Source: Amycolatopsis azurea DSM 43854 (lineage in GTDB: Bacteria > Actinomycetota > Actinomycetes > Mycobacteriales > Pseudonocardiaceae). Taken from it: a stretch of DNA of 64,000 nucleotides. The stretch spans positions 241,307 to 305,306 of the forward strand of contig NZ_MUXN01000011.1 in assembly GCF_001995215.1 (NCBI RefSeq). Direction: 5' to 3'. Shown piece after piece: positions 1 to 64,000 of this stretch. Under the pieces are notes generated by a model. It saw only the letters and a list, made by a program, of their open reading frames with translations, was not told where the DNA came from and ran no database searches. Every line of letters begins with the position of its first letter. Position 1 is the first letter of the stretch. The position numbers and the translations under genes are program-made.

Positions 1-218
1 CTGCCCTTGGCCGCCCGCTCCCAGCCGCCCTTCCAGCGTTCCTGGTCCTCGTAGCGACGCGGATATCCTTGCCCCGGACGGGTTTCCACGTTGTTGAACC
101 ACGCGTACTCGGTACCCGTCCGGTTGGTCCAGGCCTGCTTGCAGGTCACCGAACAGGTGTGGCAGCCGATGCACTTGTCGAGGTTCATCACCATGGCCAG
201 CTGTGCCATGACCCGCAT
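1..218 (-). CDS. narH: Respiratory nitrate reductase beta subunit (N-terminal part)
   Basis: Partial gene that runs off the left edge; only the first ~72 codons are visible. The N-terminus contains an iron-sulfur motif of the form CIGCHTCSVTCKQAW, typical of NarH, the electron-transfer subunit carrying [4Fe-4S] and [3Fe-4S] clusters between NarI and NarG. Its ATG overlaps the narG stop by one base (TGATG), so the two are translationally coupled in the usual narGH order. A good ribosome site (aggagg, near 228-233) lies just upstream inside narG. The family call is confident although the gene is incomplete. Confidence 0.93.
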   Translation of the reverse strand, partial: MRVMAQLAMVMNLDKCIGCHTCSVTCKQAWTNRTGTEYAWFNNVETRPGQGYPRRYEDQERWKGGWERAAKG

Positions 219-3200
219 CAGTAACGCACCTCCTGGGAACGGCGGCGGATCACGGTGACCTCGTCGCGCTGGTTGCCGGTGGGGCCCAGGTAGTTGAACC
301 CGAAGGAAAGCTGGGCGTAGCCGCCGATGAGATGGGTGGGTTTGACCAGCAGCCGGGTCAGCGAGTTGTGCGTGCCGCCGCGTTTGCCTCCTGCCTCGCT
401 GCGCGGCACGTTCACCGTTCGATCCTGGGCGTGGTAAAGGAAAACGGTGCCCGCCGGCATCCGATGGGAGACGATCGCGCGGGCCACCACCACACCGTTG
501 CGGTTCACCGCCTGGATCCAGTCGTTGTCCTTCGCGCCGATGGCTTCGGCGTCGGACGGGCTCATCCAGATGCCCTGCCCGCCGCGGGAGAGCGTGAGCA
601 TGTGCAGGTTGTCCTGGTAGGTCGAATGGATCGACCATTTGCTGTGCGGGGTCAGATAGCGCACGGTGACCTCGGCCGCGTCTCCTGAGCCGCCGGTGAG
701 GTGCTGCGAGCCCAGCGGCGGCCGGTAGACCGGCAGGGCCTCGCCGAGTTCGTGCATCCAGTCGTGGTCGAGGAAGAAGTGCTGACGACCGGTGAGGGTG
801 TGCCACGGTTTGGCGTGTTCGACGTTGATCACGAACGCCGAGTAACGCCGTCCGCCGCTCTCGCTGCCGGACCACTCCGGACTGGTGATCACCGGCGCCG
901 GACGCGACCGGGTGTCGGCGAAGGTGATCTTCTTGCCTTCGTGTTCGGCGGAAAGATGCGCCAGCTCGGTGCCGACCCGTTTCTCGAGTTCGCGGAAGCC
1001 TTGGGTCGCCAGCCGCCCGTTGGTGGTGCCGGACAGGGCGAGCACGGCGTCCGCGGCCTTGATGTCGGTGTCGATCAACGCCTGGCCCTGACCGGCTCCG
1101 GTCGTCGCGACGCCGTTCTTCGCGCGCAGCCAGTTCACTTCCTCGCCGACGTCGTAGGTCAGGCCCTTGCTGGTGGCGCCCAGCTTCTCCAGCAGCGGGC
1201 CGAGCGTGGCCAGTTTCGCCGCCACGGCGGGGTAATCGCGCTCGACGACGGTCAGCTTCGGCATGGTGACGCCCGGAATCGGCTCGACGTCGCCGTCGCG
1301 CCAGTCACGGACGACCCCACCCGGCTGCGCCGTCTCGCTGGGAGTGTCGTGCGTCATCGGGGTGGCGACGAGATCCTTGCGCACGCCGAGATGCCGTTCG
1401 GCGAGTTCGCTGAACCGCTTCGCGATCGTGTGGAAGGCCTCGAAATCGGTGCGGGTCTGCCACGGTGGATCGACGGCGGCGTTGAAGGAATGCACGAAGG
1501 GATGCATGTCCGTCGACGAGAGATCGTGCTTCTCGTACCAGGTCGCGGCGGGCAGCACGAGATCCGCGAACAAGGTGGTGCTGGTCATGCGGTAATCGAT
1601 TGCCAGCATAAGATCCAATTTGCCGGCGGGGGCGGTGTCGTGCCATTTCACGGTTTTCGGCCGCGCGTCCGGCGGCGCCTCTTCGCCGCGCAGGTTCGCG
1701 TCGGTGCCGAGCAGATGGCGCAGGAAGTACTCGTGCCCCTTGGCCGAGGAGCCGAGCAGGTTGGACCGCCACACCGTGAGCACCCGCGGCCAGTTCCCGG
1801 GCGCGTCCGGATCCTCGGCCGCGAACCCCAGCTTGCCTTCGCGTAGTCGTGCGGTGACGTGGCGGACGGGATCGACCCCGGCTTCGTCGGCCTCGTCGAC
1901 CAGGTCGAGCGGATTGCGGTCGAAGGTGGGGAACGACGGCATCCAGCCCAGCCGCGCCGACTGCGCGAGCGTGTCCGCGGCGCTCGTCCCGGCGAGTTTT
2001 CCGGGCGCCAGCGGGGAGGCCAGCTCGTCGTTGCGCAGCGCGTCGTAGCGCCATTGGCCGGTGTGCAGGTACCAGTAGGCGGTCCCGATCATCTGCCGGG
2101 CGGGCCGCATCCAGTCCATCGCGCCGGCCAGGGTCTGGTGCCCGGTCAGCGGCCGCACCTTCTCCTGTCCGACGTAGTGGGCCCAGCCGCCGCCGTTGCG
2201 GCCCTGGCAGCCGGTCATCGTGAGCAACGCGAGGAAGGACCGGTAGATGGTGTCGGAGTGGAACCAGTGGTTGGTTCCCGCGCCCATCAGGATCATGCAG
2301 CGGCCGCGGGAGGCCTCCGCGGTCTCGGCGAACTCCCTGGCGATCCGGGTGACCCGCTCGGCCGGGACCGACGTGATCTCCTGCTGCCACGCCGGGGTGC
2401 ACGGTTCCGCCGGGTCGTCGTAGCCGGACGGCCACCGGCCGGGCAGGTCGCCGCGCCGGACGCCGTACTGCGCCATCAGCAGGTCGAACACGGTGGTGAC
2501 CAGCCGCCCGTCCTGTTCGACGGCGGGCACTCCGCGCCGCAGGACGCCGTCCGCGTCGAAGCGCGGAAGCAGCACCTCGACGCCTTCGTGACCGGGGTCG
2601 GCGAGCAGGCTCAGCCGCGGCACGACGTCGCCGAGTTCGAGGTTCCAGCGGCCCTGGTCGTGTTCGTTCCAGCGGAAGCCGACGGAACCGTTGGGCACGA
2701 CCGGTTCCCCGGTGCGGTCGTCGACCAGGACGGTCTTCCACTGGGTCTCGGCTCCTTCGTCACCGAGGTCGGCGGCGGTGAGGAACTTCGACGGGACGTA
2801 CGCGCCGTCGCGTTCGGTCAGCGTGACCAGGAAGGGGAGATCGGTGAAGCGGCGGACGTAGTCGGTGAAGTACGGCACCTGCCGTTCGGCGAAGAACTCG
2901 CGGAGGATGACGTGCCCCATGGCCATCGCGAGCGCGGCGTCGGTGCCGGGATGCGGGGCCAGCCATTCGTCGGCGAACTTGGTGTTGTCGGCGTAGTCGG
3001 GGGAGACCACGACGACCTTCTGGCCCCGGTACCGTGCCTCGGCCATCCAGTGCGCGTCCGGGGTCCTGGTCACCGGGACGTTCGAGCCCCACATCATCAG
3101 GTACGCGGCGTCCCACCAGTCCGCGGATTCGGGAACGTCGGTCTGGTCGCCGAACACCTGCGGCGAAGCCACCGGCAGATCGGCGTACCAGTCGTAGAAG

Positions 3201-3907
3201 GAGAGCATCGGGGCGCCGATCAGCGCCATGAACCGGGAGCCGATCGCGTGCGAGACCATCGACATCGCCGGAATCGGCGAAAAGCCGGCGACCCGGTCCG
3301 GGCCGTACCGGGAAATGGCGTGCACATGCGCGGCGGCGGCGATTTCCGCTGCCTCGTCCCAGCTGACCCGGACCAATCCGCCTTTTCCGCGGGCGCGCTG
3401 ATAGGCCAGTCTCTTCATCGGGTCGTCCATCACCGAAGCCCAGGCGACGACCGGATCGCCGTACTGTTTCAGCGCCTCCCGGTACATTTCGACCAGTACG
3501 CCTCGCGCATACGGAAAACGTACCCGGGTCGGGGAATAGGAATACCACGAAAAAGAGGCGCCGCGCGGGCATCCGCGCGGTTCGTACTCCGGCTTGTCGG
3601 GGCCGACGGAGGGATAATCCGGATCCTGGCTCTCCCAGGTGATGATCCCGTCGGAGACATACACGTTCCAGCGGCAGGAACCCGTGCAGTTCACGCCGTG
3701 CGTCGATGGGACGACCTTGTCGTGACTCCAGCGATCCCGGTAGAAGGCGTCGCCTTCCCGGCCTCCGGTCAGATGTACCGAGTGCAGATCCGCCGAACTC
3801 TCCGCGCGGGTCAAATAACGGCCGAGGCGCAGCAGGGCGGTGGTCGCCGCGCCTTCGATGTGGTGGTTTTCGACGCCGTTTCCGTTGGCTTTTCGTGGCG
3901 AGCGCAC
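218..3907 (-). CDS. narG: Respiratory nitrate reductase alpha subunit
   Basis: Catalytic molybdenum subunit (1229 aa, full NarG length) of the membrane-bound quinol:nitrate reductase, which reduces nitrate to nitrite on the cytoplasmic face. The FS0 cluster ligands are visible as HGVNCTGSC (His70, Cys74, Cys78) plus Cys113 in the PRGCPRG stretch. The YDWYADLP segment holds the Asp that ligates molybdenum in E. coli NarG. I chose the GTG at 3907 because ggagg lies about 8 nt upstream. It is coupled to narH downstream. The 370-bp upstream gap holds two inverted repeats that could be operators. No twin-arginine signal is seen, as usual for cytoplasmic NarG. Confidence 0.97.
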   Translation of the reverse strand: MRSPRKANGNGVENHHIEGAATTALLRLGRYLTRAESSADLHSVHLTGGREGDAFYRDRWSHDKVVPSTHGVNCTGSCRWNVYVSDGIITWESQDPDYPSVGPDKPEYEPRGCPRGASFSWYSYSPTRVRFPYARGVLVEMYREALKQYGDPVVAWASVMDDPMKRLAYQRARGKGGLVRVSWDEAAEIAAAAHVHAISRYGPDRVAGFSPIPAMSMVSHAIGSRFMALIGAPMLSFYDWYADLPVASPQVFGDQTDVPESADWWDAAYLMMWGSNVPVTRTPDAHWMAEARYRGQKVVVVSPDYADNTKFADEWLAPHPGTDAALAMAMGHVILREFFAERQVPYFTDYVRRFTDLPFLVTLTERDGAYVPSKFLTAADLGDEGAETQWKTVLVDDRTGEPVVPNGSVGFRWNEHDQGRWNLELGDVVPRLSLLADPGHEGVEVLLPRFDADGVLRRGVPAVEQDGRLVTTVFDLLMAQYGVRRGDLPGRWPSGYDDPAEPCTPAWQQEITSVPAERVTRIAREFAETAEASRGRCMILMGAGTNHWFHSDTIYRSFLALLTMTGCQGRNGGGWAHYVGQEKVRPLTGHQTLAGAMDWMRPARQMIGTAYWYLHTGQWRYDALRNDELASPLAPGKLAGTSAADTLAQSARLGWMPSFPTFDRNPLDLVDEADEAGVDPVRHVTARLREGKLGFAAEDPDAPGNWPRVLTVWRSNLLGSSAKGHEYFLRHLLGTDANLRGEEAPPDARPKTVKWHDTAPAGKLDLMLAIDYRMTSTTLFADLVLPAATWYEKHDLSSTDMHPFVHSFNAAVDPPWQTRTDFEAFHTIAKRFSELAERHLGVRKDLVATPMTHDTPSETAQPGGVVRDWRDGDVEPIPGVTMPKLTVVERDYPAVAAKLATLGPLLEKLGATSKGLTYDVGEEVNWLRAKNGVATTGAGQGQALIDTDIKAADAVLALSGTTNGRLATQGFRELEKRVGTELAHLSAEHEGKKITFADTRSRPAPVITSPEWSGSESGGRRYSAFVINVEHAKPWHTLTGRQHFFLDHDWMHELGEALPVYRPPLGSQHLTGGSGDAAEVTVRYLTPHSKWSIHSTYQDNLHMLTLSRGGQGIWMSPSDAEAIGAKDNDWIQAVNRNGVVVARAIVSHRMPAGTVFLYHAQDRTVNVPRSEAGGKRGGTHNSLTRLLVKPTHLIGGYAQLSFGFNYLGPTGNQRDEVTVIRRRSQEVRY

Positions 3908-4280
3908 GCTCGCGACCTCCCGACTAAAGTCGTGAATGAGGCAGACAGCGCGAACAGGGCGTGCCTAGTCTGTCCGGGAACGTTCGCAATGCTAGCGGCA
4001 CCGCGTGCCACCTGTCTTTCCTCGAAGGTGATCATGAGTATTGATCACTCGAAAAGACCAGCAAGTAAATGTAGTGGTAATGGCGAGGTAATTGCGTGAG
4101 AAACCCGATTAATCGATTCTGTCAATCGATCGAAATATGCGGTGATGCGAATTACTTCAAGTGGCGGTCTCGGTGGCGAGCGGATTCGGGGGCGGGCAAA
4201 CCGGAAAACGCGGAACAAGTGACGCCGTACGCTGAACAGGGTCGAAAGCATGTATAACGGCCTACACGCGGAGGCGAACG
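3908..4280. promoter_or_regulatory. Divergent nar control region with two inverted repeats
   Basis: This 373-bp gap separates narG (leftward) from the small Cys-rich gene (rightward) and is clearly AT-richer than its surroundings. Two perfect inverted repeats are visible: GTGATCA-N7-TGATCAC at 4028-4048 and ATCGATT-N5-AATCGAT at 4112-4130. The first resembles CRP/FNR-type half sites but has unusual spacing. Both could bind regulators of nitrate respiration. A possible leftward -10 (TAGCAT on the minus strand) lies near 3993-3998. No protein gene is supported here. Confidence 0.45.
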
Positions 4281-4487
4281 ATGACAGCCGAAATCGAGCG
4301 GGCGGCACACGCCTACTGCCCCGTCTGCAACCCGGACCCCGGCCTCGGTGACCCGGTCACCGCGCTCTGCGGGGCCACCCATCCGTTCTGGGGCCGCCGT
4401 GAGCGGCCGGTGACCAACTGCCCGGCCTGCGAGGTCGTCGTCGCGGAAACGGTCTACCCCTGTGGTCATACCGGTGGCGAGCGGTGA
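4281..4487 (+). CDS. Small Cys-rich putative zinc-ribbon protein
   Basis: A 68-aa protein with Cys/His pairs that look like zinc ligands: CPVC near residues 13-16, a single Cys near 34, CPAC near 51-54 and PCGH near the C-terminus. The ATG is preceded by a weak purine-rich stretch (gaggcgaacg). It lies divergent to narG and ahead of the stress module. Pattern and size fit small conserved actinomycete zinc-ribbon proteins, but I do not recognise a named family. The gene has normal GC-rich codon use. The function is unknown. Confidence 0.6.
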   Translation: MTAEIERAAHAYCPVCNPDPGLGDPVTALCGATHPFWGRRERPVTNCPACEVVVAETVYPCGHTGGER

Positions 4488-4497
4488 CAGGTTGCTC

Positions 4498-4523
4498 GTT
4501 AAAGTCCGGGGCATTCGGGGTAC
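4498..4523 (+). promoter_or_regulatory. Candidate SigB/SigF-type stress promoter
   Basis: GTTA at 4498-4501 is separated by 16 bases from GGGTAC at 4518-4523. This is close to the known SigB/SigF-group pattern GTTT-N14-16-GGGTAT. It lies about 50 bp upstream of the RsbW-like gene and would drive that gene and csbD, both typical members of such regulons. The match is by eye. Confidence 0.5.
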
Positions 4524-4571
4524 TAGAGCCACGCGAGCCCTCGACGGGCCGTCGAGTACCTGGAGGTCCCC

Positions 4572-5027
4572 GTGTCCACCGATCAGGCCGCGCCCGCCGG
4601 CCGCGAGGTCGACGTCCTGGCCTTGGACGTGGGCGGCGACCTGGGCGAACTGGCCCGGGTCCGCGCCTGGGCGCGAGCGGAACTGGGCGACGTCACCGAA
4701 GCGGGTCTCACGGACGTGATCCTGGTACTGGACGAACTGGTGTCCAACGCCCTGCGGCACGGTGAGCGGGCCCGGCAGGTGCGCCTGCTGCGGCGGCCCG
4801 GCCGCCTGCGCATCGAGGTCGACGACGCCGGCAGGACGCCCGCGACCCCGCGCCCGCCCTCGGAGACCGGCGGCCGGGGCCTTTCCCTCATCGACGCCTG
4901 CGCCGCGGCGTGGGGCCAGGATCTCCGCGAGGACGGCAAGACCGTGTGGGCGGAACTCGACCTGACCGGTTCAAACGTGTCGGGTGACACAGCGGATCCG
5001 CCGTTTCCGGGGCGCCGCGCCGGGTAA
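4572..5027 (+). CDS. RsbW-like ATP-binding protein (anti-sigma kinase family)
   Basis: 151 aa, a single HATPase_c domain of the RsbW/SpoIIAB type, which inhibits SigB-class sigma factors or phosphorylates STAS proteins in partner switching. Visible motifs are the N-box DELVSNALRH (about residues 55-65), a G1-like VDDAGR, and the G2 box GGRGLSLID. It starts with GTG, with ggagg at 4562-4566. A SigB-type promoter lies upstream and csbD follows 33 bp downstream, so the two probably form one stress transcript. A paralogue with the same fold is at 7884-8294. Which sigma factor it controls cannot be seen. Confidence 0.85.
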   Translation: MSTDQAAPAGREVDVLALDVGGDLGELARVRAWARAELGDVTEAGLTDVILVLDELVSNALRHGERARQVRLLRRPGRLRIEVDDAGRTPATPRPPSETGGRGLSLIDACAAAWGQDLREDGKTVWAELDLTGSNVSGDTADPPFPGRRAG

Positions 5028-5060
5028 CCGGAGGGCAGCGGACAAGGAATGGAGGCCCTG

Positions 5061-5237
5061 ATGAACGACAAAACCGAGAACAAGCTCGACGAACTCAAGG
5101 GCAAGGCCAAGGAAGCCGTCGGCAACGCCACGGACAACGAGCAGTGGCAGGCCGAAGGCAAGGCCGAGCAGGGCAAGGCCAACGTCAAGCAGGCGGGCGA
5201 GAAGATCAAGGACGCCGTGAAGGGTGTCCGGGACTGA
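5061..5237 (+). CDS. CsbD family stress protein
   Basis: 58-aa, highly charged, Lys/Glu/Ala-rich protein of the CsbD family (about 60 aa), which is induced by general stress in Gram-positive bacteria and has no known enzymatic role. The repeated GKAKE/GKA pattern and predicted amphipathic helices are typical. I chose the ATG at 5061 over the upstream in-frame ATG at 5049 because the ggagg at 5051-5055 is correctly placed for it. It follows the RsbW-like gene and ends at a strong hairpin terminator. Confidence 0.9.
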   Translation: MNDKTENKLDELKGKAKEAVGNATDNEQWQAEGKAEQGKANVKQAGEKIKDAVKGVRD

Positions 5238-5247
5238 CCTCGCGATG

Positions 5248-5279
5248 AAAAGGGGCTCGCCTTCGGGCGGGCCCCTTTT
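5248..5279. terminator. Bidirectional rho-independent terminator
   Basis: A GC-rich stem aaaaggggctcgcc / ggcgggcccctttt around a TTCG loop, flanked by A and T runs, lies between the convergent csbD and B12-binding genes. It can terminate transcription from both sides. Confidence 0.9.
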
Positions 5280-6311
5280 CTACTGCGTGAGAGTGTCGCT
5301 CAACCGGGTGTACGCGGTGTCGAGCATCGCCTGCGAACGCGGGAAGTCGCGCAGCTGCCCGCGCAGGAGGTCCAGCGCCGGCAGCAGCGAACCGGCCGGA
5401 ACCTGACGAGCCGTCAGGATCTCCGCGGTCCAGGTCAGGAAGCCGGTGAACAGTTCCTCGTCGCTGACGTACAGCGAAACCGCCAGGTATTCGACGATGT
5501 GGGCGATGTCCTCCGCGGCGTGCTGACGCTGGCGGAGGGTGTACTCGCGCATCGACGGGACGCGGTCTTCCAGGCCCGCCATGACGTTCTTCACCAGCCG
5601 GCTCGAAGTCCGGGAAACGAGGGTGTACTCCTGGTCGGCCAGATGCGGGAGGTCGTCGAGGGGCTGATGCCCGGCCCGGGGACGGGGCAGGGGAGAGGTC
5701 AGGAAATCCGCCGCCGCCCGTGCCTCCGGCGCCCAGGCGTCCGCCCCGAGCAGCCGCGCGTACCGGCCGTCCGGCCCGAACGCCGCGCCGCCCGCGATGA
5801 CCGGGGTCGCGGCCGCCTGGCAGGCCGTGATCGTCGCGTGCGCGGCGGGCAGGCGAGTGGCCAGCGACGCCGACAGCGCCACCGTGTCAGGCCCGGTGCG
5901 GTGCAGATGCGCGACCAGATGCGGCGCGGGCACCTGCGCACCGAGGTAGTCGACGCGGAAGCCGCGTAACTTCAGCACTTCGGCCAGCAGCCGGGCGGGC
6001 ATGGCGTGCCATTCGCCGTCGACGCACGCCACCGCGACGCGGCTTCGGTTCGCTCGCGGCCGGGGGAGCACGTAGCCGAGAGCGGCGAGCACCCGGTCGT
6101 TGATCGCGGTCGCGGCGTGTTCCTGCGCCACGGTGATCCGGTTCGCCGCCCATTCCAGGCCGACCTTGTGCTGCACGCCGCCGATCACGTCCAGCAGCAC
6201 GCTCTCCGCGTCGATACCCGCGCCGAGCGCCGAGACCACGACGTCTCCGGCGGCGTACTCGTCCCCGGCGGTCACCGCCTGCCACAGCTGCTCGAAGTAC
6301 TCGGAGGTCAC
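5280..6311 (-). CDS. Cobalamin-binding regulator with CarH-like photosensor signature
   Basis: 343 aa. Residues ~1-75 form the helical cap seen in methionine synthase/CarH, followed by a Rossmann B12-binding domain (~80-210) and a C-terminal helical region of unknown type. The cap contains W-x9-EH (WAANRITVAQEH) and the B12 domain contains GEWHAMP, an ExH lower-ligand motif. Both are signatures of the AdoCbl light receptor CarH/LitR, but there is no MerR DNA-binding domain. The GTG start overlaps the stop of the SpoIIE phosphatase by 4 nt (GTGA), and ggagg lies upstream. It is the last gene of a STAS, ATPase, phosphatase, B12-protein operon, so it probably feeds a light or B12 signal into partner switching. 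That role is inference. Confidence 0.8.
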   Translation of the reverse strand: MTSEYFEQLWQAVTAGDEYAAGDVVVSALGAGIDAESVLLDVIGGVQHKVGLEWAANRITVAQEHAATAINDRVLAALGYVLPRPRANRSRVAVACVDGEWHAMPARLLAEVLKLRGFRVDYLGAQVPAPHLVAHLHRTGPDTVALSASLATRLPAAHATITACQAAATPVIAGGAAFGPDGRYARLLGADAWAPEARAAADFLTSPLPRPRAGHQPLDDLPHLADQEYTLVSRTSSRLVKNVMAGLEDRVPSMREYTLRQRQHAAEDIAHIVEYLAVSLYVSDEELFTGFLTWTAEILTARQVPAGSLLPALDLLRGQLRDFPRSQAMLDTAYTRLSDTLTQ

Positions 6312-7891
6312 GGGGTCCCAGGCCTCCGCGGGCTCCGCGGCGCGGTGATCACCAGCACCGCCATGTCGTCGTGCGGCCGCGGGCCGACCCACTGCGCGGC
6401 CAGCATCTGCACGTGTTCGGCGACCGCGTCGGCCGCCAGGTCCGCGCATTCGGACAGGGCCGTGTGCAGCCGTTCCTCACCGAACATCTCGTCGCCGAGC
6501 GGGCCGCCCTTGGCTTCCACGATGCCGTCCGTGTACATCAGGCAGCTCTCGCCGGGCGCGAGGAGGACCTCCTCCGTCGACGTCCGGATCTCGGGGAGCA
6601 CGCCGATCAGGTTGCCGCCGGTGTCGACCTCTTCGACGATGCCGTCGGAGCGGACGACCAGCGGCGGCGGATGCCCGGCGCAGGTGACGCGCAGCCGCAC
6701 CGCGTCGCCGTCCCGGCGGGCCGACGCCAGCGCGAGCGTGACGAACCGGCCGTCGTCGCGGCTCACCAGCGACGTGTTCAGCAGGCTGAGCAGCCGATGG
6801 TGGTCTTCGGCCATCGGCAGCAGCGCGCGCAGTGTCGTCCGGATCTTCCCGGTCAGGACGGCGGCGTCGAGCCCCTTCCCGCAGACGTCGCCGAGGACGG
6901 CCAGCGACTCGCCCCCGGCGGTGTCGACGGCGGAATGGACGTCGTAGAAGTCGCCGCCGATCCGGTCCTCGTCCTGCGCGGGCCGGTAGCGCCCGGCGAA
7001 CTCGACGCCACCGAGCTGCTCCAGCCGCGGCGGGAGCAGCTCGCGCATGAGCGTCTCGCTCGTCGACGCCTGGTGGGCGAACATCCGCGCCGCCGAGATC
7101 GCGGCGCCCGCGCGGGCCGCGAACAGCCGCGCGAAGATCTCTTCCTGCTCGGTGAACGCGGCCTGGTCGCCGGTGCGCAGCAGGATCAGCGCCCCGGCGG
7201 GCACACCGTGTCCCGGCAGGGGCGTCACGACGATCGACGTCGCCGGGCCGAAGCCGGCGGGCAGGATCCACGACGGCGCGGTGCCGGGGTCGAGCCAGCG
7301 CGACGGAACCGGCGGGAAACCGCGCAGTGCCTCGTCCAGGCCCGGGAGGTCGGCGGGGTCGATCTTCAGCCTGGACAGGGTCACGGCCTCACCGCGGACG
7401 CACGATGCCGCCGGATGACCGCCCTGGACCGGCGGGGCCAGCACCACCGCTGCCCCGGCCAGGTGCTCGGCCGCCAGCCGCGCGGCGACTTCGATGCAGC
7501 GTTCGACGTTGAGCGAGCTCAGCAGCGCCGCCGAGGCATCGGTGAGGAACGCGACGCGCCGCCGTTCCCGCCGCAGCAGTTCGTGCGCGGCTTCGGCGTC
7601 GCTCTCGTCGGCCAGCCACCAGGTGACGACGCCGTCGTGCGGTACCGGGGACGCGGCCCAGGCACGGTCGCCGACGACACCGCGGACGATCCCGTCCGTG
7701 CGGGCCTCCGCCAGCCAAGCGGGCGTCCCGTGCCGCAGTGGCAGGCCGGGCCGGACCTCGGGGAACATCGCGCGGGCGGCGTCGTTGAGGTCACGCACGA
7801 CGCCGTCGATGTCGACGACCAGGGCGGGTGAGGGCGCCGTCTCCCAGCTTCGCCCGGTCGAGGCCGGAGCGGCGATCACCGGCTCAGTCAT
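6308..7891 (-). CDS. PAS-GAF-SpoIIE (PP2C) serine phosphatase
   Basis: 527 aa. A PAS-like segment (~15-100) is followed by a GAF-like domain (~115-275) and a SpoIIE PP2C domain (~285-515). Metal-binding acidic motifs are all present: GGDFYD, LGDVCGKG, TDGIVEAKG and PHDDMA. Such phosphatases dephosphorylate the Ser of STAS anti-anti-sigma factors and so release sigma factor under stress. The substrate is probably the STAS protein two genes upstream in the same operon (8291-8680). It overlaps the ATPase gene by 8 nt and the B12-binding gene by 4 nt, so the four genes form one coupled unit. No membrane segments are seen. Confidence 0.9.
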   Translation of the reverse strand: MTEPVIAAPASTGRSWETAPSPALVVDIDGVVRDLNDAARAMFPEVRPGLPLRHGTPAWLAEARTDGIVRGVVGDRAWAASPVPHDGVVTWWLADESDAEAAHELLRRERRRVAFLTDASAALLSSLNVERCIEVAARLAAEHLAGAAVVLAPPVQGGHPAASCVRGEAVTLSRLKIDPADLPGLDEALRGFPPVPSRWLDPGTAPSWILPAGFGPATSIVVTPLPGHGVPAGALILLRTGDQAAFTEQEEIFARLFAARAGAAISAARMFAHQASTSETLMRELLPPRLEQLGGVEFAGRYRPAQDEDRIGGDFYDVHSAVDTAGGESLAVLGDVCGKGLDAAVLTGKIRTTLRALLPMAEDHHRLLSLLNTSLVSRDDGRFVTLALASARRDGDAVRLRVTCAGHPPPLVVRSDGIVEEVDTGGNLIGVLPEIRTSTEEVLLAPGESCLMYTDGIVEAKGGPLGDEMFGEERLHTALSECADLAADAVAEHVQMLAAQWVGPRPHDDMAVLVITAPRSPRRPGTP

Positions 7892-8294
7892 CGGCGGTCC
7901 CGAGCTCGAACTCCGCCCACACCGTCTTGCCGTCCGGGCGGGCCGTCTGGCCCCACGCCGTGGTGGACAGGGCGACGAGCGTGAGCCCGTGGCCGCCGGT
8001 GCCGGTCGGCGGACCCGGCCGGGCCGGTGTGGCGGACGCCCCGTCCTCGACCTCGACGCGGAGGCTGTCCCCGGAACGCCGCAACCGGACCAGGTACGGG
8101 GCCCGCGCGTGCCGGAGCGCGTTCGAGCTGAGTTCGTCCACGACCATCACGACGTCCGCGATCGTGTCGGCGGGCAGCCCGCTCAGCGTGGTCCGCGTCC
8201 AGGCGCGCACCTCGGCGAGGCCGTTGAGGCCATCGGCCATGCCGAATTCGCTGATCCGGGTGTCCTGCCGGACCGTGGCGTCGGAAGAGGTCAT
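7884..8294 (-). CDS. RsbW-like ATP-binding protein, operon copy
   Basis: 136 aa HATPase_c protein with N-box DELSSNALRHA and G2 box GTGGHGLTLV. The G1 motif is divergent (VEDGAS). It is of the RsbW/RsbT class and lies between the STAS gene (4-nt overlap) and the SpoIIE phosphatase (8-nt overlap). It probably acts as the kinase of the STAS protein, and as an anti-sigma factor if it also binds a sigma factor. It resembles the 4572-5027 protein in the segments around the N-box and C-terminus (both contain GKTVWAE), which suggests a local duplication. Confidence 0.85.
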   Translation of the reverse strand: MTSSDATVRQDTRISEFGMADGLNGLAEVRAWTRTTLSGLPADTIADVVMVVDELSSNALRHARAPYLVRLRRSGDSLRVEVEDGASATPARPGPPTGTGGHGLTLVALSTTAWGQTARPDGKTVWAEFELGTADD

Positions 8295-8680
8295 GAGCGC
8301 CGGGCCAGTTCGGTGCGCGCGGCTTCGACGGTCGGATGGACCGGCATGAGGTCCTCGAGGCGCAGCAGGGTGACCGGCCGGACGACGGCGTGGACCGAGG
8401 TGGCGATGGCGAACCGGCCGTCACTCTCGCGCAGGCGCTGCGCGAGGCGGAGGAGGACCTGCAAGCAGCTCGAATCGCAGAACCGGACCTCGGTCATGTC
8501 CGCGACGGCCAGCCCGGACGACGGCGGATGCTCTTCGAGCAGTTGACGGAGCTTGGCGGACACGGCGAAATCGAACTCGCCGGTCATCGCGTACACGGTG
8601 ACCTCGTCGGAGTCGTAGGTCTCCAGCGTCCACCCGTCTCCGGAAGAGCGGTGGAGGGGCCGCGCGACATCGGTCGTCAT
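8291..8680 (-). CDS. STAS-domain anti-anti-sigma factor
   Basis: 129-aa single STAS domain. The segment RFCDSSCLQVLL carries the conserved DSS motif with the Ser that partner kinases phosphorylate. I chose the ATG at 8680, which has aggag 5 nt upstream; the adjacent in-frame TTG at 8683 is possible but less well placed. It is the first gene of the coupled operon STAS, ATPase, SpoIIE phosphatase, B12-binding protein. The unphosphorylated form would bind the ATPase and free its sigma factor. The cognate sigma factor is not in this window. Confidence 0.9.
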   Translation of the reverse strand: MTTDVARPLHRSSGDGWTLETYDSDEVTVYAMTGEFDFAVSAKLRQLLEEHPPSSGLAVADMTEVRFCDSSCLQVLLRLAQRLRESDGRFAIATSVHAVVRPVTLLRLEDLMPVHPTVEAARTELARRS

Positions 8681-8795
8681 CAATGCTCCTGCTCAGGGGG
8701 CTGCCAACAAGGGCTGGCGGCTCAACCCCGATACCGGAATCTACCAGCGTGGTGCCGGGCGGACCGGTTGACCGGAAGTGTTCGTGACCGCGGCG

Positions 8796-8855
8796 CCGGG
8801 TGGTCGTGAGTGGTAAATGACGTTAGAACGTCATTTACCACTCACGACCACCCGG
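8796..8855. repeat. 29-bp-arm perfect palindrome (element E)
   Basis: Arms 8796-8824 and 8827-8855 are perfectly complementary around a 2-base centre. Each arm contains GTGAGTGGTAAATGACGTT or its complement. It lies between the divergent STAS operon and pentapeptide gene, so it is not at a gene end. Partial relatives of its arms occur near 33793-33813 and 57246-57261. Confidence 0.9.
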
Positions 8856-8887
8856 ACCGATGCGGGCCCTGCGGTACCGTCCGGATC

Positions 8888-9547
8888 ATGGAGTTCCGCG
8901 ATTTCGACGGCGTCAAGGTGCGCCGCCCTTCGGTCGAGCGGGAGGACCTCGCCGTCGAACCGGCCGTGTTCGACGGCGACTTCGATTTCGACGCGGTCCA
9001 ACTAGAAGGCGGCGATCAGGACGGGGTCCGCGGCGGCGGCGAGATCGCGCGTTCCCTGGTCTCGGAAGTGAGCCTGGCCAACGCCCGGCTCGACAGGCTG
9101 ACGCTGTCCGACGTCGTCCTCGAAGGCGTCGACCTCTCCAACGCGGCCATCCGCGAACTCTCGGCACGACGCGTCGAAGTCCTTCGCTGTCGCGCGATCG
9201 GGCTGGGGGTGTCGATCGCGTCCGCCTCCGACCTGTACGTCGAGAACGCACGGTTCGACTATGCCTCGCTGACCGTCGAGCGGGTGAAGGGTGCGGCCGT
9301 GTTCTCCGGATGTTCGTTCCGCGAGACGGTGTTCTCCGGCGATCTGTCGCGACTGACCTTTGTGGACTGCGACTTCACCGAAACGGAATTCGCGGCGACC
9401 GGCGCGGCGGGCTGCGATCTGCGCGGTTCCCGGTTGTCCGGCGTCCGGGGCCTGCTCACTCTTCGCGGCGCGAAGATCACCGCCGAACAAGCCGTTTCGA
9501 TCGCGGGGATCCTCGCGGCGGAGAGCGGATTGTCGGTCGTCGAGTGA
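8888..9547 (+). CDS. Pentapeptide-repeat protein
   Basis: 219 aa with pentapeptide-like A/C-[DN]-[LF]-x-x periodicity: ANARLDRLTL, LEGVDLSNA, ENARFDYASL, SGCSFRETVF and VDCDFTETEF. This predicts a right-handed quadrilateral beta helix across most of the chain. No signal peptide or membrane segment is visible. The ATG at 8888 follows the large palindrome by 32 bp, with no strong ribosome site. Functions in this family range from gyrase protection to unknown scaffolds, and nothing here points to one. A short gap separates it from the convergent cupin gene. Confidence 0.8.
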   Translation: MEFRDFDGVKVRRPSVEREDLAVEPAVFDGDFDFDAVQLEGGDQDGVRGGGEIARSLVSEVSLANARLDRLTLSDVVLEGVDLSNAAIRELSARRVEVLRCRAIGLGVSIASASDLYVENARFDYASLTVERVKGAAVFSGCSFRETVFSGDLSRLTFVDCDFTETEFAATGAAGCDLRGSRLSGVRGLLTLRGAKITAEQAVSIAGILAAESGLSVVE

Positions 9548-9554
9548 CCCCGGA

Positions 9555-9890
9555 TCAGCCCTCGGGGTAGAAGACGAAGAGCGTGCATCCGGTCGCCGAC
9601 GCGGGCACGTGCCACGAACCGGCCGGGGCGTGCAGGAAGGTCCCCGCCGGATAGTCGCGCGCGCCGTCGTTGAACGTGCCGGAGACGACGAACACCTCCT
9701 CGGAACCCGGTTCGTGGACGTCGCGGCGCGGCCACGAGGTGCCGGGATCCATCTCCAGCACGTTCGCGTGCGCGCCGTCCGTGCCTGTCCACAGTGGACG
9801 AAGCCGGATGCCGGGGAAGAGCTCGCGGACGGGGGATTCCTTGACGGACACGGAAGTGTAGCCCTCTTGGGCGAGGATCTCGGGGTGCAT
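9555..9890 (-). CDS. Small cupin (ChrR-like) protein
   Basis: 111-aa single-domain cupin. Probable metal ligands are His and Glu in DVHEPGSEEV and a His in GSWHVP, in the spacing of ChrR-type cupins used as metal-dependent sensors or small-molecule binders. It starts divergent from the GlxA-type regulator, sharing a ~70-bp control region with an 11-bp palindrome, so the regulator may control it. No enzymatic function can be assigned. Confidence 0.75.
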   Translation of the reverse strand: MHPEILAQEGYTSVSVKESPVRELFPGIRLRPLWTGTDGAHANVLEMDPGTSWPRRDVHEPGSEEVFVVSGTFNDGARDYPAGTFLHAPAGSWHVPASATGCTLFVFYPEG

Positions 9891-9921
9891 GAGTTCATGC
9901 TGCCGTGATCATCGGGTCGCC

Positions 9922-9932
9922 GGACAGTGTCC
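9922..9932. promoter_or_regulatory. Inverted repeat between cupin and GlxA-type regulator
   Basis: GGACA-G-TGTCC lies in the short divergent region and is a candidate operator. It is short, so chance is possible. Confidence 0.35.
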
Positions 9933-9961
9933 AGGAAGACATCATGGGGTACTTTCTTGCC

Positions 9962-10899
9962 ATGCATCGCGTGACGGCCCTCGTGCGGCCGGTGCAGTCG
10001 ACGTTCGAACTCGGTATAGCCGCCGAGGTCTTCGGCACGGAGCGGGCCGGGGTGCCGCGGTACTACGAATTCGACGTCTGCACGGAGAAACCCGGCCCGG
10101 TCCCGACCACCGCCGGATACGCGATGTCCGTGACACGAGGCCTTTCCGCGCTCGCGGACGCGGACACCGTGCTCATCCCGGGCTGGTCGCCGGTGGACGC
10201 GCCGTTGTCGCCTGCCGTCCGCCGGGCGCTTCTCCGCGCGCACGCCAGGGGAGCGCGCCTCGTCACGATCTGTTCCGGCGTTTTCGCGCTGGCCCGCACC
10301 GGGCTGCTCGATGGCAGGTCGGCGACCACGCACTGGGCGCGTGCCGCCCAACTGCAAGAGGAATTCCCCTGATAGACGTCGAACCGGACGTGCTCTACGT
10401 CGACCACGGCGACGTCGCCACGAGCGCCGGGGCGGGCGCGGGGATCGACCTCTGCCTGCACCTCGTCCGGCGCGACCACGGGGCCGCGCACGCCGCCCTC
10501 GTCGCCCGGCACATGGTGATGCCGCCGCATCGCGACGGCGGCCAGGCACAGTTCGTCCCGGTCCCGCCGCCCGACGACGAACTGGACGGCCTCCTCGCCT
10601 GGGCCGGCGGACGGCTCGGGACCCCGTTGTCGGTAGGCGACCTGGCCGCGCACCTCAACGTCTCACCACGCACGCTGGCCCGGCGCTTCGCCGAACGGCT
10701 CGGCACCACGCCGGGGGCGTGGCTGCTGACCCGCCGGGTGACCGAGGCACGCACCCTGCTGGAGGAGACCGGACTGCCGGTGGAGGTGATCGCGACCCGC
10801 GTCGGCCTCACCTCGGCCGTCAACCTCCGCCGACGCTTCCGCGATCAGGTCGGGACGACACCGGGCGCGTACCGGCGCGCGTTCCGGGTTTCGCCTTGA
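9962..10899 (+). pseudogene. GlxA-family AraC-type regulator, split by a frameshift
   Basis: The N-terminal half (from ATG 9962) encodes a DJ-1/PfpI-like domain with the nucleophile-elbow region TICSGVFALARTGLL, then stops at TGA 10370-10372. The C-terminal half (LIDVEPDVLYVDHG onward, AraC helix-turn-helix to 10899) continues in the -1 frame. Adding one C to the CCCC run at 10366-10369 would restore a ~312-aa protein, the normal family length. So there is a single-base deletion, either a real mutation or a sequencing error in a C run. The HTH itself (DLAAHLNVSPRTLARRF) is intact. These regulators usually control a neighbouring enzyme, here perhaps the cupin. Confidence 0.8.
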
Positions 10900-10944
10900 G
10901 CGGAACGGAGCACGCGGGCCCCGGCCCGATGTCACGATGAGCGT

Positions 10945-11292
10945 ATGGCGGACATCCTCCCTTTCCACCAGAAGCGAGTCTCCACAGCGGATCGCGAACC
11001 CGAACCGCTGTGGCGTGACGTGCTGGGCCAGAGCCTGCGCGCCGCGCGGGAGGGCCAGGGTGGCCGTCTCGTCGACGTCGCGGAACGCGCCGGGATCTCG
11101 CCGCAGTACCTCTCGGAGATCGAGCGCGGCCGCAAGGAGCCGTCCAGCGAGATGATCGCCGCGGTGACCGGCGCGCTCGGGATAGACCTGGCGGACCTCC
11201 TCTTCGGTATCGCGGGCACGGTCCGGCGGGGCGGCAGCACGGGCCTCGCGGTCGGCCGCCGCCCATCCGGACCTCTGCTCATGGCCGCCTAG
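10945..11292 (+). CDS. XRE-family regulator, PopR/ClgR-like
   Basis: 115 aa with a central helix-turn-helix: [19 protein letters not shown], then [11 protein letters not shown]. This is the hallmark stretch of ClgR and PopR, actinobacterial activators of clp genes. It is convergent with, and overlaps by 4 nt, the two-gene clpP operon. In Streptomyces PopR controls clpP3-clpP4, so the arrangement suggests the same here. PopR/ClgR are themselves Clp substrates with exposed hydrophobic C-termini, and this one ends LLMAA, compatible with that. Confidence 0.8.
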
Positions 11293-11879
11293 TTCCGGAT
11301 GTCGAGCACCCGGTCCGCGAGCCCGTAGGCGACGGCGCCCGCCGCGTCGAACACACGGTCCCGGTCGGTGTCCTCCCGCAGATCCGCGACGGCACGGCCG
11401 GTGTGGGACGACAGGATCTCCTCGAGTTGCGTCCGCACCCGCACGACCTCGTCGGCCTGGAGGATGAGGTCCGGAATGGTGCCGCGGCCCTGCGCCGCGG
11501 GCTGGTGCAGCACCACGCGGGTGTGGGGCAGCACGAACCGGTGCCCGGCCTCGCCCGCGGCCAGCAGGATCGCGCCCGCCGCGACGGCCTGGCCGACGCA
11601 GGTCGTCGCCACCGGCGCCTTGATGAAGCGCATCGTGTCGTACAGCGCGAGCATCGCCGACGGGTCGCCGCCCTCGGTGTTGATGTAGAGGTTGATCTCC
11701 TGCTCCGGGTTGTCCGCCTCCAGGTAGAGCAGCTGGGTGATCAGCGCGTTCGCCACGCCGGAGTCGATCGCGGTGCCGAGGTAGATGATCCGCTCCGACA
11801 GCAGATGCGAGTAGACGTCCATGATCCGCTCGCCCGCGGGACTGCGGGAGATGACGTTGGGGATGGTGTAGGTGCTCAT
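11289..11879 (-). CDS. ClpP-family subunit lacking the catalytic serine
   Basis: 196 aa ClpP fold. The segment that normally reads GQAAS(M/A) is GQAVAAGA here, so the nucleophile Ser is Ala. The catalytic His (VVLHQP) and the DTDRD Asp region are kept. ATG 11879 overlaps the upstream clpP stop (ATGA), so the two are translationally coupled and probably made in similar amounts. The likely role is a structural or regulatory ring in a mixed ClpP tetradecamer with the active partner. Length is normal for ClpP. The family call is firm; the loss of activity is inferred from the sequence. Confidence 0.9.
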
Positions 11880-12502
11880 GCGCCGGCACCCCTTTCCGAG
11901 CCGAGGCCGAGTCTGTGGGTGCGGACGGGGACGACCTGGTCGAGGCTTTCGACGATGTGGTCGATGAAGCCGTATTCCCGCGCCTGCCCGGTGGTGAACC
12001 AGCGATCGTGGAGGGAATCGGCGAAGATCCGGTCGATGGGCTGCCCGGTGTCGTCGGCGATCAGGCCGAGCACCGTGTCCCGCGTGTAGCGCAGGTCGTC
12101 CGCCTGCACCTCCACCTCGACGGCCGAGCCGCCGATGCCCGCCGACCCCTGGTGCATCAGGATCCGCGCGTGCGGCAGGGCGAACCGTTTGCCCGGCGTG
12201 CCCGCGGAAAGCAGGAACTGCCCGGCGCTGCACGCCAGTCCCAGCGCGAGTGTGGCGACGTCGCACGGCACGAGCCGCATCACGTCGCGGATGGCCAGCA
12301 TCGAAGGGACCGAACCGCCCGGCGAGTGGATCCACAACGCGATGTCCTTGCGGGGGTCCTCGCTCGCCAGTGACAGCAGCTGGGTGGTGAGCACCGTCCC
12401 GTTGTCGTCGTCGAGCGCGCCGTCGAGGACCAGCACACGCTGGCTGAAGAACCGTTCCCGTAGCCGTTGGTCGAAGAGTGGCTGTTTCTCGTTGTCGGTC
12501 AT
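11876..12502 (-). CDS. clpP: ATP-dependent Clp protease proteolytic subunit
   Basis: 208 aa serine protease subunit. The triad is intact: Ser in LGLACSAGQ, His in ILMHQG, and Asp in the DSLHDRW region at the usual spacing. It degrades unfolded or tagged proteins with a Clp ATPase. It is the first gene of a two-gene operon whose second gene is a Ser-to-Ala paralogue. A PopR/ClgR-like regulator lies convergent just downstream, which matches the Streptomyces clpP3-clpP4/popR layout rather than the housekeeping clpP1P2-clpX locus. Confidence 0.93.
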
Positions 12503-12558
12503 GCCCCGACGATGCCGCCGGGGTGCGGCTCTTCGCCGGTTTCTCTGCTGTGAGCGGA

Positions 12559-13776
12559 TCAGCCCACAGCAGTGCGCCTGGCCGGGACGAACCAGACGGC
12601 GATCGTCAGGGCGGCGGCGAAGAGGAGGAGCAGGAGATCGATGGTGAAACCCGGCTGAATCGCGAGGCCGAGGTGGATCCGGTCTTCACCGATGACGGTC
12701 AGCAGACCGAACGAGATCAGTGTCAGCAGCCCGGAGACGCTGAGCATGATCTGTCCTGCCTGGACCCTGGCGAGCAGGCTCGCGCCACCCGCGACCGCGG
12801 CCACTCCGGCGAGGATCAAACCGAGGTCTCCCACCATGATCGACAAATCCGAGAAGTCGAAGAAGTAGTACGCCTGGTGCATCACCATCGCGTTCGTGAG
12901 CAGCGCGAATCCGAGCACCATCCCCGCCACCCCCGCCAGGATCGCGAACACCGACGGCGCGCTCACTCCGGGACGCGGCGGCGCGGGCAGGATCGGCACC
13001 GGGGCTTCGGCGCCGTTCGCGGCCAGCGCCAGCATCGGAATCGCGTGATCCGGCAGCATCCGCGCACTCGGCGCCTTCGCCAGCAGGCCGCGGAGGACGT
13101 CGGCGAGCGGCCCGGATGTCCGGGTGAAGGGCGGCTGCTCGTTGACGACGGCGTACAGCGTGGCCGCGACGTTCGCCCGCTGGAAGAAGGTCGCGCCCTC
13201 GGCCGCGCTGAGCAGGGTCACGCCGAGCGACCAGAGATCGGAGTGGGGAGTGCCTTCGTGCCCCGCGATCCTTTCCGGGGCAAGGAAAGCAGGGGAACCC
13301 GTCGGGTCGAGGGCCTGGGCGATCCCGAAGCCGGTCAGCCGCGCCGTGCCGTCGTCGGACACCAGGATGTTCGCGGGGCGCACGTCCCCGTGCACGACGC
13401 CCGCCGCGTGGGCGGCGGCGAGCGCGCCGAGCACCTGCCTGCCGATTTCGGCCACCAGCCGCGGCGGGAGCGGCCCGGCGGACGCCAGGTCCTCCAAGGT
13501 GCGCGCGTCCACCAGGTCCATCACGAGGAACGCCGTGCCGTCCGCGATCACGACATCGTGGACGGGCACCACCGACGGGTGGTCCACCACGACCTGGGCT
13601 TCACGCTGAAGCCGCTCCGCGAGGGCGGGTTCGTGCGCGGGCAACGGCAGTTCCCTGATCGCGACCTGACGGCCTTCCTGCCCGTCCTCGCCGCGCCACA
13701 GCACGGCCGTCCCGTCGCCACCCAGCTTCTCGAGCAGGGTGTAGCGCCCGGCGATCGTGCGCGAAACTGCCGTCAC
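12559..13776 (-). CDS. Membrane Ser/Thr kinase-like protein, probable pseudokinase
   Basis: 405 aa. N-terminal kinase fold (~8-255) followed by a Pro-rich linker and about four hydrophobic segments (~275-400). Key catalytic residues are changed: the ATP-anchoring Lys of VAIK is Arg (QVAIREL), and DFG reads GFG (LTGFGIA). The HRD motif is HGD ([12 protein letters not shown]) with its Asp kept, and APE is present (LAPER). Loss of both the Lys and the Mg-binding Asp predicts no normal phosphotransfer. It starts with GTG at 13776 (SD gaggaga). The ligand and signalling role are unknown. It is separate from the clpP operon downstream. Confidence 0.8.
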
Positions 13777-13894
13777 GGTGGTTCTCCTCGAATCCCGAAG
13801 TGTCTTCGAGGGGACGCTAACCAGGCAGCATGAAAAACCGATGAAATGGCCGATCGTCCATAAAGGCCGTCGGTGGCTGGATATATTCACAGTC

Positions 13895-15457
13895 ATGCTG
13901 ACCTTGGCGGCGCTGGTCGCGGACCCGGATCTCGAACTGCGGGTGGTCGTCCCCGGCCGCGACGGAGCGCTGGCCGGACAGGTGCTGTGGGTGCACAACA
14001 CCGAGCTGCCCGACCCCGGGCCGTACGTGCGGGAGCACGAGGTCGTGCTGACCAACGGCCTGTGGCTCGACCGCACCGGGCCCGCGGACTTCGTCGCACG
14101 AGTGGTCCGCGCGGGAGCCGCCGGGATCATCTTCGGGCTGCGCGTGGAACAACGTGACACACCTCCGGCGCTCGCCGAGGCGTGCCGCGAAGCCGGGGTG
14201 CCGCTGCTGGAGATCTCGGTGGCGGTGCCGTTCACGGCGGTCACCCGTGCGGCGGCGGCCATCCAGGCCGCCGACCGGCAGAACGCGCTGATGTCGTTGG
14301 TGCGCCGGGGAGACGAGCTGACCTCGGCGCTTTCGAAAGGTGCGGGCGCTTCCGGGGTGCTGGAGGTCCTGCGCCGTGAGCACGAGCTGCCGCTCGCGGT
14401 CGTGGACCGGATGGGCCGGGAGCTGGCGTCCGCCGGCGCCGGGCTGGACGCCGGGCAGACGCGCGCCGCGGCGGAGGCCCTGACCCGGCGTCCGCCGCCG
14501 CTGGAGGCGGATCTCGGTGCGGGGACGCGGGCGGCGCTGTACCCGGTCGGCGCGATCGGCGACGCGGACGCCGCGCTGCTGTGCCTGCGTCCCGTCGCCG
14601 AACTGACCCGGGACGAGCGGGACGCGCTGGAGCAGACCGCCCGCTACCTCAGCCTCGAAGTGGCCCGGCATCAGGCGGTGCAGGCCATCGAGATGCGGTT
14701 CGCCGTCGAACTGCTGGACATGGTGCTCTCCGGCGCGCAGCGCGTCGCGGAGGTGCCCGGCAGGCTGCGCGCGTTCGGGGTCGACCCGGACGGGCCGCTG
14801 GCCGTGATCGCGCTGGCGTTCGCCGGTGACGACGCCACCGCGACCCTGCCGGGGATGGCGGAGGCCGTCACGGATTTCCTGCTGGCGGACGGGTTGCCCG
14901 CGGTCGTGGCGGCGGGCAGCCGGGACGTCGTGGCGGTGCTGCCCTTCCGTTCGGGGAGGCAGTCGCCCGCCGCGTTCGCGCCCCGGCTGGCGGCGGCCGT
15001 GTCGCACCGGTTCTCCGGCGGGCGCGTGGTCGTCGGGCTGGCCGATCCCGTACCCGGCGCCGCCGGACTGCGCGAGCCGTTGTCGCGCAGCCGCGAAGCC
15101 TGCCGCGTGCTCCGCGGCAGGCGGGGCGGGCCGGTGGCGGCGAGTTTCGCCGAGCTGGGCAGCTACCGGCTCCTGCTGGAGTCGCACGACGAGCAGTGGC
15201 GGCACACGTTCGCCGACGTCCTGCTCGGCCCGCTGCGCGAGCACGACCGCGTCCGCGACGGCGACCTGGAGACGACCCTGCGGGCGTTCCTCGACCACGA
15301 CGGTCAGTGGGCGGCCACCGCCGCGGCCCTGTTCGTGCACGTCAACACCTTGCGCAACCGGCTGGCCAAGGTCACCGAGCTGACCGGCCGCGACGTCGGC
15401 CGCACCGCCGACCGGGTCGACCTCTTCCTGGCACTGGAAGCCGCTCAGTCCGGATAG
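13895..15457 (+). CDS. PucR-family transcriptional regulator
   Basis: 520 aa. N-terminal PucR domain (VLWVHNTELPDPGPYVREHE region, ~20-120), a central GAF/GGDEF-like CdaR segment, and a C-terminal PucR helix-turn-helix (TAAALFVHVNTLRNRLAKV, ~480-500). PucR proteins usually govern purine, amino-acid or sugar-acid catabolism. It is convergent, with a 13-nt overlap, with a deacetylase, flavin oxidoreductase and DUF1989 operon, its probable target given the nitrogen-catabolic flavour. The start is the ATG at 13895, before which no strong ribosome site is seen. Confidence 0.85.
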   Translation: MLTLAALVADPDLELRVVVPGRDGALAGQVLWVHNTELPDPGPYVREHEVVLTNGLWLDRTGPADFVARVVRAGAAGIIFGLRVEQRDTPPALAEACREAGVPLLEISVAVPFTAVTRAAAAIQAADRQNALMSLVRRGDELTSALSKGAGASGVLEVLRREHELPLAVVDRMGRELASAGAGLDAGQTRAAAEALTRRPPPLEADLGAGTRAALYPVGAIGDADAALLCLRPVAELTRDERDALEQTARYLSLEVARHQAVQAIEMRFAVELLDMVLSGAQRVAEVPGRLRAFGVDPDGPLAVIALAFAGDDATATLPGMAEAVTDFLLADGLPAVVAAGSRDVVAVLPFRSGRQSPAAFAPRLAAAVSHRFSGGRVVVGLADPVPGAAGLREPLSRSREACRVLRGRRGGPVAASFAELGSYRLLLESHDEQWRHTFADVLLGPLREHDRVRDGDLETTLRAFLDHDGQWAATAAALFVHVNTLRNRLAKVTELTGRDVGRTADRVDLFLALEAAQSG

Positions 15458-16314
15458 ACCGCCGGGTCGACTTCGAGACGCCGCAACGGTTCCGCGGGCA
15501 GGGCGGGGTCGGCCAGTGCCGCGGCCGCCACGTCCCGGCACCGGGCGAACCGGACGTCGCCGAGGCCCAGCCCGAACTCGACGAGCGCGCGCACCGCCTC
15601 CAGCCGTCCCGGCCTGCCCGACAGGAACGGGTGCAGGCACAGGTTGAACAGGCAGCGATACCGGCGCATCGCGTCCAGCTCCGCGCGCCACATCTCCAGC
15701 ACCCGGACCGGCGAGGTGATCACCGATCCGATCTGTGGCGAGGGCAGGAACGCGTACTGCTCCCAGTCGTCGAGCGACCAGTGCACCGGAAGTTCGGCGA
15801 TCCGCCCCGCCCCGGTCTCGATCAGGTAGGGCCGGTCGTCGGCCATCAGCGACGAGTCGTAGCTCAGCCCGTGTTCCGCCACCAGCGCCGGAGTGTCCCA
15901 AGTGGACTCCCAGCCCGCCGCGCGATGCCCGCTGATCTCGATGCCCTGGCTCGCGAAGACCGCCATGCCCCGTTCGAAATCGGCTCGCTGCTCGGCGGCG
16001 GTCATCGTGGTCGGCGGCCGGTGGCTGTAGGAGTGGTGGGCCACCTCGTGCCCCCGTTCCACGATCGCGGCGGCCAGGCCGGGCCGCTGTTCGGCGACCC
16101 AGCCCGGCACGAAGAACGTCGCGGGCACGGCCAGTTCGTCGAGCAGGCCGAGGATGCGCGGCACCCCGACCTTCGGCCCGTACGCCTGATGGGACATGGT
16201 CGACAGGTGGTCGGCGTAACCCCTTCCGTGCGCGAGGATCGGGGATTCCGCGTCCACGTCGAAGGTCAGGGTCGCCACCGCGGCCGCGCCGCCGTGCCAG
16301 CTTGATTCGGTCAC
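15445..16314 (-). CDS. Polysaccharide deacetylase family (PuuE-like) hydrolase
   Basis: 289 aa NodB-fold metal hydrolase. Probable metal ligands are the Asp in LTFDVDAE (~16-22) and the His pair in AHHSYSH (~92-98). The chain resembles the PuuE/allantoinase-type branch, which acts on small amide or ring substrates rather than on chitin, and no signal peptide is present. The GTG start overlaps the flavin oxidoreductase stop (GTGA), so it is the third gene of the DUF1989, OYE, deacetylase operon. The substrate is not known; an amide or ring-opening hydrolysis in N-compound catabolism is plausible. Confidence 0.8.
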   Translation of the reverse strand: MTESSWHGGAAAVATLTFDVDAESPILAHGRGYADHLSTMSHQAYGPKVGVPRILGLLDELAVPATFFVPGWVAEQRPGLAAAIVERGHEVAHHSYSHRPPTTMTAAEQRADFERGMAVFASQGIEISGHRAAGWESTWDTPALVAEHGLSYDSSLMADDRPYLIETGAGRIAELPVHWSLDDWEQYAFLPSPQIGSVITSPVRVLEMWRAELDAMRRYRCLFNLCLHPFLSGRPGRLEAVRALVEFGLGLGDVRFARCRDVAAAALADPALPAEPLRRLEVDPAVYPD

Positions 16315-17438
16315 GCTTGCCGACTCTCCCGCCAGCGGCGCGTGTTCGCCACCGTGACCGTCGGGGAGACCATCGCGCGGTCGAACTCGGCCAGGGGTTC
16401 CGCCGCGGCGACGCGGGCGGGCAGATCCGGGTTGGCCAGCGCGCCGTGCCCGATCGAAAGCACGTCGGCGTGCTCCCCGGCGAGCACCTCCCGCGCCTGG
16501 GCGAGGTCGTGCATGCCGCCGTTGGCGATCACCGGGAGGCCGGTGACCTGCCGGGCGAGGGCGGTGATGGTGCCGCCGTCGGCGAGTTTCGCCGTCTCGA
16601 GCCAGTTCCGCCCCTCGCTGGCGATGTGGAGGTAGTCCGCCCCAGCCTCGGCGACCGCGGCGAAGATCACCTCGGCGTCGTCGCGGCCACCGGGCCAGCG
16701 ATAGGTGAAGTCGTTGACCTTCGTCTGCGACAGCCGCACTCCGGTCACCAGCTCCGGCACGGCCTCGGCGACGGCGGTCACGACGCGGGCGGTCAGCCGG
16801 ATCCGGCCGTCGACCGGTCCGCCGTAGGAGTCGGTGCGCCGGTTGGTGTAGTCGGTGAGGAACTGGTCGAGCAGATACCCGTTGGCCGCGTGCACTTCGA
16901 CGCCGTCGAACCCGGCCTCACGGGCACGCCGGGCCGCCGCGGCGAAACCGTCGACGATGCCGTCGATCTCGGCGACGGTCAGTTCCCGGGGTACGGACCA
17001 CGGCCCGGAACCGCCGTACGCGGGCATCATCTCCCCGCGCGGCTGGACGGCCGAAGGGCCGACGGTGTGGCCCTGGTGCGGATTCCCTTGGGAGATCGCC
17101 CCGGCGTGCATGAGCTGCGCGATCATCCGGCCGCCCGCCGCGCGCACTCCGGCGGTGACCACGCGCCAGCCCGCGACGTGCTCGTCCCGCGCGAGGCCCG
17201 GCTGGTTGAGGTACCCCTGGCTGGCCGCCGTGTCGGGGTAGGTGCCCTCGCTGATGACGAGCCCGAACCCGCCGCGGGCGAATTCGGCGTAGTAGTCGGC
17301 CATTTCGCCGGTCGGCGTGCCGTCGGGGGCGGCCGAGACCCGGGTCATGGGGGCGACGGCGTAACGGTTGCGCAGCGCGAGACCGCCGAGCGTGGTCGGG
17401 GCCAGCGCGGGGTGGGCGTGGCCGACGGTGGTGGTCAT
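16311..17438 (-). CDS. Old-yellow-enzyme family NADH:flavin oxidoreductase
   Basis: 375 aa FMN TIM barrel. Typical features: APMTR near residue 30, the substrate-binding HAANGYLLDQFL (~180), the NRRTDSYGG loop, and the phosphate-binding end GLPVIANGGM (~300). It reduces activated C=C bonds or dealkylates amines. It is translationally coupled to DUF1989 upstream (ATGA) and the deacetylase downstream (GTGA). With those neighbours it is probably one step in degrading a nitrogen-containing compound. The gene looks complete. Confidence 0.9.
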   Translation of the reverse strand: MTTTVGHAHPALAPTTLGGLALRNRYAVAPMTRVSAAPDGTPTGEMADYYAEFARGGFGLVISEGTYPDTAASQGYLNQPGLARDEHVAGWRVVTAGVRAAGGRMIAQLMHAGAISQGNPHQGHTVGPSAVQPRGEMMPAYGGSGPWSVPRELTVAEIDGIVDGFAAAARRAREAGFDGVEVHAANGYLLDQFLTDYTNRRTDSYGGPVDGRIRLTARVVTAVAEAVPELVTGVRLSQTKVNDFTYRWPGGRDDAEVIFAAVAEAGADYLHIASEGRNWLETAKLADGGTITALARQVTGLPVIANGGMHDLAQAREVLAGEHADVLSIGHGALANPDLPARVAAAEPLAEFDRAMVSPTVTVANTRRWRESRQA

Positions 17439-18049
17439 GATCGTGATCCTCCATTGTGGATGGTTTCGATGGCGAGCGGGGAGAGCCCGGCGTCGCTGAT
17501 GGACACGAGATCCTGCGGGCAGGCTGAGACCACGACGACGCAGTCCAGTTCGGCGCGCAGGGTCACCGCGTCGCCGGGGCGCGAGGACGCGGTCAGCCAG
17601 CTCAGCCGGCCGTCCTCGCCGACCGGGATGCGCATGAAGACGTTGATCGGCTGCGGGGCCGGTCCCGTGAAGCTCAGCCCGGCCTCGCCCAGCGCCTCGC
17701 GCAGGTTCGTGGCGCAGGACCGGTGATCCGGGGCGCCCAGCGCTTCGTACCGGGCCGGGTCGCAGGCCGGGATGAGCATGTCGTGCTCGCCGGGGGAGGT
17801 GTCCTCGACCAGGGTCAGGATCGGACGGCGCCGGTCGGTCACGAAGGACTCGCCGACGGCGGGGAACAGCCTGTCGTTCGCGGCGCGGGTGTGCGCGGCG
17901 CTGTGGTGCTCGGCGAGTTCCGTCCCGCTGCCGGTGAACGCGAACACGTCGCCGACCTGGCCGCCTTCGACGTCGATCACCCGGACCAGGTCGCCGGCCG
18001 CCACCCGGACGGCTTTCGCGGTCCCCGGTGGTACTTCCGTTCTGCTCAT
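17435..18049 (-). CDS. DUF1989 (urea carboxylase-associated) protein
   Basis: 204 aa protein of the DUF1989 family, often found beside urea amidolyase or aminomethyltransferase-type catabolic genes. Family-like stretches include VEGGQVGDVFAF, a Cys-containing RSCATNLREAL and the QPINVFMRIPV block. It is the first gene of the operon; ATG at 18049 with gaagg upstream. The 226-bp divergent region to the MarR gene carries iterated operator-like repeats. The biochemical role of the family is poorly defined, so I assign none. Confidence 0.8.
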   Translation of the reverse strand: MSRTEVPPGTAKAVRVAAGDLVRVIDVEGGQVGDVFAFTGSGTELAEHHSAAHTRAANDRLFPAVGESFVTDRRRPILTLVEDTSPGEHDMLIPACDPARYEALGAPDHRSCATNLREALGEAGLSFTGPAPQPINVFMRIPVGEDGRLSWLTASSRPGDAVTLRAELDCVVVVSACPQDLVSISDAGLSPLAIETIHNGGSRS

Positions 18050-18085
18050 GCCTTCAGCAAACCGGTGATGACTGGCCGCTCGCCA

Positions 18086-18130
18086 TGGAGGAGTGTCCAT
18101 CATCGTGGACTCGGCCTGGAGGAATGTCCA
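18086..18130. promoter_or_regulatory. Two 14-bp palindromic operator-like repeats
   Basis: TGGAGGAGTGTCCA (18086-18099) and TGGAGGAATGTCCA (18117-18130) are near-identical. Each has the inverted form TGGA-N6-TCCA and they are spaced 31 bp apart (about three helical turns). They lie just upstream of the DUF1989 operon start and could be sites for the divergent MarR protein. Confidence 0.6.
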
Positions 18131-18140
18131 GGATGTCGGT

Positions 18141-18203
18141 GGACGACACACGTGATCCAACGGACGACACGCGTGACTGAATGGACGACACGCGCGTGGC
18201 CGA
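18141..18203. repeat. Three 21-bp phased direct repeats (iterons)
   Basis: Three copies of GGACGACACRCGYG start at 18141, 18162 and 18183, exactly 21 bp (two helical turns) apart. The first two copies contain ACGTG/GCGTG at the same offset, and the third is slightly altered. This is the geometry of a cooperative protein-binding array between divergent genes. Confidence 0.7.
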
Positions 18204-18239
18204 GCTGGCACCGCACCCTTCCCCGAGATAGTTCAGACT

Positions 18240-18269
18240 TTGACCATTTTCGAGATGCCGGGTTAGTGT
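18240..18269 (+). promoter_or_regulatory. Sigma-70-type promoter of the MarR gene, probably leaderless
   Basis: TTGACC (18240-18245), then an 18-bp spacer and TAGTGT (18264-18269). The expected start site falls at or next to the A of ATG 18276, so the mRNA would be leaderless, which is common in actinobacteria. No Shine-Dalgarno sequence is present. Confidence 0.55.
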
Positions 18270-18275
18270 TCGGCG

Positions 18276-18809
18276 ATGGAGGACGTGGACGCGGCCGGGC
18301 GGGACTTCTGGTCGTTCGTGGCGCTGGCGAACCGGCGGCTCGCGCAGGAGTACGGCTTCCGGCACCAGCTGGCGACCGAGGTGCTGCTGACCCTCAATCG
18401 CGCCTCGGACCTGGTGACCTACGACCTCGAAGCCGCGGTGCACCGGCCGCGTGGCCGGTCGTGGTCGGCGTTCCGGCTGCTGTTCGTGGTCTGGCTCGCC
18501 GGTCCGCTCGAGCCGACGAGCGCGGCCCGGCTGACCGGGATGAGCCGGGCGGCGGTGTCGAACCTGGTCAAGACGCTGGTCGCGGACGGGATGCTGCACC
18601 GGGTGCCGGACGAGCGGGACGGCCGTTCGGTGCAGCTGTCACTGACCGAGGCGGGGCACGAGGAGATGGTCTCGGTCTTCCGCGAGCACAACGAACGCGA
18701 ATTCGGCTGGACGAACGCGCTGACCGAGACCGAACAGCGCATCCTCGTGATGCTGCTGGGCAAGCTGATCACGAGCCGCGCCGAGTTCGGCACCCGGAGC
18801 CGAAAGTAG
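18276..18809 (+). CDS. MarR-family transcriptional regulator
   Basis: 177 aa winged helix-turn-helix protein. The DNA-binding part reads SAARLTGMSRAAVSNLVKTL (~85-105), followed by the wing RVPDERDGRSVQLSLTEAG. It is divergent from the DUF1989, OYE, deacetylase operon, with two sets of repeats between them, so it probably represses that operon and itself. The ATG sits immediately after a good -10, suggesting a leaderless transcript. The downstream fumarylacetoacetase pair begins 80 bp later and could be cotranscribed. Confidence 0.88.
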   Translation: MEDVDAAGRDFWSFVALANRRLAQEYGFRHQLATEVLLTLNRASDLVTYDLEAAVHRPRGRSWSAFRLLFVVWLAGPLEPTSAARLTGMSRAAVSNLVKTLVADGMLHRVPDERDGRSVQLSLTEAGHEEMVSVFREHNEREFGWTNALTETEQRILVMLLGKLITSRAEFGTRSRK

Positions 18810-18889
18810 CCCTTCCCGTCGCCCGGAAGACCGGACTACGCTGCCCGATGGGTAGTCAAAGTGTGAACTAAATCGGCGAGGAGGAGACC

Positions 18890-19732
18890 ATGGTGGACGG
18901 CGGACGGATTCCCGCGCTCTTCGCCGGGCTGTGCGACGACGCCGCGGTGTTCCCACCGGGGCTGGCCCCGCTGCCGGACGCCGTCGTGGCGCACGACGAC
19001 CACGTCTCCGCCTGGTACGCGGGCCTCGTCGGACCGCTGGTGGTCGCCGCCACCGCGCTCGGCGAACTCGCCGGGGTGCTCGGCGACCGGGAAGTCCCGC
19101 TGCCGGTCGCGGTGACCCTGCCCGGTGGACCCGCTCAGCTCGACGGCGTGCTCGAAGCCGTCGCCGGGCTGCCGGTGAAACTCGACGCGCTCGAGATCGC
19201 GGTCCCGGACGGGATAGGGCCGGACGAGCTGCTCGCCGCGATTTCCGCGGTCACCGCACCGGTTTTCGTCGAGATCCCGCGCGACGACCGGCGCGTCCCG
19301 CTGCTGACCGCCCTGTCCGGCACCGGCCACCGCGCGAAGTTCCGCACCGGTGGCGTCCGGGCGGACCTGTACCCGGACGAAGCCGAACTCGCGGCCGCGG
19401 TGCGGGCGGCCGTCGAAGCGGGTGTTCCGTTCAAGGCCACCGCCGGGCTGCACCACGCGCTCCGCAACACCGACCCGGAGACCGGCTTCGAACAGCACGG
19501 CTTCCTGAACCTGATGCTCGCCACCGACGCCGTCCTCACCGGTGGCGACGCGGAAGCCGCGCTCGCCGAACGGGACGGTGCCGTCGTCGCCGGACGACTG
19601 CGCGGGCTGGAGCCGGAGCGCGCCGTCGCGGCCCGCGCGGGCTTCACGTCGTTCGGCACCTGCAGCATCACCGACCCCCTGACCGAACTGGCCGGACTCG
19701 GCCTGCTCGAGGCGCCCCGAGGAGAGGCATGA
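18890..19732 (+). CDS. Conserved protein coupled to fumarylacetoacetase
   Basis: 280 aa cytosolic protein of no family that I recognise. It begins with FAGLCDDAAVFPPGLAPLP, has alternating beta/alpha character, and contains a HRAKFRTGG stretch and a C-terminal GTCSITDPL. The fold may be a TIM-like barrel. It has a strong ribosome site (gaggag) before ATG 18890. The stop overlaps the start of the fumarylacetoacetase gene (ATGA), implying a joint role in tyrosine/homogentisate breakdown or a similar acylpyruvate pathway. It is an unknown-function partner gene worth testing. Confidence 0.65.
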   Translation: MVDGGRIPALFAGLCDDAAVFPPGLAPLPDAVVAHDDHVSAWYAGLVGPLVVAATALGELAGVLGDREVPLPVAVTLPGGPAQLDGVLEAVAGLPVKLDALEIAVPDGIGPDELLAAISAVTAPVFVEIPRDDRRVPLLTALSGTGHRAKFRTGGVRADLYPDEAELAAAVRAAVEAGVPFKATAGLHHALRNTDPETGFEQHGFLNLMLATDAVLTGGDAEAALAERDGAVVAGRLRGLEPERAVAARAGFTSFGTCSITDPLTELAGLGLLEAPRGEA

Positions 19733-20901
19733 CCACGATCGACATCCCCGCAGGCTCGTTGTTCGGGCTCGAAAACCTGCCGTACGGCGTGTTCTCCGTC
19801 GACGGCGGTTCCCCGCGTGTCGGCGTGCGGGTCGGGGATTCCGTCCTCGACCTGGCCGCGGCGCTCGGCGACGACGTCTTCGCCGCGCCGTCGCTGAACC
19901 CGTTCATGGCGCAGGGATACGACCGCTGGGTGGAGGTCCGGGCGCGGATCCGCGACCTGGTCACCGGTGAGGTCCCCAACGGCGCGGTCCACCCCGTCGG
20001 ACGGGTGACCCTGCGGCTGCCGATCGAGGTCGCGGACTACGTCGACTTCTACGCTTCCGAGCACCACGCGTCGAACGTCGGCAGGCTTTTCCGTCCGGAC
20101 GCGGAACCGTTGCTGCCCAACTGGAAGCACCTCCCGGTCGGCTACCACGGCCGGTCCGGCACGGTCCTGGTCTCCGGTACGGACATCGTGCGCCCGAGTG
20201 GCCAGCGCAAGGCCCCGGCCGACGCGGCGCCGGTGTTCGGGCCCAGTGCGCGGCTGGACATCGAGGCCGAGATGGGGTTCATCGTCGGTGCCGGAACCCC
20301 GCTGAACACCCCGATCACCCCGGATGCCTTCCCCCGCCACGTTTTCGGCGCGGTCCTGCTCAACGACTGGTCGGCCCGCGACATCCAGGCGTGGGAGTAC
20401 GTCCCGCTGGGCCCGCACCTCGGCAAGAGCTTCGCGACCTCGATCTCCCCTTGGGTGGTCCCGATCCTGGCGCTGGAGGCCGCGCGGATCCCGCTGCCTG
20501 GGCAGATCGATCCGCAGCCGCTGCCGTACCTGCGCGAAAGCTCGCCGTGGGGGCTCGACATCGATCTGGTCGTCGAATGGAACGGCGAGGAGGTCAGCCG
20601 CCCGCCTTTCCGCGAGATGTACTGGTCGCCTGCCCAGATGCTCGCGCACCTGACGGTCAACGGCGCGTCGTCGCGCACGGGGGATCTCTACGGCTCCGGC
20701 ACGATCTCCGGACCGGAGAAGAACCAGCGTGGCGCGTTCCTCGAATTGTCCTGGGGTGGAAGGGAACCGCTCACGGTCAAGGGGGAGGAGCGCAGCTTCC
20801 TGCTGGACGGCGACGAGGTCGTGATCACCGGGACCGCGCCCGGCGCGAACGGCGCGCGGATCGGGTTCGGTGAGGTGCGGGGCCGCGTGCTGCCCGCCTG
20901 A
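19729..20901 (+). CDS. fahA: Fumarylacetoacetase
   Basis: 390 aa, full length with the N-terminal SH3-like domain. It hydrolyses 4-fumarylacetoacetate to fumarate and acetoacetate, the last step of tyrosine catabolism. Active-site stretches are present: DYVDFYASEHHASNVG (the catalytic His and metal/substrate residues), NWKHLPVGYHGR, DIEAEMGF (metal Glu pair) and NDWSARDIQAWEY. It is translationally coupled to the upstream 280-aa protein and ends before a hairpin terminator. Other tyrosine-pathway genes (hmgA, hppD) are not in the window. Confidence 0.95.
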   Translation: MTTIDIPAGSLFGLENLPYGVFSVDGGSPRVGVRVGDSVLDLAAALGDDVFAAPSLNPFMAQGYDRWVEVRARIRDLVTGEVPNGAVHPVGRVTLRLPIEVADYVDFYASEHHASNVGRLFRPDAEPLLPNWKHLPVGYHGRSGTVLVSGTDIVRPSGQRKAPADAAPVFGPSARLDIEAEMGFIVGAGTPLNTPITPDAFPRHVFGAVLLNDWSARDIQAWEYVPLGPHLGKSFATSISPWVVPILALEAARIPLPGQIDPQPLPYLRESSPWGLDIDLVVEWNGEEVSRPPFREMYWSPAQMLAHLTVNGASSRTGDLYGSGTISGPEKNQRGAFLELSWGGREPLTVKGEERSFLLDGDEVVITGTAPGANGARIGFGEVRGRVLPA

Positions 20902-20923
20902 TCGTCGGTTCTGACTTAGGCGG

Positions 20924-20952
20924 AGGCCCCCTGGCGCGTGCGAGGGGGCTTT
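20924..20952 (+). terminator. Rho-independent terminator after fumarylacetoacetase
   Basis: The stem GCCCCCT (20926-20932) / AGGGGGC (20943-20949) is followed by a short T run (ttt), 25 bp after the fahA stop. Confidence 0.75.
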
Positions 20953-20976
20953 CCCGTACTCGTACGATCTGCGGTC

Positions 20977-21570
20977 GTGAACCCCTCAGTCGAGGACATG
21001 ATCCGCAGTGCGGCGCGGTGGATCGAGCGGGGTGTCCGCGTCGACACCTCCGCCTTCGCACAGGACATGGGCATCTCGCGCAGCACGTTGTTCCGCCGCG
21101 TCGGGAACCGGGAAGACCTGCTCGGCGACGCTCTCCACTACCTGTCCGAGCGCACCCTGGCGGCCGCGAAACGCAGCTGGGAGCGCGAAGAGGGCGACGC
21201 GGTGCGCAACGCGGCGGGCGAACTGCGCTGTCTCGCGATCATGCGCGAGTACCGGTCGGTGCTCGCCGCGAGCGCCGGGTTCCGCCGTTTCCTCGACGAC
21301 GAGCCGGTGCTGGCGATCCGGCTGCTCACCGATCCGGACGGCCGCGTCCAGCCGAGGGTGATCGCGGCGCATGTCGAGCTGCTGCGCCGCGACGTCGACG
21401 ACGGCGGTTTCGTGCCCGCGGTCGGTCTGGACAGTCTCTGTTACGCGATCGTCCGGTTGGGGGAGGCGTTCCTGTATTCGGACGTCCTCGCCTCCCGGAC
21501 GCCCGATCTCGACGCGGCGTCGACGTTGCTCGGCGCGCTCGTCACGGGAATACCCGGCCGCCCGCGGTAG
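20977..21570 (+). CDS. TetR-like regulator, probably QsdR type
   Basis: 197 aa. N-terminal TetR helix-turn-helix (SAFAQDMGISRSTLFRRVG, ~25-43) and a C-terminal domain with DDEPVLAIRLLTDPDGRVQP and RLGEAFLYSDVLA, which I recall from QsdR-type regulators of actinobacteria. I chose the GTG at 20977; TACGAT at 20963-20968 is a possible -10 very close to it, so translation may be leaderless. Twelve bases separate it from the LLM oxidoreductase gene, its likely partner or target. Confidence 0.75.
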   Translation: MNPSVEDMIRSAARWIERGVRVDTSAFAQDMGISRSTLFRRVGNREDLLGDALHYLSERTLAAAKRSWEREEGDAVRNAAGELRCLAIMREYRSVLAASAGFRRFLDDEPVLAIRLLTDPDGRVQPRVIAAHVELLRRDVDDGGFVPAVGLDSLCYAIVRLGEAFLYSDVLASRTPDLDAASTLLGALVTGIPGRPR

Positions 21571-21581
21571 TCGTGTCGAAC

Positions 21582-22412
21582 ATGGACTTCGGTATCGCGA
21601 CCGCAGTGACAGACGAAGGAATCCGGCCGCACGTGCTGGCCGCCGCCTTGGAGGAGAAGGGCTTCGACTCCCTCTACCTCCCCGAACACTCCCACATCCC
21701 GGTCAGCAGGGAGAGCCCGTACCCCGGCGGTGAGCTGCCGCGGGGCGCCCTCCGCAACCTCGATCCGTTCGTGGCGCTCGCCGCGGCCGCGACGGTCACC
21801 TCGAAACTCCGGCTCGGCACCGCGGTCGCCCTGATGATCCAGCGCGATCTGTTCTACACGGCCAAGGAGATCGCCAGCCTCGACCTGCTCTCCGACGGGC
21901 GGGTGGTCTTCGGCGTCGGGGCGGGCTGGAACATCGAGGAGATGCGCAACCACGGTGTCGACCCGCGGACGCGGGGCGCGCTGCTGACCGAGCAACTCCA
22001 GGCGCTCAAGGCGATCTGGACCCAGGACGAGGCGGAGTTCCACGGAAAGCACGTCGACTTCGACCCGGTCTACTCCTGGCCGAAGCCGGTGCGGAAACCG
22101 CATCCGCCGATCTACGTCGCGGGCCAGGGCCCGGCCGGGCTCAAACGGCTCGCCGAGCACGCCGACGGCTGGCTGCCGCATGCCGCGACGCCGCCGGAGG
22201 AATTGCGCCGCGTCCGGTCGTGGCTCGCCGGCCAGGGCCGTGAAGACGTCCGGATCAGCGTGTTCGGCGCGCCCGCCGATCCCGATCTGCTGCGAGGTCT
22301 CGTCGAGGCCGGGGTCGACGAAGTCTCCCTCATCCTGCCGACGCTGCCCGAAGCGGAGACCTTGGAGAGTCTCGACAAACTGGCGAAGACCATCGAGCCG
22401 CTCCGCGCCTGA
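21582..22412 (+). CDS. LLM-class (F420-dependent-type) oxidoreductase
   Basis: 276 aa luciferase-like TIM barrel. Typical stretches are LYLPEHSHIP (~31-40), RLGTAVALMIQRD, SLDLLSDGRVVFGVGAGWN (~105-123) and HPPIYVAGQGP (~170). Family members use coenzyme F420 or FMN to oxidise or reduce small organic substrates. It probably forms a pair with the QsdR/TetR gene immediately upstream. The start is ATG 21582; the GTG at 21573 is an alternative and neither has a clear ribosome site. The substrate is unknown. A long palindrome follows. Confidence 0.88.
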   Translation: MDFGIATAVTDEGIRPHVLAAALEEKGFDSLYLPEHSHIPVSRESPYPGGELPRGALRNLDPFVALAAAATVTSKLRLGTAVALMIQRDLFYTAKEIASLDLLSDGRVVFGVGAGWNIEEMRNHGVDPRTRGALLTEQLQALKAIWTQDEAEFHGKHVDFDPVYSWPKPVRKPHPPIYVAGQGPAGLKRLAEHADGWLPHAATPPEELRRVRSWLAGQGREDVRISVFGAPADPDLLRGLVEAGVDEVSLILPTLPEAETLESLDKLAKTIEPLRA

Positions 22413-22429
22413 GGTATCCGCAGGGTCCT

Positions 22430-22484
22430 GTCCGTGAAGGCCTCCTTGAGGGACCCAGAGTCCCTCAAGGAGGCCTTCACGGAC
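22430..22484. repeat. Element A palindrome, copy 1 (25-bp arms)
   Basis: Perfect arms 22430-22454 and 22460-22484 around a 5-base loop. The arm contains GTGAAGGCCTCCTTGAGGG. It lies between the ends of the LLM oxidoreductase and the secreted toroid protein (convergent genes), so it could terminate both. Further copies are at 33554, 41683 (variant) and 57493. Confidence 0.95.
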
Positions 22485-22493
22485 TTGGTCACG

Positions 22494-23501
22494 TCACGGG
22501 CAGGCGAGCACCGGGGCCTGCGGACGGCCGCCGCCGTGCAGGTCGCTCAGCGGAACCCTGGCCAGGCCGAGGATCGCCTGCGCGGTCGCGCGCGGGGCGG
22601 TCGCCGGGTTGAGGCCGGTGGCGTCGTAGGCGATCGCGCCGCGGTCCGCCTCGGCGCCGGTGCAGCCGGTTTGCAGCGACCGCAGGAATTCCCGCGCCTT
22701 GACCGCGGCGGCGGGACGGTGACCGGCCAGCGCTTCGGCGGCGAGACCGGTGCTGTTGGAGTTCGGCGCGTTCGTGCCGACCCCGAAGCCGCCGTTCGCG
22801 TGCTGCTTGGTGACCAGCCAGGACGTGCCTTCCTTGGCGTTCACCGCGTCACCGGTGGCGCGCAGGGCCTGCACGACCATCGCGGTCGAGTCGACGTCGC
22901 TCGCGCACGTCGCTTCGCCGAAGTTCAGCGGGAAACCGCCGTCCGCGCACTGGGTGCCCGCCAGGAACGTCACGGCCGACGCGGGCGCGCCCGCCGGAGT
23001 GCGGTCCAGCGCCAGCAGCGCGAGCGACTGCGAGAAGGCGTTGGAGTAGTCGCCGTATTCGGAGCGGTCGGAGAACCGGCCGGACGGCGTGAGCAGCGAG
23101 AGCAGGCCCGCCTTCAGGTCGACGCCGCCGAACGACGCCGGGTTCTTGCCCCGGATCTGCGCGGCGAGCAGCAGTTTGGCGTGCGCGCCCGCGTAAGCCT
23201 CGGCGCCGCTGCCGACGTAGCCGGTGGTGATCTCCGGCTTCGCCAGCCAGGTGATCGCCTTGCCCGCGTTGGTGTCGGACACGCCGGCGGCGGCGAACGC
23301 GAAGATCGCGTCGATCGTCAAGCCCTGGTCGGGGAACTTCTGGCCGCCGAAGTCGGCCTCGAACCTTTCCCCGTCGGTCAGCTGCCTGGCGAGCCAGCCC
23401 GCGGCGGCGTCCGCCTTGTTCGGGGTGGCCGCGTTCGCCACCGGGGCGGCGACCAGACCGATGCCGCACAGCACGGCGACAGCGAGGACCAAACGTCTCA
23501 T
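22494..23501 (-). CDS. Secreted alpha/alpha-toroid protein under B12 riboswitch
   Basis: 335 aa with a signal peptide (MRRLVLAVAVLCGIGLVAAP, cleavage after ANA). The mature part has repeated helix-pair units of the prenyltransferase/squalene-cyclase toroid type, with QCADGGFPLNFGE and QHANGGFGVGTNAPNSNSTG as QxxxGGF-like turns. This is the barrel fold also found in the alpha domain of intrinsic factor/transcobalamin. The gene is preceded by a cobalamin riboswitch, so a B12-binding or B12-scavenging role outside the cell is likely. The start at ATG 23501 has aaaggg 5 nt upstream. It is divergent from a paralogous operon with its own riboswitch. No anchor is seen. Confidence 0.85.
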   Translation of the reverse strand: MRRLVLAVAVLCGIGLVAAPVANAATPNKADAAAGWLARQLTDGERFEADFGGQKFPDQGLTIDAIFAFAAAGVSDTNAGKAITWLAKPEITTGYVGSGAEAYAGAHAKLLLAAQIRGKNPASFGGVDLKAGLLSLLTPSGRFSDRSEYGDYSNAFSQSLALLALDRTPAGAPASAVTFLAGTQCADGGFPLNFGEATCASDVDSTAMVVQALRATGDAVNAKEGTSWLVTKQHANGGFGVGTNAPNSNSTGLAAEALAGHRPAAAVKAREFLRSLQTGCTGAEADRGAIAYDATGLNPATAPRATAQAILGLARVPLSDLHGGGRPQAPVLACP

Positions 23502-23544
23502 GAGAACCCTTTCCCGCATTTCCTCGACAGGAGTCGGTGACACC

Positions 23545-23692
23545 GCGCGACGTGGGTGACCGGGCTCGCCTGGAGGGCATACCGTTGCGGGACAGCGCCG
23601 GACTCTCACCGGACTTCCCCCACGACCGCGCTGAATCGGACGACCCGAAGACTCTCATCCCGGACGGGCGCCGGGGTACCGCCGGGCGCGAG
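23545..23692 (-). promoter_or_regulatory. Cobalamin riboswitch (leftward)
   Basis: On the minus strand the conserved core reads GGGGGAAGTCCGGTGAGA, continuing as GTCCGGCGCTGTCCCGCAAC. It is followed by a B12-box-like GCGAGCCCGGTCACCCAC. This is the standard cobalamin (AdoCbl) aptamer arrangement. It lies in the leader of the secreted toroid gene (start 23501) and should lower its expression when B12 is plentiful. The boundaries are approximate. Confidence 0.9.
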
Positions 23693-23724
23693 TGGCGATG
23701 TGATCCTGGCAACCGACCTGGTCA

Positions 23725-23872
23725 GCGGTGCCTGCCGGAGGTAATCGGGTGTTAACCTCGGCGGGCTCGACAACCGAATACCGCCGCCCGTGACGGGGAA
23801 GCCGGTCGAAATCCGGCGCTGTCGCGCAACCGTGGGCCCTCCAGCGGGGCGAGCCGGGGTACCGCACGGGCG
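23725..23872 (+). promoter_or_regulatory. Cobalamin riboswitch (rightward)
   Basis: The core reads GGGGAAGCCGGTCGAAAT, continuing as CCGGCGCTGTCGCGCAAC (about 23795-23830). A B12 box GAGCCGGGGTACCGCAC lies near 23851-23867. It precedes the six-gene toroid/DUF4430/ECF operon. It is back-to-back with the leftward riboswitch, with only ~30 bp between the two aptamers. The boundaries are approximate. Confidence 0.9.
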
Positions 23873-23895
23873 GATGAACCAACCAGAAGTCCGAA

Positions 23896-23962
23896 CCACT
23901 GTCGCGATAAACAGGGGTGACTGCGGCGTCCCGCGCCTGTCCTCCGTCATGCCGCAAGGAGG
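23896..23962 (+). promoter_or_regulatory. Probable riboswitch expression platform
   Basis: CCTCC at 23941-23945 can pair with the Shine-Dalgarno GGAGG at 23958-23962, hiding the ribosome site of ATG 23967. Just upstream, CCACTGT (23896-23902) can pair with ACAGGGG (23911-23917), and that same ACAGG can instead pair with CCTGT (23936-23940). These are mutually exclusive helices that would suit translational control by B12. Confidence 0.55.
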
Positions 23963-23966
23963 AGTC

Positions 23967-26687
23967 ATGCGCCGCGGGTCTCTGGCCGCCCTGGCCTTCG
24001 CCGTCAGTGTCGGCGTCGTCGCCGCGCTGCTCACCGGGACGGCGACGGCCGCGAACGACCCTGACGCGGCGAAATCGAACTCCCGCTGGCTCGCGACGAA
24101 GCTGAGGCCGGACGGCACGCTCGAGAACCCCAACGGCGGCACACTGCCGGACCACGGCCTGATGATCGACGCGGTCTTCGCGATGTACGCGTCCGGTGAC
24201 GGCGCGAAGGCCGAGCCGATCATCAAGTTCCTCGACGACCAGGGCCACGCCACCGACTACTTCACCTGGGACGGGTTCATCCCCGGCGCCGGATTCGACA
24301 ACGTCATCGTCGGCGGCGCCACGGCCAAGACCCTCGTCGCCGCCGAGGTCTCCGGCCGGAACCCGCGGAACTTCGACGGGTACGACCTGGTCGCCGAGAC
24401 CAAGAACGCGATCATGCGCAACGGCCCCGACAAGGGCCGGATCAGCGACTACACGAAGAAACCCGACATCACCGGCGACGTGATCAACAACGCCAACATG
24501 TTCGGCCAGTCGCTCGGCGTGATCGGGCTCGCCGCGGTGGGCGAGAACGACCAGCTCGCCATCGACAAACTGGTGAGCCAGCAGTGCTCCGAGGGCTACT
24601 TCCGGGTCATGTTCGCCTACATCCCGACGACGGAGACCGGCGACCACGTCACGCCGGACGGGCACAAGATCTCGACCTGCGACGAGGGCAAACCGTTCGA
24701 CCTCTCACCGACCGACGGCGACGCCACCGGCATCGCGCTCTCGGCGATGCTGGCCGCGAAGAAGGCGGGAGCGGCCGGGCTCGACACCCCGATCGCCAAG
24801 GCCGTCTCGTGGATCAAAGCGAACCAGACCCCGGGCGGCGGCTGGGGTGGCGGTGTCGGCACCGAAGCGCCGAACACCAACAGCACCGGCATGATCCTGC
24901 AAGGGCTCGCCGACGCGGGCGGCGCGGACGCGGCGGTGGACAAGGGCGTGCGGTACCTCAAGTCCGCGCAGGCGAACGCCGCGGCCGACTCCGGCAACAG
25001 GCTCGCGGGCGACCTCGGCGCGATCGCCTACAACCCCGCTTCCTACGAGGCCGCGCGCACTTCGGGCATCAGCGGGCTCGACACCTGGATCCGCGCGAGC
25101 GCCCAGGCGTCGCTCGGGTTGTCGCAGGTCGGTTTCTACTCGCTCGCCAAGGGCGGCGGACAGCCGCCGACCAGCAGCGTCTCGGAAACACCGACCACCA
25201 CCACGACCACGTCGTCGTCCGAAACGGGTTCGCCCACGAGCACCCCCACCTCGACCACGAGCGAACCGGCGACCAGCACCACGACGACGACCACGACGAC
25301 CACGACGACCACGACGACGACGTCGGTGACGCCGACGCCGGGCACGTCTTCGTCGCCGTCGGCCGGCCCGCCCACGCCGAGCACGGTCACCGTGACGAGC
25401 ACCCCGCCCGCGGCCAAGCCGGATCAGCCCGCTCCGAAGACCCCCGCACCGAAGACCACGAAGCCCAAGAAGACCGTCACCCCGAGGGCGTCGACCGGCG
25501 CCCGGGTCCCGCCGCCGACCGCGATCTCGACGCCGGTCGCGCTCCCGGGCACGGCCCCCGCCGCTTCCCGGCTCGGCGCGTACCTGACGAACCGGCTCGT
25601 CGGCGGCGACCACGTCGAGGTCACCGAGGACGGCAAGACCTACGTCGACTACGACGCCACCGCCGACCTGGTGCTGGCCCTGCGGGCACTGGACGAACAG
25701 CCGGACACGGTCGCTCGCGCGTCGAAGTTCCTGCTGACGCCGGAAGCCGTGCAGGCCTACGCCCATGGCGCGCCGTACGAGCAGGCTGGAGCCTCCTACG
25801 CTGAACCTCTCGCGAAGCTCGTGCTCGTCGCCGAGTTCGCGAAGGCGGACGTCGCCGGTCAGTTGCGCGCCGACCTGGTGAAGCTGCGTGACGCGGACGG
25901 CAAGTTCACCGACGTCGGGTCCTTCGCCGATGCCGACGAGACCGTCGAACGGCACGCGTGGGCGGTTCTCGCCACCGCCGCCGATCCCGGCCCCGCGGTC
26001 GAACTGCTCCTTTCGCGCCAGTGCTCCGACGGGACCTTCCCGAAACACCTCGACACCGCGCAGTGCGGCTCCGGCGACCTCGGTGCGACGGCCGCCGCGG
26101 TCACCGCGCTGGCCGCCCGCCCGCACACCGACGCCGCGCCGTCGACCAAACGGCCCGACGGCTGGACCGAGCGGCGCGTGTCGGCGTTCGTCTCGGCGGT
26201 GGGCGCGCTCGGCGTCCGGCCGACCGGCGAGGGCATGGTGACCGGTGAGGCGGGTGAACCGGACGTCGCGCTCAGCGCCGCCGTCGCCGCCGCGCGGCAG
26301 ATCGCCGGCCTCGACGCGAGCGGAACCGCGCGGTCGCTGGGCAAACTGGTCCAGGCCGACGGCGGTTTCGTCAAGGGGAGCGTCGCGGCGAGCGACGGGA
26401 AGACCGACTTCCCGACGAGCCTCGCCGCCGCGCAAGGGGTCGCCGGCCGGTCTTGGCTCACCGCCGCGGATTCGCCGCTGTCGCCCGCGATCCGGCTGCC
26501 GCTCTCGGAGACGACCGTCGCCGACGCCGTCGCCGGAACACAGCTGCAAGCGGCCGCCGCCCAGCCCGCTCAGCCCACTTGGCTGATCTGGGGACTCGTC
26601 GGACTGGCCGGGATCCTGCTGGCCGCCGCGATCGCGCTCCTCTTCCTGCTTCGCCGGTTCATCAAGACAAAGGGGGCTACACCATGA
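23967..26687 (+). CDS. Membrane-anchored double-toroid surface protein, B12-regulated
   Basis: 906 aa. Signal peptide (1-29); first alpha/alpha toroid of squalene-cyclase type (~35-390, with NQTPGGGWGGGVGTEAPNTN); a Thr/Ser/Pro/Lys-rich linker (~394-529) with 15 consecutive Thr; a second, more divergent toroid (~531-858); and a C-terminal membrane helix (~870-897) followed by RRFIKTKG. It should stand on the outer face of the membrane with the barrels projecting into the wall. A cobalamin riboswitch precedes it, and the first toroid is a paralogue of the 22494-23501 protein. It overlaps the next gene by 4 nt. It is proposed to be the alpha-domain part of an intrinsic-factor-like B12 receptor for the downstream ECF transporter. 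The fold call is good; ligand binding is inference. Confidence 0.85.
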   Translation: MRRGSLAALAFAVSVGVVAALLTGTATAANDPDAAKSNSRWLATKLRPDGTLENPNGGTLPDHGLMIDAVFAMYASGDGAKAEPIIKFLDDQGHATDYFTWDGFIPGAGFDNVIVGGATAKTLVAAEVSGRNPRNFDGYDLVAETKNAIMRNGPDKGRISDYTKKPDITGDVINNANMFGQSLGVIGLAAVGENDQLAIDKLVSQQCSEGYFRVMFAYIPTTETGDHVTPDGHKISTCDEGKPFDLSPTDGDATGIALSAMLAAKKAGAAGLDTPIAKAVSWIKANQTPGGGWGGGVGTEAPNTNSTGMILQGLADAGGADAAVDKGVRYLKSAQANAAADSGNRLAGDLGAIAYNPASYEAARTSGISGLDTWIRASAQASLGLSQVGFYSLAKGGGQPPTSSVSETPTTTTTTSSSETGSPTSTPTSTTSEPATSTTTTTTTTTTTTTTTSVTPTPGTSSSPSAGPPTPSTVTVTSTPPAAKPDQPAPKTPAPKTTKPKKTVTPRASTGARVPPPTAISTPVALPGTAPAASRLGAYLTNRLVGGDHVEVTEDGKTYVDYDATADLVLALRALDEQPDTVARASKFLLTPEAVQAYAHGAPYEQAGASYAEPLAKLVLVAEFAKADVAGQLRADLVKLRDADGKFTDVGSFADADETVERHAWAVLATAADPGPAVELLLSRQCSDGTFPKHLDTAQCGSGDLGATAAAVTALAARPHTDAAPSTKRPDGWTERRVSAFVSAVGALGVRPTGEGMVTGEAGEPDVALSAAVAAARQIAGLDASGTARSLGKLVQADGGFVKGSVAASDGKTDFPTSLAAAQGVAGRSWLTAADSPLSPAIRLPLSETTVADAVAGTQLQAAAAQPAQPTWLIWGLVGLAGILLAAAIALLFLLRRFIKTKGATP
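25278..25322 (+). repeat. In-frame ACC/ACG tract encoding 15 threonines
   Basis: A triplet repeat inside the linker of the double-toroid protein. Such Thr tracts in secreted actinobacterial proteins are often O-mannosylated and act as stiff spacers. The tract may vary in length between strains. Confidence 0.85.
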
Positions 26688-27262
26688 GAAAACTGCTCAC
26701 CGTCGCGACCGTCCTCATCGGACTGATCGGGCTTTCCGCCGCACCCGCGAACGCGGTCGACACCACCAAGGGCTACGACGGGATCTGCACCGGGAGCGAC
26801 GCGCTCACCGGCACGACCGTCGTCGTCGACTTCCAGGAGCTGGACGGCAACGGCGGCACCGCCGCGCCGACGATCACCCGTTGCTCGCCCAACGCGAGCC
26901 CGGGCACCGCCCGCACCGGCATCAAGGCGTTGCAGGACGCGGGGATCGCGGTCGCCGGGACCGCCCGCTGGGGCCTCGGTTTCGTCTGCCGCCTGGAAGG
27001 CCGCCCGGCCGCGACGGAGACCATCCCGCTGTCGAGCAACCCGAACTACAAGGAGCCGTGCGTCAACACCCCGCCCGCCGGCGCGTACTGGGGTTACTGG
27101 CACGCCGACGGTTCCGGCACCACCTGGACCTACAGCAGCTACGGCGCGCTGAACCGCAACGTCGTTCCCGGCGGCTTCGAGGGCTGGTCGTTCTCACTGA
27201 ACAAGTCCGCGACGACCAACCCGGTTCCCGGTGTCACGCCGAGGAACCCGGCCATCCCGTGA
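26684..27262 (+). CDS. Secreted DUF4430-like beta-domain protein 1
   Basis: 192 aa, signal peptide (1-~24, cleavage after ANA), no membrane anchor. The mature part has a pattern like DUF4430, the beta domain of intrinsic factor/transcobalamin: TVVVDFQELDG, a TGIKALQDAGI segment (compare T-x-LDAL), GFVCRLEGRP, YWGYWHADG and a closing GGFEGWSFSL. Four Cys residues could form disulfides. It is a clear paralogue of the next gene. It is coupled by ATGA to the double-toroid gene and by GTGA to the next. I propose that it pairs with a toroid to enclose cobalamin. The family assignment is by pattern only. Confidence 0.75.
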   Translation: MRKLLTVATVLIGLIGLSAAPANAVDTTKGYDGICTGSDALTGTTVVVDFQELDGNGGTAAPTITRCSPNASPGTARTGIKALQDAGIAVAGTARWGLGFVCRLEGRPAATETIPLSSNPNYKEPCVNTPPAGAYWGYWHADGSGTTWTYSSYGALNRNVVPGGFEGWSFSLNKSATTNPVPGVTPRNPAIP

Positions 27263-28194
27263 AAAGGCTCTTCGGAGTGGTGGCGGCGATCTTCCTGATC
27301 GCCGCCACGGCGCCGTCCGCGCACGCGGTCGATCAGAGCAAGGGGTATCCCGGGTTCTGCAAGGACGCCACCGGGGTCACCGTCGTCGTCGACTTCCAGA
27401 AACTCGGCGGCACGACCATCGTGCGCTGCAATCCCCAGACCACCCGCGGCACCGGACTGGACGCGCTGAAGGGCGCCGGTTTCCAGATCGCCGGGGTGCA
27501 GCGCTGGGGCGAGTCGTTCATCTGCCGGGTCGAGAACCGCCCGTCGGCGACCGAGAACATCCCGATCTCCGGCCGCGAGAAGTACCGCGAGCTGTGTGTC
27601 GACACGCCCCCGGCGCAGGCCTACTGGTCCTATTGGCACGCCTCGAACAACTGCGCGTGGGACTACAGCCAGTGGGGCATCAAGAACCGCGACTTCATCC
27701 CGGGCGGCTTCGAGGGCTGGTCGTTCTCCCTGAACGCCACCGCCCAGTCCAACCCGGTGCCGCGGATCTCCGCCGTACGGCCGGGCACCGAGGGCCGGCC
27801 GTGCGTGCCGCGCGAGGAGGCCAAGCCCGTCACCGACGATCCCAACGAGCGGCAGCAGCAGCGACCGCAGACGGGGAACGGACAGCAGGACGGCGACGGT
27901 CCTCAAGCGACGGAAGAAGTCCAGCCCGGGGAGGCGCCGGTCGCGGGCCCGAGTTCCGGAGCCCTGCCGCCGCCCAAGCCGCGTCCGAGCGCGTCGGCGA
28001 GGCCGAAGGCACAGGACCCGTCGCTGAACGTCGCGTTCACCGGCGGTGAGAACGCCGAGGACGTCAACGCGGCGATCGAGCGCGAGTCCGGCGCCAGCGA
28101 CTGGGCGCCCTGGGCGGCCGGTGCCGCGGTGCTGGCGTTGTGCGTGGCAGGATTCCTGGTGGCACGCAGACGCAAACGCGCACAAGGAGCTTGA
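27259..28194 (+). CDS. Membrane-anchored DUF4430-like beta-domain protein 2
   Basis: 311 aa. Signal peptide (MKRLFGVVAAIFLIAATAPS...), a DUF4430-like domain (~25-180) with GTGLDALKGAGF, SFICRVENRPS, YWSYWHA and GGFEGWSFSL, then a charged Gln/Pro-rich linker and a C-terminal membrane helix (~283-303) with RRRKRAQG. Its beta domain is paralogous to the preceding protein. The start is the GTG overlapping the previous stop; the stop overlaps the EcfT ATG by 1 nt. Together with the double-toroid protein it gives two alpha barrels and two beta domains in one operon. Confidence 0.78.
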   Translation: MKRLFGVVAAIFLIAATAPSAHAVDQSKGYPGFCKDATGVTVVVDFQKLGGTTIVRCNPQTTRGTGLDALKGAGFQIAGVQRWGESFICRVENRPSATENIPISGREKYRELCVDTPPAQAYWSYWHASNNCAWDYSQWGIKNRDFIPGGFEGWSFSLNATAQSNPVPRISAVRPGTEGRPCVPREEAKPVTDDPNERQQQRPQTGNGQQDGDGPQATEEVQPGEAPVAGPSSGALPPPKPRPSASARPKAQDPSLNVAFTGGENAEDVNAAIERESGASDWAPWAAGAAVLALCVAGFLVARRRKRAQGA

Positions 28195-29321
28195 TGACGT
28201 CCTACTTCCTGCCGCGCGACCTGCATCCGGCCGCCTGGTGGGTGTGGGCGCTGGGGCTCGCCGTCGCGGCGACCCGCACGACGAACCCGTGGCTGCTGCT
28301 GACCATCGTGGCGGTCGCGGGTTACGTCGTCGTGGCCCGGCGCAGCGAGGCGCCATGGGCGCTGGCTTTCCGGCTCTACCTGTACCTCGGCGCGTTCATC
28401 GTCTTGATCCGCGTGTTCTTCCGTGTCGTGTTCGGCGGCGCCGAGGGGTCCACGATCATCCTGCGGCTGCCCGAAATCCCGCTGCCGGAATGGGCGGCGG
28501 GTATCCGCCTCTTCGGCGACGTGTCCGCGGAATCGTTGCTGGGCGGGCTTTACGACGGGATGCGGCTGGCGACGATGGTGATCTGCCTCGGCGCGGCCAA
28601 CGCGCTCGCGAACCCGAAACGGCTGCTCAAGGCGATGCCGCCGGCGTTGTACGAAGTGGGCACCGCGGTGATCGTCGCGCTGTCCGTGTTCCCGCAGCTG
28701 GCCGAAAGCGTGCTGCGGGTCCGGCGCGCCCGCAAACTGCGCGGCGGATCGGGCAAGAAGAAGGTGAAAGCCCTCCACACCGTGCTCATCCCGGTACTGG
28801 AGGACGCGCTTTCCCGTTCGCTGCAGCTCGCCGCGTCGATGGACTCGCGGGGCTACGGCCGCGCGGGACTGGTCGAAGCGCGGGCCAGGCTGATCACGGG
28901 AACGCTGATGATCGTCGGCCTGATCGGCGTCTGCGTCGGTGTTTACGCCACTTTGGACGGTTCGACGCCGCGCTATCTCGCCGCACCGGTGCTTTCCGCG
29001 GGGCTCGTTGTAGGGCTGGTCGGCTTCTGGTCGGCGGGCAAGCGGGTCCAGCGCACCCGGTACCGGCCCGACCGCTGGCATCTGCCGGAGATCGTCGTCG
29101 CCGTGAGCGGGATCGCCGTCGCGGCGCTGCTGTTCACGACGTCGGAGGTGAATCCGATGAACATGAACCCGTCGCTGATCAACCTGTCCTGGCCACCGCT
29201 TTCGTGGGGACCGCTGTTCGCGGTGCTCATCGGCGTCCTGCCCGCTTTCCTGACCCCGGTCCCCGAGCCCCCTTACGCCGCACTCGAAGAAGCAGCGCCC
29301 GGAAAAGAAGCCACCGCATGA
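28194..29321 (+). CDS. ECF transporter T component (EcfT)
   Basis: 375 aa membrane protein with several hydrophobic helices and a large cytosolic loop. It carries the EcfT coupling region: LANPKRLLKAMPPALYEVG (~140-158), RRARKLRGG (~180) and SMDSRGYG (~218), the conserved Arg-containing motifs that bind the ATPases. It transmits ATP-driven motion from EcfA to the S component. It sits between the surface proteins and the ATPase gene (4-nt overlap), so this is a dedicated group I-style ECF system. The B12 riboswitch ahead of the operon points to cobalamin or a precursor as substrate. Confidence 0.9.
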   Translation: MTSYFLPRDLHPAAWWVWALGLAVAATRTTNPWLLLTIVAVAGYVVVARRSEAPWALAFRLYLYLGAFIVLIRVFFRVVFGGAEGSTIILRLPEIPLPEWAAGIRLFGDVSAESLLGGLYDGMRLATMVICLGAANALANPKRLLKAMPPALYEVGTAVIVALSVFPQLAESVLRVRRARKLRGGSGKKKVKALHTVLIPVLEDALSRSLQLAASMDSRGYGRAGLVEARARLITGTLMIVGLIGVCVGVYATLDGSTPRYLAAPVLSAGLVVGLVGFWSAGKRVQRTRYRPDRWHLPEIVVAVSGIAVAALLFTTSEVNPMNMNPSLINLSWPPLSWGPLFAVLIGVLPAFLTPVPEPPYAALEEAAPGKEATA

Positions 29322-30913
29322 TCGAACTCGACCACGTTTCCTTCACCTACCACGGCCGCTCCGAGCCCGTGCTGTCCGATGTGACGCTGTCCATCGGTGA
29401 GGGCGAACTCGTGCTGTTCGCGGGCCAGACCGGCGCGGGCAAGTCGACGTTGCTCGGCACGATCAACGGTCTCGTCCCGCATTTCACCGGCGGCCACCTC
29501 GAAGGGACGGTCTCCGTCGACGGCGTCACGACGCGCTCCCGGCCGCCGCGCGAGTTCGCGCACCTGGTCGGCGTCGTCGGCCAGGACCCGCTCGCGGGCT
29601 TCGTCACCGACACCGTCGAGGACGAACTCGCGTACGGCATGGAACAGCTCGGCCTGAACCCACAGGTGATGCGCCGCCGGGTCGAGGAGACGCTCGACCT
29701 CCTGGGCATCGCGGAACTGCGCAGGCGCGCGTTGCGGACACTGTCCGGCGGGCAGCAGCAGCGGGTGGCGATCGGCTCGGTGCTGACCACCCATCCCAAG
29801 GTGCTCGTACTGGACGAACCGACGTCGGCGCTGGACCCGACCGCCGCCGAGGAAGTGCTGGCGACGCTGGCCCGGCTGGTGGAGGACCTCGGCACGACGG
29901 TCCTGATGGCCGAGCACCGGATGGAACGCGTGATCCCGTTCGCGGACCGCATGATCCACGTCCCGGGCACCGGGGGAGTGGTCGACGGAACCCCGCCGGA
30001 AGTGTTGAAGGACATGCCCATCGCGCCCCCGATCGTCCACTTGGGACGGCTGGCGGGCTGGGACCCGCTGCCGATGACGGTCCGTGATGCCCGGCGTCGC
30101 GCCTCTTCGTTGACTCTGGAGACCCCGCCCGCGCGGGACACGACCACGGGCGACGAGCTGCTGACCGCGTCCGGCGTCGTCGTGCGATACGGGCCGAAGG
30201 TCGCGGTGCGGGAGGTCGACCTGACCCTGCGCGCCGGCGAGGTGCTGGCGATGATGGGACGCAACGGTTCCGGGAAGTCGTCGCTGCTGTGGGCGGTGCA
30301 GGGTTCCGGCCCCCGGCAGGGCGGCAAGGTCACCGTCGGCGGCAAGGATCCGAAGACGCTGAGCAGCGCCGCGGCGCGGAAACTCGTCGGCATGGTGCCG
30401 CAGACCGCGAGCGATCTGCTGTATCTCCAGACCGTCGCCGCCGAATGCGAGGCCGCCGACGCGGAATCGGGAGCGGAGCCGGGGCACAGCCGCGGCCTGC
30501 TCGACAGGCTCGCGCCTGGCATCGATCCCGCGTCGCATCCGCGTGACCTTTCGGAGGGGCAGCGGCTCGCGCTCGTGCTCGCCGTGCAGTTGTCGGCCGC
30601 CCCGCGGATCATGCTGCTGGACGAGCCGACCCGCGGTCTCGACTACACCGCGAAGGCCGCGCTGGCGCAGATGATCGCGTCGCTGACCGCCGAGGGCAGG
30701 GCGGTCGTCGTGGCCACCCACGACGTCGAGTTCGTCGCGACGATCGCGCACCGCGTCCTCGTGATGGCGGAGGGGGAGGTCGTTTCGGACGGCCCGACCG
30801 GCGAGGTGCTCGGCGGCTCACCGGCGTTCGCCACCCAGGTCGCGAAGATCCTCGGGGAACCGTGGCTCACCGTCGACGAGGTTCGCTCGGCGCTGCCGCA
30901 GGAGGTCCCGTGA
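29318..30913 (+). CDS. ECF transporter fused ATPase (EcfA1A2)
   Basis: 531 aa, two ABC ATPase domains in one chain. First domain: Walker A GQTGAGKST (~37-45), signature LSGGQQQR, Walker B VLVLDEPTSALD. Second domain: Walker A GRNGSGKSS (~315), signature LSEGQRLAL, Walker B IMLLDEPTRGLD. It powers the EcfT/S module. It is overlapped by 4 nt at both ends (ATGA, GTGA), so it is tightly coupled to EcfT and the S component. All catalytic motifs appear intact. Confidence 0.95.
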   Translation: MIELDHVSFTYHGRSEPVLSDVTLSIGEGELVLFAGQTGAGKSTLLGTINGLVPHFTGGHLEGTVSVDGVTTRSRPPREFAHLVGVVGQDPLAGFVTDTVEDELAYGMEQLGLNPQVMRRRVEETLDLLGIAELRRRALRTLSGGQQQRVAIGSVLTTHPKVLVLDEPTSALDPTAAEEVLATLARLVEDLGTTVLMAEHRMERVIPFADRMIHVPGTGGVVDGTPPEVLKDMPIAPPIVHLGRLAGWDPLPMTVRDARRRASSLTLETPPARDTTTGDELLTASGVVVRYGPKVAVREVDLTLRAGEVLAMMGRNGSGKSSLLWAVQGSGPRQGGKVTVGGKDPKTLSSAAARKLVGMVPQTASDLLYLQTVAAECEAADAESGAEPGHSRGLLDRLAPGIDPASHPRDLSEGQRLALVLAVQLSAAPRIMLLDEPTRGLDYTAKAALAQMIASLTAEGRAVVVATHDVEFVATIAHRVLVMAEGEVVSDGPTGEVLGGSPAFATQVAKILGEPWLTVDEVRSALPQEVP

Positions 30914-31743
30914 GCACGGCCCCCGCCGTCCGGCTGGGCCCGCGCTCGGCGACGGTGCTCGGCCTCGCGTCCCTGGCGGGACTGATGATGTTCATCTGGC
31001 CGCTCCTGGTCCGGGTCGAACCGCAGTCGATGCAGCACGGCCCGGACGCGCCGTTCGTGTTCATCGGGATCCTGCCGATCCTGATCGTCATCGTGCTGGC
31101 CGAGATGTCCGAAGGGGGCATGGATTCCAAGGCCCTCGCGATGCTCGGCGTGCTCTCGGCGGTCAACGCCGCGATGCGCCCGCTCGGTGCGGGGACCGCG
31201 GGGATCGAGACCGTGTTCTTCCTGCTGGTGCTGGCGGGCCGGGTGCTCGGGCCCGGATTCGGTTTCGTGCTGGGCTGTACGTCGCTGTTCGCTTCGGCGC
31301 TGCTGACCGCCGGGGTGGGACCGTGGCTGCCGTTCCAGATGATGTGCTCGGCGTGGATCGGGATGGGCGCGGGACTGCTTCCGCGCCGCGTCACCGGCAA
31401 GGCCGAGATCGCGATGCTGGTGGTGTACGGCGTCTTCGTCGCATACGTGTTCGGGTTCCTGATGAACCTGTGGTTCTGGCCGTTCATCACCGACGCCGAA
31501 GTGCCGTACCACGACGGGCACATCTCCTACGTTCCCGGCGCGCCGCTGCTGGAGAACCTGCACCGGTTCGCCGTCTTCACTCTGCTCACGTCGACGGCGG
31601 GCTGGGACACCGGCCGCGCGATCACCAACGCCGTGGCGATCCTGGTACTGGGGCCCGCCGTGCTCGCGACGTTGCGCCGCGCCTCGCGGAAGGCCTCCTA
31701 CGGCGTGATCCCCTCGTTCACCGACGGCACGCCCCGCGTTTAG
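30910..31743 (+). CDS. ECF transporter S component, probable cobalamin binder
   Basis: 277 aa integral membrane protein with about six helices. The stretch GFVLGCTSLFASALL then GVGPWLPFQMM (~125-150) resembles the S components predicted for cobalamin or its precursors. It is the last gene of the operon, with a GTG start overlapping the ATPase stop. Substrate specificity is inferred from the cobalamin riboswitch and the intrinsic-factor-like surface proteins, not from a binding motif. The operon ends here; no clear hairpin terminator is visible in the 29-bp gap to the convergent gene. Confidence 0.85.
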   Translation: MSTAPAVRLGPRSATVLGLASLAGLMMFIWPLLVRVEPQSMQHGPDAPFVFIGILPILIVIVLAEMSEGGMDSKALAMLGVLSAVNAAMRPLGAGTAGIETVFFLLVLAGRVLGPGFGFVLGCTSLFASALLTAGVGPWLPFQMMCSAWIGMGAGLLPRRVTGKAEIAMLVVYGVFVAYVFGFLMNLWFWPFITDAEVPYHDGHISYVPGAPLLENLHRFAVFTLLTSTAGWDTGRAITNAVAILVLGPAVLATLRRASRKASYGVIPSFTDGTPRV

Positions 31744-31772
31744 TCCTCTGGATGCGGGCGTGCCCTCGGCGT

Positions 31773-32126
31773 TCAGCGGCTCTTGCGGCGAAGGACGTGG
31801 TAGGCGACGGCGAACGTCACGCCCACGGCCACGATGATCGCGGCTAACACGGGATGCATGTCCTTGGAGAGGCTCTGCGCGCGTTCGGGCCCGATCGCCC
31901 AGAGCGCCAAGGGCGTGGCGTAGGCCGCGGTGAGCGCGATCGCGCCCCAGCGGAGTGCCTTCAGCCGCGCGTCGCGCAGTGTGCCGATCAGCACGAGGGC
32001 GACCGGGACGATGGCGAGCATCGCGAACTGGCCGAGGACCATGATCGGGACGGCCCAGGCCGAGATGATGACGGACCGCGGGGCGCGGCGGACGGGGGTT
32101 TCGCGGGCGAGCGGCTGAGCGGACAT
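31773..32126 (-). CDS. Small membrane protein, three helices
   Basis: 117 aa with hydrophobic segments at ~20-48, ~57-77 and ~90-110 and a basic C-terminus (RRKSR). No motif that I recognise. It is separated by 29 bp from the downstream end of the SRPBCC gene's coding region and shares its direction, so they may be cotranscribed, with this gene second. It appears convergent with the ECF operon. The function is unknown. Confidence 0.65.
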   Translation of the reverse strand: MSAQPLARETPVRRAPRSVIISAWAVPIMVLGQFAMLAIVPVALVLIGTLRDARLKALRWGAIALTAAYATPLALWAIGPERAQSLSKDMHPVLAAIIVAVGVTFAVAYHVLRRKSR

Positions 32127-32155
32127 CGAGTTTCCTCCTGAGGTTTCGGTTTCGG

Positions 32156-32782
32156 TCAGCAGTGGGATTCGGCGGTGGCCTTGAGGTCCTTCAGCCAGGC
32201 TTCGAGGCCCATGCCGAGGAACTGCGTCGAGGTGGGCACGTCCGCCTCGACCTGGGCGCCGGACCAGTTCTCCTCGGTGCGGACGAGCACGCCGCCCTTG
32301 ACCTCGGTGAAGTTCCAGACGTGGATCCCGTTGTCGATGCGGAGGCCCTCACCGATCGCGGGCCCGCTCCAGCGGACGCACTTGCCACGCTGGATCTGGT
32401 GGACGGTCGAGGTGATCGACAGCGTGGTGGCGGGGGTCGTGGCCGTGGCGGGCACCGGGGTGGTCCAGCGGAACCGCGAGTCCTTCCGGAGCGGGCCCCG
32501 GTCCAGGCGTTCGTTGGTCAGCACCGGCTTCTGCCAGGACGGCCAGCGCTCGACGTCGGTCTGCAAGCGCCAGATCTTGCTCAGGGGAGCGTTGATCAGG
32601 GTCTCGGTCCGGTAGTGGATCGGGGCCTTCGTGTCGATGGTCCTGCCCTGGCAGGACAGCGGAGCGGGGGCGGTGGCGGCCTGGGCGGGTGTCACCGCGC
32701 CGCCCAGCAGGCCGAGGGCCAGCGGGAGGGCGAGCGCGGCGGCTCGGGCGGCGGTGCGGCGGCGGGGCTGGTCGTCCGTCAT
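32156..32782 (-). CDS. Secreted SRPBCC-type (polyketide cyclase-like) protein
   Basis: 208 aa with a signal peptide (twin Arg-rich start RRRTAARAAALALPLALG, cleavage after AQA) and an SRPBCC/START-like domain. Family-like stretches are ETLINAPLSKIWRLQTDVERWPSWQ and HVWNFTEVKGGVLVRTEENW. Such domains bind hydrophobic ligands. The RRR near the start could be a Tat signal, but no clean RRxFLK is seen. It is divergent from a TetR regulator with AT-rich inverted repeats between them, so it is probably that regulator's target. Confidence 0.8.
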   Translation of the reverse strand: MTDDQPRRRTAARAAALALPLALGLLGGAVTPAQAATAPAPLSCQGRTIDTKAPIHYRTETLINAPLSKIWRLQTDVERWPSWQKPVLTNERLDRGPLRKDSRFRWTTPVPATATTPATTLSITSTVHQIQRGKCVRWSGPAIGEGLRIDNGIHVWNFTEVKGGVLVRTEENWSGAQVEADVPTSTQFLGMGLEAWLKDLKATAESHC

Positions 32783-32813
32783 CGTTCTGCTCCTCGGTTA
32801 GTGCTGCTTGCGA

Positions 32814-32874
32814 TAGTTAGAAGCTATAACTACAACCGAGTGAGTGTCAATAGGGAAAGTGATAACCTCTAACC
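32814..32874. promoter_or_regulatory. TetR operator candidates
   Basis: TAGTTA-N7-TAACTA (32814-32832) is a perfect inverted repeat. A related sequence, GATAACCTCTAACC, lies at 32861-32874 and in reverse orientation matches the first (GTTAGA..TTAT). Both lie in the AT-rich gap between the SRPBCC gene and the TetR gene, overlapping the likely promoters. Confidence 0.6.
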
Positions 32875-32897
32875 ATCGAGTCCGGAAGGAGTGGTCG

Positions 32898-33563
32898 ATG
32901 GACACGGGCAGGCAGACCTCGCGTGAGCGGTACCGGGCTCAGGTGTGCGAAGAGATCAAGCGGTACGCGTGGGAGCAGCTGGCCACGACGGGCGTGTCCG
33001 CGTTGTCCCTCAACGCGATCGCCAAACACGTGGGCATGAGCGGCCCCGCGCTGTACCGGTACTTCCCCAGCCGGGACGACCTGATCACGGACCTCATCCG
33101 CGACGCGTACCGGAGCCTCGCGGACGTCGTGTGCGCCGCCGGGCCGGGTGGCGTGTCCGCGGTCGCCCACGCGATCAGGGACTGGGCGCTGGCGGATCCG
33201 CAGCGCTACCTGTTCCTCTACGGCACACCCATCCCCGGCTACCGCGCGCCGGGCGACACCACCCGGATCTCGAACGAGATCATGACCGTGCTCGTGGAGG
33301 TCCACGCCGCTCTTCCGGAAGGCGGGTCCGTCACGCCGTTCGAGACGCATCTCGACGACCATCGCGCGTGGGCGGGCGAGCTGCCGGTGTCGTCCGCCGT
33401 CCTGTGCCGGGCCGTCACGTTCTGGACCCGGTTGCACGGCGTGCTGTCTCTCGAGCTGGCCGGGCACTTCGCCGGTATGGGGTTCGATCCCGCCGTGCTG
33501 TTCGACGCCGAACTGGACGCCCTGCCGGCCGGCGCGCGTCGCCCGTCTGTCGCAAGTCCGTGA
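32898..33563 (+). CDS. TetR/AcrR-family regulator
   Basis: 221 aa. N-terminal helix-turn-helix (SLNAIAKHVGMSGPALYRYF, ~38-57) and a TetR_C-type ligand domain with the DPQRYLFLYGTPIPGY stretch. I chose ATG 32898 with ggaagga 8 nt upstream. It is divergent from the SRPBCC and membrane-protein genes, with inverted repeats between. The last few codons and the stop lie inside an element A palindrome, so insertion of the element may have reset the C-terminus. Confidence 0.88.
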   Translation: MDTGRQTSRERYRAQVCEEIKRYAWEQLATTGVSALSLNAIAKHVGMSGPALYRYFPSRDDLITDLIRDAYRSLADVVCAAGPGGVSAVAHAIRDWALADPQRYLFLYGTPIPGYRAPGDTTRISNEIMTVLVEVHAALPEGGSVTPFETHLDDHRAWAGELPVSSAVLCRAVTFWTRLHGVLSLELAGHFAGMGFDPAVLFDAELDALPAGARRPSVASP

Positions 33564-33612
33564 AGGCCTCCTTGAGGGACCCAGGGTCCCTCAAGGAGGC
33601 CTTCACGGACTT
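33554..33612. repeat. Element A palindrome, copy 2 (27-bp arms)
   Basis: Arms 33554-33580 and 33586-33612, perfect, 5-base loop. The core is the same as copy 1 at 22430. It overlaps the 3' end of the TetR gene and supplies its stop codon (TGA 33561-33563). Confidence 0.95.
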
Positions 33613-33926
33613 CGGAGGCGAGGGCGGCGGATCGCGTCTGTCGGGCCCGGCCGGCTCGTGTGCGCTGTACCGAGCGTCAGGGCGGTACGACTCGAGCGCC
33701 ACGTTCGAGACGATGAACGTCCCAAGCGTGGCGCTCGGGACGCACTCGCCCACCCGGCACGTTTGCCTTACCCCTCAAGGGAACCCGAATCGCCACTCGC
33801 GACCACCTGGACCACCCGCGCCACTGGTATTGCTCCACAAAGGACGGTTCCCGCTGAGTGGGGCATAGTGTGGTACTTTCCTGCTGTGGAGCGGGTTTCC
33901 GGTGATCGCCGTGCTAGCTTCCGGGA
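33564..33926. other. Gene-free strip with hairpin and element relic
   Basis: 363 bp with no convincing gene. It holds most of element A copy 2, an 11-bp inverted repeat CGAGCGCCACG / CGTGGCGCTCG (33693-33703 and 33727-33737) with a nested ACGTTC/GAACGT, and a stretch at 33793-33813 that resembles one arm of palindrome E at 8796. TAGCTT at 33915-33920 is a plausible -10 only 6 nt before the next ATG. Confidence 0.6.
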
Positions 33927-34550
33927 ATGCGCGGAGGATCCAGAGTCCCCTTCAGTCGTACGCTCGCGGTGATCGCGTCGGTGCTCCTGGCTTCGCTGAT
34001 CGGCCCCGGCGCCGTCGCGAACGCGGCCCCGTCGAGACATGTCTGCGAATGCGCCACCCCGTCGATAGACCGGTTGCAGCAGTGGCTCGCCTCCGGTGAG
34101 GGCACCACGGTCCCGGCGACCGGCAGCCTGCTCGTCCGCGAACGCGGCGGCTACGCGGCCAAGGTGACCTTCCTCAACGCCGAATGGCACGTGGTCGTCG
34201 TCTGGCTGGGGAACAAGTTCGAGGCGCAGGCCGATCTCACGAAATCCGCCGGTTTCTGGATGACTTACAGCGCGACCGACGACCTCTACGTGCAGCTTCG
34301 CCCGGCCTCGCACTGGAGCGGCGGCGACAAGTGGCTGACCAAGGTGCCGTCGACAGGCGGCAAAATGGTCAAGAAGTTCTTCAGCTTCGCCCCCGACGCG
34401 TGGACGACGCTGCCCGAGCTGGGTAAGCCGAACTACTCCTTCGCCTCGGCGCTCACCGAGGCCCGGGGTCTGGTCTTCGTCGGCAAGACCCCCAACAAGA
34501 TCGACTTCCGTGGCCTCGCGATCGATCGCTACCAGCCGCCCTGCCTCTGA
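33927..34550 (+). CDS. Secreted protein of unknown function
   Basis: 207 aa with a signal peptide (SRTLAVIASVLLASLIGPG, cleavage after ANA). The mature domain starts with CECATPS and ends PPCL, so the three or four Cys may form disulfides. A beta-rich middle (TFLNAEWHVVVVWLG, DLYVQLRPASHW) is seen. I do not recognise the family. The ATG sits 6 nt after a TAGCTT -10-like box, suggesting a leaderless transcript. Confidence 0.6.
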   Translation: MRGGSRVPFSRTLAVIASVLLASLIGPGAVANAAPSRHVCECATPSIDRLQQWLASGEGTTVPATGSLLVRERGGYAAKVTFLNAEWHVVVVWLGNKFEAQADLTKSAGFWMTYSATDDLYVQLRPASHWSGGDKWLTKVPSTGGKMVKKFFSFAPDAWTTLPELGKPNYSFASALTEARGLVFVGKTPNKIDFRGLAIDRYQPPCL

Positions 34551-34664
34551 CCGCTTCTCGGTTTTCACCTGTCCGGAGTGACCGCTGTCGCGCACCGTGC
34601 CCGATTTGTCCTGTACGGTGAACTTTCAGCCGCCTCCGCACGACCGATCCGAGGAGTACCCCTG

Positions 34665-34961
34665 ATGAGCCTGTTCGACTCGCTGAAGGAAAAGGCCGCC
34701 GAGCTGCTGGGTGGTGCGGGCGACAAGGTCGGCGAACTGACCGGTGTCGACCTTTCCGGCGCCGCCGACCAGGTCACCCAGTCGGCAGGCGACCTGGCCG
34801 AGACCGGACAGGGCCTCGCCGAGAACGCCACCGCCGCGGGCCAGGGTGCCGTCGACTCGGCCACCGCGGCCGGTCAGGGCGCCGTCGACTCGGCCGGTGC
34901 CTTCGGCGACGCCGCGACCGGGCTGGCCGGCGGCGTGATCGACCCGAACGCCCGGGGCTGA
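34665..34961 (+). CDS. Small Ala/Gly-rich repeat protein
   Basis: 98 aa, acidic. It contains tandem 11-residue repeats (ATAAGQGAVDS twice, preceded by a related unit) after a charged helical start (SLFDSLKEKAAELLGG). This looks like an amphipathic, possibly coiled or surface-associated, small stress-type protein. No signal peptide. Start at ATG 34665 with gaggag upstream; in-frame upstream starts lack a ribosome site. It ends before a strong palindromic terminator. The function is unknown. Confidence 0.65.
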   Translation: MSLFDSLKEKAAELLGGAGDKVGELTGVDLSGAADQVTQSAGDLAETGQGLAENATAAGQGAVDSATAAGQGAVDSAGAFGDAATGLAGGVIDPNARG

Positions 34962-34969
34962 CCGCCCCC

Positions 34970-35005
34970 GGAATCCCCCGGTATCCGCGGATACCGGGGG
35001 ATTCC
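34970..35005. terminator. Bidirectional terminator, 17-bp perfect stem
   Basis: Arms 34970-34986 and 34989-35005 are perfectly complementary (GGAATCCCCCGGTATCC and its reverse complement) around 2 bases. It lies between two convergent small genes. There is no long T run. Confidence 0.8.
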
Positions 35006-35017
35006 GTCATGCCTTCA

Positions 35018-35443
35018 TCAGGTGAGCGGATTGTCCTGATAGGCGCTCCGGTAACAGTTTCCCCCGTCGACGCAGGTCACCACGCGGACGGCGCCGACGT
35101 GGTACCCGGCGTCGTAGCTGAGGTCGCTCCACGAAGCCGTGCTTCCGCAACCGCCGCCGTTCTCGCGGTGCTTGGTCTGGTAGACCTGCCCGGTCGTCCG
35201 CTTCACCTCGAAGAAGATGAAGACCTTGTGCGCGTCGCATTTGGTGTCCCGCACCGCGACGTTGGCGGTGGTGAACCCGCTCTTGGTCCACACCCAGTTG
35301 GCGGAGCCGAAAACCCCGGTCCCGGACGCGTAGGCCTCGCCGGAAGCCGCCGAAGCGACTCCCGTGAGTCCCATCAGCGCCATCGAAGCGGCGGCTGTCA
35401 CGACCCCTGCCCGTCGCAGATTCCTGACGGCGAAACTCCTCAT
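35018..35443 (-). CDS. Small secreted Cys-containing protein
   Basis: 141 aa with a clear signal peptide (RRAGVVTAAASMALMGLTGV, cleavage after ASA). The mature ~108 residues are beta-rich with four Cys (KCDAHK, GGGCGS, VTCVDG, GNCYRS), likely two disulfides. No family recognised. Secreted small proteins of this type in actinomycetes can be inhibitors, wall proteins or bacteriocin-like, but none is indicated. It is divergent from a winged-helix regulator whose start lies 48 bp away, so the two may be a regulated pair. Confidence 0.65.
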   Translation of the reverse strand: MRSFAVRNLRRAGVVTAAASMALMGLTGVASAASGEAYASGTGVFGSANWVWTKSGFTTANVAVRDTKCDAHKVFIFFEVKRTTGQVYQTKHRENGGGCGSTASWSDLSYDAGYHVGAVRVVTCVDGGNCYRSAYQDNPLT

Positions 35444-35490
35444 GGTCCCCTCCTCGTGGTAGACAAAGACGACTCCGTGGGGGAGGCGTC

Positions 35491-36447
35491 TTGCTTCGTA
35501 TTCACTTCACCGACCAGGACCTCGCACGCGTCCGCGTCGCCGCGGCACCGGATCCGCTGTGGGAAACGGTGCTGGCCTTGCAGAAACTCGTCCTGGACGG
35601 AATCCCGGTGTTCGCGCACTGGCGGCGCCGCGTACGGCGCGAGGTGCACGAACAGGGCTCGCGCGGGGCGCTTCGGTTCCTCCTGGCGCTCGCCCCGCCC
35701 GCCAGGTATTTCCCGGATTTCCTTACCCCGCCCGAATCGGCGGGTGGACTCGCCGCCGGACTGGACGCCCTGCTGGGCACGCCGGTGCGGCGCCTCGGTC
35801 ACGAAATCGCGCTGCTGGAAAGAGATCGACGGCTTCCGCGGTGGACGAGCGGAGTCGTCGCGGGCGATCCCGCCGCGCTCCGCCAGGTCTCGGACGCCCT
35901 CCGTCTCGCGCACGACACACTGGTCGTACCCCAGTGGTCGGCGGTGCGGACCCGGGTCGACACCGACCGGGCGCTGCGTTCCCGCCGGGCAGGCGAGGGT
36001 GGCGCGCTCGGTCTCCTCGACTCGCTCCGCCCGGTCTTCCGGTGGGAGGCGCCGGTGCTGACCGCCCGGTACCCCATCGACCGCGATCTGTACCTGCGCG
36101 GACGCGGGCTCCGGCTCGTCCCGTCCTACTTCTGCTGGGACACCCCGGTCGCGCTCGTGGACGACGACCTGGATCCGGTCGTCGTCTTCCCGGTGTCGCA
36201 CGACAGTGAAGGCACGCCGGTCTCCCGCGAACTGGCGGTCCTGCTCGGGCGGACGCGGGCGGCGGTGCTGCACGCCGTCGCGGGCTCCTGCCACGGCGGC
36301 GAACTGGCCGACAGACTGGGCATCTCCGCCACCGCGGTTTCGCGCCACACCACCGTCCTGCGTGAGGCCGGCCTGATCACCAGTTCGCGTGACGGCGCGA
36401 TGGTGCTGCACGGCTTGACACCGTTGGGCGCCGCGCTCCTCGGCTGA
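35491..36447 (+). CDS. ArsR/winged-helix family regulator with N-terminal extension
   Basis: 318 aa. The C-terminal ~80 residues form a winged helix (LLGRTRAAVLHAV, ELADRLGISATAVSRHTTVL), and the N-terminal two thirds is a helical region common in actinomycete ArsR-like proteins (FTDQDLARVRVAAAPDPLWE). Such proteins commonly regulate an adjacent secreted or efflux protein. The start is TTG at 35491 with gggagg 4 nt upstream. It is divergent from the small secreted protein gene, which could be its target. Confidence 0.8.
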   Translation: MLRIHFTDQDLARVRVAAAPDPLWETVLALQKLVLDGIPVFAHWRRRVRREVHEQGSRGALRFLLALAPPARYFPDFLTPPESAGGLAAGLDALLGTPVRRLGHEIALLERDRRLPRWTSGVVAGDPAALRQVSDALRLAHDTLVVPQWSAVRTRVDTDRALRSRRAGEGGALGLLDSLRPVFRWEAPVLTARYPIDRDLYLRGRGLRLVPSYFCWDTPVALVDDDLDPVVVFPVSHDSEGTPVSRELAVLLGRTRAAVLHAVAGSCHGGELADRLGISATAVSRHTTVLREAGLITSSRDGAMVLHGLTPLGAALLG

Positions 36448-36511
36448 ATCTTCATGTTCTCCCCCTCGCGTACCGGGGAAAGCCTGCCCGGTGCGGACGA
36501 GCGGGACGACA

Positions 36512-36533
36512 CTTTTGCGGCCACGCGCAAAAG
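36512..36533. promoter_or_regulatory. Inverted repeat upstream of peptidase-like gene
   Basis: CTTTTGCG (36512-36519) and CGCAAAAG (36526-36533) form an 8-bp inverted repeat with a 6-base spacer, about 100 bp before the hydrolase ATG. It is a possible operator. Confidence 0.35.
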
Positions 36534-36632
36534 CCCTGGCAGCGACGTCTATGCCTCCGGGAGTAGCCGCGAGGAGCGGATTTCGGCCTGAGAGCAGAGG
36601 TTTCCGCGAGTTGCCGCGCATAGCGTCGAGGT

Positions 36633-38189
36633 ATGAGCAAGCGAAGGAAAGTACTCGCCGCGGGCCTCGTGATCGTGTTCCTGGCGGGCGCCGGACAACC
36701 GGTCGCGGCTTCCCCGGCACAGCGGATCGCCTGGCACGACTGCCGCACCGGGCCGGACGACGAGACGGGGCAACGGCTCGCGGCGGCCGGGGCGACCTGC
36801 GGTGAGGTCACCGTTCCGCTGGACCACGCCGATCCGGGCGGCCGGACCCTCTCGGTGGCCGTGGCGCGCCGTGCCGCGACCGGCCCCGCGCGCCGGCTGG
36901 GCACGCTGATGGTCAACACCGGCGGTCCCGGCCCGTCCCGTGACGGCGTGGCCTTGCTGGCACAAGGCCTGCCACCGGAAGTCCCGTCCGGGGCGCCGTC
37001 GCTCGCCGCGCGATACGACCTGGTCGGGATCGACCCGCGGTTCTTCGGGCTCAGCTCACCGCTGGAATGCGGCTGGCCCACCGGGCGATACCTGCACAGC
37101 GCCCAGCTGGCGAGTCCGGACCGGGCCTCCTTCGAACGCGGTGTGGCGGTCGCGCGGGAACTCGCGGCCGAATGCGCGGACCGTCGTGACCTCCTCGCAC
37201 ACGCGTCCACCCGCGACATCGCGCGTGACCTGGACGTCGTGCGGGCCGCCCTCGGCGAAACGAAGATCTCTTACCTTGGCTGGTCTTTCGGCAGCCATCT
37301 CGGCGCCGTCTACCGCGGGCTCTTCCCGCAGCGCGTCGAGCGGATGGTGCTCGACAGCGCCGCCGCTCCCGGAGCCGCGGGTCCCGCGCTCACCCGGGAA
37401 ACCGCGCCGGCGGACGCCGCGGCGTTGCGGGACTGGGCGAAGTGGGCCGCCCGCGGTGACGGGCGCTATCACCTCGGCGCCACCGCCGACGACGTCCTGG
37501 CCACGGTCGACCGGATCGCCCGCGCCGCCGCACGCGAACCGTTCCGCGTCGGCCGTCACCGGATCGACGCGGCGATGATCCCCGGGCTGCTGCTCACCGT
37601 CGACGACAGCGACGCGTTCTACGCGGAGTTCAGCTCCCAGGTCGTCGTGCTGCGTGACGCCGCCCGCGGTCTCGCCGTCACGCCGACACCCACGCAGGAG
37701 TGGAAGCTGTCCCTGTACACCGACCCGGACGTCGAGCCGTCGTTCGGGTTCAGCGCCACGGTCGCGAACCAGTGCGCGGACCGCGCCGCGTCCCGCGATC
37801 CCGAAAGCTACTACCGGGACATCCAGGCGCACCGGGCCAGTGAGCCCCTCTTCGGCCCGCTGGCGCGGCACATCACGCCTTGCGCGTTCTGGCCCGTCCC
37901 GCCCTCGGAAGGACCCGTACCGATCGGCGACGACCGTCCCGCGCTGCTCGTGGGCGCCTTGGGGGACCCGGTCACGCCGTATGCCGGGCAGTTGGCCCTG
38001 CGCCGCGCCCTGACGGGATCGCGCCTGGTCACGCTGGACGGCGCCTTCCGGCACGGGGTCTACCTTTTCGACCCGGCGCCTTGCGTCACCGAAGCCGTCG
38101 AGTCGTACCTTCTCGGGGGAGCCCTGCCCCGGACCGACGTCACCTGCGCGCGTCACCGCTCGCCGGGACGGACCACTCCCGCTTCGTAG
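36633..38189 (+). CDS. Secreted alpha/beta-hydrolase, tripeptidyl-peptidase-like
   Basis: 518 aa. Signal peptide (RRKVLAAGLVIVFLAGAG, cleavage near AAS). Alpha/beta-hydrolase fold with a C-terminal lid domain as in the SlpD/SlpE and Tap aminopeptidases of Streptomyces. Oxyanion region MVNTGGPGPS, nucleophile elbow GWSFGSH (Ser ~221), Asp in GDPVTPYAG and His in AFRHGVYL near the end complete a triad. It probably removes N-terminal peptides outside the cell. Its 3' end overlaps the convergent response-regulator gene by 37 nt. Confidence 0.85.
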   Translation: MSKRRKVLAAGLVIVFLAGAGQPVAASPAQRIAWHDCRTGPDDETGQRLAAAGATCGEVTVPLDHADPGGRTLSVAVARRAATGPARRLGTLMVNTGGPGPSRDGVALLAQGLPPEVPSGAPSLAARYDLVGIDPRFFGLSSPLECGWPTGRYLHSAQLASPDRASFERGVAVARELAAECADRRDLLAHASTRDIARDLDVVRAALGETKISYLGWSFGSHLGAVYRGLFPQRVERMVLDSAAAPGAAGPALTRETAPADAAALRDWAKWAARGDGRYHLGATADDVLATVDRIARAAAREPFRVGRHRIDAAMIPGLLLTVDDSDAFYAEFSSQVVVLRDAARGLAVTPTPTQEWKLSLYTDPDVEPSFGFSATVANQCADRAASRDPESYYRDIQAHRASEPLFGPLARHITPCAFWPVPPSEGPVPIGDDRPALLVGALGDPVTPYAGQLALRRALTGSRLVTLDGAFRHGVYLFDPAPCVTEAVESYLLGGALPRTDVTCARHRSPGRTTPAS

Positions 38190-38815
38190 GCGAGCACCAC
38201 CGCCTGCACCCGGTCCCGCACCCGCAGCTTGGCCAGGATGTTGCCCACGTGGGTCTTCACCGTTCCCGGCGCGACCACCAGCCGCTCCGCGATCTCGGCG
38301 TTGGACCAGCCGCGGGCCATCCCGGCCAGCACCTCCCGTTCGCGCCCGGTCAGCGTCGCCGCCGACCGGGCCGCGTCGGGGTCGAGCGGGGGCGCCAGCC
38401 GGTCCAGCAACCGGCGGGTGGTGGTGGGGGCGATCACCGCGTCCCCGGCGTGCACCGTCCGGATCGCGGCCAGCAGCTCCTCCGGGGTGGCGTCCTTGAG
38501 CAGGAAACCGCTCGCCCCGGCGCGGATCGCGGCCAGCGCGTGCTCGTCGAGGTCGTACGTCGTGAGCATGAGGACCTTCGGCGCGTCAGGCAGGGCGAGC
38601 ACCCGCCGCGTGGCCTCGATGCCGTCGAGCACCGGCATCCGGACGTCCATCAGCACCAGGTCGGGGTGCAGGCGCCGGGTGTGCTCGAACGCGGCGAGAC
38701 CGTCACCCGCCTCGCCGACCACGGTCAGATCCTCCTGCGACTCGATGACCATCCGGAAGCCCGCCCGGACCAGCGCCTGGTCGTCGGCCAGCAGGACACG
38801 GACCGGCGTGGTCAT
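38153..38815 (-). CDS. NarL/LuxR-family response regulator
   Basis: 220 aa. Receiver domain with the phospho-acceptor Asp in LVLMDVRMP (~54), Thr/Ser and Lys switch residues in LMLTTYD and FLLKDAT, and a LuxR helix-turn-helix (LTGREREVLAGMARGWSNAE ... GTVKTHVGNILAKL). It is coupled by ATGA to the upstream sensor gene. All key residues are intact, unlike in its partner, which lacks an ATPase domain. It overlaps the convergent hydrolase by 37 nt. Confidence 0.92.
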   Translation of the reverse strand: MTTPVRVLLADDQALVRAGFRMVIESQEDLTVVGEAGDGLAAFEHTRRLHPDLVLMDVRMPVLDGIEATRRVLALPDAPKVLMLTTYDLDEHALAAIRAGASGFLLKDATPEELLAAIRTVHAGDAVIAPTTTRRLLDRLAPPLDPDAARSAATLTGREREVLAGMARGWSNAEIAERLVVAPGTVKTHVGNILAKLRVRDRVQAVVLAYEAGVVRPGER

Positions 38816-39531
38816 GGCCGGCCGTCCCGCAGGACGCCGAGCACCCGCCGCAGATCGCCCAGCGCCTGCCGGGCGCATTCGCCGATGGTGACCAGCGCCG
38901 ACTTCCCGGCCTCGGGCGACGCCGCGTACCGGCCACCGTCGGCCTGCGCGATCACGACCGCGAGCGAATGGGCGACGATGTCGTGCATCTCGCGGGCGAT
39001 GCGGGTCCGCTCCGCGAGGACGGCGAGCCTCGCCTGCTGTTCGCGGTGGGAAAGCCGCACCCGGCGCAAGGTCCCGGTCGCCCACGCGGCCACCACCGTG
39101 CTGGCCAGGAAGGCGCCGACGAGCAGGTGCGCGGTCGCGGACGACGGCAGCATCGGCCAGCTCAGCCCGCCCAGCACGGAACCGGCGAGGCCGATCGCGA
39201 GAGCGCAGCCGCCCGCCCGTCGTGGTCCGTAGGCCGCCGCGGCGTGCACCGCCAGCGGTACGGCGAGGTCCGCGGGCAGCGCGCCGACGTCGTCCCGGAT
39301 CACGAGCCACTGGACGCCCGCGGCTCCCAGCACCAGCGCCGCGCACACCGCGGCGTCGCGCCGCCGCAAGGCGAGCGGAAGCGAAAGGAGCAGGGAAAAC
39401 AGGAAATAGGCCGCTTCCGCCCGGAGGAATAGTCCTAAAAGGACGCAGCAGGCCGCGAGCGTCAGCGCGATCAGGACGTCGACCAGCGACTCGTGTCCAC
39501 GCAGCCAGGAATCGAGTCGTTCACCGAGCAC
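38812..39531 (-). CDS. Sensor histidine kinase lacking its ATPase domain
   Basis: 239 aa. About five hydrophobic segments (~15-150), then a HisKA_3 dimerisation helix with the phospho-His in RTRIAREMHDIVAHSL. The chain ends at LRRVLGVLRDGRP, exactly where the HATPase_c domain should begin; NarX/DesK-type kinases normally have ~130 more residues. It is coupled to an intact response regulator (ATGA). So it may be phosphorylated by another kinase or an ATPase in trans, or be a remnant. I see no HATPase motifs in any frame downstream. Confidence 0.85.
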   Translation of the reverse strand: MLGERLDSWLRGHESLVDVLIALTLAACCVLLGLFLRAEAAYFLFSLLLSLPLALRRRDAAVCAALVLGAAGVQWLVIRDDVGALPADLAVPLAVHAAAAYGPRRAGGCALAIGLAGSVLGGLSWPMLPSSATAHLLVGAFLASTVVAAWATGTLRRVRLSHREQQARLAVLAERTRIAREMHDIVAHSLAVVIAQADGGRYAASPEAGKSALVTIGECARQALGDLRRVLGVLRDGRP

Positions 39532-39713
39532 GTCGTCACCCTATGACCGCGGGCGCCGCCGTCACCTCGCCATGGGGGCTGAAACCGGCTACGCCCGTCG
39601 GGCTAGCCCGAACGGAGTAAGGGAGGCGAAGGTGCGGCGTCGGAAATCCCGTGTCCCGGCATCCCTCGGCACGCTAGCCTGGCGGAAACGACTTCATCTG
39701 CGGGGGAGCGGAC

Positions 39714-39947
39714 ATGGTCGGAATCTGGATAGCGCTCGGGGTCCTGCTGGTGGTGATCGGTGTCGCCGTGCTCACCGATCTGCGCGATCGGGGCAGGGGC
39801 GGGACCCGCAAGGTCATGCTGCCGGGCTGGACCTCGCGGCGTGCCGGTTACACGGAGAACGATCTCGTGCACGGGCGCTGGGTGGAGAAGTCGCCGCGTG
39901 AGCAGGACGAGGAACTTCAGCGCAGGTACAAATCGGGCGACGAGTGA
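39714..39947 (+). CDS. Small single-helix membrane protein
   Basis: 77 aa. One N-terminal hydrophobic helix (WIALGVLLVVIGVAVLT, ~4-20) followed by a charged cytosolic tail with DLRDRGRGG and REQDEELQRRYKSGDE. The ATG at 39714 follows a purine-rich gggggagcgg. No family recognised. It stands alone between the two-component genes and the PLD-like/heme-oxygenase-like pair. Confidence 0.6.
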   Translation: MVGIWIALGVLLVVIGVAVLTDLRDRGRGGTRKVMLPGWTSRRAGYTENDLVHGRWVEKSPREQDEELQRRYKSGDE

Positions 39948-40107
39948 GCCGGGGTTAGCCGTCAGACTGCGGATTCCTGCGCGGGATTCGGCTCTTTTCG
40001 CGGATTTCACGGGAAAAACGCTGCTGCGCCAAGGCGGTGACCCCGATCACAGTGACCTCTCGGATCGTGAGAACATGAGGCACAGGCTGCCGGATCCCGG
40101 AGGGTGA

Positions 40108-40941
40108 ATGCTCCGCAGAATGCGTCGCTGGCTCGAATTGCTCAGTCTCGGCGGGTTGGCGGTGGTCGGCTTCGCGGTCGGAATCGCGGAACAGCTCGGC
40201 TGGCTGGACAAAGTAGCGCCGAAAGGCGTCACCACCCTGACCCTGATCATGGTCAGCGGGGTCGTCGTCGTGCTGCTCATCGAGCTGACCCCGTTGCGCG
40301 CCTTGGAAGACATCCGCGATCGCCTCGCCGGTCTCGACATCGACACCATCGCCTCGAGCCTCCGCCGTACGCATTACGGCGGGGTGGTCGAAGTGCACAA
40401 ACGCTTCCCGGACGACGCGTTCGCCGCCCGCGTCGCGAAGGCCAAACAGGTGACGATCCTGAACACCTGGATCCCGAACCTCGGTCTGCTGGAACACGAA
40501 CTGGAAACCGCCATCGCCGGACACCGGGCCGAAGTGCGGATCATGTTGCTGCACCCGAACTCGATGCTGGTGGGGTTGCGGGAGGCGGCGCTGGGCCGGT
40601 CCGACGGCGCGGGCAACGCCTTCGTGAGCACGGGGATCACGAACTGCCTGGAGACACTCTCGCGGCTGCACGGGCGGCTGGGGAAACGACAGGGCAACCT
40701 GAAGGTACGGGTGTTCAACTCGCAGGCCTCGGTCGCGGTGTACCGGGCCGACGGGCGCTACCTGGTCAGCATGTTCCTGCACGGCCAGCTGGCGATCCAT
40801 TCGCCGCAGTTCGAGATCGAGGGCACGCACGACACCGTGCTCGGCGAGCAGATCCAGCACGAGCTCGACACGTTGTGGGACATCGGCCGCGACGTCGACC
40901 TCGGCGACTGGAACCGAAGCATCGACATGATCCGTTTCTGA
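40108..40941 (+). CDS. Membrane-anchored DUF5919/PLD-like domain protein
   Basis: 277 aa. Two N-terminal membrane helices (~12-28 and ~42-60), then a cytosolic domain (~85-265) with AKQVTILNTWIPNL and AEVRIMLLHPNSML, which resemble the half of a phospholipase D-like fold used in DUF5919 sensor-type proteins. No HxK(x4)D catalytic motif is present, so it is probably a binding or signalling domain. It is followed 15 bp later by a heme-oxygenase-like gene; the two are probably one operon. The domain call is tentative. Confidence 0.55.
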   Translation: MLRRMRRWLELLSLGGLAVVGFAVGIAEQLGWLDKVAPKGVTTLTLIMVSGVVVVLLIELTPLRALEDIRDRLAGLDIDTIASSLRRTHYGGVVEVHKRFPDDAFAARVAKAKQVTILNTWIPNLGLLEHELETAIAGHRAEVRIMLLHPNSMLVGLREAALGRSDGAGNAFVSTGITNCLETLSRLHGRLGKRQGNLKVRVFNSQASVAVYRADGRYLVSMFLHGQLAIHSPQFEIEGTHDTVLGEQIQHELDTLWDIGRDVDLGDWNRSIDMIRF

Positions 40942-40956
40942 GCAAAAGGTGTAGTG

Positions 40957-41658
40957 ATGCGAGACCTTGACGAGTTCGAAGACGGCTTGATCGACGGGTT
41001 CCGGAATCACCCGACGCTGCGCGGCGTCACCGAACTCTCGCAGGAGGACCTGCAGGCCGTCCTGCTGCAGCGACGCTTCCTGTCGCTGGCCTTCACGATG
41101 GCGTACGACCTGGCGATCGACCTGCTCACCGACGAACAGTCCGTCCGGATCGCCCGCGTCATCGTCCGGGAGGAGTACCCGGACAACTCTTCGCCCGGCA
41201 GCACGCCTTCGCACCGCGAGGACCTGATGACGGACATCCTCGCCCTCGGCGTCCCGCGCGAAACGCTGGTGCGGTCCCGGCGGTCACTGGCCACGACGGC
41301 CTGCCTCGACACCACCATGGAGCTGATCTCGTCGGCGGGCGATTCGAAGCACGCCGATGTCGAACTGCTGACGATCCTGCGCTTCTGGGGCGAGGTCCTC
41401 GTCTCCGTGGAGTACGGCGAGCTGTGGCGCCGGATCGGCCCGGTCCTCGGCGACAAGTCCGTCTTCTACTACCCGCACCACGTGCACGACGCGAAATCCC
41501 GCCCGCTGGCCGCCGCGTCCCCGCTCTCGCTCACGCATTCCGATCAGCTCGGGCTGCGTCTCGTGCAGCTGCTCGACTCGGAGGAGGCGCGGGAACGGTT
41601 CCGTGAGACGGAGAAGGCCGTGGTGGCGATCAAGACGGCGTTCTACGACCAGTTCTAG
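40957..41658 (+). CDS. Heme-oxygenase-like (TenA/PqqC superfamily) protein
   Basis: 233 aa, all-helical. Possible metal-ligand segments in the order seen in heme-oxygenase-like diiron enzymes are REEYPD (~67-72), a following SHRED, GEVLVSVEYGE (~145) and YPHHVHDAKS (~168), where the usual HxxxDxxH appears as H-x3-D-x2-S. So a ligand may be lost, or the alignment differs. It starts at ATG 40957 (aaagg upstream; GTG 40954 is an alternative). It is coupled in location to the membrane PLD-like protein. The substrate is unknown. Confidence 0.55.
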   Translation: MRDLDEFEDGLIDGFRNHPTLRGVTELSQEDLQAVLLQRRFLSLAFTMAYDLAIDLLTDEQSVRIARVIVREEYPDNSSPGSTPSHREDLMTDILALGVPRETLVRSRRSLATTACLDTTMELISSAGDSKHADVELLTILRFWGEVLVSVEYGELWRRIGPVLGDKSVFYYPHHVHDAKSRPLAAASPLSLTHSDQLGLRLVQLLDSEEARERFRETEKAVVAIKTAFYDQF

Positions 41659-41682
41659 GGCGTCGTGATCTGAGGACGGCTG

Positions 41683-41735
41683 TCCGTGAAGGCCTCCTTG
41701 CCTACCTTGAGGGTAGGAAAGGAGGCCTTCACGGA
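41683..41735. repeat. Element A variant, copy 3 (17-bp outer arms)
   Basis: Outer arms 41683-41699 and 41719-41735 match the element A arm (TCCGTGAAGGCCTCCTT). The inner part is replaced by CCTACC/GGTAGG, a different 6-bp inverted repeat. So the outer stem is conserved while the tip has changed and stayed self-complementary. Confidence 0.9.
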
Positions 41736-41758
41736 TTTCAGCAGGCTGCCGGTTTCGG

Positions 41759-41817
41759 GGTGTTGCGAAAGCCACTTTCGCAACCTTCAACGTTGCGAAA
41801 GTGGCTTTCGCAACACC
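41759..41817. repeat. Element B palindrome, copy 1 (26-bp arms)
   Basis: Arms 41759-41784 and 41792-41817, perfect, 7-base loop CTTCAAC. Each arm is itself a small hairpin (GTTGCGAAAG and CTTTCGCAAC with a 3-base loop), so one long stem or two short hairpins can form. It lies between the convergent heme-oxygenase-like and gltX genes. An inverted, slightly decayed copy is at 57329. Confidence 0.95.
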
Positions 41818-41852
41818 ACCGCCGGGGCCTCCGGCGAAGGTGGCGAAACGAC

Positions 41853-43508
41853 TCACTCGCCCACAAGACCGGAGAACCGGCCCAGCGTCTCCTCGCGCCC
41901 CAGCGCCTGGGTGATCGAGTGCAGGTCCGGGCTCCGGGTCGAGCCCGTGATCGCGATCCGGATGATCTGCGAAGCCTCGCGGATCGAGCCGGGGAAGCCC
42001 TCGGGGTTCTTCTTGAGTTCCTTGGCGTTCTTCGCGAAACCGTGCTTCGCGGCCACATCGCGGATCTGCTGGAACCACTCCTGGCCGTCGTCGAGCTGCT
42101 GGTAGTTCCCGACGAAGTCCCGCACGACGGCCTGGACGACCTCGCGGTCGACACCGAGGGCGGCGATCCGTTCGTCGTCGGGCCCGGCGACGGCGGCGTG
42201 CAGCTGCGGGAAGAAGAAGCCGTAGACGGCGCGGAACTCGCTCCACTTCTTCAGGTCCTTGCGCGGGTTCTCGGCACCGTCGCGTTCGACGGCGAGTGCC
42301 CGGAGCGCCAGGTCCGGCTCGGCGTCGAGGACGGCGAGCAGCGCGGGGTCGAAACGCTCCGCCCAGGTGCGGACCTCGGCGAGGATCTCGGCGCCGGACA
42401 GCGTGGCGATGTGGTCGGCCGAGATGTCGTCGAGTTTGACGAGGTCGACCAGCGGGCCCGCGACACCGCATTCGTCCAGGTTGATCGGCTCGGCGAGGGC
42501 CTGGTCGAGCGGCAGCTCCGCGAGCCGTCCGTTGGCGAGGCCGCGCAGGTAGTAGAGGACGGCCTTGGTCGGGTAGCCGGACTCGATGTAGAAGTCGACG
42601 CTCGCTTCCGGGTCCTTGCGCTTCGACAGCTTGCGCTTGCTGCCGCCCTCCTGCTTCATCAGCGGCGCGATGTGCGCGTAGGTGATCGGCTCGAAGGCGA
42701 GCGCCTCGAACAGCTGCTGGTGCACCGGCACGGACGAGATCCACTCGTCGCCGCGGATCACCAGGTTGACGCGCATGAGGTGATCGTCGACGGCGTGCGC
42801 GAAGTGGTAGGTCGGCAGCCGCGGGCTCTGGTCGGAGCTCTTGAGGATGACGACGTCGTTGCGGTTGGCCTCGGCCTCCAGCGGGCCGCGGATGGCGTCG
42901 GTGAACCGGGCGCGGGCGCCGGTGTCGTCCGGGGCGCGGAACCGCACGACGTACGGGTCGCCGGCGTCGAGCTTGGCCTGGACGTCCGCCGGGTCGGCGT
43001 CGCGCCAGATGGCCCACGAGCCGTAGTAACCGGTCGGCAGCTTCGTGGCCTGCTGGCGGGCGGTGATCGCCGCCAGCTCGTCCTTGGTGGCGAAGTCGAG
43101 GTACGCGCGGCCGAGGCGGAGCAGGTGACGGACGTAGGTCAGGTAGATCTGCTCGCGCTCGGACTGCTGGTACGGGCCGTAGTCGCCGCCGCGGTGGATG
43201 TCCTCGTCGGCGGCGAGGCCGAAGTAGGCGAAGCCGCGCTCGAACTGGTCGATGGCGCCTTCGACCTCGCGGGACCGGTCGGTGTCCTCGACGCGGACGA
43301 GGTAGCGGCCACCGCTGCGGCGGGCGACGTCCTGGTCGATGGTGGCGACGTAGACGCCGCCGATGTGGACGAACCCGGTCGGCGAGGGGCCGAAACGGGT
43401 GACCTTGGCGCCCTCGGGGAGCTCGCGGGCGGGGTAACGCTGTTCCCAGTGCTCGGGCTCGGGCAGGTCGGCGGGGAAGAGGGCGTCGATGACTGCTCGG
43501 TCCAGCAT
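41853..43508 (-). CDS. gltX: Glutamyl-tRNA synthetase, Clostridium-type
   Basis: 551 aa class I synthetase. The HIGH-like motif is in PSPTGFVHIGG (~41-51) and KMSKS appears as KLSKR (~295). It charges tRNA-Glu. It is longer than the usual actinobacterial GltX (~490 aa), which begins near VRFxPSPTG. Instead its N-terminus (FPADLPEPEHWEQRYPAREL before VTRFGPSP) and length match the separate GluRS type of Clostridia. It may be a second synthetase acquired by transfer, or the only one in this lineage. All synthetase motifs look intact. It stands alone. Confidence 0.9.
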   Translation of the reverse strand: MLDRAVIDALFPADLPEPEHWEQRYPARELPEGAKVTRFGPSPTGFVHIGGVYVATIDQDVARRSGGRYLVRVEDTDRSREVEGAIDQFERGFAYFGLAADEDIHRGGDYGPYQQSEREQIYLTYVRHLLRLGRAYLDFATKDELAAITARQQATKLPTGYYGSWAIWRDADPADVQAKLDAGDPYVVRFRAPDDTGARARFTDAIRGPLEAEANRNDVVILKSSDQSPRLPTYHFAHAVDDHLMRVNLVIRGDEWISSVPVHQQLFEALAFEPITYAHIAPLMKQEGGSKRKLSKRKDPEASVDFYIESGYPTKAVLYYLRGLANGRLAELPLDQALAEPINLDECGVAGPLVDLVKLDDISADHIATLSGAEILAEVRTWAERFDPALLAVLDAEPDLALRALAVERDGAENPRKDLKKWSEFRAVYGFFFPQLHAAVAGPDDERIAALGVDREVVQAVVRDFVGNYQQLDDGQEWFQQIRDVAAKHGFAKNAKELKKNPEGFPGSIREASQIIRIAITGSTRSPDLHSITQALGREETLGRFSGLVGE

Positions 43509-43680
43509 GGCGGTTCAGATCTCCCGGCGTCGTGGTGCATGGCGGTTTTCGCCACCGAAGAGCCTAACCGGTCCGGCTTCCCGGCCTGGTGAGGGTGGGT
43601 CCGAAGCCGAATCGAGACGTGCTTTTCCGTCGGTGGTCCCCGGTAAAATGGGTCTTGCCGGATATTCGGGGAGGAAATCG

Positions 43681-44919
43681 GTGACCACCGATAGCTCGCT
43701 TCGTGAAGAACCCCAGCTCACCATCAGACCAAAACCTTCGGCGTTCTTTCTCCGCCGTCGATTTCTCCGTGGTTTCGGGCCCGCGCTCGCCCTCGCCGTG
43801 AGCGGGCTGGTCGTCCTGCTCCTGACGGGGACGATCGTGGTGCCCTTCCAGCAGACGCTGGTCCTGCGCGGCAAGATGGGCTCCAAATCGGATCTCTTCG
43901 AGGATCCGAAGATCCAGGAAATCCTGATGCGCCATCACATCCGGGTCCATGTGACCAGGACGGGCTCACGGGACGTCGCCACGCACGACCTCAGCCAGTT
44001 CGACTTCGTGTTCCTGTCCGGCGAACCCGCCGCGGGTCTCGTCCGGCGGGCCAGGGCCGACCAGTGGACGGGCAGTGCGCGGCAGCCGTTCACCAGCCCG
44101 ATCGTCCTCGCGACCTATCGTCGTTACGCGGAAACGCTGGCACGCAAGGAGATCGCCTCGAAACCGGCGGGACAGCCGGATTCGCTGTACTACACGCTGC
44201 ACACCGGGAAATTCATCGAGACCATGCGGCTGGGACAGACCTGGGACTCACTGGGCGTCCGGGATTTCGGCGCGGCGAACGGGAACCGGGTGCTGGCCCA
44301 GACCTCGAACGTCTGCGATTCCAATTCGGGCGCGACGTACCTGGTCCTGCTGGCGTTCCTGGAGAACGGCCGCCAGGTACCGGTGGTCGATCCCCGCCCG
44401 GCCGGTGCACCCGCCGGCCCGCCGAACCTCTCGGCCGCGCAGGCACTGGCGAACCGGATCAAACCGCTCGTCGCCGCGCAGGGTTTCTCGTCGGCCGACC
44501 TGTCCGAGTCCTATGCGAACCTCGCCGAGGGCGACAAACCGATCGTCGTCATCTACGAGCATCAGTACCTCGCCATGCAACTGCGGGCCAAGGCGCAGAG
44601 CGGGCAACCGGACCTCGACCGGGTCCTGCTGTACCCGGAGGACAACATCCTGACGAAGCCCCAGTTTCTGGCCCTGAAGCCGGAAGCGGAACGGCTCGGC
44701 GAACTGATCACGTTCGATCCCGATCTCCAGAGGCGCGCGATGGAGCTCGGATTCGGCGTCGCGACCCCCGCCGGCAGTACGAAAAGCGCGCGGTTGTACG
44801 ACTTCCTCCGCGAACAGGGGTTGACGGCTCCCGAGGTCGCGGACAACGACAGCACCACGCCGTTGCCGGACAACCTGGTGCTGGAACAGATGATCAAGAC
44901 CGTCGGGGACTGCCCGTGA
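43681..44919 (+). CDS. Membrane protein of SBP/VWA module (first gene)
   Basis: 412 aa. Basic cytosolic N-terminus, one membrane helix (GPALALAVSGLVVLLLTG, ~32-50), and a large extracytoplasmic domain. That domain shows periplasmic-binding-like features (VHVTRTGSRDVATHDLSQFD, DFVFLSGEPAAG, KPIVVIYEHQYLA). Two Cys (near NVCDSNSG and the C-terminal GDCP) could pair. Start at GTG 43681 with ggagg. It is coupled (GTGA) to the VWA lipoprotein. I do not recognise the family by name. Confidence 0.7.
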   Translation: MTTDSSLREEPQLTIRPKPSAFFLRRRFLRGFGPALALAVSGLVVLLLTGTIVVPFQQTLVLRGKMGSKSDLFEDPKIQEILMRHHIRVHVTRTGSRDVATHDLSQFDFVFLSGEPAAGLVRRARADQWTGSARQPFTSPIVLATYRRYAETLARKEIASKPAGQPDSLYYTLHTGKFIETMRLGQTWDSLGVRDFGAANGNRVLAQTSNVCDSNSGATYLVLLAFLENGRQVPVVDPRPAGAPAGPPNLSAAQALANRIKPLVAAQGFSSADLSESYANLAEGDKPIVVIYEHQYLAMQLRAKAQSGQPDLDRVLLYPEDNILTKPQFLALKPEAERLGELITFDPDLQRRAMELGFGVATPAGSTKSARLYDFLREQGLTAPEVADNDSTTPLPDNLVLEQMIKTVGDCP

Positions 44920-46442
44920 AGCGGCTTCTCGCGGGCTTGTGCTGTCTGCTGCTGGTGGTCGCCGCCTGCACGAGCGGCGGCGAGAAGGTGAAGCTGCGCG
45001 TGCTGGCCAGTCCCGAACTGGCGGACCTGGGGACGATCCTCGACGACCTCCGCGAGGAAACGGGAATCGAACTGGAGATGGATTTCCAGGGAACAGTCAA
45101 CGAAAGCACGGCCCTGATCCCGGGCCGGGCTTCGCACGATCTCGCTTGGCTTTCCACCGACCGGTTCTTCCAGCTCGATTTCCGGCGGGCCGCGGACAAG
45201 GGGGAGCGGCCACTGGCCACGAAGACCATGATCTCCCCGGTCGTCGTCGGGCTGACCCCGGCCAAGGCGGCGGAACTGCGCCGCGGCAAGCCGGACGGGA
45301 AGCTGTCGTGGGCGGATCTGGCGGACGCGGCGGCGGGCGGTCGGTTCCGGTTCGCGATGGCGGATCCGGCCAAGTCGACCAGCGGGCTCACCTCGCTCGT
45401 CGGGGTGGCGACGGCCGCCGCCGGCACCGGGGCGGCGCTGCGGCTCGAAGACGTGAAATGCGACAAGCTGCGGGGCTTCCGCACCGGGCACACGCTCACG
45501 GCGGACACCTCGGCCGCGCTGGTCGACCGGTTCGCCGAACGCCAGGACGCCGACGCGATCATCGGCTACGAGTCCACTTTGCTCACCCTCAACGCGAGCG
45601 GCAGGCTCAAGACGCCGCTCGAACTGGTGTACCCGCGCGACGGCATCGTCCAGGCCGACTACCCGATCCTGCTGCTCGACCCGGCCAAACGGGAGGCCTA
45701 CGACAAGCTCGTCTCGTGGGTCAAAAGTCCCGCGACACAGAAGAAACTGATGGACAGGACCCTCCGGCGGCCGATCACCGGCGAAGTGGGGCTCGATCCG
45801 AGACTGCCCGCGTCGATCGGGAACTCGCTGTACTTCCCCGACGATCCGGCCGTCGTGGACGAACTGCTGGAGGACTACGCCGACAAGGCACCCGGCCACG
45901 TGATCTTCGTGCTCGATTTCTCGGGTTCCATGAAGGGCGCGAGGATCGCCGCGCTCCGGGCGACATTCGCCGGGTTGAGCGGCGGTCCGGACGGCGGGTT
46001 CGACCGGTTCTACCGCGGCGAGCGGCTCACGGTCCTCCGCTTCGGCGGGAAGATACTGGGGGACAAGGAGTTCACCGTCAACGGACCCCAGGATCTCGAC
46101 GCCTTGCGGGCGTTCGTCGCGGCCGAAGACTTCGACGGCAGCACGGCGGTCTGGGCGGCGCTCGGCGAGGCCTACGCGAGGGCCGGTGCCGATCGCCGGG
46201 CCGAGCCGGATCGTGCCGTCTCGATCGTGCTGATGACCGACGGGGAGAGCAACACCGGCCCCGGCATCGACGAATTCCTCCGCGCGCCTAGGGAATCCGG
46301 CGTGCACACGTACACCATCCGGTTCGGCGAGGCCGATCCCGCCGAGCTGGCCCGCGCGGCCGCGGCGACCGGCGGCCGCATGGTCGACGCGAACGCGACG
46401 TCCCTGCTCGACGCCTTCAAGGAGATCCGTGGCTGCCGATAA
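44916..46442 (+). CDS. Lipoprotein with substrate-binding and VWA domains
   Basis: 508 aa. Lipobox LLLVVAAC at ~11-18, so lipid-anchored outside. An ABC solute-binding type domain (~25-300) is fused to a von Willebrand A domain (~320-505) with a complete MIDAS: DFSGS (~332), Thr in GSTAVWAAL, and TDGES. The VWA domain should bind a protein ligand through a metal ion. It is coupled to a membrane protein upstream and overlaps the third gene by 14 nt. No transporter genes are present, so the SBP half may act as a sensor rather than in import. Confidence 0.85.
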   Translation: MKRLLAGLCCLLLVVAACTSGGEKVKLRVLASPELADLGTILDDLREETGIELEMDFQGTVNESTALIPGRASHDLAWLSTDRFFQLDFRRAADKGERPLATKTMISPVVVGLTPAKAAELRRGKPDGKLSWADLADAAAGGRFRFAMADPAKSTSGLTSLVGVATAAAGTGAALRLEDVKCDKLRGFRTGHTLTADTSAALVDRFAERQDADAIIGYESTLLTLNASGRLKTPLELVYPRDGIVQADYPILLLDPAKREAYDKLVSWVKSPATQKKLMDRTLRRPITGEVGLDPRLPASIGNSLYFPDDPAVVDELLEDYADKAPGHVIFVLDFSGSMKGARIAALRATFAGLSGGPDGGFDRFYRGERLTVLRFGGKILGDKEFTVNGPQDLDALRAFVAAEDFDGSTAVWAALGEAYARAGADRRAEPDRAVSIVLMTDGESNTGPGIDEFLRAPRESGVHTYTIRFGEADPAELARAAAATGGRMVDANATSLLDAFKEIRGCR

Positions 46443-47202
46443 TCTGTGGTGGGAAGTCTGGGGAATGTGGCTCGCGGTCTGGGTGCTGACCGTCGTCGCC
46501 TTCCTCGTCGCGGTGGTCGTCTTCGTCCGGCATTGGCGCCGCGCGCGATCCGACGGTGATCAGGGGATGATCCGGGGCATCGGCTTCTACCTGCACACGA
46601 AATCCGTGATGGGCCTCTACCAGCTGCATCGCTACAACGAGGCGCTGGAACAGGAGGTGGAGAAGCGGCGGAGCCGGGGTCGGCGGTTCGGGGGATCGGG
46701 TGGATTCGGTCCGCTGAAAGGGGAATCGGAACGCACCGACACCGACGAGGAGTTCCGGCGGTACATCCGCAAGGCCGAACCGATCACCGTGATCGGCATC
46801 GTGATGAAGGTGCTGGAGAAGCACCACGACATCATCTACGTCGATCTCGCGAAGCAGGAGCTGGCCCACAATCGGGCGCTGGTCAAGGAACTCGGCTGGT
46901 CCGACGGTCACGAGAGCACCCGCCAGCTCAAGACCCGGCTGCGCGGCGTCGAGGCGTTCGTCTCCGTGAAGGGCCTGTTCCGCAAGAGGTCGCAGACCGA
47001 CGAAGAGACGGTTTTTTTCGCACCGTACGGAAATCCGGACGATCCTGAGCGAAGCAGGCGGATCCGGTTCACCTGTCTGACCAGCGATCTGCGGGATTCC
47101 GTGCCCTCCGGGGCGTTCCGGGCCAGGTGCCTCGGCAAGGTGGAGGACTGGGACCCCGAGACCGGTGAACTCGTGGTTCATCCCATCGCCATCTTCAAGT
47201 GA
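46429..47202 (+). CDS. Membrane protein of SBP/VWA module (third gene)
   Basis: 257 aa. One N-terminal membrane helix (WLAVWVLTVVAFLVAVVVFV, ~14-33) followed by a basic, probably cytosolic region with a Gly/Arg-rich patch (RRSRGRRFGGSGGFG) and a C-terminal beta-rich domain. The GTG start lies inside the end of the VWA gene (14-nt overlap), with SD-like aaggag nearby. It probably transmits or receives a signal for the VWA lipoprotein. No known family is recognised. A 14-bp inverted repeat follows. Confidence 0.7.
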   Translation: MAADNLWWEVWGMWLAVWVLTVVAFLVAVVVFVRHWRRARSDGDQGMIRGIGFYLHTKSVMGLYQLHRYNEALEQEVEKRRSRGRRFGGSGGFGPLKGESERTDTDEEFRRYIRKAEPITVIGIVMKVLEKHHDIIYVDLAKQELAHNRALVKELGWSDGHESTRQLKTRLRGVEAFVSVKGLFRKRSQTDEETVFFAPYGNPDDPERSRRIRFTCLTSDLRDSVPSGAFRARCLGKVEDWDPETGELVVHPIAIFK

Positions 47203-47214
47203 CTTTTCCCGGCA

Positions 47215-47258
47215 GTCTGCTCCACTCGCGCCATGCGAATGACACGAGTGGAGCAGAC
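47215..47258. repeat. 14-bp inverted repeat after SBP/VWA operon
   Basis: GTCTGCTCCACTCG (47215-47228) and its reverse complement (47245-47258), perfect, 16-base loop. It could end the VWA operon or regulate the small peptide gene that starts 100 bp later. Confidence 0.8.
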
Positions 47259-47358
47259 GAAAGCCACACGTCGTCCGTGGTGCTTCGCACTGTCGGCGGG
47301 TGGGGACGAACCTGCACGATTTCGGTATCCAACACCGCAGGTTCTCAGGGAGATTCGC

Positions 47359-47535
47359 ATGAAGAACGTCGTTTCCGACGATATCCGCAGCTTCTTCGCC
47401 GACTCCGGTGTCGACGTCACCGTGGCCGGACAGACCGAGGTCGACGTCGTCATCGATCACTTCGACAACTGGAAGAACGCCTCAAGCGGAGGCGCTTTCG
47501 GCTGCTTCACCGGCGCCTGCTGCCTCATGGCCTGA
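47359..47535 (+). CDS. Small peptide with GG site and Cys-rich tail, RiPP-like precursor
   Basis: 58 aa. Acidic leader-like part (SDDIRSFFADSGVDVTV, EVDVVIDHFDNWKN), then SSGG and a short tail AFGCFTGACCLMA with three Cys and a Thr. A double-Gly before a Cys/Thr-rich 13-mer is the layout of a ribosomally made, modified peptide precursor. Codon use is normal GC3-rich and ggaga precedes ATG 47359. Its last 54 bases are antisense to the MBL-fold gene. No modification enzyme or dedicated exporter is recognisable in the window. The class is undetermined. Confidence 0.55.
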   Translation: MKNVVSDDIRSFFADSGVDVTVAGQTEVDVVIDHFDNWKNASSGGAFGCFTGACCLMA

Positions 47536-48423
47536 GTGGTCCGCGCAGAAGCAGCCGACGCCCTTCGTGATCCAGTCCCGGCCTTCCCATTCAGGATGGC
47601 GTTCGATCATCAGCGCTTCGACCTCCGCGGCGATCGTCTCTTCGGGGAGAGCCGAGTCTCGTCGCTTCCAGGTCTCGTCGCGCAGCAGTTCGAGGTACTC
47701 GCGGACGTCGGTCAGGATCCGGCGTCCGGAGACGTCGCCATGGCCGGGGACGACGATGTCCGGGCCGGTGGCGGCCAGCCGGCGCAGGACCTGGATCCAG
47801 CGCCGTCCGGAGACATCGGTGTCGTACGGCGGGAACCACGGGAAGATCGAGAACTGGCCCGCCTCGACCAGGTCCCCGGTGAACAGCACGCCCGCGTCGG
47901 GCACCGTCACCACCTGATCGCCTTTGCTGTGGGCGCGCCCGGTGGCCTCCAGCCGGACGACCCGCCCGCCGAGATCGAGGTCGTACGCGTCGTCGTAGAT
48001 CTCGTCCGGGGCGATCAGCGTGACGCCGTCCAGTGCCCGTGCGACCGGTGTCCCGAGACCCCGGAACATGTCGAGATAGCTCGGTCCTTTGTGGACGAGG
48101 TCGCTCGCCTGCGCGCGATTGACGAGATAGGTCGCCTCGTCCGCGAAGACCTGCGCGCCGAAAGCGTGTTCGGGGTGGAAATGCGTCGTGGTCAGGTACA
48201 GCTTGCGGCCGCGGGCGTATTCGGCCGCGAAGGCGAGCACCTTCTCGGCGTTGCGAGGACCCAGCCCGGTGTCGACGACGAGCACCGAGTGTTCGCCGCC
48301 GATGATCCCGATGTTGGGGACGAGGTCGACGCCGAGATTCGGGATCACCACGAGGTCGCGGGCGATCTCACGGGCTTGCCCGGGGTCGACGGCGGGCTCG
48401 TGGGTCAGTGGTTCGAAAGGCAT
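47482..48423 (-). CDS. Metallo-beta-lactamase fold hydrolase
   Basis: 313 aa. Motif 1 is TTTHFHPEHAFG (~78-89): HxHxDH with Glu for Asp. The GTGD-like metal motif is FTGDLVEAG (~178), the upstream His is in GRAHSKGD, and the final His is in VPGHGD. It hydrolyses an unknown ester, lactone or thioester. No signal peptide. It is divergent from a LysR regulator with a palindromic box between them, so it is probably the target. The C-terminal ~18 codons overlap the antisense peptide gene and contain CFCADHSGHE, possibly extra metal ligands. Confidence 0.85.
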   Translation of the reverse strand: MPFEPLTHEPAVDPGQAREIARDLVVIPNLGVDLVPNIGIIGGEHSVLVVDTGLGPRNAEKVLAFAAEYARGRKLYLTTTHFHPEHAFGAQVFADEATYLVNRAQASDLVHKGPSYLDMFRGLGTPVARALDGVTLIAPDEIYDDAYDLDLGGRVVRLEATGRAHSKGDQVVTVPDAGVLFTGDLVEAGQFSIFPWFPPYDTDVSGRRWIQVLRRLAATGPDIVVPGHGDVSGRRILTDVREYLELLRDETWKRRDSALPEETIAAEVEALMIERHPEWEGRDWITKGVGCFCADHSGHEAAGAGEAAESASA

Positions 48424-48478
48424 GACCCCACTGTCGCGCCGCGCTCCGTCCGTCGTCCAAGACCGATCTTCGAGGCCC

Positions 48479-48495
48479 GATACCGGCTGGGTATC
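48479..48495. promoter_or_regulatory. LysR-type operator (T-N11-A palindrome)
   Basis: GATACC-N5-GGTATC contains the LysR consensus T-N11-A as an inverted repeat and lies between the divergent MBL hydrolase and LysR genes, 11 bp before the LysR start. Confidence 0.7.
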
Positions 48496-48505
48496 ATCGC
48501 TGGTG

Positions 48506-49366
48506 ATGGAGCTTCGTCTGTTGCGCTACTTCGTGACCGTCGCCGAGGAGAGACACTTCGGCCGGGCCGCCGCGCGGCTGCACATGACCCAGCCGCCGCT
48601 GAGCCGCGCGATCCAGCAACTGGAGAACGACCTGGGGGTCGTCCTGCTGCTCCGCTCGGCCGCCGGCGTCGAACCCACCGAGGCCGGAACCACCCTGTAC
48701 GCCGAGGCCCGCGCCCTCCTGGACCAGGCAGACCGCGCCCGGGCTCGCGTGACGGCGGCCGCGGGGCCCGCGACGCTCACCGTCGGCACCCTCGCCGACG
48801 GGGCGGGGGAGGCGGGCACCCGGCTGGCCGCGGCGTTCCGGCGTCGTCATCCCGAGGTCTCGATCCGGTTCCGCGAGGCGGACTTCACCGATCCCACCAC
48901 CGGCCTGCGCGCCGGACTGGCCGACGTCGCGCTGACCCGGTCGCCGTTCGACGAAACCGGGATCAGCGTCCGCGTCCTGCGCTCCGACCCGGTCGGGCTG
49001 GTCCTGCGCACCGGCGACCCGCTCGCCGGTCGTGCCTCGCTCCGGCTGGCCGAGGTCGCCGACCGGCCCTGGTTCCAGTTGCCGGAGGGGACGGACCCGC
49101 TGTGGCGCGAGTACTGGAACGGGGCCGCGCCCCTCGGCGCGCGGCCCGCCGGTCCGGTGGTGCGCACGGTCAGCGAATGTCTCCAGGCCGTCCTGTGGAA
49201 CGGTTCGGCCGGGATCGCGCCCCTCGGGCACACCCTCCCCGACGGGCTCACCTGGGTCCCCCTGACCGACATGCCGCCGAGCCGGCTGGTCGTCGCGTGG
49301 GTGACCGGGCAGGAGAACCCGCTGATCCGCTCGTTCGCCCGGATCGCCGTCGAAAGTCACCGGTGA
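48506..49366 (+). CDS. LysR-family transcriptional regulator
   Basis: 286 aa. N-terminal helix-turn-helix (FVTVAEERHFGRAAARLHM, QPPLSRAIQQLE) and a periplasmic-binding-type effector domain (~90-285). I chose ATG 48506, 11 nt after the palindrome. It is divergent from the MBL-fold hydrolase, the standard arrangement for a LysR controlling the neighbouring enzyme. No defects seen. Confidence 0.9.
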   Translation: MELRLLRYFVTVAEERHFGRAAARLHMTQPPLSRAIQQLENDLGVVLLLRSAAGVEPTEAGTTLYAEARALLDQADRARARVTAAAGPATLTVGTLADGAGEAGTRLAAAFRRRHPEVSIRFREADFTDPTTGLRAGLADVALTRSPFDETGISVRVLRSDPVGLVLRTGDPLAGRASLRLAEVADRPWFQLPEGTDPLWREYWNGAAPLGARPAGPVVRTVSECLQAVLWNGSAGIAPLGHTLPDGLTWVPLTDMPPSRLVVAWVTGQENPLIRSFARIAVESHR

Positions 49367-49405
49367 GGGTGGTGTGGAACCGCCGTTTCCGGGGAATCCA
49401 CCGGC

Positions 49406-49822
49406 ATGCCGGAATCACGTTCGGAACCTGACGACGCGACCGCCGACGCCGTCGGAAAGCTGGTCGCCGCACTCGAAACGGTCGAACAGGCACGAGGGCA
49501 TCTGTACGCCTTCCATCATCTGACGGGAAGCGCCGACTTCGCGCTCGACGAGGCCGCCGAGGCGCTCGAGAAGGCCGGGCACGCCGAGTGGGCCGAGCGG
49601 ATCCGGACCGAGCTGATCGGGCTCAACGTGCTGCCGGAGCGGTGGACCTTCCAGCTGATCGAGGAGTACGACGACGGCTACTACGCGGCCTTCCGCGGGA
49701 TGACGCGGGACGTCACCGGCGACCTGACCGGCGGACGGCGGCATCTGCACGAAGAACGCATCAAACGGCGACGGCGTACCGAAGGGCGGCCGGGACACGA
49801 GATGGGCCCGCCCAGTACCTGA
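49406..49822 (+). CDS. Conserved actinobacterial protein of unknown function
   Basis: 138 aa. Helical N-terminal half (KLVAALETVEQARGHLYAFH, then DEAAEALEKAGHAEWAERI) and a basic C-terminus (EERIKRRRRTEGRPGHEMG) that may bind nucleic acid or lie against the membrane. It looks like a four-helix bundle protein of a type common in this group, but I cannot name it. No SD before ATG 49406. It is convergent with glutaminase, 3 bp apart. Confidence 0.6.
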   Translation: MPESRSEPDDATADAVGKLVAALETVEQARGHLYAFHHLTGSADFALDEAAEALEKAGHAEWAERIRTELIGLNVLPERWTFQLIEEYDDGYYAAFRGMTRDVTGDLTGGRRHLHEERIKRRRRTEGRPGHEMGPPST

Positions 49823-49825
49823 GGC

Positions 49826-50731
49826 TCAGAAGATCGACCAGCCGGTCAAGGTGGTGAACCGGTCGAGCGCCGCGACACCCGCGACGGAGTTGCCGCGCGC
49901 GTCCAGGCACGGGCTCCACACGCAGACCGCGCACCGGCCGGGGACGATCGCGACGATGCCGCCACCGACGCCGCTCTTGCCGGGAAGCCCGACACGGTAG
50001 GCGAATTCGCCCGCCGCGTCGTAGGTGCCGCAGGTCAGCATCACCGCGTTGACCCGCTTGGCCGCGCTCAGGCCGAGCAGTCTGGTGCCGTCGTTGCGCA
50101 CGCCGTGGCGGGCGAGGAACACCGCCGAGCGCGCGACGTCCGCACAGGTCATCGCGATCGAGCACTGGCGCACGTACTGGTCGAGGACCGCGGGCACCGG
50201 ATGGCGCATGTTGCGGTAGGACGCCATGAAGTACGCGAGCGCGCGGTTGCGGTCGGCGTTCTCCGCCTCCGACGCGGCGACCTCGGCGTCGATCCCGATG
50301 TCCGTGCGACCGCTTTCGTCGCGGAAGAAGCGCAGCAGCTTCTCCGCCGCGTCGCCGTGGTGTGCCAGCTCGTCGGTCACCACGAGCGCGCCGGCGTTGA
50401 TGAAGGGATTGCGGGGGATCCCGTCTTCGTTCTCCAGTTGCACGAGCGAGTTGAACGGGTTGCCGGACGGCTCACGCCCCACCCGCGCCCACAGGCCGTC
50501 ACCGTGCGAGAGCGCCAGCGCCAGGGTGAAGACCTTCGACATGCTCTGAATGGAGAACGGCACCTCCCAGTCGCCGACCCCGTGCACCCCACCGTCCACT
50601 TCGGCCACCGCCATGCCGAACCGTCGGGGCTCGACCCTGGCCAGTGCGGGGATGTAGTCCGCGACGGCGCCGCGGCCGATCTCCGGGGCGACGTCGTCGG
50701 CGATCCGGTCCAGCAACGCTGCGAGGTCCAC
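49826..50731 (-). CDS. glsA: Glutaminase
   Basis: 301 aa serine-type glutaminase that converts glutamine to glutamate plus ammonia. Catalytic Ser-x-x-Lys in FSIQSMSKVF (~63-72), with NPFINAGA (~107-114), QCSIAMTCADVA and a C-terminal GKSGVGGGI loop, all as in GlsA. The start is uncertain: GTG 50731 gives the normal length and no clear SD is seen upstream. It is divergent from an amino-acid permease, so the two probably form a glutamine/asparagine use locus. Confidence 0.93.
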   Translation of the reverse strand: MDLAALLDRIADDVAPEIGRGAVADYIPALARVEPRRFGMAVAEVDGGVHGVGDWEVPFSIQSMSKVFTLALALSHGDGLWARVGREPSGNPFNSLVQLENEDGIPRNPFINAGALVVTDELAHHGDAAEKLLRFFRDESGRTDIGIDAEVAASEAENADRNRALAYFMASYRNMRHPVPAVLDQYVRQCSIAMTCADVARSAVFLARHGVRNDGTRLLGLSAAKRVNAVMLTCGTYDAAGEFAYRVGLPGKSGVGGGIVAIVPGRCAVCVWSPCLDARGNSVAGVAALDRFTTLTGWSIF

Positions 50732-50902
50732 GCGCCGTAGCGTAGGAGGCCGCACGCGCGCGCGAAGATCGGGGTTCGCGCGTGAATTTGTCAAATCGAA
50801 AAGGGAAATTCCAGTAAAACCACCAGAGTGACGTCCCGCACACCTTAAGTCTTCCTTAGCACTGTTGGTGACCTGCCGCACACGCTCTAGCGTCTGGCAA
50901 CC

Positions 50903-52294
50903 ATGGATTCCTCGCTGCTCACCGAAAAAGGTGAAAGCTACTCAAAAGCACTGGGCAACCGCCAAGTGCAGATGATCGCCATCGGCGGCGCGATCGGCGT
51001 CGGGCTGTTCCTCGGTGCCGGTGGCAAGCTCCACCAGGTCGGGCCGTCGCTGGTCCTGTCGTACGCGCTCTGCGGTATCGCCGCGTACTTCGTGATGCGC
51101 GCCCTCGGTGAGCTCGTGCTGCACCAGCCGACTTCCGGAAGTTTCGTCACCTACGCCCGCAAGTTCATCGGACCGTGGGCGGGGTTCGTCTCCGGCTGGA
51201 TGTACTGGGTGAACTGGGCGATGACCGGTATCGCGGAGATCACCGCGGTGGCGATCTACGTGCACAAGTGGCTGCCCGACGTTCCACAGTGGATCACCGC
51301 GCTGGTCGCCCTCGGCGTGCTGCTGGCGGTGAACCTGCTTTCGGTGAAGCTGTTCGGCGAGCTGGAATTCTGGTTCTCGGTGGTCAAGGTGCTGGCCATC
51401 GTGGTCTTCCTGGTCACCGCCGTCGGGCTGGTGCTCACCAGCGCCGACATCGGCGGCACCACGGCGGGCGTGCACAACCTGACCGCCCACAATGGATTCT
51501 TCCCGGCCGGCATCGGCATCGCCCTGATGACGCTCCAGGCGGTCATCTTCGCGTACTCGGCGATCGAGGTCGTCGGCATCGCCGCCGGCGAGACCAAGGA
51601 CGCCCGCAAGGTGCTGCCGAAGGCGATCAACGGCGTGGTCTGGCGGATCGGCGTGTTCTACGTGGGATCCGTGCTGCTGCTGGCGATGCTGCTGCCGTGG
51701 CCGTTCTACAACGGCGGCGAGAGCCCGTTCGTCACCGTCTTCACCCGCCTCGGAATCCCGGGTATCGGCGACGTGATGAACGCGGTCGTGCTCACCGCCG
51801 CGCTGTCGAGCTGCAACTCCGGCCTCTACTCGACCGGCCGTATCCTGCGGGCACTGGCCGAAAAGGGCGAGGCGCCGAAGTTCGTGGGCAAGATGAGCAG
51901 CCGCCACGTGCCCTACGGCGGCATCCTGTTCACCTCCGCCGCTTACGTGCTGGGCGTGGTGCTCAACTACCTGGTGCCGAAGGACGCCTTCGACATCGCG
52001 ATCGCGATCGCCTCGCTCGGCGTGATCACCACCTGGGCGACGCTGATCTTCTGCCAGATGCGGCTGCGCCAGGCGGCGCTGCGCGGGGAGCTGGAACGGC
52101 CGTCCTACCGGATGCCGTGGGCGCCCTACAGCGGTTGGGCGACGCTGGGCTTCCTCGCGCTGGTCGTGGTCCTGATGGGCTTCTCCGACGGTGCGGAGAA
52201 GATCGCGTTCTACTCGATCCCGGTGCTGGCCGTGGTCCTGGCCGTCGGCTGGCGGATCGTCGGGAAACGGCGGCAGCGGCACGAGGTCGGCTGA
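50903..52294 (+). CDS. Amino-acid permease (AAT family, AnsP/CycA-like)
   Basis: 463 aa, about 12 hydrophobic segments. The N-terminal signature IGGAIGVGLFLGAGGKL (~27-43) and GELVLHQPTSGSFVTYARKF (~70-89) are typical of the AAT group of APC transporters (AnsP, CycA, GabP). It is a proton-coupled importer of an amino acid such as asparagine, D-Ala/Gly or GABA. Divergence from glutaminase suggests an amide amino acid. It ends just before a palindrome that separates it from the convergent aldehyde dehydrogenase. Confidence 0.88.
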   Translation: MDSSLLTEKGESYSKALGNRQVQMIAIGGAIGVGLFLGAGGKLHQVGPSLVLSYALCGIAAYFVMRALGELVLHQPTSGSFVTYARKFIGPWAGFVSGWMYWVNWAMTGIAEITAVAIYVHKWLPDVPQWITALVALGVLLAVNLLSVKLFGELEFWFSVVKVLAIVVFLVTAVGLVLTSADIGGTTAGVHNLTAHNGFFPAGIGIALMTLQAVIFAYSAIEVVGIAAGETKDARKVLPKAINGVVWRIGVFYVGSVLLLAMLLPWPFYNGGESPFVTVFTRLGIPGIGDVMNAVVLTAALSSCNSGLYSTGRILRALAEKGEAPKFVGKMSSRHVPYGGILFTSAAYVLGVVLNYLVPKDAFDIAIAIASLGVITTWATLIFCQMRLRQAALRGELERPSYRMPWAPYSGWATLGFLALVVVLMGFSDGAEKIAFYSIPVLAVVLAVGWRIVGKRRQRHEVG

Positions 52295-52295
52295 C

Positions 52296-52353
52296 GACCC
52301 GCATTTCGTCCTCTAAATGCGATAGCGCATTTAGAGGACGAAATGCGCGGGTC
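52296..52353. terminator. Element D palindrome between convergent genes
   Basis: Arms 52301-52320 (GCATTTCGTCCTCTAAATGC) and 52327-52346, perfect, 6-base loop. GACCC/GGGTC extends the stem past a 2-base bulge. It lies between the stops of the permease and the aldehyde dehydrogenase and is well placed to terminate both. There is no T run. Confidence 0.85.
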
Positions 52354-53836
52354 AGCTCGAAGTGGGGAAGTTGAACCCCGCCGCGGACTGCGGCCATCGC
52401 GTCGTGACGACCTTCGCCCGGGTGTAGAAGTTGACGCCCGCCGGGCCGTGGATCGGGCTGTCCCCGATGAGGGAGTCCTTCCAGCCGCCGAAGGAGTAGT
52501 ACGACATCGGCACCGGGATCGGCACGTTCACCCCGATCATCCCGACCTTCACCTCCCGCTGGAACCGCCGCGCGGCCTCGCCGCTGCCGGTGAAGACGGC
52601 CGTCCCGTTGCCGTACTGGTTCGCGTTGATCAGTGCGATCGCCTCGTCCAGGGTGTCCACCCGCACGATCCCGAGCACCGGACCGAAGATCTCCTCGCGG
52701 TAGGCGGACATCTCCGTGGTCACGTTGTCCAAAAGGGACGGTCCGACGAAGAAGCCGCCCTCGTGCCCGGCGACGCGCAGCTCCCGGCCGTCGACCACCA
52801 CTGTCGCGCCCTGCTCCGCGCCGAGGGCGACGGAGTCGATCACCCGTCGCCGCGCGGCCTCGGTGACGACGGGGCCCATGTCGTTGCCTTCGTCGTAGCC
52901 GGGGCCGACCTTGATCTCGGCCGCCTTGCGCTCGAGGATCTCGATGAGCCCGTCACCCGCCGAACCGACGGCGACGCCGATGGAGATCGCCATGCAGCGC
53001 TGCCCGGCGGAGCCGAAAGCGGCCGCCGTGAGATGGTTCGCGGCGTATTCGAGGTCGGCGTCGGGCAGGACGACGGCGTGGTTCTTGGCCCCGCCCAGCG
53101 CCTGCACGCGTTTGCCGGTGGCCGTCCCGCATTCGTGGACGTACTTGGCGATCGGCGTGGACCCGACGAACGACACGGCGGCGATACCGGGATGCTCCAG
53201 GATCGCGTCGACGGCGACCTTGTCCCCGTTGATCACGGTGAACACGCCGTCGGGAAGTCCGGCCTCGGCGTACAACTCGGCGACCAGCCGGGACGCGGAC
53301 GGGACCCGCTCGCTGGGCTTGAGCACGAACGTGTTGCCGGTCGCGATGGCGATCGGGTGCATCCACAGCGGGACCATGATCGGGAAGTTGAACGGCGTGA
53401 TCCCGGCGACGACGCCGAGCGGCTGCCGGAAGTCATGCACGTCCACGTCCCGCGAGACCTGGTCGGAGAAGCCGCCCTTCAGCGCGTCGGCGATGCCGCA
53501 GGCGTACTCGACGATCTCGCGGCCGCGGACGATCTCGCCGCGCGCGTCGTCGACGACCTTGCCGTGTTCGGAGGAGATGATCCTGGCGAGTTCGTCTTCG
53601 TGTTTCACCAGCAGCTCGCGGAAGGCGAACATCACCCTGGTCCGCTGCGACAGCGACGAATCGCCCCACGACTCGAACGCCTTGCCTGCGGCGGCCACCG
53701 CCGTGTCCACATCGGACGGTTCCGCCAGGAGCACCTTCGCGCGTGCCTGCCCCGCGGCGGGGTCGTACACCGGAGCGGTACGGGTGGAGCCGGCTGTGGT
53801 CGCGGTGCCGTTGATCCAGTGGTCGATGGTCTTCAC
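52352..53836 (-). CDS. iolA: Methylmalonate-semialdehyde dehydrogenase (CoA-acylating)
   Basis: 494 aa aldehyde dehydrogenase. Catalytic Cys in SAGQRCMAI (~284), NAD-binding GSTPIAKYVHE and the LGGAKNH segment (~255), and a PFNFPIMVPLWM stretch typical of MmsA/IolA. It converts malonate or methylmalonate semialdehyde to acetyl- or propionyl-CoA. GTG start at 53836 with ggagg upstream. It follows a Cgl0159-type aldolase in the same direction, with a GntR gene divergent, so an inositol-catabolic role (iolA) is favoured over valine degradation (mmsA). Confidence 0.9.
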   Translation of the reverse strand: MKTIDHWINGTATTAGSTRTAPVYDPAAGQARAKVLLAEPSDVDTAVAAAGKAFESWGDSSLSQRTRVMFAFRELLVKHEDELARIISSEHGKVVDDARGEIVRGREIVEYACGIADALKGGFSDQVSRDVDVHDFRQPLGVVAGITPFNFPIMVPLWMHPIAIATGNTFVLKPSERVPSASRLVAELYAEAGLPDGVFTVINGDKVAVDAILEHPGIAAVSFVGSTPIAKYVHECGTATGKRVQALGGAKNHAVVLPDADLEYAANHLTAAAFGSAGQRCMAISIGVAVGSAGDGLIEILERKAAEIKVGPGYDEGNDMGPVVTEAARRRVIDSVALGAEQGATVVVDGRELRVAGHEGGFFVGPSLLDNVTTEMSAYREEIFGPVLGIVRVDTLDEAIALINANQYGNGTAVFTGSGEAARRFQREVKVGMIGVNVPIPVPMSYYSFGGWKDSLIGDSPIHGPAGVNFYTRAKVVTTRWPQSAAGFNFPTSS

Positions 53837-53856
53837 GCGTTGTCCTCCACGGGTGT

Positions 53857-54726
53857 TCACAGCAGTCCGACGGCCGTGTCGACGGCCTTGGCGACGTCGC
53901 CGTCGTGCGGGTAGAGCAGGGAACGGCCGACCACGAGGCCTTGCACGGTCGGCAGCGCGAGCGCGCGCTGCCAGGCGGCGAACGCGGCGTCGGGATCCTT
54001 GACCTCGCCGCCCAGCAGGACGGCGGGCAGCGTCGAGGCGGCCAGGACGCGCTCCATGTCCTGCACCACCGGGAGTTTCAGCCAGGTGTAGGCCGAAGAA
54101 CGGCCGAGCGCGGAGGCGATGGTGATGGAGCGGATCACGGCCTCGGGGGAGAGGTCGTTGCGCAGGCGCCCGTCGACCCAGTCCGCGACGAACGGCTCGA
54201 CCATCGCGATCAGTTTCCGGTCGGCGAGGTCGTTGACCGCCTTCGCGGTGTTCTCCAGGACGCTCGGGGTCGCCGGGTCGGTCAGGCAGATCCTGGTGAG
54301 CGTCTTGCCGCCGTCGAACCGCATCCGCTCGATCGTTTCGGCGTCGTAGCAGGCGAACCGGTCGTCGATCTCGAAACTGGATCCCGAGAGCCCGGTGCGG
54401 TTCATCGAGCCGATGACGGTCTTGCCTTCGAGGGCGCCGAGGAGCAGCAGGTCGTCGATGATGTCCGGCGTCGCCAGCACGCCGGTGACGCCGGGCCGCT
54501 CCAGCGCGAGGCCGAGACGGTCCAGCAGTTCGCCGCGGTCGGCCATCGCCAGCGGGTCCGAGCCGACTCCGTTCGCCCCGCGCGCCGGATGGTCCGCGGC
54601 GATGATCATCGTGCGGCCCTTGTCGTTGAACGGCGATTTCGCCCGGACCCGGGCGGTCGCGGCCGCCGCGACGGCCTCCGGATCGCGCACCCTCGCGGCG
54701 ACTATCCGGCGCACTGTGTCCGACAC
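53857..54726 (-). CDS. Cgl0159-type (beta/alpha)8 aldolase of inositol locus
   Basis: 289 aa TIM-barrel protein of the type found in the Corynebacterium inositol cluster, thought to act on the 2-deoxy-5-keto-gluconate 6-phosphate step. Visible parts are IIAADHPARGANG (~43-55), GVLATPDIIDDLL and LKLPVVQDMERVLAAS (~215). GTG start at 54726 with ggagg. It is first in the operon with iolA, 20 bp between. Other iol genes (iolBCDEG) are not in the window. The Corynebacterium comparison is from memory. Confidence 0.75.
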   Translation of the reverse strand: MSDTVRRIVAARVRDPEAVAAAATARVRAKSPFNDKGRTMIIAADHPARGANGVGSDPLAMADRGELLDRLGLALERPGVTGVLATPDIIDDLLLLGALEGKTVIGSMNRTGLSGSSFEIDDRFACYDAETIERMRFDGGKTLTRICLTDPATPSVLENTAKAVNDLADRKLIAMVEPFVADWVDGRLRNDLSPEAVIRSITIASALGRSSAYTWLKLPVVQDMERVLAASTLPAVLLGGEVKDPDAAFAAWQRALALPTVQGLVVGRSLLYPHDGDVAKAVDTAVGLL

Positions 54727-54836
54727 CTTTCCTACCTCCCGGCTCGCGTGGTCCCTCGACCATCGCAAGAGCCCGAAGACTTTGTCAAGACATATGGACA
54801 TAAGGTCATAGTCGCCGGTCGCGGTAGGCTCCGCGC

Positions 54837-55586
54837 ATGAAACCGTGGGCGCCCGGCGAGATCGTGGTGGATCCGAACGGCCCGGAGCCGCTGTATTCCC
54901 AGGTCGCCCGGCAGATCGGCGCCGCGATCGAAGACGGCAGGCTGCCGAACGGCGCCAGGCTGGACAACGAGCTGGACCTGGCCGCGCGGCTGCATCTGTC
55001 CCGCCCGACGATCCGCCAGGCGATCCAGTCGCTGGTCAATCAGGGGCTGCTCGTGCGCAAACGCGGCGTCGGGACGCAGGTCGTCCGCACCAAGGTCGCC
55101 CGCCCGTTGCGGTTGAGCAGCCTCTTCGACGACCTCAGCGAACTCGGGGACAGACCGGAGTCCGTCGTCCTGATCAACCGGGTCGAACCCGCGGACGACG
55201 AGGCGATCGACCACCTCGAGACGCCGGGCCTGACCCGCGTCCGCCGGCTGAAGCGGGTGCGGTCGACCGGCGGCGAACCGCTGGCGATCATGAACAACTA
55301 CCTGCCCGACGGTCTCATCGACCCGGGCGACGACGAACTGCGCGACAAGGGGCTCTACCAGCTACTGCGCTCGGCGGGTGTCCGGTTGCACGCCGCGCAG
55401 CAGAACGTCGGCGCCCGGCAGGCGACCGAGGAAGACGCCGAGCTGCTCGACGAGAAGCCCGGCGCGGCGCTGCTCACCATGCGGCGCACCACCTACGACG
55501 ACTCCGGCCGGGTCGTGGAGCACGGCTGGCACGTCTACCGGGCTTCGCGCTACTCCTTCAACCTTTCACTGACCAACAACGTCTGA
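54837..55586 (+). CDS. GntR/HutC-family regulator
   Basis: 249 aa. N-terminal winged HTH of GntR type (DLAARLHLSRPTIRQAIQSL, ~42-61) and a C-terminal UTRA ligand domain (~95-245), typical of HutC-like repressors. It is divergent from the aldolase/iolA operon, with 110 bp between, so it probably represses that operon until an inositol-type intermediate is present. It overlaps the convergent permease by 21 nt. Confidence 0.9.
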   Translation: MKPWAPGEIVVDPNGPEPLYSQVARQIGAAIEDGRLPNGARLDNELDLAARLHLSRPTIRQAIQSLVNQGLLVRKRGVGTQVVRTKVARPLRLSSLFDDLSELGDRPESVVLINRVEPADDEAIDHLETPGLTRVRRLKRVRSTGGEPLAIMNNYLPDGLIDPGDDELRDKGLYQLLRSAGVRLHAAQQNVGARQATEEDAELLDEKPGAALLTMRRTTYDDSGRVVEHGWHVYRASRYSFNLSLTNNV

Positions 55587-57017
55587 CGACGCCGGATCGC
55601 GTTCCAGGTCGTCCTCCAGCGCCGCGTACACCGCGGGACGGAACCGGCGCAGCCAGCCGGCGAGCGCGAGCCCGGCCAGCGCGACGATCAGGAGCAGCCA
55701 CGGCAGGAGCGGGACGACGCCGTTGCTCGACCCGGCGAGCGTCGGGAAGTTGAGGATGGCCAGCGTCACGATGAGCCCGAGCCCCACGGCGCCGAGACCG
55801 GGTGCGATCAGCGTCTTCACGACCCGGCGGTCCCGTGTCCGGCGGAAGTACACCAGGATCGCCACCGCCGCGAACAGTTGCAGGGTGAGGATGCCGAGTG
55901 TGCCGAAGCCGGTCATGCTCGCGGTGAGGTCGGCGACCGGGTCGAGCCCGGCGAGCCGGAACGCCAGTGCCACCAGCGAACCGAAGACCAGCTGGACGAT
56001 CGAGGCGTAGCGCGGCGCGCCGTTGCGCGGGTTGGTCTTGCCCAGCAGCCGCGGCAGCACGCCGACCCGGCCCAGCGCGTACAGATAGCGGGTGGCCGAA
56101 TTGTGCAGTGCCAGCAGTGCCGCGAACAGGCTGACCACCAGGAGCAGCAACATCACCTTGGTCAGCGGACCGCCGAGGTACTCCTGGGCGACCGAAAGCA
56201 CGAGATCCCCGCTCGACAGGTGCGCGGCGGCCACGTCCTGCGCCTGCTCCGCGCCGATCGCGCTGACCACGGCCCACGTCGTGAACGCGGCGAACACCCC
56301 GATGAACCCGATGGCGATGTAGGTCGCCCGCGGGATCGTCCGCTTGGGGTCCTTCGCCTCCTCGCCGAACAACGCCGTCGCCTCGAACCCGATGAAAGCG
56401 TTGGCGGCGAACAACAACGCCAGACCGCCGGCCCCCTGGAACATGACGGACGGGCTGAACGCGGCGAACGAGAAACCGTGCCGGAACAGCACGCTGAAGT
56501 CCATGATCAGCAGAATCGACACTTCGAGGATCAACGAGACGCCCAGCACCTTCGCACTGACCGCGATGCCCCGGCGGCTGAGCAGGAGGACCAGCACGAC
56601 CGAAAGCGCGCTCCAGAACAGCCAATCGAGCTTCAGGCCGAAGACGTCGTCGATCGCGGTGGAAGTGAAGAACCCGCTCGTGCCGATCGCGCCCGCCACG
56701 AAACAGTTGTAGCCGAGCATCGCGACGAAACCGGCGACGAGCCCCGGGGTCCGGCCCAGCCCCTTGACCACGAACGCGTAGAACCCGCCCGCGCTCGTGA
56801 GCACCCGCGACATCTGCGCGTAGCCGACCGCGAACAACAGCAGCACGACCGTGGCCAGCAGGAAGGCCGCGACCATGCCGCCGCCGTTGCCCACCGCGAT
56901 GCCGATGGCCGCGATCACGATCATCCCGGTCAGGGGCGCGACAGCGGCGAGCACGAGGAACACGATGCCTGGCACGCCCAGGACGTTCTTGGCGAGCGAC
57001 GTGTCGTCTCGGCTCAT
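55566..57017 (-). CDS. APC-family amino-acid permease
   Basis: 483 aa, about 12 membrane helices; N-terminal VFLVLAAVAPLTGMI (~19-33) and FIGFEATALFGEEAKDPKRT (~213-232) place it in the basic APC family. It imports an amino acid or related amine; the substrate is not evident. It ends inside the GntR gene end (convergent, 21-nt overlap). Upstream of it lies a 650-bp gene-poor strip. No partner gene is adjacent. Confidence 0.85.
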   Translation of the reverse strand: MSRDDTSLAKNVLGVPGIVFLVLAAVAPLTGMIVIAAIGIAVGNGGGMVAAFLLATVVLLLFAVGYAQMSRVLTSAGGFYAFVVKGLGRTPGLVAGFVAMLGYNCFVAGAIGTSGFFTSTAIDDVFGLKLDWLFWSALSVVLVLLLSRRGIAVSAKVLGVSLILEVSILLIMDFSVLFRHGFSFAAFSPSVMFQGAGGLALLFAANAFIGFEATALFGEEAKDPKRTIPRATYIAIGFIGVFAAFTTWAVVSAIGAEQAQDVAAAHLSSGDLVLSVAQEYLGGPLTKVMLLLLVVSLFAALLALHNSATRYLYALGRVGVLPRLLGKTNPRNGAPRYASIVQLVFGSLVALAFRLAGLDPVADLTASMTGFGTLGILTLQLFAAVAILVYFRRTRDRRVVKTLIAPGLGAVGLGLIVTLAILNFPTLAGSSNGVVPLLPWLLLIVALAGLALAGWLRRFRPAVYAALEDDLERDPASSDVVGQ

Positions 57018-57328
57018 GCGGTGCTCCTCTTCTCGGCTGGACGGCCAGTATGGGAGCGGCCGGGGAGGTGGGCTTTGGCTCTGCGCGCTCGGTGCTTGTT
57101 CGCCCGCGCCGGGCTTCGGGGCAGAGCCTTAGTAGCGCGGCCTGAACCGGTCCGCTGAAGCCGATCGCGACCCCTGACTATCCACAAAGGACCTAATTCC
57201 CGGTGGGGTGCCCGTTTTGGGCGCTTTGTGTGGCTTCATGAAGGGGTCGTGAGTGATAAAGAGGGTTCTATTGAGAGGTAAGGCAAAGGTGGCGTGTTCA
57301 TTCGCCTGCTCACACGCCGACCTCGGGT

Positions 57329-57381
57329 GTTGCGAAAGCCACTTCCGCAACGTTGAAGGTTGTGAAAGTGGCTTTCGCAAC
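57329..57381. repeat. Element B, copy 2 (inverted, decayed)
   Basis: Arms 57329-57351 and 57359-57381 match the element at 41759 in reverse orientation; the 7-base loop is GTTGAAG, the reverse complement of the first loop. The stem has one C-A mismatch and one G-T pair. Confidence 0.85.
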
Positions 57382-57417
57382 GCTCGGGGACTCCGCCGCC
57401 CACGAGGACGCAAGCCT

Positions 57418-57472
57418 CGTGGTGAAGGGGACTTTCCGCTCGTGCGGTGAGGGGAAAGTCCCCTTCATCACG
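57418..57472. repeat. Element C palindrome (20-bp arms)
   Basis: Arms 57418-57437 and 57453-57472, 15-base loop, one G-T pair. The arm contains TGAAGGGGACTTTCC. It occurs once in this window. Confidence 0.85.
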
Positions 57473-57492
57473 CTGATCGCCACCGAACACTG

Positions 57493-57547
57493 GTCCGTGA
57501 AGGCCTCCTTGAGGGACTCTGGGTCCCTCAAGGAGGCCTTCACGGGC
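57493..57547. repeat. Element A palindrome, copy 4 (25-bp arms)
   Basis: Arms 57493-57517 and 57523-57547, loop TCTGG, one G-T pair near the base, otherwise identical to copies at 22430 and 33554. Confidence 0.93.
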
Positions 57548-57670
57548 ATGGCGCCTGACGGGACACCTTTGCCTTTCTGGTCAATATGTGTCCTTTGTGG
57601 ACAGTCGATCTCGCCGCAGTCGTCGATGTGGGCGCGGGGTGCAACGCGCGGTCCAGTCGTAAGGGAAGTC

Positions 57671-58120
57671 TCAACCACGGACAGCGGGAAAGGAGGGCCA
57701 CCCGTGCGGCTTCTCCAGGATCTCGATGGTCGCCTGGTCGACAAGGAAGTACTGCCCACCGTCCTCGCGAGGGTTCGTGTAAGCCGCCGTCGCGACCAGG
57801 CGCTCGAAGTCCGCCATCACCGCGATGGGGTAGCCGCCGTCGAAGACCTCGCCGTGCGCGGCGGTCGCGACGGTCCCGGTCTCGTACCAGGTCACGAAGT
57901 ACTGAGCGGGGCCGACCGCGAACACGCGCAGCGTCTTCTCCTTCTGCCGGACACCGGTGAAATCGCCGGACACGCCGGTCCAGATCATCGTCGTCCGGTC
58001 CGCGTAGTGCTGCTCCAGCACGTTCCCCGAGCCGTAGTGGAAGTTCGCGCGCAGCCCGACCAGATCGGAGGTGAGCTGATGGGTGCCGGTCACGGGGAAG
58101 AAGCGGACATCGAGTTCCAC
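57671..58120 (-). CDS. MoaF-like small protein
   Basis: 149 aa beta-barrel-type protein with a MoaF/lipocalin-like pattern: GLRANFHYGSGNVLEQHYAD, MIWTGVSGDFTG, PAQYFVTWYETGT. MoaF-related proteins are small single-domain barrels of unknown catalytic role. I chose GTG 58120 because ggagg lies 8 nt upstream. Nothing next to it suggests a pathway; the AhpD-like gene lies 100 bp upstream in the same direction. Confidence 0.65.
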   Translation of the reverse strand: MELDVRFFPVTGTHQLTSDLVGLRANFHYGSGNVLEQHYADRTTMIWTGVSGDFTGVRQKEKTLRVFAVGPAQYFVTWYETGTVATAAHGEVFDGGYPIAVMADFERLVATAAYTNPREDGGQYFLVDQATIEILEKPHGWPSFPAVRG

Positions 58121-58222
58121 GGGCTGAACCTCCGGAAGGATCGCTGTTTCCGAAGGTTTAGCACCGGGAACTCCCGGAATCGTTGTCCGGCGAGGCAACC
58201 CTGTTGTCCGTGAACGCGGGGC

Positions 58223-58696
58223 TCAGCCGAACATGCCGGGCTGGTAGTCGCCGGCCGGGGTTCCCGCGATGACGTTGAGCCGGTTGTACGCGTTGATCGT
58301 GGCCACCAGCGAGATCAGCGCGCCGATCTCCTCGTCGTTGTAGTTCTTGCGCACCTGGGCCCAGGTCTCCTCGCTGACACCGGCGTGCGCGTCGGCGATG
58401 CGGGTGCCCTCCTCGGTGAGCGCCAGTGCCGCGCGCTCCGCCTCGGTGAACACGTTCGCTTCCCGCCAGGCGGCGACGAGGTTGAGCCGCACCGAGGTCT
58501 CGCCGGCGTGCGCGGCGTCCTTGCTGTGCATGTCGGTGCAGAAGCCGCAGCCGTTGATCTGGCTGGCGCGCAGCTTCACCAGTTCCTGGGTCGCGTGCGG
58601 CAGCGAGGACTCCTCGATCGGGCGGCTCGCGGCGCCGAGGCGCTTGACGAACTTGAGGGCGACCTCGTTCTCGAACAGGTTGAATCGCGCTTCCAT
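58223..58696 (-). CDS. Carboxymuconolactone decarboxylase/AhpD-like protein
   Basis: 157 aa helical protein of the AhpD family. The redox motif is INGCGFCTDMHSKDA (Cys-x-x-Cys with the downstream His, ~58-72). Members act as alkylhydroperoxidases or thiol-disulfide partners. ATG 58696 with gagaggaaag upstream. A related use in peroxide defence is likely but no AhpC is nearby. Confidence 0.9.
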   Translation of the reverse strand: MEARFNLFENEVALKFVKRLGAASRPIEESSLPHATQELVKLRASQINGCGFCTDMHSKDAAHAGETSVRLNLVAAWREANVFTEAERAALALTEEGTRIADAHAGVSEETWAQVRKNYNDEEIGALISLVATINAYNRLNVIAGTPAGDYQPGMFG

Positions 58697-58774
58697 GATC
58701 TTTCCTCTCCGTAAGTTTCTGCACACATGACGACTGGGACGGAGAGGTTGTGACAGCTTTCGGAGTGACGCCGG

Positions 58775-59623
58775 TCACTGGTGAAGAACGTCCGCGAGGA
58801 TCTCGGCGCCGTCGACGACGCGGGGTCCCGGCCGGTTGAAGTGGGCCGGGCCGTCCAGGATGTGCACGGCCGGGATGTCGCCCCAGCCGGGCAGGCCGGT
58901 CAGCAGCGGCAACTCCGCTTCGGTCCGTTCGGGCGGGAAGCCGCAGGGGATGAGCAGCAGCACGTCGGGTCGCGCCTCGACGACAGTCTCCCAAGTGATC
59001 GGGCGGGTGTGCTCACCCGCGGCGGCCAGCAACGGGATGCCACCGGCGGCTTCGATCTGCTCCGGGACCCAATGTCCGGCGGGCCAGAGCGGGTCGAGCC
59101 ATTCGATGGCCGCCACGCGCGGCCGAGGCCGCCCCTCGACCCGGGCGCGGACCGCCTCCAGTCGCTCCTGAAGGCGTCGAGTCTCAACAGCCGCCCGATC
59201 GCGGACGCCCAGTACCTCGCCGAGCGTGGTCAAGCAGGTGAAGACGCCGTCGAGTGTTCGCGGTTCGAGGCTGACGACCTGGATGTCGCCGTCCATGGCG
59301 CGCACGGTGTCCGACACCTGCCGATAGGACACCGCGCAGACGTCGCAGAGGTCCTGGGTGAGGACGACGTCGGGCCTGGCGGTGGCGAGCAGGCCGGTGT
59401 CGAGGGCGTACAGGCTCGAGCCGCGGTGCTCGCCGCCGACGGCCGCCGAGATCTCCCGGCTCGACAGCACGTCGTGGTCGATCGCGCTGCTCGTGACCAC
59501 CGGGACGTCGTCGAGGGCGCCGGGTGGCCAGTCGCATTCGTGGGTCCGGCCGGTCAGCGACCCGAGGAGCCCGAGGGTCGCGACGAAGTCTGTCGCGGCC
59601 GGGAGCAGCGAGACGATGCGCAT
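58775..59623 (-). CDS. BtuF-like cobalamin/siderophore-binding protein, cytosolic type
   Basis: 282 aa TroA/BtuF fold. Opening [18 protein letters not shown], then [24 protein letters not shown] and a C-terminal [20 protein letters not shown] fit the BtuF-like family often annotated as cobalamin-binding. No signal peptide is visible and no permease genes adjoin, so it may act inside the cell or work with a distant transporter. Start at ATG 59623 with ggaggg. It is the third B12-linked gene set in the window. Confidence 0.8.
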
Positions 59624-59698
59624 CCCTCCACGGTAGGCGACCTGCACTTCCTTGCACATCTGAGCGAGTCGATTGCGTGAAAGTGCGCTAACAGAGCA

Positions 59699-59727
59699 TT
59701 GACGTTGCAGAAAACTGCACCTAACGT
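59699..59727 (+). promoter_or_regulatory. Sigma-70 promoter of sugar operon with operator in spacer
   Basis: TTGACG (59699-59704), a 17-bp spacer and TAACGT (59722-59727). The spacer contains the inverted repeat TGCAG-AAAA-CTGCA (59706-59719), where a bound repressor would block RNA polymerase. Confidence 0.7.
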
Positions 59728-59765
59728 GACAGCTATTGCGCACAACTGGCACGGATGGGGAGTTC

Positions 59766-60647
59766 ATGAGCGGGACCTTCATGGCGGCGGAGATCGCGAG
59801 CCAGCCCGGCTGCTGGCGGGACGCGGCGGCCCTGGCCTCGGCGAACGGTGATCTGCTGCCGCCGCCGGGCGCGCGGGTCGCGATCGTCGGCTGCGGCACG
59901 TCGTGGTTCATCGGCCAGGCGTACGCCGTCCTTCGCGAGTCCGCGGGGCTCGGCGAGACCGACGCCTTCGCGGCGTCGGAGTTTCCGGAGGGCCGTGGCT
60001 ACGACCACGTCGTGGCGCTGACCCGGTCGGGTACGACGACCGAGGTCCACGCCCTGCTGGCGAAGTTGCGGGGCAAGACGCCGACCATCGCGATCACCGG
60101 CGTGCCGGGCGAGATCGAGAACGCCGCGGACACGATCGTCGACCTGTCCGTCGTGGACGAGCGCTCGGTCGTGCAGACCCGGTTCGCGACGACGGCGCTC
60201 GCGATGCTGCGGGCCCACCTCGGTGAGGACCTGAGCGCGGTCGCCGACCAGGCCGAACGCGTGCTCGCCGAACCGCTGCCCGGCGAACTGGTGAACGCGG
60301 AGCAGTTCAGCTTCCTCGGCACCGGCTGGTCCGTGGGCATCGCGAACGAAGCGGCGCTCAAGTTCCGCGAGGCCTGTCTACTGTGGACGGAGTCGTACCC
60401 GGCGTGGGACTACCGGCACGGCCCGATCAGCATCAGCGAACCCGGCCGCGTGACCTGGATGTTCGGGCAGGCCCCCGAAGGCCTGTCCGACGACGTCGCC
60501 CGCGCGGGCGGCCTGTTCGTCGAGAGCGGCCTGGACCCGCTCGCCGACCTGGTCCGCGCGCAGCGCGTCGCCGGGGCGATCGCCGCCCGCAAGGGCCTCG
60601 ACCCGGACAACCCGCGCAGCCTCACCCGTTCCGTCGTCCTGACCTGA
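59766..60647 (+). CDS. SIS-domain sugar-phosphate isomerase (AgaS-like)
   Basis: 293 aa, two SIS domains: first with [17 protein letters not shown] and [16 protein letters not shown] (~40-100), second with FSLGTG-like [18 protein letters not shown] (~180-200). Resembles AgaS/GlmS-type isomerases that interconvert amino-sugar or ketose phosphates. Start ATG 59766 with ggggag. It is the first gene of an operon with a PfkB kinase, class II aldolase and ABC importer, the set used for tagatose or galactosamine-type sugars. The promoter upstream carries a palindromic operator. Confidence 0.85.
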
Positions 60648-60654
60648 GGCCGTC

Positions 60655-61557
60655 GTGATCGTCACCGTCACGCCGAACACCGCGCTGGACGTCACGTACA
60701 CAGTGGACGGCCTCCGGCCCGGCGGGGTGCACCGGGCGAGGGAAGTACGGCACCGGGCGGGCGGCAAAGGCGTCAACGTCGCTCGTGTACTGCGCACGCT
60801 CGGTGCCGACGTCCACGCGATCCTCACGGCGGGCGGCGCGACGGGAGCCCTCGTCGAGAGCGATCTCGTGGCGGCCGGTATCCCGGCCGACGTCGTCCCG
60901 ATCGGCGGGGAAACCCGGCGCACCACCACGGTCCTGGCGGACGACGGCTCGGTCACGCTGCTGAACGAGCCAGGGCCACGGCTCACCGGAAACGAATGGC
61001 AAACGCTTGCGGCGGCCGTCCGGTCCCGGAAACCAGACGTACTCGTCTGTTCGGGCAGCCTCCCGCCGGGGGCCGGGGGATACGCCGGTCTGCTCGGTGA
61101 CGCACCGTCCATCTTGGACACATCCGGCGAAGCGCTGATCGCCGGACTCGCCGGGAAGCCGTCGGTGGTCAAGCCGAACGCCGACGAACTGCGCGAGGTC
61201 ACCGGCCTGCGGGACCCGGTGGCCGCCGCGAACGAACTCCGCAAGGCCGGGGCGGCCGCGGTCGTCGTCTCGCTGGGCCCCGAGGGGCTGCTGGCGGTGA
61301 CCGGATCCGGTACCTGGCACGCGGCACCGTCCACTGTGCTCACCGGCAACACCACCGGCGCGGGCGACGCCGTCGTCGCGGCGCTCGCGCTGGGACTGAG
61401 CCGCGCCGAATCCTGGCCGGACATCCTGCGCCGGGCCGTCGCGCTGTCCGGGGCGGCCGTGCTCGGCCCGCTCGCCGGCGACGTCGACCTCGCGCACTAC
61501 CAAGTGGAACAGGGGTTGGTCGCCGTGCGCGCCCGGCCGGACCAGGACACGACCTAG
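60655..61557 (+). CDS. PfkB-family sugar-phosphate kinase (1-phosphofructokinase/tagatose type)
   Basis: 300 aa ribokinase-fold kinase. Substrate side GGKGVNVARVLRTLG (~36-50) and the anion-hole/catalytic loop NTTGAGDAVVAAL (~231-243) are typical of FruK/LacC. It phosphorylates fructose-1-P or tagatose-6-P to the bisphosphate. GTG start at 60655, 7 nt after the SIS gene. The next gene, a class II aldolase, would cleave the product. Confidence 0.92.
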   Translation: MIVTVTPNTALDVTYTVDGLRPGGVHRAREVRHRAGGKGVNVARVLRTLGADVHAILTAGGATGALVESDLVAAGIPADVVPIGGETRRTTTVLADDGSVTLLNEPGPRLTGNEWQTLAAAVRSRKPDVLVCSGSLPPGAGGYAGLLGDAPSILDTSGEALIAGLAGKPSVVKPNADELREVTGLRDPVAAANELRKAGAAAVVVSLGPEGLLAVTGSGTWHAAPSTVLTGNTTGAGDAVVAALALGLSRAESWPDILRRAVALSGAAVLGPLAGDVDLAHYQVEQGLVAVRARPDQDTT

Positions 61558-61567
61558 GAGAAAAGTC

Positions 61568-62449
61568 ATGCCTCTGGTGGGAACCGGGGAGATCGTCGGA
61601 GCCGCCGCGGCGGCCCGGCACGGCTGTGGCGCGTTCAACGCGATCCAGCTCGAACACATCACCGCGATCATCGACGGCGCCGCGGCGGCGGAAGCGCCGG
61701 TGATCGTGCAGCTGAGCCAGAACGCCGTGAAGTACCACGGCTCGCTGGCACCGGTCGGCACGGCGGCGCTGGCCGCGGCCAGGGAGGCCGCCATACCGGT
61801 CGCGGTGCATCTCGACCACGCCGAATCGGCCGACCTCGTCCGCGAGGCCGTCGCGCTCGGCTTCGGATCGGTCATGTTCGACGCGTCCAAACTGGACTAC
61901 ACCGACAACGTGCGCGCGACGCGTGAAGTCGCCGCGTACTGCCATGATCACGGAGTGTGGGTCGAGGCGGAACTCGGCGAGGTCGGGGGCAAGGACGGCG
62001 TCCACGCGCCCGGTGCGCGCACCGATCCGGACGAGGCGGCGGAGTTCGTCGCGTCCACCGGTGTCGACGCGCTGGCGGTGGCGGTGGGCAGCTCGCACGC
62101 CATGCTCACCCGTGACGCCGCGCTGGACTTCGACCTGATCGCGCGGCTTCGGGAGCGGGTGCCGGTGCCGTTGGTGCTGCACGGCTCGTCCGGCGTGCCC
62201 GACGAGGGGCTGGCCGAAGCGGTGCGAGCGGGGATGACGAAGATCAATATCGCCACCCAGCTCAACAAGGTGTTCACGGCGGCCGTCGCGGACGATTGGC
62301 GTGCGCATCCGGACCGCGTGGACCCGCGGAAGTACCTCGGCGCCGGGCGCGCCGCGGTCGCCGTCGAGGTGCGGCGGCTCTTGGGAGTGCTCAAGCTTGA
62401 TCATGTTGAACCGGTCAAGGTGACGATTGAGCAGACTTTGCGCGATTGA
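61568..62449 (+). CDS. Class II (tagatose/fructose-bisphosphate) aldolase
   Basis: 293 aa zinc aldolase. Zinc-ligand His and Glu/Asp are visible in VAVHLDHAES (~79-88), EAELGEVGGKDG (~139-150), and the C-terminal LHGSSGVPDE (~198-207) with NIATQLNKVF. It cleaves ketose-1,6-bisphosphates; by operon context tagatose-1,6-bisphosphate (GatY/KbaY) is likely. It lies 10 bp after the kinase, with ggag before ATG 61568. Confidence 0.92.
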   Translation: MPLVGTGEIVGAAAAARHGCGAFNAIQLEHITAIIDGAAAAEAPVIVQLSQNAVKYHGSLAPVGTAALAAAREAAIPVAVHLDHAESADLVREAVALGFGSVMFDASKLDYTDNVRATREVAAYCHDHGVWVEAELGEVGGKDGVHAPGARTDPDEAAEFVASTGVDALAVAVGSSHAMLTRDAALDFDLIARLRERVPVPLVLHGSSGVPDEGLAEAVRAGMTKINIATQLNKVFTAAVADDWRAHPDRVDPRKYLGAGRAAVAVEVRRLLGVLKLDHVEPVKVTIEQTLRD

Positions 62450-62452
62450 GTG

Positions 62453-62504
62453 TTGACATGTGCGTGAAACCTCACAAAACTGCGCAAGAACAAGCAGAAC
62501 TTGT
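62453..62504 (+). promoter_or_regulatory. Internal promoter/operator before the ABC sugar importer
   Basis: TTGACA at 62453-62458 with a weak -10-like AAAACT at 62476-62481, and the inverted repeat ACAAG-N5-CTTGT at 62490-62504. It shares GCGTGAAA and GCAGAA words with the upstream operon promoter region near 59675-59715, so the same regulator may bind both. Confidence 0.45.
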
Positions 62505-62530
62505 GTGATCTTCGATCCAGGTGGTGGCGG

Positions 62531-63922
62531 ATGCGGGTAGGCAGGCTCACGGCATTGACGGCAGGGGCGGCGCTCCTGCTCGCGGGATGCGGCGGCGGGG
62601 ACGCGGCAGGCGGAACCGGCGAGAACGCCCTCCCGGGCGTCGACCAGTTCCTCAACGCTCCCTGTCCGGAGGCGGGGGTCAAACCCGCCACGGACAAGGA
62701 ATTCACGTACTGGTCCATGTGGACGGCCGACGAACCGCAGGGCAAGGTCCTGCAGAAGGCCTTCAAGTGCTTCCAGGAGAAGACCGGCGTCAAGGTCGAC
62801 GTGCAGTGGCTGGGCCGCAAGGCCTACACCCAGAACCTGGTGCCCGCGCTGAACACCGACGCCGTGCCGGACCTGTTCGACCAGGACGTCAGCAAGGTCG
62901 GGGCCGCGATCATGACGCCCGGCGGCACGCAGAGCGTCGACGACGTGTTCGCGATGAAGGTCGGCGAGGGCGACAAGACCGTCAAGGACGTGCTTTCGCC
63001 CAGCTCGTACGACTTCCCGCAGAACAAGGACCGCGAGGGCCACAACTTCATGGTCCCGTACACGATCCAGTCGAGCGCCTGGTGGTTCAACAAGGACGCC
63101 GCCGGTGACGTCCAGCAGCCGAAGACGATGGACGAGCTGATCGGCCTGTTCGACAAGGCCAAGTCCGACGGCAAGGCCGCGATCAGCCTCGACGGCGACA
63201 TCCCGTTCTACAACATGTACTTCTACACCCAGCTCGCCGAGCGTTACGTCGGCGCGGGCGGGATCTACAAGGCGGCGACCGACAAGACCGGCCAGGCGTG
63301 GAAGACCGAGCCCGGTTTCCTCAAGGCCGCCACCGAGACCGCGAAGCTGCCCAAGTACTTCATCGACGGCTGGGACGCGGCGAAGTTCCCGCAGGTGCAG
63401 CAGCGCTGGGCCGACGGCGACTCCCGTTTCCTCTACGTCGGCAGCTGGGCGCCGAGCGAGACCCGCGAGTACCTGGACAAGCAGGGCGCCGGCACGAAGA
63501 TCAACTACGGCTCCTTCCAGTTCCCGATGCCCGAGGGCGCCACGCACGACACCGTCGAGCAGATGTCGATCGGGTTCTCGGTGACCAAGAAGGCCAAGCA
63601 CGCCGAGGCGGCGAAGGCGTTCATCGCCTACTTCCTCAACAAGGACCTGCTTTCCGGGATCCCCGCGGTGGCCGACAACCTCGTCCCGCGCGCCGACCTC
63701 GCCGTGCCGGACGACCTCAAGCAGGTCAAGGCCGCGCTGGACGACCCGAAGAAGGAGCACGTCCTGCAGTACGACGGGATCGACGGCATCGCCGGCGGCA
63801 AGTGGCAGACCGACGTCTTCGACCCCGCCGACATCGCGCTGCTGAAGGGCCAGATCACCCCGCAGCAGTTCGTGGAGCAGCTCGCCACCAAGGGCGCCGA
63901 GTTCTGGAAGAACCAGGGCTGA
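62531..63922 (+). CDS. ABC sugar transporter solute-binding lipoprotein
   Basis: 463 aa, lipobox LLAGC (~16-20) after a short signal peptide, so membrane-anchored outside. Family 1 solute-binding fold (YWSMWTADEPQGKVLQKAF, VPDLFDQD, SSAWWFNKDAA). It belongs to the sugar operon, and its stop overlaps the permease ATG by 1 nt. ATG 62531 with aggtgg upstream. The sugar is unknown, but the linked kinase, isomerase and aldolase point to a hexose or amino sugar of galactose type. Confidence 0.92.
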   Translation: MRVGRLTALTAGAALLLAGCGGGDAAGGTGENALPGVDQFLNAPCPEAGVKPATDKEFTYWSMWTADEPQGKVLQKAFKCFQEKTGVKVDVQWLGRKAYTQNLVPALNTDAVPDLFDQDVSKVGAAIMTPGGTQSVDDVFAMKVGEGDKTVKDVLSPSSYDFPQNKDREGHNFMVPYTIQSSAWWFNKDAAGDVQQPKTMDELIGLFDKAKSDGKAAISLDGDIPFYNMYFYTQLAERYVGAGGIYKAATDKTGQAWKTEPGFLKAATETAKLPKYFIDGWDAAKFPQVQQRWADGDSRFLYVGSWAPSETREYLDKQGAGTKINYGSFQFPMPEGATHDTVEQMSIGFSVTKKAKHAEAAKAFIAYFLNKDLLSGIPAVADNLVPRADLAVPDDLKQVKAALDDPKKEHVLQYDGIDGIAGGKWQTDVFDPADIALLKGQITPQQFVEQLATKGAEFWKNQG

Positions 63923-64000
63923 TGGCCACGGTCACGACGCCGACACCGTCGGCGAGGGCGGTGAAAGCCGGGGCTCACCTGAGCCGCAAGAAACGGCTGT
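63922..64000 (+). CDS. ABC sugar permease, N-terminal fragment
   Basis: The first 26 codons only, running off the right edge. Basic cytosolic start (MATVTTPTPSARAVKAG) before the expected first membrane helix. The identification rests on coupling to the solute-binding protein (1-nt overlap TGATG) and typical gene order. Confidence 0.7.
   Translation, partial: MATVTTPTPSARAVKAGAHLSRKKRL

Follow-up and report, generated by a model that had tools for sequence, protein, structure and literature searches.

A standalone photocobilin co-translated with a SpoIIE-type phosphatase in Amycolatopsis azurea: a candidate light input to partner switching

By sequence and structural model, a B12-binding protein of Amycolatopsis azurea DSM 43854 is a standalone photocobilin, that is, a B12 domain with a C-terminal bilin-binding globin. 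Its gene is coupled to that of a SpoIIE-type phosphatase far above chance. We consider it likely, taking the proposal as a whole, that this photocobilin feeds light into a partner switch of the SpoIIE/RsbU type. Homology, the conservation of residues and the conserved gene coupling give good support to the original prediction of a DNA-binding-free AdoCbl photosensor acting on the phosphatase through protein contact. The idea is not new: a STAS/SpoIIE partnership was already proposed, from STRING, for the homolog SasPcob (PMC10979010). What this analysis adds is a cassette that is both conserved and translationally coupled, and with it a specific candidate partner.

The analysed stretch, or window, is 64,000 nt long (GCF_001995215.1, NZ_MUXN01000011.1, positions 241,307-305,306, forward strand). 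The genes for the photocobilin, the SpoIIE protein, an RsbW-like ATPase and a STAS protein all lie on the minus strand and overlap at their ends, in line with the translational coupling of the original prediction, and the SpoIIE stop overlaps the photocobilin start in GTGA (Table 1). This coupled GTG at 6311 is where translation of the photocobilin probably begins; a 389-aa version in the open reading frame list, starting at ATG 6449, was rejected as a run-on.

Table 1. Genes, sequence elements and chromophore residues in the window (SasPcob residue numbers in brackets)
Feature	Position	Strand	Remarks
Photocobilin gene	5280..6311	-	343 aa, GTG start; Pfam B12-binding_2 and B12-binding; full-length phmmer match to 8J2W/8J2X
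SpoIIE-type PP2C phosphatase	6308..7891	-	527 aa; Pfam SpoIIE 1.1e-40
GTGA overlap, SpoIIE stop/photocobilin start	6308..6311	-	Read from sequence
RsbW-like ATPase	7884..8294	-	136 aa; Pfam HATPase_c_2 1.2e-10
STAS anti-sigma-antagonist-like protein	8291..8680	-	Pfam STAS 5.1e-13
Second RsbW-like ATPase, convergent	4572..5027	+	Pfam HATPase_c_2 1.1e-10
csbD stress gene, convergent with photocobilin gene	5061..5237	+	Pfam CsbD 8.5e-18
SigF/SigB-like promoter candidate GTTT-N15-GGGTA(A) ahead of csbD	5003..5026	+	Strict motif match
W54 (W61)	6150..6152	-	Adenosyl/ribose stacking Trp; W in 79/80 relatives
E64-H65 (E71-H72)	6117..6122	-	Light switch motif, dimer interface; kept in 79/80 relatives
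H102 (H108)	6006..6008	-	Lower axial Co ligand, GEWH motif; 80/80 relatives
H131 (H137)	5919..5921	-	Contacts biliverdin propionate of opposite monomer; 80/80 relatives; Ala in AbPcob
D268 (D270)	5508..5510	-	Biliverdin anchor; 80/80 relatives; His in weak binder AbPcob
W294 (W296)	5430..5432	-	Biliverdin D-ring/corrin contact; 80/80 relatives

Photocobilin identity, fold and chromophore pocket

The protein matched SasPcob of Saccharothrix syringae (8J2W/8J2X), its nearest solved relative, over its full length (phmmer, E 4.6e-84, 48% identity). A full-length match to AbPcob was also found; the solved photocobilins matched were 8J2W/8J2X/8J2Y. The best Foldseek matches of an AF2 model of the 5280..6311 product (pLDDT 92.4) were again 8J2W/8J2X, the dark and light states of SasPcob (TM 0.89-0.93). 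A four-helix bundle and a Rossmann B12 domain (residues ~7-205) are followed by a C-terminal five-helix globin (~227-342), which the 8J2W match and the AF2/Foldseek comparison place packed on the B12 domain. The globin was not among the Pfam matches, which were limited to the two B12-binding families; no MerR or HTH domain was found by Pfam, in agreement with the predicted lack of a MerR DNA-binding domain.

The protein had first been described as CarH-like. The motifs named for this, W54-x9-E64-H65 and GEWH (E100-W101-H102), are present in the translation, and the B12 domain shares these AdoCbl light-switch motifs (W-x9-EH and ExH) with CarH/LitR. The family is nevertheless that of the photocobilins, the biliverdin globin having been overlooked. 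CarH membership was rejected: the MerR DNA-binding domain is missing, a bilin globin is added, and the NCBIfam CarH score was 52.7 against a cut-off of 400.

In the alignment, the Trp/Glu/His positions named in the original prediction match SasPcob and are kept in 79-80 of 80 relatives. All residues checked for AdoCbl (W54, E64-H65, H102) and for biliverdin (H131, D268, W294) are as in SasPcob. We regard the photocobilin fold and chromophore pocket as virtually certain, and the bound ligands are predicted to be vitamin B12 and a bile pigment. The A. azurea genome also encodes a PduO-type cobalamin adenosyltransferase (E 2e-61) and a heme oxygenase (E 2.4e-54).

SasPcob resembles the window protein in full-length homology, fold and both sets of ligand residues; beyond the sequence divergence, the difference is that in Amycolatopsis the operon partner is fixed by translational coupling, with an RsbW-like ATPase and STAS pair upstream. 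AbDPcob (8J2Y), a photocobilin-diguanylate cyclase fusion with 32% identity to the window protein, has the same B12 and globin photosensor, but its output enzyme is fused, and D270 is replaced by His with weak biliverdin binding. AerR of Rhodobacter (PMC6199135) is also a B12 photoreceptor that works through protein contact rather than DNA binding; its partner is the repressor CrtJ, whereas the partner proposed here is a PP2C phosphatase.

Conserved coupling to a partner-switching phosphatase

Of 80 related loci, 79 have the SpoIIE gene directly upstream of the photocobilin gene, and the two genes overlap by 4 bp in 73 of the 78 that could be measured; by chance, a SpoIIE stop on the photocobilin strand would be expected within 100 bp at ~0.001 per locus. 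These SpoIIE-coupled relatives span at least eight actinobacterial families. The figure of 79 describes the clade of the window protein, because most relatives were fetched with that protein itself. No other neighbour type scored was as conserved. The second was a downstream STAS gene with a conserved DS.GLS (63 of 80, with a 4-bp overlap in 57), which the clade of the window has lost while keeping the upstream STAS-ATPase pair.

A second sample was a taxon-wide draw of 396 genomes, in which 4-kb loci around photocobilins were inspected. SpoIIE was upstream at all eight close photocobilin loci (L091-L098) and at L105 and L107, the two exceptions among the distant photocobilins outside the clade (~30-40% identity). 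It was not found within ~1.5 kb of the other distant ones (L099-L104, L106 and L108-L111). Photocobilin-SpoIIE fusions were sought as proof of contact; none was clear, and the candidates in L029 and L056 seem to be due to frameshifts or errors in draft sequence. SpoIIE is quite probably the partner of the photocobilin.

The AF2 model of the SpoIIE protein has a PAS-like domain (~20-95), a GAF domain (~125-240), a long linker helix (248-285) and the phosphatase (295-516). Its catalytic motifs GGDFYD, GDVCGKG, YTDG and HDD are intact, and GGDFYD, GDVCGKG, DG and DD were essentially invariant in alignment A2. The closest PDB entry in both sequence and fold was the RsbU-RsbW protein Rv1364c (3KE6). 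The RsbW-like ATPase, a putative kinase by its N-box DELSSNALRHA and G2 box GGHGLTLV, matched the NCBIfam RsbA_anti_sig domain under its cut-off, and as a PDB query it gave spurious or weak matches only. The STAS protein carries a phosphorylatable Ser at the phosphoacceptor site (FCDSSCLQ), and its nearest solved sequences were the anti-sigma factor antagonist 4QTP and RsfB (8IH8). The set resembles the RsbU/RsbP and Rv1364c SigF/SigB partner switches, with their sensor-linker-PP2C phosphatase, STAS antagonist and HATPase anti-sigma factor, but in Amycolatopsis the signal would come in by way of a photocobilin that is a protein of its own, the product of the adjacent gene.

Output of the partner switch

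The window operon has no sigma gene; two SigBFG sigma genes lie elsewhere in the A. azurea genome, on contig 12 at 198372-199046 and on contig 45 at 165560-166213. In Streptomyces diastatochromogenes (L032), the cassette continues on one strand as STAS-HATPase-STAS-SigB/F/G sigma (TIGR02980, 300.7 bits against a cut-off of 234). The claim of a SigB-type output thus draws indirect support from this related cluster, though not from the window operon. Sigma adjacency was rejected as a general rule, since a sigma gene was within 10 kb of five loci only (L032, L043, L045, L057 and L070) and contiguous only in L032.

In its strict form, GTTT-N14-18-GGGTA occurs once in the window (0.24 expected), as the promoter candidate ahead of csbD. 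With a diverged spacer, it persists in L001-L003 and ahead of csbD in Nocardia vaccinii (L069). Over the whole genome the strict SigF-like promoter was weakly enriched (12 matches against 6 for the reversed control), which makes the csbD motif weak evidence. Ahead of the operon itself no SigF-like promoter was seen; a TAGATT-like -10 element conserved with L001-L003 is present instead. The second RsbW-like ATPase gene has a counterpart in this place in L001 and L003.

The photocobilin might control SpoIIE while the STAS protein acts on another target, such as a kinase, a cyclase or a developmental regulator, rather than on a SigF/SigB-type factor. Actinobacterial STAS/ATPase pairs are numerous and their targets varied, the operon is without a sigma gene, and the loss of the downstream STAS gene in the clade of the window makes the output side look fluid. 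We nevertheless think this rather unlikely: the L032 cassette adjoins ATPase, STAS and SigBFG genes, the solved proteins closest to STAS and SpoIIE belong to SigF systems (RsfB and Rv1364c), and the adjoining csbD has a SigF-like promoter candidate. A SigF/SigB-type output is moderately favoured. Light also enters a SigB partner-switching stress pathway through YtvA and Lmo0799 (PMC4844311), but these are flavin LOV-STAS proteins of the stressosome and respond to blue light only.

Proposed mechanism and its significance

SasPcob senses green and red light, and in its light state it switches on a diguanylate cyclase in trans (PMC10979010). With AdoCbl bound in the dark, the window photocobilin should form a head-to-tail dimer. 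Illumination with green light, or with red light acting via biliverdin, would break the Co-C bond and release the adenosyl group, after which the E64-H65 helix would shift and the dimer open, as shown for SasPcob. The light state would then alter how the photocobilin touches the co-translated PAS-GAF-SpoIIE phosphatase, the likeliest site being the GAF domain or linker helix; control through a coiled-coil linker is common to PP2C phosphatases and diguanylate cyclases (PMC12143880). The altered contact would switch SpoIIE activity, on being likelier than off, and we see about an even chance that light raises it. Once dephosphorylated, the STAS protein would bind to the RsbW-like ATPase, and a SigF/SigB-type sigma factor from a gene elsewhere would be released. 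The most likely course is that light-driven adenosyl loss changes the photocobilin-SpoIIE contact and hence STAS phosphorylation.

The protein could instead be chiefly a cobalamin/bilin sensor (of redox, heme or B12 status), with ligand occupancy setting the phosphatase and the light sensitivity of AdoCbl incidental. One fold takes up both ligands; even in darkness, the effect of the published photocobilins depends on whether they are apo, AdoCbl-only or holo, and without biliverdin the effect of SasPcob on the cyclase is opposite (PMC10979010). In the SpoIIE-linked L105 and L107 proteins, the Asp and His for biliverdin are gone but the B12 residues remain. The very residues that form the adenosyl pocket and dimer switch in light-responsive B12 proteins (W, EH and the lower His) are, however, almost invariant in the 80 relatives, and wherever coupling would depend on a biliverdin pocket, that pocket is intact, which makes such a sensor improbable; a purely nutritional cobalamin input is likewise less likely. 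Mere co-translation, with photocobilin and SpoIIE as separate inputs under a shared promoter and the photocobilin acting on another enzyme such as a diguanylate cyclase, is more improbable still: in vitro, standalone photocobilins did influence a non-cognate diguanylate cyclase in trans (PMC10979010), and operon sharing does not prove contact, but the adjacency in 79 of 80 relatives, the 4-bp overlap and the spread over families are matched by no other scored neighbour type.

The role of standalone photocobilins was left open at their first description. For a photocobilin acting on SpoIIE, the coupled phosphatase gives one specific partner and supplies one readout, STAS dephosphorylation. The linkage of photocobilin and SpoIIE genes, kept in many actinobacteria, suggests that light enters their general stress response. 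The case seems evenly balanced that a family of green/red-light receptors with AdoCbl and biliverdin governs the general stress sigma response in many actinobacteria, each acting in trans through the linker of a PP2C phosphatase that is dedicated to it and co-translated with it, and that this is the physiological role of standalone photocobilins. If true, it would offer a separable light-controlled PP2C module for optogenetics, and the stress programme of soil actinobacteria would respond to green and red light.

Identity and setting of the B12-binding protein

In a PDB sequence search, the B12-binding protein matched two photocobilins (photoreceptors carrying AdoCbl and biliverdin) over its full length: SasPcob of Saccharothrix syringae (8J2W/8J2X; E 4.6e-84) and AbPcob (8J2Y; E 4e-40). 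CarH matched as well, at E about 1e-8, though in the B12 part alone. An AF2 model built on a 41-row alignment (pLDDT 92.4) had the photocobilin layout, and Foldseek placed the dark and light states of SasPcob on top (TM 0.89-0.93). The original prediction was a CarH-like core without a DNA-binding domain. That picture holds up to a point, as Pfam found two B12 domains and nothing else, but the full-length likeness is to photocobilins. Judged by sequence and model, the protein is a photocobilin. That of A. oliviviridis, a species close to the window organism, is 93% identical; a second photocobilin was not found in the window organism's genome. The same genome encodes a protein of MerR plus B12 type (contig 12, locus L082, 1117-1992) with AEW in place of the light-switch EH; it may be a CarH-like regulator that does not sense light through AdoCbl.

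All named SasPcob chromophore residues are present in the window protein and each is kept in 79 or 80 of 80 relatives. In the SasPcob numbering of PMC10979010, W61, E71-H72, H108, H137, D270 and W296 correspond to W54, E64-H65, H102, H131, D268 and W294. D270 anchors biliverdin, and AbPcob, which has lost it, binds biliverdin more weakly (PMC10979010); because D268 is present, biliverdin binding is predicted for the window protein. The genome encodes the enzymes of the last steps to both chromophores, heme oxygenase for bilin and cobalamin adenosyltransferase for B12.

The coupling of the B12 protein to phosphatase, ATPase and STAS genes, noted at the outset, was borne out: the four minus-strand genes overlap end to end, and the GTG start codon of the photocobilin shares its last bases with the SpoIIE stop (GTGA).

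Features of the window at the photocobilin locus
Feature	Position	Strand	Remark
STAS gene	8680-8291	-	first of four overlapping genes
RsbW-like ATPase gene	8294-7884	-	overlaps STAS and SpoIIE genes
SpoIIE phosphatase gene	7891-6308	-	overlaps ATPase and photocobilin genes
Photocobilin gene	6311-5280	-	last of four overlapping genes
Second RsbW-like ATPase gene	4572-5027	+	converges on photocobilin gene
csbD	5061-5237	+	converges on photocobilin gene
Inverted repeat	8796-8855		between STAS gene and divergent plus-strand gene
Large molybdopterin enzyme	218-3907	-	by eye like respiratory nitrate reductase alpha subunit

The inverted repeat is perfect, its 29-bp arms enclosing a loop of 2 nt (CCGGGTGGTCGTGAGTGGTAAATGACGTT-AG-AACGTC...). 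Its half-site has just one further copy in the genome, and the repeat is not conserved in the loci of the three closest relatives (L001-L003).

Coupling to SpoIIE across genomes

Of 80 genome loci fetched with the window protein as query (56-92% identity), 79 had a SpoIIE gene directly upstream in the same orientation, with a 4-bp stop/start overlap in 73 of 78 measurable cases. By chance, about 0.001 SpoIIE per locus is expected within 100 bp, from the SpoIIE density of the same flanks. The tree rows alone include Pseudonocardiaceae, Streptomycetaceae, Mycobacteriaceae, Nocardiaceae, Micromonosporaceae, Nocardioidaceae, Thermomonosporaceae and Streptosporangiaceae. With L070 and, by default, SasPcob placed among the unlinked, the SpoIIE label needed three changes on this tree, versus 12.4 in shuffles. 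The coupling is genuine and ancient.

An independent sample of 396 genomes, spread evenly over the phylum, gave a match in 33. All eight close loci (L091-L098) had SpoIIE upstream, as did the remote L105 and L107; the other distant photocobilins had no SpoIIE within about 1.5 kb. Coupling is therefore a trait of one large part of the photocobilin family.

L105 and L107, from another family of the order, retain every B12 residue, with the biliverdin Asp changed to Ala/Thr and the cross-dimer His to Arg; they are possible B12-only versions. At L115 (1435-3581), a globin-less B12 protein overlaps a PAS-GAF-SpoIIE gene after it, a reversed order that hints at an independent B12-phosphatase pairing.

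Proposed output through STAS and a sigma factor

Downstream of the photocobilin gene, 63 of the 80 loci carry a STAS gene (4-bp overlap in 57), its phosphoacceptor site reading DS.GLS. The upstream STAS-ATPase pair is also present in most Amycolatopsis. In the window and L001-L003 the downstream STAS has been lost and the upstream pair retained, which suggests that the upstream STAS now acts as substrate in this clade. The closest solved relatives of the window STAS are anti-sigma antagonists, the anti-sigma-F antagonist RsfB among them. The SpoIIE protein combines PAS-like and GAF domains with a long helix (248-285) and a phosphatase domain that is intact; among solved proteins, the M. tuberculosis RsbU-RsbW protein Rv1364c comes closest to it in both sequence and fold.

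In S. diastatochromogenes (L032), SpoIIE, photocobilin, STAS, ATPase, STAS and a sigma factor gene follow on one strand, the last scoring 300.7 bits on a SigB/SigF/SigG model whose cut-off is 234. The window organism has two sigmas of this type, both unlinked to the operon. About 35 bp 5' of the csbD start lies GTTT-N15-GGGTAA; no other strict match occurs in the window, where 0.24 would be expected. Both boxes persist in L001-L003, though the spacer differs, and also precede csbD of Nocardia vaccinii. Mycobacterial SigF promoters read GGWWT-N16-17-GGGTAY, and one SigF target is reported with GTTT-N17-GGGTAA (PMC7693655). Across the genome the strict motif was not strongly enriched (12 versus 6 for the reversed control), so this candidate SigF-type promoter stays a hint. 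In most Amycolatopsis loci (L004-L013, L075) a leftward GTTT-N15-GGGTA recurs in the same position, some 4.2 kb upstream of the photocobilin gene; in L004 and L075, the two checked, it precedes an NmrA-like NAD(P)-binding gene.

Proposed light control of the phosphatase

SasPcob is a head-to-tail dimer in the dark. Green light or, via biliverdin, red light cleaves Co-C, adenosyl departs, the EH helix shifts and a monomer results, and the holo light state turns on a diguanylate cyclase in trans (PMC10979010). When RsbU binds its partner, a coiled coil in the linker becomes ordered, which dimerises and activates the phosphatase, and the authors of that study argue that cyclases share this linker control (PMC12143880). 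Most likely, the window photocobilin touches the co-translated SpoIIE protein at its GAF/linker region and light switches the phosphatase, up or down; STAS, once dephosphorylated, would capture the RsbW-like ATPase and thereby set a SigF-type factor free.

A potential interaction of SasPcob with STAS and SpoIIE proteins was reported from STRING networks (PMC10979010). Our analysis adds that in many families photocobilin and SpoIIE form a strict cassette, coupled in translation, whose photocobilins conserve the biliverdin pocket. It also adds that in one lineage a SigB-type sigma gene joins the cassette, and that the window clade carries a rearranged variant.
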